A stretch of DNA of 21,097 nt. It comes from an uncultured Massilia sp. GTDB lineage: Bacteria > Pseudomonadota > Gammaproteobacteria > Burkholderiales > Burkholderiaceae. Both the position numbers and the translations under genes were made by a program. This document shows positions 1 to 21,097 of the stretch, in pieces (position 1 is the first letter of the stretch; each line of letters starts with the position of its first letter). The notes under the pieces were generated by a model. That model worked only from the letters and a program-made list of their open reading frames with translations. It was not told the DNA's origin and did no database searches. Where the stretch lies: positions 1 to 21,097 of the forward strand of contig CAMLMV010000077.1 of assembly GCA_946481275.1 (NCBI GenBank), given 5' to 3'.

Positions 1-2
1 AG

Positions 3-698
3 TTCTGCAAGGCCATCATCGACGCGACCGCCGACCTGGCCTGCGCCTTCAAGCCGCAGATCGCGTACTTCGCCGCCCTCGGCGCGGAAGACCAGCTCGA
101 AGCCATCTGCAAGTATCTGCGCGAGACCTATCCGCACATCCCGCTGATCCTGGACGCCAAGCGCGGCGACATCGGTGCGACTGCCCACCAGTACGCCCGC
201 GAAGCGTTCGACCGCTATGGCGCCGACGCCGTCACCGTCAACCCGTACATGGGCTTCGATTCGGTCGAGCCTTACATGGCGTGGAAAGACCGCGGCGTGA
301 TCGTCCTGTGCCGCACGTCGAATGCGGGCGGTTCCGACCTGCAATTCCTCGACGTGGGCGGCCAGCCGCTGTACCAGCACGTGGCGCGTCTCGTCGCGGA
401 CAAGTGGAATAAAAACGGCCAGTGTGCCCTCGTCGTGGGCGCCACGTTCCCGGAAGAACTGGCCCAGGTACGCGCCATCGTCGGCGACATGCCGCTGCTC
501 GTGCCGGGCATTGGCGCGCAGGGCGGCGACATCGAGGCGACGGTGAAATCGGGCCGTACGGCTGACGGCGCGGGCATGATGATCAATTCCTCGCGCGCCA
601 TCATTTACGCGCAGCCGCAGGGCGATGAAGATTTCGCGGCGGCCGCGCGCCGCGTGGCGCTCGAGACGCGCGACGCGATCAACCGCTACCGGGGCTGA
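3..698 (+). CDS. pyrF: Orotidine 5'-phosphate decarboxylase, C-terminal part (start lies outside the window)
   Basis: This enzyme decarboxylates OMP to UMP, the last step of de novo pyrimidine synthesis, in the cytoplasm. The frame is open from base 3 to the TGA at 696-698 and gives 231 residues, so the N-terminus and start codon are missing. The signature [10 protein letters not shown], with the catalytic Asp-Lys-Asp network of the family, starts near residue 51 of the visible part. The C-terminal phosphate-binding region ([10 protein letters not shown] followed by [10 protein letters not shown]) is present and matches the longer 'type 2' PyrF found in Betaproteobacteria, Actinobacteria and Myxococcus. 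The last 13 bases overlap the end of the convergent MFS gene, so no terminator fits between them. Identification is firm; only the 5' end is unknown. Confidence 0.95.
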
Positions 699-1909
699 AC
701 GGTCTCGCGCTGAAGCGCCAGGTAACGCATCCCGACCGCGAGCGCCGCGAAACCGGACGCGGCGGCAACGCCCAGCGCCCAGCGCGGCCCCGCGTGGTCG
801 GCCACCCAGCCGACGATGGGCGCACCGATCGGCGTCGTGCCCAAGGCGATGCCGAGCCGCAAGGCCATCACGCGGCCGCGCATCGCGGGTTCGGTCGATA
901 GCTGCAACAGGCTGTTCGACGTATTCGTGAACGTGAGGGCGGCCACGCCCGTCAGCGCCAGCGCCGCCGCGAACCACAGGTAGCCGGGCGCCACGGCCGC
1001 CAGCGCGCAGCCGACGCCGAACACCCCGGCCCCCACGACGAGCGCGCTGAACTGCGTGCGCTCGCGGCGCGCGGCGAGCAGGGCGCCGACGACGCTGCCG
1101 ACGGCCATCGTCGACGACAGCAGGCTGTAGCCGCGCGCATCCGTGTGGAAGACCGAGACGGCCATGGTGCCGATGAAGATCGGGAAATTCAGGCCGAACG
1201 TGGCGATCAGGAACAGCATGCCCAGCAGCGCCATCAGGTCCGGCCGCCTCCACACGTAGTGCAGCCCATCCAGCATGCCGCGCCCGCCCGCGCCGCCGGA
1301 CGCGCGCGGGTGCGCGTGCAGCTCGTCCTTGCGCAGCCACGCCAGCGACGCCAGCACCGCCACGTAGGAGAGTCCGTTGACAATGAACGCCCACCCCGTG
1401 CCGACGCCGGCGATCAGGAGGCCCGCCGCCGCGGGGCCGATCATGCGGGCGGCGTTGAACGACGTCGAATTCAGCGCGACCGCGTTCGGCAGGTCGGCGT
1501 CCCCGACGAGTTGCGCGACGAACGTCTGGCGCACGGGCGCGTCGAATGCCGAAGCACAGCCGAACAGGAAGGCGAACACGTACACATGCCACAGTGCGAC
1601 GACGCCCGTGATCGTCATGACGCCCAGCACGAGCGCGAGCAGGCCCATCGCGGCCTGTGTGACCATCATGAGCTTGCGCTGGTCGACGTGATCGGCGGCC
1701 CAGCCCGTCCATGGCAGCAGCAGGAGTTGCGGGCCGAACTGCAGGGCCATCACGGTGCCGACGGCCGACGCGTTGTGGTGCGTCAGCCCGGTGAGCACGA
1801 GCCAGTCCTGGGCCGTGCGCTGCATCCACGTGCCCACGTTGGAGACGAGGGCGCCGATGGCCCACAAGCGGTAATTGAAGTTGCTTAGCGAGCGGAAGGC
1901 ACGGGACAT
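686..1909 (-). CDS. MFS transporter, EntS/DHA3-like (drug or siderophore exporter family)
   Basis: A 407-residue integral membrane protein of the major facilitator superfamily, predicted to be a proton-driven exporter in the inner membrane. About 12 hydrophobic helices can be read. The loop 2-3 motif A appears as [11 protein letters not shown] at residues 69-79. The N-terminal pattern ([12 protein letters not shown], then [13 protein letters not shown]) is typical of the MFS_3/EntS-like group, whose members export enterobactin, macrolides or other small molecules. The substrate cannot be told from sequence. The ATG at 1909 lies 19 bp after the sbcB stop, so it is probably cotranscribed with sbcB. 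The upstream leader contains a perfect inverted repeat (1922-1939) and no strong ribosome binding site. The 3' end overlaps pyrF by 13 bp on the opposite strand. Confidence 0.9.
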
Positions 1910-1921
1910 CAGGCGTTGAAC

Positions 1922-1939
1922 GCCGGTATCAGTACCGGC
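1922..1939 (-). other. Perfect 7-bp inverted repeat with 4-nt loop spanning the sbcB stop codon
   Basis: GCCGGTA and TACCGGC flank a TCAG loop, and the sbcB TGA (1929-1931) sits in that loop. In RNA from the minus strand it would form a compact GC-rich hairpin between sbcB and the MFS gene. No U-run follows, so it is not a standard intrinsic terminator. It could be an mRNA-stability hairpin or partial attenuator separating expression of the two genes. The symmetry is seen directly; a role is inferred. Confidence 0.4.
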
Positions 1940-3377
1940 TGGGGGCGATCATTTCCGCGTAATCATACAGGGCCCCGAGGATTTCCTCCGCGCGCTCGTC
2001 CGCCGTCTCGGACAGCGCGTCGATCTCCGCGAACAATTGATCGATCGTGCGCGCGCCCCCCGCGCCGTCGAACAGGCGCGCGGCGCGGTGGTCTTCCCAC
2101 GCCTGCTGCTCGTCCTCGGCCAGCGTGTGCGGGAAGTTGCGGGCGCGGTAGCGGAACAGCAGGTGCGCCAGGCGCTCGTCCTCGAACGACGGGCGCAAGG
2201 CCGCCAGTTTCGGCGCAGCCTCGGCCCGCAGCGATTCCAGCCGGCGCCGGTCGCCGTTCGAGACGAAGCCGCCGTACAGGTCCTCGTCGACGTCGACGCC
2301 CGCCGCGACCGCTTCGCGCTGGAACACTTTCTGCCAGATGGCCGCCATGTCCGGCCCGCCCGCCGCGATGCGGGCGTGGGCGAGGCATTGCTCGACGTCG
2401 AGCTCCCAGCGCGCCGCCATCTGCGTGCTCAGGGTTTTCAGGTTACCGACCAGCATCGGCGACTTGTTCAGGTGCACGCTCTTGATGGGGAGGCGCGTCA
2501 TGCCCTCGGGCATCTCGGCGGCGCGGGTGAACAGGCGCTGGCGGATCGTTTCGACGTCCAGGTTGAACAGTTCGGACGGATCGTGGCGGCAGTCCCACAC
2601 GAGGATTTCGTTCTTGTTCGTCGGATGCGTGGCCAGCGGCCAGACGACGCCGAGGCAGCCGCGTTCGGCCGGGAACATGCCCGAGACGTGCAGGAAGGGC
2701 TGGCGCAGCGCGCGGTCCAGGTGCAGGCCCATCTGTTCGGCCACCTTGTCCTTGCGGCGCAGTTCCAGGCAGAAGTCGAACAGTTTCGGTTGCTTGCTGC
2801 GCAGCAGGCGCGCCAGCGCGATGGTGGCGCGCACGTCGGACAGCGCGTCGTGCGCGGCGTCGTGCACGAGGCCGTTGTCGCGCGTGAGGTGTTCGAGCCT
2901 GAAGCTGGGCCGGCCGTCGTCATGGCGCGGCCACGTGATGCCGTCCGGACGGAGCGCATACGCCATGCGGACGACGTCGAGCATGTCCCAGCGGCCGCAG
3001 CCGTTCTGCCACTCGCGCGCATACGGGTCCATCAGGTTACGCCACAGCAGGAAGCGCGTGACCTCGTCGTCGAAGCGGATCGTGTTGTAGCCGACGCCGA
3101 TGGTGCCCGGCTCGGAAAACGCGGCGCAGATGCGGGCCGCGAATTCGTGCTCGGGCACGCCGTGTTCCAGGCAGTGCTGCGGCGTGATGCCGGTGATGAG
3201 GCAGGCCTGCGGGTCGGGCAGGTAGTCGGGCGCCGGCTGGCAATACAGCATGATCGGTTCGCCGATCTCGTTGAGGTCGGCGTCGGTGCGGATCGCGGCG
3301 AATTGCGCGGGGCGGTCGCGCCGCGGTTCCGCGCCGAAGGTTTCGTAGTCGTGCCAGAGGAAGGTGTGGGTGCTCAT
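1929..3377 (-). CDS. sbcB: Exodeoxyribonuclease I
   Basis: A 482-residue 3'-to-5' single-strand DNA exonuclease of the DnaQ/DEDDh superfamily, close to the 475 residues of E. coli ExoI, acting in recombination and mismatch repair. Catalytic residues read directly: D10 and E12 in HDYETFG, D103 in RFDDEVTR, and H176 and D181 in AHDALSDVRAT. Each sits five residues before its E. coli counterpart (D15, E17, D108, H181, D186), which supports the assigned start. The C-terminal ExoI-specific helical domain is recognisable from RYRARNFPHTL. The start ATG at 3377 has only a weak ribosome binding site. The gene lies 66 bp downstream of the diguanylate cyclase gene and 19 bp upstream of the MFS gene, all on the minus strand. 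Full length with no missing active-site residue. Confidence 0.96.
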   Translation of the reverse strand: MSTHTFLWHDYETFGAEPRRDRPAQFAAIRTDADLNEIGEPIMLYCQPAPDYLPDPQACLITGITPQHCLEHGVPEHEFAARICAAFSEPGTIGVGYNTIRFDDEVTRFLLWRNLMDPYAREWQNGCGRWDMLDVVRMAYALRPDGITWPRHDDGRPSFRLEHLTRDNGLVHDAAHDALSDVRATIALARLLRSKQPKLFDFCLELRRKDKVAEQMGLHLDRALRQPFLHVSGMFPAERGCLGVVWPLATHPTNKNEILVWDCRHDPSELFNLDVETIRQRLFTRAAEMPEGMTRLPIKSVHLNKSPMLVGNLKTLSTQMAARWELDVEQCLAHARIAAGGPDMAAIWQKVFQREAVAAGVDVDEDLYGGFVSNGDRRRLESLRAEAAPKLAALRPSFEDERLAHLLFRYRARNFPHTLAEDEQQAWEDHRAARLFDGAGGARTIDQLFAEIDALSETADERAEEILGALYDYAEMIAPSRY

Positions 3378-3443
3378 CGTGGCGCCATTCTAACTTGCAA
3401 GCATCGCACGGCCTAGCACCGGCTCAATCCGGCTTTGGGAACT

Positions 3444-4397
3444 TCAGGTGCCGATGCGGTCGCGGCCCGCTTCCTTGGCCCGGTACAGCGCGGCGTCGGC
3501 CGCCTCGATCAGGCTCCGTTCGTCCTGGCCGGCCAGCAGCGTGGCGACGCCGAACGAACCCGTGACGTGCGGCAGCGGCAGGCGCATGTCGTCGAACACG
3601 ACGGCCTCGCGCATGCGCGCGCACAGGCGTTCGGCGACCGTCACGGCCTGCGCCTGCGGCGTGGCGGGCAGGATCGCCATCATCTCTTCGCCGCCGTAGC
3701 GCACGGCGAAATCGGTCGGGCGGAGGCCGGCGCGGATCACGCCGGCGGCCGCGCACAGGGCGGCGTCGCCCGCGATGTGGCCGTGCGTGTCGTTGAAGCG
3801 CTTGAAGTGGTCCAGGTCGATCATCACGAGCGACAGCGGCCCGTTGTCCTGGCGTGCGCGGGCGACCAGCTTGGGCAGCGCGTCGTTCAGCCAGGCGCGG
3901 TTGTACAGGCCCGTGAGGCCGTCGTTGAACGACAGCTGGCGGTAGAACTCGCCCAGCTTCTGGCGCCGGCGCAGGCGGGCGTTCGTCGCGCGGATGCGGA
4001 ACGACAGCAGCCGCAGCAGGTTGCGCGCCACGCCGTTGTGCCCGTCGATCAATTGCCACACGCGGTCGGGTTCGATGACGAGCAGCTCGCTGTCTTCCAG
4101 CGCGACGATGGCGTCGAGGTTGGCGGCATCGTCCAGCACGGACTGTTCGCCCACGCTTTCGCCCGGCATGATGCGCTCGACATTGCCTTCGCCCAGGGCG
4201 CCTTCCACGGCGAGGCTGCCCGCGAGCAGGATGTAGAGGCGGGCGCGCAGGCCGTCCTCGAGCGCCTCGCCCTGCGGCAGCCGCACGAGCCGGCAATCGG
4301 CGAGCGCCTGCGCGACGGCGGGATCGTCGATGTCGCGAAAGAGCTGCAGGTCGCGGATACGGTAGGGGGATGCACCGAAGGTGCCGGTCACGATCAT
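3444..4397 (-). CDS. Diguanylate cyclase with N-terminal Crp-like (cNMP-binding fold) domain
   Basis: Predicted to make c-di-GMP from two GTP. It has 317 residues and no membrane segment. Residues about 15-130 look like a cyclic-nucleotide-binding beta-barrel (LYILLAGSLAVEG, then PGESVGEQSVL). The Arg that normally contacts the cyclic phosphate is not seen: AANLDAIVAL stands where GxxRSAxVxA is expected. The GGDEF domain (about 155-317) keeps the metal-binding IDLDHFK (193-199), HxxGD, and an active site of GGEEM (235-239) with Met in place of the final Phe. An RxxD inhibitory site (RPTD, 226-229) lies at the usual distance. An open frame runs upstream to 5255 but is antisense-like filler; ATG 4397 is the first sensible start and has a weak SD. 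A repeated 52-bp element lies 41 bp upstream. Confidence 0.88.
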   Translation of the reverse strand: MIVTGTFGASPYRIRDLQLFRDIDDPAVAQALADCRLVRLPQGEALEDGLRARLYILLAGSLAVEGALGEGNVERIMPGESVGEQSVLDDAANLDAIVALEDSELLVIEPDRVWQLIDGHNGVARNLLRLLSFRIRATNARLRRRQKLGEFYRQLSFNDGLTGLYNRAWLNDALPKLVARARQDNGPLSLVMIDLDHFKRFNDTHGHIAGDAALCAAAGVIRAGLRPTDFAVRYGGEEMMAILPATPQAQAVTVAERLCARMREAVVFDDMRLPLPHVTGSFGVATLLAGQDERSLIEAADAALYRAKEAGRDRIGT

Positions 4398-4438
4398 CGG
4401 ATGGACTGCCAGGCGACAACTTATATTGACAACCTCGC

Positions 4439-4490
4439 ATGATACCTGAACGAAACACCACCGCCGATGCCTGGCGCCGATAAACAACAG
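4439..4490 (-). repeat. Copy A of a dispersed 52-54 bp leader element
   Basis: This segment nearly matches 14234-14287. Read on the plus strand, a 19-bp block (18 of 19 identical) and a 25-bp block (24 of 25 identical) flank a variable core of 8 bases here and 10 in the other copy. The core motif TGGCGCCGATAAACAACAG is identical in both. Here it fills the gap between the acyltransferase stop codon (4492) and the diguanylate cyclase start (4397). In both copies it has the same orientation relative to the downstream minus-strand gene. I do not recognise it as a named riboswitch or repeat family. It could be a promoter/operator module, a cis-acting RNA or a small dispersed repeat. Confidence 0.65.
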
Positions 4491-4491
4491 T

Positions 4492-5595
4492 TCATTGGAC
4501 CGTTCGGCATGCGGGCGCCCGTTCCAGCGTGTCGATGAGGTACGTCCCGCAGGCGATGCCCGGCTGTTCGATCCAGCGCCAGGAGAGGGTGGACAGCGCC
4601 GTCGCGGCGCCCAGGACGCACAGGAATTCCACGACGCCGCCCGCATTGGAGCCGGCGAACCAGGCCGATGCACCGGACCAGGACAACGCGTCGAGCACGG
4701 CGAAATGCAGCAGGAAAATGCTGTAGCTGCGCTTGCCGAGCGCGATCGTGATGCGGTTGACGAACAGCCGCGCGGGCCGGTGCGCGAGCAGCAGTGCGGC
4801 GCCGGCAAAGAACGCGCCGGCGGCCGGGGTGCACACGGGCTGAGGGAGCCGCCACCAGCAGACGCCCGCGACGAGCATGCACAGTGCGGCGCCGGCGGCG
4901 ACCCGCCGGTCCGTTGCGCCGGTCCGGAACGCCGCCCAGGCAACGACGCCGGCTGCGAAGACCGGCAGTTGCCCGAACAGGTTGAACCGGATGAAATTCC
5001 GCACGAGGTAGTGTTGCCCGGCCGGGTAGGCGAACAGGTGCGGCACGATGACGCCGTTGAGCGTGAACAGGACGAGGCTGGCCGCAAGGAACACGAGGGC
5101 CGACCGGGCCGATGCGAGGACCGGCAGGCACAGCGCCAGGATCGCATAGAACCCCATCTCGGCGGCGATCGACCAGCCGCCCGGCACGACGGCGTTAATC
5201 GTTTCCGGATGGAGTCCGTGCACGAACAGGATCGTGGCGACGATGCCCGGCGCATGGATGCCGTCCGGCGCCCAGTATCCCGGCGCCAGGCCGTGGATGG
5301 CGAGATACAGTGCGATCGCCAGGTAGAACATCGGTGCGACGCGGGCGAAGCGCCTGATCAGGAAATTGCGCAGCGGACGCGACTCATACCGGCTCCGGCG
5401 CGCCCACGACAGGCACAGCGTCAACGCGCTGACGACGAAGAACAGGTGAACGCCGGATGCGCCCAGGTTCATCGCCGTGCGCAGGAGGTCGCTGGGCGGC
5501 ATCGCCTGGCGGCCGGTGTGGACGAGGACGACACCGGCGACGGCCAGGCCGCGCAGGGCGTCGATGAAGTCGTAGCGCGCGGACCCGTCCTTCAC
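4492..5595 (-). CDS. Acyltransferase 3 family membrane protein (OafA/YrhL-like)
   Basis: A 367-residue inner-membrane O-acyltransferase. Family members transfer acetyl or other acyl groups from a cytoplasmic donor to periplasmic or surface glycans such as LPS O-antigen, exopolysaccharide or peptidoglycan. The family N-terminus is clear: YDFIDALRGLAVAGVVLVH, with the conserved Arg15 and His26, followed by GVHLFFVVSALTL and RRFARVAPMFYLA. About ten hydrophobic segments follow, ending near ERAPACRTVQ. The start is a GTG at 5595 inside a GTGA overlap with the response-regulator stop (5592-5594), pointing to translational coupling. It is the last gene of the five-gene signalling operon and so may be its effector or a passenger. 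The acceptor substrate is unknown. Confidence 0.9.
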   Translation of the reverse strand: MKDGSARYDFIDALRGLAVAGVVLVHTGRQAMPPSDLLRTAMNLGASGVHLFFVVSALTLCLSWARRSRYESRPLRNFLIRRFARVAPMFYLAIALYLAIHGLAPGYWAPDGIHAPGIVATILFVHGLHPETINAVVPGGWSIAAEMGFYAILALCLPVLASARSALVFLAASLVLFTLNGVIVPHLFAYPAGQHYLVRNFIRFNLFGQLPVFAAGVVAWAAFRTGATDRRVAAGAALCMLVAGVCWWRLPQPVCTPAAGAFFAGAALLLAHRPARLFVNRITIALGKRSYSIFLLHFAVLDALSWSGASAWFAGSNAGGVVEFLCVLGAATALSTLSWRWIEQPGIACGTYLIDTLERAPACRTVQ

Positions 5596-6224
5596 TCGAC
5601 CAGCCCGTGCAGGATGGCGTACCGGACCAGGTCAGCATTGTTCATGAAGTTCATCTTCTGCATCAGGTGCGCCTTGTGCGTGCTGACCGTCTTGTTGCTG
5701 ATCATGAGGTCCGCCGCGATGTCGTTCACGCTGTGCCCGCGCGCGAGCAGCGTGAGGATTTGTGCCTCGCGGCCGGACAATTGCTCGTGCAGGGGCGCGG
5801 CGCCGGGCTGGTCGATATCGAACACCAGCTGCTCGGCCAGCGCCGGGTCGATGAAGCGCCCGCCTGCGGCGGTCTTGCGGATGGCTGCGACGAGCATTTC
5901 CGGTTCGCTGTCCTTGGTCAGGTAGCCCGAGGCGCCGACTTTGAGCACCTGGCGCACGATCTGCGGCTCGTTGCGCATGCTCAGCACGAGGATCGGCAGG
6001 TCCGGGAAGAAGCTGCGCATGCGCGTGATGACGTCGATGCCGCTCATCCCCGGCATCGTCAGGTCCAGCAGGACGAGGTCGACCGGCGTATGGCGCAGTA
6101 TGTCGAGCGCCTGCATGCCGTTGACGGCCTCGCCGGCCACGCCGATATCGTGCACCATGGCGAACAACTGCTTGAGGCCGCCGCGTACGATGGCGTGATC
6201 GTCGGCGATCAGGACGCGTATCAT
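5592..6224 (-). CDS. NarL/FixJ-family response regulator
   Basis: A 210-residue DNA-binding response regulator. The receiver domain (about 1-120) has the acidic pair in IADDH (D8, D9), phosphoacceptor Asp54 in LVLLDLTMPGMSG, and Lys104 in YLTKD. The LuxR-type HTH (about 147-205) reads LSGREAQILTLLARGHSVNDIA with the recognition region NKTVSTHKAHLMQKM. The ATG at 6224 is chosen over longer in-frame options because AGGAGG sits 4 nt upstream and the ATG overlaps the kinase stop as ATGA. The cognate kinase is very likely the overlapping HisKA_3 protein upstream, the usual partner type for NarL regulators. Target promoters are not known; autoregulation of this operon is possible. Confidence 0.93.
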   Translation of the reverse strand: MIRVLIADDHAIVRGGLKQLFAMVHDIGVAGEAVNGMQALDILRHTPVDLVLLDLTMPGMSGIDVITRMRSFFPDLPILVLSMRNEPQIVRQVLKVGASGYLTKDSEPEMLVAAIRKTAAGGRFIDPALAEQLVFDIDQPGAAPLHEQLSGREAQILTLLARGHSVNDIAADLMISNKTVSTHKAHLMQKMNFMNNADLVRYAILHGLVE

Positions 6225-7441
6225 CGTGCCTCCTGCGGTCTGGCGGCCGGCAGGCGGACGAGCAGCGCCGTGCCTTCGCCCGGCATGCTGGCGATGGAAA
6301 ACTCGCCACCCAGCATTTCGACGCGTTCGCGCATGCCCACCAGGCCGAACTTGTCCCGCTCGACGGTGTCCGGCGCGAAGCCGCAGCCGTCGTCGCGCAC
6401 CTCGAGCATGCACTGGTCGTCGCGGGCCTGCAGGGTCATGCGGACCGAGCTGGCCCGCGCATGGCGCGTCACGTTCGTCAACGACTCCTGCGCGACGCGG
6501 AAGATCGCCAGCTCGACCCCGTCACCCAGCCCGAGCGACGGTTCCGGCGCGACCAGCTCGCAGTCGATGTCCGAGTGCGCGCGGAATTCCTTGACCAGCC
6601 ATTCGAGCGCCGGCACGACGCCCATGTCGAGCGCGGCCGGCCGCAGGGCCGAGGAGACGCCGCGCACGACGCCGATGGTGCGGTCGAGCAGTTCGTTCAT
6701 CCTGCCGACGTGGCGGGTCAGGGCGGGGTTGTCCTGGCCGAACTCGACGCGCAACAGCGCGATCTTCATGCGCAGCGCCGTGAGCGCCTGTCCCAGCTCG
6801 TCGTGCAGCTCGCGCGCGATGCGCATGCGTTCCTCTTCGCGCGCCCGCTCGCGGTGCGCGGCCAGTTCACGCACGCGCACGAGGGATTCTTCCAGCCGCT
6901 GCTCGCTCTCGCGCAGGGCGGCGGTGCGGTCGGCGACCTGCAGTTCGAGTCCCTCGCGGTACGCCTGCAGCTTGCGCTCGGCGACCTTGCGCTCCTCGAT
7001 TTCGCGCTGCAGGCGTTCGTTGCGCTCGGCCAGCATGGTCTGCATCTCGCGCAGGTTCAGGTGGGTCCGGACGCGTGCGGTCACCTCGTCGATCTGGAAC
7101 GGCTTGGTCACGTAATCGACGGCGCCCGACTTGAAGGCGGCGACCTTGCTCTCGATGTCGAGCAGGGCCGTCATGAAGATCACGGGAATGGCGCGTGTGC
7201 GCTCGTTCTGCTGCAGGCGCCGGCACACTTCGAAGCCGTCCATGCCGGGCAGCATGATGTCGAGCAGGATCAGGTCCGGATGCACGAACGTCGCGCGGCG
7301 CAACCCCTCCTCGCCGTCCTGCGCCACGACGACGCGTACGCCGTCGTGTTCCAGTCCCTTGGCGATCACGTCGAGATTGGCGGGTGTGTCGTCGACGATC
7401 AGGATAGTCGGCCGCCGCGGGTCCGGCGTGTCAATGCGCAT
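6221..7441 (-). CDS. Receiver-HisKA_3 hybrid histidine kinase (NarX/DegS type, cytoplasmic)
   Basis: A 406-residue soluble kinase with an N-terminal receiver. Receiver (about 13-130): ILIVDD, phosphoacceptor Asp61 in LILLDIMLPGMDGF, and Lys113 in YVTKPF. A coiled-coil linker (about 130-205) is rich in Arg and Glu. The HisKA_3 dimerisation domain carries the phosphorylatable His213 in RIARELHDELGQALT. The HATPase_c domain has the N-box QESLTNVTRHA and the G-box DDGCGF. No sensory or membrane segment is seen, so its input is probably phosphate on the receiver, most simply from the upstream kinase. ATG 7441 is chosen because GAGG sits 6 nt upstream; ATG 7453 has no SD. It overlaps the upstream kinase by 11 bases and the regulator by 4. 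Confidence 0.9.
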   Translation of the reverse strand: MRIDTPDPRRPTILIVDDTPANLDVIAKGLEHDGVRVVVAQDGEEGLRRATFVHPDLILLDIMLPGMDGFEVCRRLQQNERTRAIPVIFMTALLDIESKVAAFKSGAVDYVTKPFQIDEVTARVRTHLNLREMQTMLAERNERLQREIEERKVAERKLQAYREGLELQVADRTAALRESEQRLEESLVRVRELAAHRERAREEERMRIARELHDELGQALTALRMKIALLRVEFGQDNPALTRHVGRMNELLDRTIGVVRGVSSALRPAALDMGVVPALEWLVKEFRAHSDIDCELVAPEPSLGLGDGVELAIFRVAQESLTNVTRHARASSVRMTLQARDDQCMLEVRDDGCGFAPDTVERDKFGLVGMRERVEMLGGEFSIASMPGEGTALLVRLPAARPQEAR

Positions 7442-9851
7442 CTGCTGCCTCATGAAAACGTTCGACCAAGGCCAGGATTGCCTTGGATTGATAGCTGCCA
7501 GCCAGTTCGACGAGCCGGTCCGCGAATGGATGGTAACGGTCGTCGAGGCTGGCCAGGTGCCGCGCATGGTCGACGATGTCGGCCATGTTGCCGACCATCG
7601 CCAGCCGGTACAGCAAGTCCATTTCATCCGGCGGCGGCGGCACCAGGTCGTCGGCGGGCTGGCGGCCGGCCGGCGGCGGACCGGCCGGGGCGTGGTCGAT
7701 CACCGGCAGGTCCAGTTCGAACCAGAACCGGCTGCCCTGGTCGACGCGGCTCTCGACCCGGATGTCGCCCCCCATCAGGCGCACGAACTGGCTGCTGATG
7801 AACAGGCCCAGGCCTGTGCCGCCGAGCCTGCGCTGGTGGTCGCCCGCCTGCTCGAACGGCTCGAAGATCGTGCGGATCTGCCCGCTCTCGATGCCGATGC
7901 CGGTATCCTCGACCTCGAACAGCAGCCGGCCCGGCGGCGTGAAGCGCACGCGTAGGGACACGCTGCCGTGGTCGGTGAACTTGACGGCATTCGACAGCAG
8001 GTTGAGCAGGGCTTGCCGCAGGCGCTGCTCGTCGGCGCGGACGACGGCCGGCAGGTCCGGCGGCGGCGTGTACAGGAACGCAACCAGTTTGCGTTCGGCG
8101 CGCACGCGGACCATCTCGGCGATGGTGTCCAGGAATTCCGCCAGCGGTACGTCGGCCGGCGCGAGCGCCAGCTTGCCGGCTTCGATCTTGGCGGAGTCGA
8201 GGAAATCGTCGATCAGCATCATCAATTGCTCGCCGCTCTTCTGGATGACCAGCAGGCTGGCCGCCTGCTCCGCCTGCACCATGGCGTCGCGCTGCAGCAG
8301 CTGGGCATAGCCGAGGATGGCGTTCAGCGGCGTGCGCAATTCGTGGCTCATTTGCGTCAGGAATTCGCTGCGTTGCCGCGCCAGGCGTTGCAATTCCTCC
8401 GTGCGCGCCTGCACGCGTTGCTCGAGGCTGCCGTTCAATTCCTGCAGCTCGGCCTGCGACTGGCGCAATTTCTGGTTCGTCGCCGACAGCATGCGGTGCG
8501 ATTTGCGCAGGCGCACCAGGAAATAGCTCGTGCCCACCAGGAAGGCGATGCAGGCGCCGAGCACGGTCCACGTCCAGCGTTGCCGCAATTCGCGCTGTTC
8601 CAGCTGGAACTCCTGCTGTTTGTTGCGCCGCGCCAGGTCGTCGATCGCGCGCTGCTTGGTCTCGGTCTCGAAGCGCTGCGCCAGTTCGAGCATGCGCGCG
8701 CCCGACTTTTCGACCGCCCCCTTGGCGGCCATGTCCACCGCCTCCATCGACATCTGGTAGGCGCGCCGGTGATCGCCGCGCGCGGCATAGACGCCGGCCA
8801 GGCGGCGCGCGCTCTCGCTCATGTACAGCGGGAAGTTGATTTCCCGGGCGATCCGGTAGGCGCTTTCGGCGTCGGCCCACGCCGGCGCCAGTTGCCCGCG
8901 CTGTTCGTTGGCCTTGCTGCGCGCGTTATACAAGAACCACAGGCCGATGCGGTTGTGCTGCTCGAGATAGATCGATTCGACCTCGTCGTACAGGGGCATG
9001 GCGGCGGCCATCGCCTTGCGGCTGCGCAGCCGTTCGGCCAGGTTCAGCATGCCGAAGCCGAGGCCCGTCGACGTGTGCACGGTGCGGAACATGTCGATGC
9101 CCTTGCGGATCTCCCCTTCGCCGCTGGACGGGTCGCCGAGGTCGCTCCTGGCGTTGCCCATGCCGATCAGCGCATAGCCTTCCAGCAGCTGCAATCCCGC
9201 GCCATGTGCCGTCTCGTACATCTTCGTGTAGTGTTCGAGCGCCTCCTTGCGGCGTCCGCTCAGGTCGTACGAGATGGCCATGCACTGGCGCGCGTAGGCC
9301 AGCTCGAGCGGGTCGGCGAAGCGCCGTGCCACTTCCATTTCGCGCATGCACAGCGTCACGGATTCGTCGAACTGGCCGATGCGGCGGTACATCATGGCCG
9401 TGCGCAGCATCGCCTCGCCCTGCAGGTCGCGCCGGTTCACGCCTTCCAGCACCGTCATGCTGCGCAGCGAGTACGTGACGATGTCGTCGACGCGGCCGCG
9501 GAAGATCGCGTTCACGGACAGGTTGAGATACGCCTCGGCCTGGCCGGCCCGGTCCTGGACCAGCAGGGCCAGCTGCAATGCCTGCTCCGCATGCACCTGG
9601 GCGTCGTCCGTCCGGGCCTGGTAGACCTCGGCGCGCGCCAGTGCGTTGAGTGCGCGCGCGCGGTCGACGGGCGTGGCGCCCAGCGGCACGTCTTCGGCCA
9701 GTTGCGTGGCGCGCCGGTAAGCTTCCTGCACATCGCGCTCGGCGAGCAGGCGCATCGTCTCGACCTGGCCGCGCCATTCCTGCAGGGTCAGCGCGCGGGC
9801 TGCGCCGCTCAACGCAAGGCAGGCAAGGAATACGAAGACATGGCGCGTCAT
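7431..9851 (-). CDS. Sensor histidine kinase with exported TPR-like sensor region
   Basis: An 806-residue membrane kinase. A signal peptide is seen (MTRHVFVFLACLALSGAARA, cleavage near residue 20). A long all-helical region with TPR-like repeats (about 40-400) should be periplasmic. One transmembrane helix (about 427-447) is followed by a coiled coil. HisKA has the phospho-acceptor His503 in MSHELRTPLNAILGYAQLL. HATPase_c has the N-box LLNLLSNAVKF, G1 VEDTGIGI, F-box IFEPFEQ and G2 GGTGLGLFIS. A proline-rich linker leads to an extra helical tail (about 740-800) of unknown role. There is no C-terminal receiver; the receiver on the next gene probably takes the phosphate. The start overlaps the GGDEF-EAL stop as ATGA. 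Periplasmic TPR sensors usually bind peptides or proteins, but the signal here is unknown. Confidence 0.92.
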   Translation of the reverse strand: MTRHVFVFLACLALSGAARALTLQEWRGQVETMRLLAERDVQEAYRRATQLAEDVPLGATPVDRARALNALARAEVYQARTDDAQVHAEQALQLALLVQDRAGQAEAYLNLSVNAIFRGRVDDIVTYSLRSMTVLEGVNRRDLQGEAMLRTAMMYRRIGQFDESVTLCMREMEVARRFADPLELAYARQCMAISYDLSGRRKEALEHYTKMYETAHGAGLQLLEGYALIGMGNARSDLGDPSSGEGEIRKGIDMFRTVHTSTGLGFGMLNLAERLRSRKAMAAAMPLYDEVESIYLEQHNRIGLWFLYNARSKANEQRGQLAPAWADAESAYRIAREINFPLYMSESARRLAGVYAARGDHRRAYQMSMEAVDMAAKGAVEKSGARMLELAQRFETETKQRAIDDLARRNKQQEFQLEQRELRQRWTWTVLGACIAFLVGTSYFLVRLRKSHRMLSATNQKLRQSQAELQELNGSLEQRVQARTEELQRLARQRSEFLTQMSHELRTPLNAILGYAQLLQRDAMVQAEQAASLLVIQKSGEQLMMLIDDFLDSAKIEAGKLALAPADVPLAEFLDTIAEMVRVRAERKLVAFLYTPPPDLPAVVRADEQRLRQALLNLLSNAVKFTDHGSVSLRVRFTPPGRLLFEVEDTGIGIESGQIRTIFEPFEQAGDHQRRLGGTGLGLFISSQFVRLMGGDIRVESRVDQGSRFWFELDLPVIDHAPAGPPPAGRQPADDLVPPPPDEMDLLYRLAMVGNMADIVDHARHLASLDDRYHPFADRLVELAGSYQSKAILALVERFHEAADAH

Positions 9852-11515
9852 GGTCCCGGACTCGTCGTTTCGGATGGGGGATGTGCCATGATAGCAGGCG
9901 CGGACGAGCTGGCCGCGGGCCGGGGGCTCGCCGTCCGCAGGACGGCATCGAGCGCCGCGCCCGGCATCGGCGCACCGAACAGGTATCCCTGCACGAAGCG
10001 GCAGCCGTGCGCCCTCAGGTAGTCGACCTGGGCCTGGGTCTCGACCCCTTCGGCGATCACCTGCAGCCGCAGCGCCGCGGCCATCGACAGGATCGCCTTG
10101 ACCAGTTCGCTCTTGTCGGCGTCTTGCGGAATGTCGCTGACGAACGAGCGGTCGATCTTGATCTGGCTGACGGGAAAACGGTTGAGATAGCCGAGCGCCG
10201 AATACCCCGTGCCGAAGTCGTCGATCGAAATCATGAGGCCCATCGCGTGCAGGCGCTGGAGCATGCGCGCGACGTCATTGCTGTCTTCCAGCAGCAGGCC
10301 TTCGGTGATTTCCAGCTTCAGCCAGTCCGGCCGGCAGCCGGTGGCGGCCAGCACGCGCTCGACCGTCGCCGCGAAATCGTGCCGGATGAACTGGCGCGTG
10401 GAGACGTTGACGGAGACGGTGATCGGCCGCTCCAGCGTGCGGTTCCGGGTGACGACGGAGCGGCAGGCGGTGGCGAGTACCCATTCGCCGATCTCGACGA
10501 TGAGGCCGGATTCTTCGGCGATCGGGATGAATTTGTCCGGCGCGACGAAGCCATGGCCCGGCCGGCACCAGCGCAGCAACGCCTCGACGCCGACGATGGC
10601 GCCGTCGCGCAAGTCGGTCTGCGGCTGGAAATACAGTTCGAGTTCGCCGTTGCGCACCGCCTTGTGCAGCGCGGCCGCCAGTTCGAGGCGTGTCGACGAG
10701 CGGGCCGTCAGTTCCGCCACGTAGAACTGGAAACTGTTCAGTCCTTCCCGCCGGGCGTGGTTCAGCGCGGATCCGGCGAAGCGGAACAACTCGTCGATGC
10801 CGATGCTGTCGTCCGGATACAGTGCGATGCCGATGCTGGCCGTGACGACGACCTCATGGCCGTCCAGGAGATAGGGCGCCGTCAGCGTATCGATGAGCCT
10901 GCGCGCGACGAGTCCGAAATCGTCCGGCCCGCGCATCCCGGGCGACAGCACGGCGAATTCGCCGCCGCCCAGCCGGGCCACCGTGTCGCTGGGGCGCATC
11001 TGGCATTGCAGCCGCATGCCCGCCTCGCACAACAGCGCATCGCCGGCGTCATGGCCGAACGAATCGTTGACTTCCTCGAGGTGGTCCAGGCCGACGATCA
11101 TGAATCCGAACCGGTTCCCGGCGCGGGCGCCGTCGGCGATCGCCTGGCGCAGGCGGTCGGCCAGCAGCGTACGGTTCGGCAATCCGGTCAATGCGTCCAG
11201 CAGCGACAGCGTGCGGTGCTCCTCCTCGCGCCGGCGCAAATCGTCCTTCAGTGTGCGCTGCCGGAGGAACAGGGTGCGCAGCCTGAGCGCGTGACCGGCC
11301 AGCGCCACCGTGCCGGTCAGCCCGGCCGACAGCAACGACATCTCCAGCGCCGCGGTCCAGTCCAGGATGCCGTGGCGCCTGACCTGGAGCAGGAATACGA
11401 CGAGTGCGCAGGCGAGCACGAGGGCGCTGCCGCCACCGAGCGCCAATAGCCTCATTTTCAGCGCGTCCGGCCTCCGCCCCGGCGCGGCCATCCGCATCGT
11501 CATGCCTGCCGCCAT
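9848..11515 (-). CDS. GGDEF-EAL protein: likely c-di-GMP phosphodiesterase with degenerate GGDEF domain
   Basis: A 555-residue inner-membrane protein with two N-terminal hydrophobic segments (about 22-44 and 58-78) and little between them. The GGDEF domain (about 105-265) is altered: GGGEF at 183-187 instead of GG(D/E)EF, VGLDHLEEVND (141-151) where IDLDxFKxVND is expected, so the first metal Asp is Gly and the Lys is Glu. An RxxD site (RPSD) remains. The EAL domain (about 275-530) keeps every catalytic residue I can check: E311 in EALLRW, N370 in SVNVSTRQF, E402 in LEITEG, D432/D433 in IDDFGTG, K453 in IKIDRSF, E489 in AEGVET and Q509 in QGYLFG. So hydrolysis of c-di-GMP is predicted and synthesis is not. 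It is the first gene of the signalling operon. ATG 11515 follows a G-rich SD-like run. Confidence 0.93.
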   Translation of the reverse strand: MAAGMTMRMAAPGRRPDALKMRLLALGGGSALVLACALVVFLLQVRRHGILDWTAALEMSLLSAGLTGTVALAGHALRLRTLFLRQRTLKDDLRRREEEHRTLSLLDALTGLPNRTLLADRLRQAIADGARAGNRFGFMIVGLDHLEEVNDSFGHDAGDALLCEAGMRLQCQMRPSDTVARLGGGEFAVLSPGMRGPDDFGLVARRLIDTLTAPYLLDGHEVVVTASIGIALYPDDSIGIDELFRFAGSALNHARREGLNSFQFYVAELTARSSTRLELAAALHKAVRNGELELYFQPQTDLRDGAIVGVEALLRWCRPGHGFVAPDKFIPIAEESGLIVEIGEWVLATACRSVVTRNRTLERPITVSVNVSTRQFIRHDFAATVERVLAATGCRPDWLKLEITEGLLLEDSNDVARMLQRLHAMGLMISIDDFGTGYSALGYLNRFPVSQIKIDRSFVSDIPQDADKSELVKAILSMAAALRLQVIAEGVETQAQVDYLRAHGCRFVQGYLFGAPMPGAALDAVLRTASPRPAASSSAPAIMAHPPSETTSPGP

Positions 11516-11570
11516 CTTCCCCCCACCCTCGTCCCGGTTCTTGTTTGTCTAATGATCATGCCGTAAGCTT

Positions 11571-11600
11571 GCCCGAGAATGCGGTGTATGGACATCGGGC
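11571..11600. other. Long-looped inverted repeat in the gap between the TonB receptor gene and the GGDEF-EAL gene
   Basis: GCCCGA (11571-11576) and TCGGGC (11595-11600) are perfect inverted copies separated by 18 bases. They lie in the 150-bp gap that must hold the signalling-operon promoter and any terminator of the TonB gene. No U-run follows on the minus strand, so an intrinsic terminator is not supported. The rest of this gap (11516-11665) shows no clear promoter hexamers. A short TCAGG-AAAT-CCTGA hairpin at 11638-11651 is the only other symmetry I see. Confidence 0.25.
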
Positions 11601-11665
11601 GGTCTTGATTTTGGGGTAGTCCCGCAGGAAGGCGTCATCAGGAAATCCTGAGGGGTCTGCCGCCG

Positions 11666-14230
11666 TCACAAGCGCATCACGGCCACGACGGCGATCTGCC
11701 GGTCGTTGATCCACGCGGTCTGGGGCCGGGTCGGGACGCCGTAATAGGCCGAACGGACGGTGCGCAGCAGGTTCGTGCCTTCCAGCGACAGGCTGACGCG
11801 TTCGCCGAGGCGGACACTGAGCGACGCGTCGAGCCACCCGTAGCCGCGCATATAGACCGGCAACGAACCGACCCCCACGACGTTGGCATACCCGCTCAGG
11901 AACTTCGCGCGCCAGTTGTAGGCGATACGTGCCGACAGCGCATCCTTTTCGTACATGCCGACCAGGTTGACGGTGTGCCGGGAGAGATTCGGCAACGGCT
12001 GGCTGCCGCCGCTGTGCACGTAAGTGGCGTTGGCCTGCATGCCCAGTCCGTTCATCCACCCCGGCAGGGTGTCGAAGAACTGCTGGTAGCCGGCCTCCGC
12101 GCCCGCGATGCTGGCCGCGTTGCCGTTGCGCGGGCGGCTGACCTGGTAGACGGCGCCGTCATGCGTTTCCGGGTTGCTGACATTGGTGACGAAGCCGTCG
12201 ACGTGCTTCAGGAACACCGTCGAATACAGCGAGGTCGTCCGATCGACGTAGCGTTCCACCGCCAGGTCCCAGTTCGTCGACCGGACCGCCTTCAGGTCCG
12301 GATTGCCGGCGTTGCCCTGGTTGAGCGACGGGTTCACGCTGTTCGGGGTGAGCGTCAGCGAGGGAGACAGCTGGTTGAAATCGGGATGCGTGATCGTCTT
12401 CGATGCCGCCGCGCGCAGGTAGAGGCCCTCGCGGAGGCGGTAGCGCAGGTTCGCGCTCGGCAGGATGTCGGTCGTGCCGCTGTCGACGTCGATGGGGACG
12501 ATGGCGCCGGTGGCGGGCACGGTCCGCGAACCCGACACTTGTTCGCGGGTGTGGACGACGCGGAGTCCCGCGTTGCCGTCGAACGGCACGTCGCCGCCTT
12601 TGAACGTCGTCATCGCATACGCGGTGCGTGTGTCCTCGCGGATGTCCCACAGCGAGAGCGGATTGGCCGACGCCGGTACCCGCGCGGTGATGCCGAACGC
12701 GTTGCGCAGGCCGGTCGCATCGCGCGCCGGCGACAGGTCCGCCACGAGGAAGCTGCCGATGCCCGGTACGCCCTGGCCCGGGAAGAAATCGCTGTACGGG
12801 TTCGGCATCAGGTAACCCGGCCTGTCGGATCCCCTCAGCCCGTCGACGGCCGCATCGGCGACGATCTGGCCCGGCGCATTGCCGGCGCCGCGCCTGGCCA
12901 GGCGCACGCCCGCGGACACGGATGCAAGGAACGGATGCGCCATCCGCCAGGTACCGTCGAGCCGGGCGGCCGTCAGGCTGCCGTCGTACGGACGCGTGCG
13001 GTAGGCGACGTCGGTATAGCGGAAACTGGCCGGGTCGAGCAGGTTCGTGCCGGCGACGGCGGTGCCGGGAATCTTCGTCGACAGATCCTGCGTGAAGCTC
13101 GCGGCCGTGCCGGCAAGCGACGGGCCGGAGTAGAACAGGTAGTCGCTGGCCGACGTGCGGCTGAGATCGGCCGTGAGCGTCAGTGCGGCGCCGGTCCAGC
13201 GGCCGCCGACGGCGACCTGGCGCGTGCGGTCCGTCGTATCGCGCGCGAAGTTCAGCACGGACAACGGCGCGTTGGTCCACGTGATGCGTTCCAGGTCGCT
13301 CGTTCCGGGAAACAGGACCGGGCTGCCGGCGACGAACGTGGGTGCCGCCGCGATGTTGATCTGGCGCGAATCCTGGATCGTCTTGAATTGCGCGTAATTC
13401 CCTTCGGCGTACAGCTCGAGCGCCCGGTCCGGACGCCATTGCAGGACGAAGGAACCGGCATTGCGCTCGCGGTCGCCAACGCTCGTGGTTTCCGACGTGC
13501 CGTTCGGCACGACGACGCGCTGCCCGGGGACGACGTTGTCGCGCGTGACCGGATTGCCGGCCGACTTCTGGTCCTCGCGCCATGCGCGTTTCTGATGCGC
13601 CAGCGTCACGAGCAGGCCGATGTCGCCGCCGGCGATCCGGCGGCGGTCGCTCGCGAGGAAGGATAGCTGCGGCTGCGTGCGTCTGGCGAGGTCGCCGTGG
13701 ATCATGCGGACCGCCCCGGCAACCTGGCGGCCGCTGAAGTCGAACGGACGGCGCGTGCGCAGGTCGATCGCGCCGCCGACGCCGCCTTCGAGCTGGTCCG
13801 CGGAAGACGTTTTGTAGACGTCGATGCCGGCCAGGAGCTCGGCGGGGATGTCCGCGAAATCGAGGTTGCGTCCTGTGCCCGCCGTGAAGACTTCACGGCC
13901 GTTGAGCGTCGTTTCCATCTGCGTGAGGCCGCGGATCGCCACGCCGGCGCCTTCGCCGCGGTCGCGCAGGATCTGCACGCCGGTAATGCGCTGCAGTGCG
14001 TCCGTGACGTTGATGTCGGGCAGCCGGGTGATGTCTTCGGCGACGACCGCGTCGACGATCCCGATCCGTTCGCGCTTGATGTCCTGGGCCGACATCAGGC
14101 TCGCGCGTTTGCCGTCCACACGGACGATGGGGGGCTGCGCGTCGGCGGCATCCTGCGCATGGACGTTGCCGAGCTGGGTCATGGCGACGGCCACGGCAAT
14201 CCGGCATGCTTTGCATTGTATTTTCATCAT
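11666..14230 (-). CDS. TonB-dependent receptor, Xanthomonas/Caulobacter-type
   Basis: An 854-residue outer-membrane active transporter, energised by TonB-ExbBD. A signal peptide ends near VHA-QD (about residue 25). The plug domain (about 55-175) contains LPDINVTDALQRITGVQI, then AIRGLTQMETTLNGRE and GGVGGAIDLRTRRPFDF, the pattern of the large TonB receptors common in Xanthomonas and Caulobacter that import glycans and other large nutrients. The beta-barrel follows to the C-terminus. The last residues are VVAVMRL, without the terminal Phe/Trp usual for barrel insertion signals. Start: ATGATG at 14230/14227; ORF extension upstream to 14836 is antisense to the neighbouring gene and rejected. A 13-bp palindrome overlaps the start codon and the repeated leader ends 3 bp upstream. 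Substrate unknown; the divergent BtuF-like gene hints at cobalamin or metal chelates. Confidence 0.9.
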   Translation of the reverse strand: MMKIQCKACRIAVAVAMTQLGNVHAQDAADAQPPIVRVDGKRASLMSAQDIKRERIGIVDAVVAEDITRLPDINVTDALQRITGVQILRDRGEGAGVAIRGLTQMETTLNGREVFTAGTGRNLDFADIPAELLAGIDVYKTSSADQLEGGVGGAIDLRTRRPFDFSGRQVAGAVRMIHGDLARRTQPQLSFLASDRRRIAGGDIGLLVTLAHQKRAWREDQKSAGNPVTRDNVVPGQRVVVPNGTSETTSVGDRERNAGSFVLQWRPDRALELYAEGNYAQFKTIQDSRQINIAAAPTFVAGSPVLFPGTSDLERITWTNAPLSVLNFARDTTDRTRQVAVGGRWTGAALTLTADLSRTSASDYLFYSGPSLAGTAASFTQDLSTKIPGTAVAGTNLLDPASFRYTDVAYRTRPYDGSLTAARLDGTWRMAHPFLASVSAGVRLARRGAGNAPGQIVADAAVDGLRGSDRPGYLMPNPYSDFFPGQGVPGIGSFLVADLSPARDATGLRNAFGITARVPASANPLSLWDIREDTRTAYAMTTFKGGDVPFDGNAGLRVVHTREQVSGSRTVPATGAIVPIDVDSGTTDILPSANLRYRLREGLYLRAAASKTITHPDFNQLSPSLTLTPNSVNPSLNQGNAGNPDLKAVRSTNWDLAVERYVDRTTSLYSTVFLKHVDGFVTNVSNPETHDGAVYQVSRPRNGNAASIAGAEAGYQQFFDTLPGWMNGLGMQANATYVHSGGSQPLPNLSRHTVNLVGMYEKDALSARIAYNWRAKFLSGYANVVGVGSLPVYMRGYGWLDASLSVRLGERVSLSLEGTNLLRTVRSAYYGVPTRPQTAWINDRQIAVVAVMRL

Positions 14231-14238
14231 AATATGAT
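14226..14238. promoter_or_regulatory. 13-bp palindrome over the TonB-receptor start codon; possible operator and -10 of the divergent gene
   Basis: ATCATA-A-TATGAT is a perfect inverted repeat centred on 14232, overlapping the start codon of the TonB receptor. TATGAT (14233-14238) also resembles a -10 box for the plus-strand BtuF-like gene, with a weak TTGCAT 16 bp upstream (14211-14216). Bound protein here could affect both genes. In RNA from the minus strand it could form a weak hairpin holding the AUG. It does not fit the 19-bp Fur consensus. The symmetry is seen; the function is inferred. Confidence 0.4.
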
Positions 14239-14287
14239 ACCTGAGCGAAACAGCTCCGCGTCGATGCTTGGCGCCGATAAACAACAG
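14234..14287 (-). repeat. Copy B of the dispersed 52-54 bp leader element
   Basis: This is the partner of 4439-4490. It has the same 19-bp and 25-bp blocks with a 10-base variable core. It nearly fills the 72-bp gap between the divergent TonB receptor and BtuF-like gene. It ends 3 bp before the TonB-receptor ATG, so the conserved CAGGTATCAT end would supply its ribosome-binding region (CAGG about 9 nt upstream). In copy A the same end lies 41 bp before the start. A GAGC-GCTC mini-stem visible here is not kept in copy A, so sequence rather than this stem is conserved. Confidence 0.65.
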
Positions 14288-14302
14288 TGTTTCAATGGCG
14301 GC

Positions 14303-15091
14303 ATGAACACCGCACCCGATTTCCTCGTCGACGCCGTGGGCGTCCGCCATACCCCTGCACCGGATGCCCGCATCGTCTGCCTCGTGCCCTCCATCACCGA
14401 ACTGCTGTGCGACCTGGGCCTGGCCGGCAAGCTCGTCGGCCGCACGGGCTTCTGCATCCACCCGCGCGACGTCGTCGCCGCCATCCCCAAGGTGGGCGGC
14501 ACGAAGGACGTCAACATCGAGAAGATCCGCAAGCTCGCGCCCACGCACGTCGTCGTCAACATCGACGAGAACGAAAAGCCGACCGTGGAGAAACTCGCCG
14601 AGTTCGTGCCGCACGTCGTCGTCACGCATCCGAATATGCCGCGCGACAACGTGCAGCTGGCGCGGTTGATGGGCGGGATCTTTGGGGCGGAGGCCGCCGC
14701 CGCACGCTGGTGTGCGGCATTCGAGGCGGAGTATGCGGCGCTGCACGCCGCACCGAAAGGACCGGCGCGTACCGTGCTGTACTGCATCTGGCAGGACCCG
14801 TGGATGACGGTGTCGAAGGACACGTATATCGCGCACATGCTGGCCGAACTGGGCTGGCGCGTGCCGGACCTGGGCACGGACCGCTATCCGCGCTTTTCCT
14901 GGTCACAGGACCTCGTCGACGGGCTCGACGCCGTGCTGCTGTCGACCGAGCCCTACCGCTTCACGGAAGACCACGCGGACGCGCTGGAAAAGCAGCTGGG
15001 GATTCCCGTCTACCTCGTCGACGGCGAGATGATGTCGTGGTACGGCAGCCGGGCGCTCGCCGGGCTGCGTTATCTGCGGACGCTCGGGTAA
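14303..15091 (+). CDS. BtuF-like helical-backbone metal/cobalamin-binding protein without a signal peptide
   Basis: A 262-residue protein of the periplasmic-binding-protein type III family (BtuF/FecB/FhuD). Family motifs: RIVCLVPSITELLCDLGL (residues 23-40), GRTGFCIHP (46-54), KVGGTKDVN (65-71 region) and a C-terminal VYLVDGEMMSWYGSR. Members bind vitamin B12, hemin or ferric siderophores for ABC importers. No signal peptide or lipobox precedes the mature fold: the protein begins MNTAPDFLVDAVG and the in-frame upstream extension runs through the repeat element. It may therefore be cytoplasmic, or exported without an evident signal. No ABC permease or ATPase is adjacent. Divergent from the TonB receptor and convergent with the HPF-like gene 21 bp away. 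The start at 14303 has a weak SD; no better ATG is present. Confidence 0.85.
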   Translation: MNTAPDFLVDAVGVRHTPAPDARIVCLVPSITELLCDLGLAGKLVGRTGFCIHPRDVVAAIPKVGGTKDVNIEKIRKLAPTHVVVNIDENEKPTVEKLAEFVPHVVVTHPNMPRDNVQLARLMGGIFGAEAAAARWCAAFEAEYAALHAAPKGPARTVLYCIWQDPWMTVSKDTYIAHMLAELGWRVPDLGTDRYPRFSWSQDLVDGLDAVLLSTEPYRFTEDHADALEKQLGIPVYLVDGEMMSWYGSRALAGLRYLRTLG

Positions 15092-15098
15092 AGCCGGG

Positions 15099-15111
15099 CG
15101 CCGCAACGGCG
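15099..15111. other. Small GC hairpin between convergent genes
   Basis: CGCCG-CAA-CGGCG lies in the 21-bp space between the BtuF-like stop and the HPF-like stop. It is the only structure in this convergent junction. No T-run follows on either strand, so termination here is doubtful. Confidence 0.25.
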
Positions 15112-15112
15112 A

Positions 15113-15487
15113 TCAGGAATTGCTCGTCAGGTTTTTATCGGATTCGGCGTCCACGGGCAGCGGTTCGCGCTTGTTCTTGTCGTTCAGGCGGCCAATGGCG
15201 CTGTCCAGTGCGCGCTTGAGCTTGCCGACGGCGCTCGTGATCGACTGCTGCAGGTTTTCCGCATGCGCATGCACGACGACGGGCGCATAGCCCGAGACGA
15301 GTGCTTCCATCATGCAGTGGTTGCTGCCGTCTTCGTGCTTTTCCTTGTTCTCGTTCGAGAGGTGCACGTCCACGCGGCGCACGTGGTCGCCGAAGCGGCC
15401 GATCGCTTCTTCGACCAGGGTGCGGACGCGTTCGTCGAGGCCCGAGTGGCGCTGGATGGTGTTGTCGGTGTTGACATTAACTTCCAT
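15113..15487 (-). CDS. HPF/RaiA-family ribosome-associated (S30AE-like) protein
   Basis: A 124-residue protein resembling ribosome hibernation factors, which bind the decoding region of the 30S subunit and silence ribosomes under stress. The family pattern is seen as RRVDVHLSNENKEK (about 37-50), MEALVSGYAPVVVHAHAENL, and QSITSAVGKLKRALDSAIGRL, followed by a polar tail. E. coli HPF is 95 residues and RaiA 113, so the tail is slightly longer. The start ATG 15487 is preceded by a strong GGAGGAG at about 4 nt. A second in-frame ATG at 15499 lies inside that SD and is not the start. The gene is monocistronic as far as visible. Similar short proteins in Burkholderiales are not always true hibernation factors, so the function is by family. 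Confidence 0.78.
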   Translation of the reverse strand: MEVNVNTDNTIQRHSGLDERVRTLVEEAIGRFGDHVRRVDVHLSNENKEKHEDGSNHCMMEALVSGYAPVVVHAHAENLQQSITSAVGKLKRALDSAIGRLNDKNKREPLPVDAESDKNLTSNS

Positions 15488-15562
15488 AAACTCCTCCAAA
15501 AGTGGTCACATTTGCATCGATGTTACCCGCTCTGGAGAAAACCCGGCGTCCCGCACGCGCAC

Positions 15563-16243
15563 TCAGGTGTTCACGAGGCTCGCCGCGATGTTCACGGACA
15601 GGCCGAGGATGACCAGGTTGAAGAAGAAGGCCAGCACGCAGTGGCCCAGCACGAGCTTGCGCATGGCGCGCGTCTTGACGGTCACGTCCGACGTCTGCAC
15701 GGCGACCGACAAGGTGAACGAGAAGTACAGGAAGTCCCAGTAGTTCGGCTGCGTGTGCTGGTCGGGGAATTCCAGCGGCAGCGCGTGCTTGCTGGCGGTG
15801 TAGTAGATGTGCGCGTAGTGAAAACAATACATGACGCCGACCAGCAGCCAGGACCCGATCACGGTCAGCGCGGTGAACCCGTAGTGCAGCGCCTTCACGT
15901 GGTCCGACGCTTCCTTCATGTTCGCCAGCTCCGTCACGATGGCGTAGACGCTCAGGATCGCGCCGACGATGACGGCGCCCAGCACGGCGCCCCCGCTTTC
16001 GTCCTGTTTCTCGGCGATGGCGCGCACCCGGCTGTGGTCGGCGCGGAACATCGTCCACGCCATCGTCGGCAGATAGGTCCAGACGCCGCTGTTCCAGCCG
16101 ATCAGGGCGCGCCGCAGGTCGCTGTCGTGTCCCATGTTGCGCTCCGGAACGAGGACCCCGACGATCACGCCGAGCATCAGCGCGCCGAGCAGATATGGGC
16201 GGCTGCGGATGAACCGTAACAGGAAGCCCGGCCGCTCCTCCAT
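15563..16243 (-). CDS. DUF1345 family membrane protein
   Basis: A 226-residue inner-membrane protein of unknown function. Hydrophobic segments are seen at about 17-33, 86-106, 121-141 and 196-220, with weaker ones near 50-65 and 170-185. The family hallmark NYWDFLYFSFTLSVAVQTSD is present near residues 167-186. The start ATG 16243 shares one base with the upstream MFS stop (TGATG), so the two proteins are translationally coupled. Family members are widespread and uncharacterised; the coupling to an exporter is the only functional hint. Confidence 0.88.
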   Translation of the reverse strand: MEERPGFLLRFIRSRPYLLGALMLGVIVGVLVPERNMGHDSDLRRALIGWNSGVWTYLPTMAWTMFRADHSRVRAIAEKQDESGGAVLGAVIVGAILSVYAIVTELANMKEASDHVKALHYGFTALTVIGSWLLVGVMYCFHYAHIYYTASKHALPLEFPDQHTQPNYWDFLYFSFTLSVAVQTSDVTVKTRAMRKLVLGHCVLAFFFNLVILGLSVNIAASLVNT

Positions 16244-17505
16244 CACGTGGCTCCGGCCTTCGCCGCGCGCTCCGCTTCGTGATGCGGGAAGCGGTCCATG
16301 CGCGACAGCACGGGGAACAGCTTCATCCACGTGCCCGTGACGACGAGCGTGGCGACGCCGCCGAACACGATCGCGCGCACGAGGCCGAACCAGCTCGCCG
16401 TGAGGCCCGACTCGAATTCGCCCAGTTCGTTGGAGGCGCCGATGAACACCGCGTTCACGGCGCTGACGCGGCCGCGGATCTCGTCCGGCGTCTCGTACTG
16501 CACGAGCAGGTGGCGGATGTAGACGCTGACCATGTCGCCCGCGCCCAGCAGGAACAGCGCGACGAGGGCGACATAAAAGCTGTGCGTCAGGCCCATCGTC
16601 ACGGTGGCCGCGCCGAACAGGGCGACGCCGCCGAACATCCACGCGCCGACCTTGCGCGTGATGGGCCAGAACGCGAGTGCGATCGAGCACAAGGTGGCGC
16701 CCGCGCCGGGCGCCGTCCGCAACAGGCCCAGGCTCGTCGGCCCCGCATGCAGCACGTCGTGCGCATACGCGGGCAGCAGGGCGGTGGCGCCGCCGAACAG
16801 CACGGCGAACAGGTCGAGCGAGATCGCGCCCAGCACGATCGGCCGCGACCACACGAAGCGCAGGCCTTCCAGCAGCGTGTGCCAGCTGACGGGGGCCTTG
16901 TTCATCGCCTGCGGGGCGCTCTTCGTGCCGGACATCAGCAGCACGGCGATGACGAGCAGGGTGCTCGACACGGCATACACGACGTTCGGCCCGAACACGT
17001 ACAGCAGGCCGCCCACGACGGGACCGGCGATCACGGCCACCTGGAACGTGGACGAGCTCAGCGCCACGGCCTGCGAGAAATCCTTCGTGGAGACGAGGTT
17101 GCGCAGCACGGCCTGCGACGCCGGCTGCATGAAGGCGCGTGCGCTGCCGAACAGCACGAGTACGGCGTACACGGGCCACACGGTCTTGCTGCCGGACAGC
17201 GTGAACGCGACGAGCAGCAGGCTGCACAGCAGCTGCGTGGCCATGCACGCGATGACGATCTTGCGGCGGTCGTGCGTGTCGGCCACGTGGCCGGCCCACA
17301 GGATCAGGATAAGGAACGGGGCGAACTGGGCGAGGCCGATCAGGCCGAGGTCGAACAGGCTGTGCGTGATCTGGTAGACCTGCCAGCCGATGGCGACGCT
17401 CTGCATCTGGACGGCGAGCGTGCCGAGGAAGCGCGAGGAGAGATAGAACGAAACGTTACGGTTGCGCAGGACGGCAAGGCGCCCTGTCGAAGAAAGCACG
17501 GACAT
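16243..17505 (-). CDS. MFS transporter, MFS_3/EntS-like
   Basis: A 420-residue transporter with about 12 transmembrane helices. Motif A reads AGHVADTHDRRK at 71-82, and GTLAVQMQSVAIGWQVY near residues 28-44 is typical of the EntS/enterobactin-exporter-like branch. The substrate is unknown. ATG 17505 fits the family N-terminus (RLAVLRNRNVSFYLSSRFLG) but has no good SD. An in-frame TTG at 17535 has GAGGG directly against it with no spacing, which is unlikely to work. It is coupled to the DUF1345 gene and lies 78 bp downstream of the methyltransferase-like gene. It shares family and general layout with the MFS gene at 686-1909, but the two are clearly different sequences and not a recent duplication. 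Confidence 0.9.
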   Translation of the reverse strand: MSVLSSTGRLAVLRNRNVSFYLSSRFLGTLAVQMQSVAIGWQVYQITHSLFDLGLIGLAQFAPFLILILWAGHVADTHDRRKIVIACMATQLLCSLLLVAFTLSGSKTVWPVYAVLVLFGSARAFMQPASQAVLRNLVSTKDFSQAVALSSSTFQVAVIAGPVVGGLLYVFGPNVVYAVSSTLLVIAVLLMSGTKSAPQAMNKAPVSWHTLLEGLRFVWSRPIVLGAISLDLFAVLFGGATALLPAYAHDVLHAGPTSLGLLRTAPGAGATLCSIALAFWPITRKVGAWMFGGVALFGAATVTMGLTHSFYVALVALFLLGAGDMVSVYIRHLLVQYETPDEIRGRVSAVNAVFIGASNELGEFESGLTASWFGLVRAIVFGGVATLVVTGTWMKLFPVLSRMDRFPHHEAERAAKAGAT

Positions 17506-17583
17506 AGGTTGGGAGAGGGAGTGGCGGGAATGCAACCCTCATTGTGCCTGATGTCCGCGCAACGCGCTGTCTTGACTGCGGCG

Positions 17584-18342
17584 TTATTTCTTGACGAACC
17601 GGATCGCGAACTTGTCGTCCGGCGCGCCCTTCATTTCGAAGAACGGCTGCTCGCGCGGGTCGGACGGCGCGCGCAGGTAATCGCTGCGGGCGTCGACCTT
17701 GAAGCCGGCCTTCGTCACCTCGTCGACGACGGCGTCCTCGTCGATGCGGTGCAGCGTCTTCGTGGCCGACAGGCCGCTGCCCTTTTTGGCCGCGTTGTCG
17801 ATGACGACGAGGTGGCCGCCCGGCTTGAGGGCGTCGTACAGGCGCTTGTTCAGCGCCGCGCGGTCGGCCGGCGTGTTGACGATGTCGTGGTACGACATGT
17901 TGATCGTGATGAGGTCCAGCGGCGGCGTGCCTTTCGGGACCGGATCGTTGAAGTCCGCCACGACGGCGTGCAGGTTCGGCAGCGTGGCCTGGCCCAGGCG
18001 CGCGTCCAGCCTGGCGTTCGGCTTGGCGTTCTGGGCCCAGACTTCGCCCTTGCTGCCCACGGCCGCCGCCAGCAGGGCCGCGGTGGCGCCGCCGCCGGAA
18101 GACACGTCGAGCACCTTCATGCCCGGCTTCACCTGGGCGAACGTGAGGAACTCGGCGGATTTGCGGTGTTCGTCGCCCTTGCGGTCGTCGTCGGTGCGCA
18201 GGGGGCTGGCGAGGACGGATTGCCAGTTGTTGCTCGCCTGGTCGGCAGCGTGGGCGGGGAGGGCACCCGAAAGGAGGGCTGTCGATGCGAGGGCGGCCGA
18301 CAGCGCGAGCAGGACAGGGGCACGGCGGAGCGTCTTATACAT
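17584..18342 (-). CDS. Exported class I SAM-methyltransferase-like protein
   Basis: A 252-residue protein with a clear Sec signal peptide: RR at 6-7, a hydrophobic core 9-27, and cleavage after AHA at residue 32. The mature part has a Rossmann methyltransferase fold. SAM-binding motif I reads VLDVSSGGGATAALL (77-91), with Ser-Ser replacing the usual Gly-Cys; DLITINMSYHDIV resembles motif IV, and ALKPGGHLVVIDN is motif post-IV. The odd feature is export, because SAM is made in the cytoplasm. The protein could act on something before export, be retained, or have lost catalysis. ATG 18342 starts the signal peptide; AAGGG lies about 9 nt upstream. A GC hairpin (18370-18386) lies in the leader. 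Similar exported methyltransferase-like proteins exist in Proteobacteria, as far as I know without a defined substrate. Confidence 0.82.
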   Translation of the reverse strand: MYKTLRRAPVLLALSAALASTALLSGALPAHAADQASNNWQSVLASPLRTDDDRKGDEHRKSAEFLTFAQVKPGMKVLDVSSGGGATAALLAAAVGSKGEVWAQNAKPNARLDARLGQATLPNLHAVVADFNDPVPKGTPPLDLITINMSYHDIVNTPADRAALNKRLYDALKPGGHLVVIDNAAKKGSGLSATKTLHRIDEDAVVDEVTKAGFKVDARSDYLRAPSDPREQPFFEMKGAPDDKFAIRFVKK

Positions 18343-18369
18343 GTTATTGGACCCTTTCTCGATTGGGAA

Positions 18370-18386
18370 CCGGCCGGCGCGGCCGG
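18370..18386 (-). other. GC hairpin in the leader of the methyltransferase-like gene
   Basis: CCGGCC-GGCGC-GGCCGG is a perfect 6-bp stem with a 5-base loop, lying 28 bp before the start codon. There is no U-run, so it would be a leader structure and not a terminator. Confidence 0.35.
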
Positions 18387-18408
18387 GCAACCGGGAACAT
18401 ACTCCAAA

Positions 18409-18437
18409 TTCTTGTCGAGATATACAGGAATCGCATC
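18409..18437 (-). promoter_or_regulatory. Possible sigma-70 promoter for the methyltransferase-like gene
   Basis: On the minus strand, CAGACA and TATATC, each 4 of 6 to consensus, are separated by 17 bases, with TG directly before the -10. They lie in the 118-bp gap between the reductase stop and the methyltransferase-like start. The overlapping TGCCCC-GGC-GGGGCA hairpin at 18446-18460, next to the reductase stop, lacks a U-run. Weak matches, so low confidence. Confidence 0.3.
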
Positions 18438-18460
18438 TGCATGTCTGCCCCGCCGGGGCA

Positions 18461-19489
18461 TCAGGGCTGGGCCAGGTCCGCTTCCGTCGTGAAGGCGTCG
18501 GCGTAGAACTCGTCGGCCGGCAGGCCGCATTGCTCGACGTAGTCGCGCCGCGCGGAATCGACCATGATCGGCGCGCCGCACGCATACACCTGGTGGTTGG
18601 ACAGGTCGGGAATGTCCTGCATCACCGCCGCGTGCACGAAGCCCGTGCGGCCCGTCCAGCCGTCTTCCGCCAGCGCGTCCGAGATGACCGGCACGTACGT
18701 GAAGTGCGGCAGCTCGCGCGCCCACTGTTCGCACAGCTCGTGCATGTACAGGTCCTGCGGCCGGCGTCCGCCCCAGTACAGGGCGACGGGACGTTCCGAC
18801 TTCAGGTGGATCATGTGCTCGACAAGCGCCTTCACCGGCGCGAAGCCGGTGCCCGAGGCCAGCAGCACGATCGGCTTGTCGGAATCCTCGCGCAGGAAGA
18901 AGGTACCGAGCGGACCCTCGAACCGCAGGATGTCGCGTTCCTTCATCGTCGAGAAGACATGGTCCGTGAACACCCCGCCCGGGAGGTGGCGGATGTGCAG
19001 CTCGAGCGGGCCGCCCAGCGACGGCGCGCTGGCGATGCTGTAGGCGCGGCGTTTGCCGTCCTTGAGCATGAACTCGATGTACTGGCCGGCGCGGTAGGCG
19101 AGGGCTTCGTTGGCCGGCAGCTGCAAGGTGAGGATGGCGACGTCCGGCGCGGCGCGGCGGATGGCGGTGACGCGGGTCGGCATCTTGCGCACCGGGTACT
19201 CGCTGCTGCCGCCCACTTCGCGCGCTTCGATCACGACGTTGCCCTCGGGGACGGCACAGCACATCAGGGCGAGACCCTGCAGCTTTTCCTGGTCGGTCAG
19301 CGCGCGAGCCTGGTGCGGCTTGTGGTGGATCGTGCCTTCGATGACCTTGCCCTTGCAGGAACCGCAGGCGCCGTTCTTGCAACCGTACGGCAGGCCGATG
19401 CCGGAGCGGATCGCGGCCGCGAGCACGGTTTCGTCGGCCTCGCAGTCATAGTGGTGGCCGCTGGGCTGGACAGTGATCTGAAACGTCAT
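18461..19489 (-). CDS. Ferredoxin-fused NAD(P)H flavin reductase (CDP-6-deoxy-delta-3,4-glucoseen reductase-like)
   Basis: A 342-residue iron-sulfur flavoprotein that should move electrons from NAD(P)H through FAD to a plant-type [2Fe-2S] centre. The N-terminal ferredoxin domain (1-90) has ligands C37, C42 and C45 in CKNGACGSC plus C77 (or C78) in LMCCAVP. The FAD domain (about 100-200) has RAYSIAS at 148-154. The NAD domain (about 205-335) has GTGFAPVKALVEH and YACGAP. The order matches AscD/RfbI-type reductases; in Burkholderiales this annotation is common outside deoxysugar clusters, so the physiological partner is uncertain. Related fusions are oxygenase reductases and methane monooxygenase component C. 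ATG 19489 has GAGG 5 nt upstream. Divergent from the epimerase-like gene with only 11 bp between start codons. No deoxysugar genes are nearby. Confidence 0.88.
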   Translation of the reverse strand: MTFQITVQPSGHHYDCEADETVLAAAIRSGIGLPYGCKNGACGSCKGKVIEGTIHHKPHQARALTDQEKLQGLALMCCAVPEGNVVIEAREVGGSSEYPVRKMPTRVTAIRRAAPDVAILTLQLPANEALAYRAGQYIEFMLKDGKRRAYSIASAPSLGGPLELHIRHLPGGVFTDHVFSTMKERDILRFEGPLGTFFLREDSDKPIVLLASGTGFAPVKALVEHMIHLKSERPVALYWGGRRPQDLYMHELCEQWARELPHFTYVPVISDALAEDGWTGRTGFVHAAVMQDIPDLSNHQVYACGAPIMVDSARRDYVEQCGLPADEFYADAFTTEADLAQP

Positions 19490-19494
19490 ACAAT
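19467..19494 (+). promoter_or_regulatory. Sigma-70-like promoter placing the transcript start at the epimerase start codon
   Basis: TGGACA (19467-19472, 5 of 6 to TTGACA) and TACAAT (19489-19494, 5 of 6 to TATAAT) are separated by 16 bp. Transcription would begin about 7 bases after the -10, at 19501, which is the A of the epimerase ATG. No ribosome binding site precedes that ATG. The promoter lies inside the first codons of the divergent reductase gene and overlaps its start. Confidence 0.5.
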
Positions 19495-19500
19495 CCTCGA

Positions 19501-20382
19501 ATGGATACAAAAAACAATGTCAGGTTCAATAAGCCGCGCCTCCTGATCGTGGGCTGCGGCGACGTCGGCATGCGTCTGCTGCCGCTGGTGCGTGAGCGTT
19601 TTCGCGTGTTCGCCGTGACGAGCCAGCCGGCCCGGTGCGCGGAACTGCGTGCGGCCGGTGCCACTCCCGTCGTGGCCGACCTCGACCGGCCGGGGACGAT
19701 GAAGCGGCTGGCCGGACTGGCGCAGCGGGTCGTCCATCTTGCGCCGCCACAGCAGGATGGCGCGCTCGATTTGCGCACCCGCAATTTGACCGCCATTCTA
19801 CCCGACGGCGCACGGGTGGTTTATGTCAGCACCACGGGCGTCTACGGCGACCGCGGCGGCGCGGCGACCCCCGAGACGACGCCCGTCGCCCCGCGCAACG
19901 CCCGGGCGCGGCGCCGCGTGGACGCGGAACGCGTGCTGCGCGCGTGGGCCGTGGCGAGTGGCGGCAAGGTGGCGATCCTGCGCGCGCCCGGCATCTATGC
20001 AAAGGACCGCCTGCCCATCGAACGGCTGCAGCGCGGCACGCCGGCGCTGGCGAGCGCGGACGACGTGTACACGAACCACATCCACGCGGACGACCTGGCC
20101 CGCCTGTGCGCGCTGGCGCTGTTCCGCGCGCGGCCGGGGCGCGTCTACAACGCGACCGACGATACGCGCATGAAAATGGGGGATTATTTCGATCTCGTGG
20201 CCGACACGTTCGGGCTCGCCCGGCCGCCGCGTCTCGCGCGTGCCGAGCTGGAGAAGGCGGTGTCGCCCATGCTGTTGTCGTTCATGTCGGAATCGCGCCA
20301 GCTGGACAACCGCCGCATCGGCACGGAGCTGCGGGCCCGGCTGCGCTATCCGCATGTCGGCGATGGCATAAGGGCGGCTTAA
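19501..20382 (+). CDS. NAD(P)-dependent epimerase/dehydratase-like (YeeZ-type) protein
   Basis: A 293-residue extended-SDR protein. The Rossmann dinucleotide motif is RLLIVGCGDVGMRLLP (13-28). The active-site-like segment is VVYVSTTGVYGD (106-117) with Tyr115. The usual SDR Lys (YxxxK) is not found at the expected place, as in other YeeZ-like proteins. A later VYNATDDTRMKMGDYF matches the family's substrate-side region. Members resemble sugar-nucleotide epimerases but have no proven reaction that I can name. The start at 19501 is needed to keep the Rossmann strand; it lacks an SD and the predicted promoter would give a leaderless mRNA. Divergent from the flavin reductase. The downstream HTH gene begins 146 bp after its stop. 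Confidence 0.85.
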   Translation: MDTKNNVRFNKPRLLIVGCGDVGMRLLPLVRERFRVFAVTSQPARCAELRAAGATPVVADLDRPGTMKRLAGLAQRVVHLAPPQQDGALDLRTRNLTAILPDGARVVYVSTTGVYGDRGGAATPETTPVAPRNARARRRVDAERVLRAWAVASGGKVAILRAPGIYAKDRLPIERLQRGTPALASADDVYTNHIHADDLARLCALALFRARPGRVYNATDDTRMKMGDYFDLVADTFGLARPPRLARAELEKAVSPMLLSFMSESRQLDNRRIGTELRARLRYPHVGDGIRAA

Positions 20383-20473
20383 GCATTTCGCAACTAATCC
20401 ATGTATCATTCGGGTACGCCGTAGAGCGACCACACAAAGAACTTATATTTCCCGAAACTGGCTGATTTTCCGT

Positions 20474-20488
20474 AACCCACTATGGGTT
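20474..20488. promoter_or_regulatory. Inverted repeat upstream of the small HTH gene (candidate operator)
   Basis: AACCCA-CTA-TGGGTT is a perfect 6-bp inverted repeat with a 3-base centre, 40 bp before the ATG of the HTH-like gene. Position and size suit binding of a dimeric repressor, possibly that protein itself. A TATATT (20444-20449) lies upstream and could be a -10, but no good -35 is found at 15-19 bp. The rest of the 146-bp gap (20383-20528) shows nothing else clear. Confidence 0.4.
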
Positions 20489-20528
20489 GTGGAGAATTTC
20501 CCATGGATGTCACAAGCGAAAGACGAAC

Positions 20529-20795
20529 ATGCCCATCAGACGCCTGCCCGAGGGCGCCGAGTACGACCCGAACCGGGTGCTCGACGCCATCATCAATAAA
20601 CTCAAGCTCAAGAACGATGCCGCGCTGTCGCGCCTGCTGGAAGTGGCGCCGCCCGTGATCAGCAAGATCCGCCACAACACGCTGCCGATCGGCGCCACCA
20701 TCCTGCTGCGCATGCACGAGGTGTCCGACTACAGCATCCGCGAGCTGCGCGCGCTGATGGTGCGGGCGGACGGCGCGGGCGTCGGCCTGGCCTGA
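20529..20795 (+). CDS. Small helix-turn-helix-like protein (Cro/XRE-like)
   Basis: An 88-residue protein with a probable HTH at about 29-50: NDAALSRLLEVAPPVISKIR, where a Ser-Lys-Ile-Arg recognition helix follows the turn, as in XRE repressors. Before it is VLDAIINKLKL, and after it a conserved-looking LPIGATILLRMHEVSDYSIRELRALM. Similar small proteins occur in Oxalobacteraceae and are usually annotated hypothetical or transcriptional regulator; this is from memory, not a search. ATG 20529 is the only ATG before the domain and has a weak SD; an in-frame TTG at 20487 would add 14 residues unlike the rest. A palindrome lies 40 bp upstream. It is convergent with the repeat gene and separated from it by the terminator hairpin. 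It has no catalytic domain and probably binds DNA. Confidence 0.75.
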   Translation: MPIRRLPEGAEYDPNRVLDAIINKLKLKNDAALSRLLEVAPPVISKIRHNTLPIGATILLRMHEVSDYSIRELRALMVRADGAGVGLA

Positions 20796-20798
20796 GCC

Positions 20799-20829
20799 AA
20801 AAAAATCCGCCCCGGGGTACGGGGCGGAT
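20799..20829 (-). terminator. Rho-independent terminator of the minus-strand repeat gene
   Basis: A 10-bp perfect stem, ATCCGCCCCG with CGGGGCGGAT (20805-20814 and 20820-20829), has a 5-base loop. On the minus strand it is followed by a T-run (the plus-strand A run 20799-20804). It begins 28 bases after the stop of the repeat gene. This is the strongest terminator in the window and shows that a minus-strand transcript ends here. On the plus strand the hairpin lies 9 bases after the HTH stop but lacks a T-run. Confidence 0.88.
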
Positions 20830-20857
20830 CGGGCTGCGCGGCCGGCGTCCGCTTGCC

Positions 20858-21097
20858 TCAGGCGGCCGATACGGACTGGGCGGCTGTCTGCGTCGGCTTG
20901 TTGTGTTTCCACGGGCCGGCGCACCAGGCGGTGCCGACGCTGATCGTGTCCACGGCGCGCTTGGTCACCATGTCGATGTGCGGTCCGGCGCACCAGGCCG
21001 TGGCGGCGTTGATCGTGTCCCCGGCACGCCTGGTCACCTTGTCGATGTGGGGGCCGGCGCACCAGGCGGTACCGGCATTGATCGTGTCCCCGGCACG
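20858..21097 (-). CDS. Tandem-repeat protein or peptide precursor, C-terminal part (5' end outside window)
   Basis: A frame open from the right edge to TGA at 20858-20860 encodes at least 79 residues. I do not recognise the family. The visible part is three copies of a 23-residue unit: RAGDTINAxTAWCAGPHID plus a short spacer ending RR or KR before the next unit; the last copy departs after TAWCAGP and ends with a Gln/Ala/Ser-rich tail. Each unit has one Trp-Cys pair. Support for the frame: the stop is followed after 28 bases by a T-run terminator, third positions are GC-rich, and of seven codons that differ between units 1 and 2, four are synonymous, with conservative R/K and G/A changes among the rest. 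The start, leader and any partner genes lie beyond 21097. Another minus frame (20406-21062) runs through the terminator and is rejected. Confidence 0.72.
   Translation of the reverse strand, partial: RAGDTINAGTAWCAGPHIDKVTRRAGDTINAATAWCAGPHIDMVTKRAVDTISVGTAWCAGPWKHNKPTQTAAQSVSAA
20891..21097 (-). repeat. 69-bp tandem repeat, about three units, continuing past the window edge
   Basis: Unit 1 (21029-21097) and unit 2 (20960-21028) are full 69-bp copies. Unit 3 (20891-20959) matches for about 48 bp and then diverges. The period is an exact multiple of three, so the reading frame is kept. There is no spacer of unique sequence between units, so this is not a CRISPR array. The number of further copies to the right is unknown. 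Confidence 0.9.

Follow-up and report, generated by a model that had tools for sequence, protein, structure and literature searches.

The right edge of the window (the whole stretch of 21,097 nucleotides of Massilia DNA analyzed here) cuts a gene that carries tandem copies of one short conserved peptide. From comparison with relatives we propose, at a probability of a little under one half, that this gene is the multi-copy precursor of a hexapeptide ligand recognized by a linked CHASE sensor. The strongest feature of the gene is the CHASE sensor gene that lies upstream, outside the window. The precursor would consist of a helical GRDP-like domain (PF27765) and a disordered string of near-identical A-[WYF]-C-x-x-P words, here AWCAGP. 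Once translated, the words, presumably released or exported and either cleaved free or still linked, would bind the product of the adjacent upstream CHASE gene at its sensor domain and bring about a signaling outcome; this receptor would be a histidine kinase in Massilia and, in Variovorax and Cupriavidus, a protein of the GGDEF-EAL type. Duplication of the two-gene cassette in tandem would give paralogues with different words, and the word of each would be kept matched to its own CHASE domain, resulting in several private channels per cell. The proposal draws on the architecture of the gene, the near-invariance of the word, the differences between paralogues, the linkage to a CHASE gene and, within limits, the covariation of word and sensor.

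A literature search that covered few subscription journals returned neither a description of PF27765 or of the word spellings, nor a report joining the CHASE domain, a peptide pheromone and a Gram-negative bacterium; the repeat gene and the CHASE gene form a two-gene family for which we found no description. Should the words prove to be CHASE ligands, the ligand of each receptor could be read from its precursor sequence, cells with three pairs would offer three orthogonal channels, and multi-copy peptide signals would extend to Gram-negative soil bacteria, in a gene found in 61/62 searched genomes of one genus.

The repeat gene at the edge of the window

The gene and its parts are placed as follows:

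20858..21097, minus strand: 3' part of the repeat-protein gene, 79 codons and the stop codon TGA (20858-20860), open at its 5' side
21050..21067, minus strand: core hexapeptide 1, AWCAGP (from the translation)
20981..20998, minus strand: core hexapeptide 2, AWCAGP (from the translation)
20912..20929, minus strand: core hexapeptide 3, AWCAGP, with W replacing H after the core (from the translation)
20804..20830, minus strand: intrinsic-terminator-like hairpin, 11-pair stem and T run, 3' of the stop codon

The frame, as translated in the list of open frames, reads RAGDTINAGTAWCAGPHIDKVTR / RAGDTINAATAWCAGPHIDMVTK / RAVDTISVGTAWCAGPWKHNKPTQTAAQSVSAA and contains three Trp-Cys units with a period of 23 residues, the junctions of which carry RR and KR. 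It is the 3' end of a real gene. A reading of the sequence alone had taken the gene to be real and truncated by the window edge, and the frame, the stop codon and the terminator are indeed found, while relatives supply the rest: in Massilia phosphatilytica (L006, L007) the same frame occurs at the syntenic place with more units and, thus, the repeat of the window exceeds chance. The strong intrinsic terminator postulated behind the gene corresponds to the 11-pair hairpin and T run (20830-20804), one of two terminator-like sites in the whole stretch, against 0.5 expected. In the nearest genome (G001) the syntenic contig stops within the repeat gene. By analogy with relatives, the sequence to the right of 21097 would be expected to hold further units, the N-terminal domain and, upstream of the repeat gene, the gene for the CHASE kinase. 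Scans of the stretch with the repeat gene against Pfam and NCBIfam (both at E 1) and against Rfam (at the gathering score) gave no family match.

The units had been described as sharing RAGDTINAxTAWCAGPHID, which is correct for units 1 and 2, but unit 3 reads RAVDTISVGTAWCAGPW. Within the core TAWCAGP, the three units differ, as pairwise sums, by 6 synonymous and 0 non-synonymous changes (pS 0.375, pN 0), and the one comparable spacer pair by 1 synonymous and 6 non-synonymous changes; these counts are too few for a rate, and 80 arrays of relatives show the same pattern, in agreement with the earlier suggestion that the units are under selection. The earlier description of a multi-core precursor, in which the cores are conserved and the spacers vary, likewise agrees with both the window and the relatives.

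Convergent with the repeat gene, at 20487-20795 on the plus strand, is the gene for a small protein without a Pfam match, the cluster of which is present at 12/20 syntenic loci; G001 has three further DNA matches to it elsewhere (156-199 bases, 75-82% identity). Actinobacterial DNA (L008, L009), in which AWCAGPWKH lies within a transporter-like protein, was rejected as a relative, these being chance matches as judged by eye, and a metagenome "nitronate monooxygenase" with three in-frame TAWCAG units (P0001), probably an assembly chimera, was excluded from the counts.

The complete gene and its N-terminal domain

The architecture of the complete gene, drawn from L007, L010 and 84 ORFs of relatives, is strongly supported by these sequences: a GRDP-like domain of about 130 residues precedes a tail in which A-[WYF]-C-x-x-P is repeated up to 24 times. 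In M. phosphatilytica the gene is split across two contig ends, with its 3' part in L006 and its 5' part in L007. A homologue search with the L007 part gave 2453 matches, and the 120 listed are all labelled PF27765 (a precomputed label) and named, where a name is given, only "hypothetical" or "glycine-rich domain-containing protein"; our own Pfam scans of repeat proteins did not name the PF27765 model. Among 124 homologous proteins, a few fragments aside, the domain is followed by an array with its own flavor, for example TAWCASPHI, TAYCAGPRA or TAFCAGPHK. With PF07173 (GRDP-like; cut-off 22.7 bits), two Massilia members score 20.8 and 21.4 bits and the Cupriavidus repeat protein 19.2 bits, below the cut-off, and repeat-free relatives from Halomonas (25.0), Azospirillum (23.9) and Stanieria (23.4 bits) score above it. 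The N-domain of the repeat protein shares with the GRDP-like proteins (PF07173/PF27765) the signature WHxH...DC...HHxPY, and in a ten-member alignment its invariant residues include W68, H69, H71, D81, H92 and P94, with C82 and H91 nearly so.

Unlike the repeat protein, the GRDP-like relatives observed in other genera mostly lack an A-[WYF]-C-x-x-P array, and many of them end in Gly/Ser/Cys-rich tails. At least two Cys residues occur in the last 45 residues of 43/59 distinct rows outside the genus (a count that leaves out three repeat-bearing relatives and three duplicate loci), often in Gly/Ser-rich tails. A Cys-bearing tail is therefore common in the GRDP-like family, and the array is one form of such a tail. 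In predicted structures the N-domain is all-helical, and the tail, with pLDDT under 50 (residues 130-197), is predicted to be disordered; judged by eye, the repeat proteins have no signal peptide and no membrane segment. Assemblies break in the repeat array, the domain or the adjoining kinase (L006, L007, L010, L102, L234) and, for this reason, copy numbers in draft genomes are underestimates.

The hexapeptide word is under selection

We surveyed 666 units in 84 ORFs of at least 150 residues, from 63 loci in 62 genomes (61 of the genus and G412, from another genus of the family). The aromatic residue is W in 36%, Y in 36% and F in 28% of the units; it is followed by C in 95% and S in 5%, and P stands at +5 in 81%. 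Within-array statistics are based on the 80 arrays of at least three units, 4/84 ORFs having been dropped for fewer. Among the units of these arrays pN is 0.000, 0.009, 0.006, 0.016, 0.066 and 0.025 at A, the aromatic, C, +3, +4 and P, respectively, the first three of these positions being partly set by the search pattern and +3 to +5 free of it; it is 0.098 right after the hexapeptide and 0.22-0.39 at -3 to -1, +7 and +8, with pS between 0.34 and 0.87 at every unit position. Positions -1, +3, +4 and +5 pooled give a pN/pS of 0.23. A dN/dS of about 1 among units would have spoken against the gene as first read; in the arrays of relatives pN/pS is 0.12 in the core and 0.55 in the spacer. Since pN in the hexapeptide is low while synonymous sites differ throughout, the copies are old and kept alike by selection, for which the evidence is strong. 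Tandem arrays do homogenize themselves, but a neutral or structural low-complexity repeat, alike through slippage and gene conversion alone, is hardly credible here, where pS between units is about 0.5 and the hexapeptide stays nearly constant while the spacers of the same arrays vary.

It is the hexapeptide, and not the 23-residue unit of the sequence-only reading, that is conserved: unit spacing ranges from 8 to 34 residues among relatives (median 16), and a single period is found in 27/80 arrays. The dibasic RR and KR noted at the ends of the spacers are present at both junctions of the window, but do not hold up as processing sites. A dibasic pair occurs in 41/583 spacers, against 69 expected by shuffling, so that the RR and KR of this window are local.

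A single aromatic is used throughout 75/80 arrays. In contrast, paralogues at the same locus share the core consensus in 0/22 pairs and differ in the aromatic in 16/22. This bears on a metallothionein-like function, in which the tail would bind metal or thiols and be sensed indirectly by the kinase. The Cys of 95% of the units, the His that sometimes follows Pro and the Cys-bearing tails of relatives would suit such a tail, but five arrays have Ser throughout (L059, L060 twice, L138 and L149), Pro is followed mostly by G, R, W or H, and metal binding requires neither a near-invariant A and P, nor a single aromatic per array, nor words specific to each paralogue; we consider this function very unlikely.

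A CHASE gene is linked to the repeat gene

In 20 neighborhoods of 17-20 kb each, with gene clusters defined by the simple gene caller of this analysis, glnS and an upstream CHASE-HisKA_3-HATPase kinase are common to 20/20. Recurrent downstream are the small protein (12/20), an NAD-epimerase (17/20), a ferredoxin-type reductase (14/20) and an MFS protein (17/20). The other neighbors scanned with Pfam are a DnaJ, a metallophosphoesterase, a ribosome-hibernation-type protein, a periplasmic binding protein, a cNMP-GGDEF protein, a chemotaxis receptor, DUFs, proteins without a match and a methyltransferase type several genes away (4/20 loci).

In each of the 62 genomes surveyed, G412 included, the kinase gene precedes a repeat ORF at a distance of under 400 nt. 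Counted by ORF (at least 150 residues), it lies upstream on the same strand in 83/84 cases and within 400 nt in 72; of the 11 with the kinase farther away, nine are second repeat genes and two are split genes, and the 84th (L136) is preceded by a kinase fragment cut at the contig end. A genome has only 4-9 CHASE matches (seven genomes). Moreover, the kinase and repeat genes are duplicated together, nine loci having two or three adjacent pairs (three in L052 and L131). The three words at L052 are AYCAGPW, AWCAGPR and AFCAGPH. The linkage extends to other output domains. Eight of 20 plasmid hits were opened, and all three that bear repeats (Variovorax PDNC026, C. pinatubonensis and Cupriavidus P-10) encode a CHASE protein 70-74 nt upstream, which is CHASE-GGDEF-EAL by Pfam in the first two and CHASE by profile in the third; these CHASE domains reach 181-191 bits on the profile of linked CHASE domains, on which unlinked ones of Massilia relatives reach up to 227. 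For the five repeat-free plasmids (from Stanieria, Maritalea, Azospirillum, Halomonas and P. savastanoi) the annotation names no CHASE protein next door. A counter-example is G200, which has the N-domain at a contig end and a tail beginning VAWS (possibly a first unit); no CHASE gene lies upstream, and the CHASE query found no match anywhere in the genome. Taken as a whole, these sequences are strong evidence that the repeat gene is linked to a CHASE gene, with output domains that differ.

The sensor half of the L007 kinase (residues 39-247) aligns with the solved sensor domain 6k62 (E 2e-7) and also with 3t4j (E 2e-4), which we take to be PcrK (listed only as "Histidine kinase") and AHK4, both cytokinin receptors. 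To our knowledge, CHASE sensors are common in bacteria and their ligands mostly unknown beyond the cytokinin case, and we know of no repeat-peptide gene beside PcrK. PcrK, a CHASE kinase of Xanthomonas and a cytokinin receptor, senses isopentenyladenine (PMC7072313).

The word tends to follow the CHASE domain

The comparison covers 67 pairs in which the kinase is complete and the array has three units or more. The nearest relative, taken from another locus, uses the same aromatic in 56.8/67 cases when chosen by the CHASE domain, 37.2 by the kinase and 33.3 by the N-domain (fractions reflect ties), as compared with about 22/67 for shuffled labels (97.5% point 31). In paired tests CHASE alone was right 28 times and the kinase alone 4 times (p 1.9e-5), and CHASE alone 23 times and the N-domain alone once (p 3e-6). 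The whole core word is the same in 32.0 nearest neighbors by CHASE, 18.5 by the N-domain and 15.7 by the kinase. The effect is clear in the 18 members of multi-copy loci (same aromatic in 18.0 by CHASE, 6.2 by the kinase and 6.0 by the N-domain), where the nearest relative is the paralogue next door in 9/18 cases for kinase and N-domain and never for CHASE; in the 49 single-copy loci (37.0, 30.5 by the kinase and 28.7 by the N-domain) it is not significant (p 0.09 and 0.07). The pairs are not phylogenetically independent. Dereplicated sets give, for CHASE, kinase and N-domain, 43.0/22.6/20.3 of 53 and 14/6/9 of 24, and at a mean distance of 0.3 the effect vanishes (5/5.5/3 of 13).

The membrane-proximal stretch before the CHASE domain tracks the aromatic nearly as well (50.0) and the linker reaches 48.3, although the alignment with the solved sensor spans residues 39-247. 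Of the 20 columns that say most about the aromatic, 13 fall in CHASE, which has 155/535 columns. Mean divergence is 0.55 for CHASE, 0.29 for the kinase and 0.32 for the N-domain, and the greater variability of CHASE by itself sharpens its nearest neighbors. By Mantel tests on the aromatic alone CHASE leads (0.20; 0.21 given the kinase, p 0.0005), with 0.09 for the kinase and 0.10 for the N-domain. For the whole core, the correlation with CHASE is 0.03 given the N-domain (p 0.29) and 0.11 given the kinase (p 0.016), and, given CHASE, that with the kinase is 0.22 (p 0.002) and that with the N-domain 0.31 (p 0.0005).

These whole-word correlations, higher for kinase and N-domain than for CHASE, would be in keeping with a repeat protein that stays in the cytoplasm as a multivalent partner, its tail of short linear motifs binding or buffering the CHASE receptor, its regulator or a common partner. 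The lack of a visible signal peptide, the predicted disorder of a tail with variable spacing and the fixed pairing of the two genes fit as well. By nearest neighbors, however, the kinase tracks the aromatic worse (37/67) than the periplasmic part does (57/67), and other genera swap the kinase output for GGDEF-EAL yet keep CHASE; we see a cytoplasmic partner as possible, if on the whole doubtful. A ligand of the CHASE sensor has its own difficulties, namely the signal peptide not seen by eye, the exporter not recognized next door and a CHASE domain expected to face the periplasm. In its favor is the physical order CHASE, kinase, N-domain, words, in which the ends covary and the middle less so. 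Mere linkage predicts the opposite, whereas a matched ligand and sensor would leave such a pattern. The middle of the cassette (kinase and N-domain) has apparently been exchanged. We regard the covariation of word and CHASE domain as moderate evidence, at the level of sequence, that ligand and sensor are matched.

Possible maturation of the words and comparison with known systems

The sequence-only reading had considered a RiPP, and had pointed to neighboring maturases, proteases and exporters as the genes to look for. No known RiPP maturase, peptidase or peptide exporter was recognized by Pfam in 18 representative neighbor proteins from the 20 neighborhoods of relatives. MNIO is present in 44/62 genomes of the genus, including G017, and the 18 without it, among them the single-contig assemblies G044 and G060, all carry the repeat gene; MNIO was therefore rejected as an obligatory maturase. 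TIGR04222 proteins are candidate MNIO substrates that have no Sec signal and carry Cys-bearing, low-complexity C-terminal tails (PMC12452194). The repeat proteins, as putative precursors with no visible signal peptide and with Cys-bearing C-terminal tails, resemble these MNIO-associated RiPPs, but differ in that no MNIO is among the scanned neighbors, Cys can be replaced by Ser and the TIGR04222 model (NCBIfam) was unmatched by P0004, the L007 paralogue, the window tail, the Variovorax protein and 4 GRDP-like relatives. A multi-core RiPP, with Cys and the aromatic modified by a distant maturase or in cis by the His-bearing N-domain to give a signal, an antibiotic or a metallophore, would agree with the leader-like domain and multiple cores, with the Cys-bearing tails of relatives and of TIGR04222 proteins, and with N-domain residues (W68, H69, H71, D81 and H92, invariant; C82 and H91, nearly so) that could bind metal. 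The five whole arrays with Ser for Cys and the lack of a maturase in the scanned neighbors imply that a Cys-directed modification is at least not universal; together with the MNIO-free carriers and the unmatched TIGR04222 model, they make a RiPP unlikely.

The N-domain itself may modify the words. Words modified or cleaved by their own N-domain would explain why no maturase or protease is recognized beside the gene. A private peptide language of Gram-negative bacteria, in which CHASE and word are matched, the middle is freely exchanged and a His/Cys site of the N-domain modifies or cleaves the words, is conceivable along these lines; as a whole it is a speculative and decidedly improbable combination.

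A ligand of the CHASE sensor would have parallels elsewhere. Precursors of the yeast alpha-factor type hold several copies of one short peptide that has a dedicated receptor. The repeat gene is alike in its multiple copies of one short peptide, but it is bacterial, no signal peptide was seen, dibasic sites are not enriched and a CHASE gene adjoins it. In the agr and com systems of Gram-positive bacteria the genes for ligand and kinase are linked, and ligand and sensor domain diversify together. Here too the gene is linked to a kinase gene, but in a Gram-negative background, with up to 24 copies per gene, a CHASE sensor and no exporter or processing enzyme recognized in the cassette.

Distribution and an upstream DNA element

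With a profile of the N-domain (A1), matches were found in 61/62 genomes of the genus. The exception, G017, has a contig that ends inside the kinase gene upstream, some 0.3 kb away from glnS, and its repeat gene is therefore probably in the gap. Matches in 63/399 genomes of the order and 29/398 of the phylum are mostly distant GRDP-like proteins. Within the family, G412 has the kinase and repeat gene pair with the word AFCGIV, and in G102, G299 and G385 neither a close relative of the repeat gene nor a close CHASE domain was found.

Many repeat genes have, roughly 30-60 nt ahead of their start codons, an element resembling CCAAAACTAGGGAwnGCAGTAC. A matrix trained on 83 upstream regions scores over 9 in 51 of those same regions and is unspecific on its own, with 400 hits of this kind in 1.5 Mb on the two strands combined. 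In 10 whole genomes the exact pattern AACTAGGGAN{0,2}GCAGT occurs 3 times, each time just before a repeat gene, as compared with 1 occurrence of the reversed control; no wider regulon was found with it in these genomes. Examples of the conserved ACTAGGGA..GCAGT element are:

G058:C1:270639, conserved element
G058:C1:273809, conserved element
G013:C1:389306, conserved element

Several repeat-free relatives have neighborhoods or tails of their own. On an Azospirillum plasmid (L063, 4959-10297) the GRDP-like protein is followed by a methyltransferase, a TauD-type dioxygenase and a UvrA-like protein, in what looks like a small biosynthetic cluster. A gene of about 440 residues lies directly behind the GRDP-like protein in Halomonas (beside an AHL synthase), Maritalea and P. 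savastanoi (L067 3864-6691, L066 4929-6704, L065 4746-6631), and its product is membrane-protein-like by eye in Halomonas and Maritalea. Two further relatives (L181 7985-8476 and L180 7523-8017, both on the minus strand) end in ...HACHxPxSCACRxPGACK, and that of L181 has a weak match to TIGR04135, the FibroRumin RiPP model (E 0.005; 16.7 bits against a cut-off of 45).
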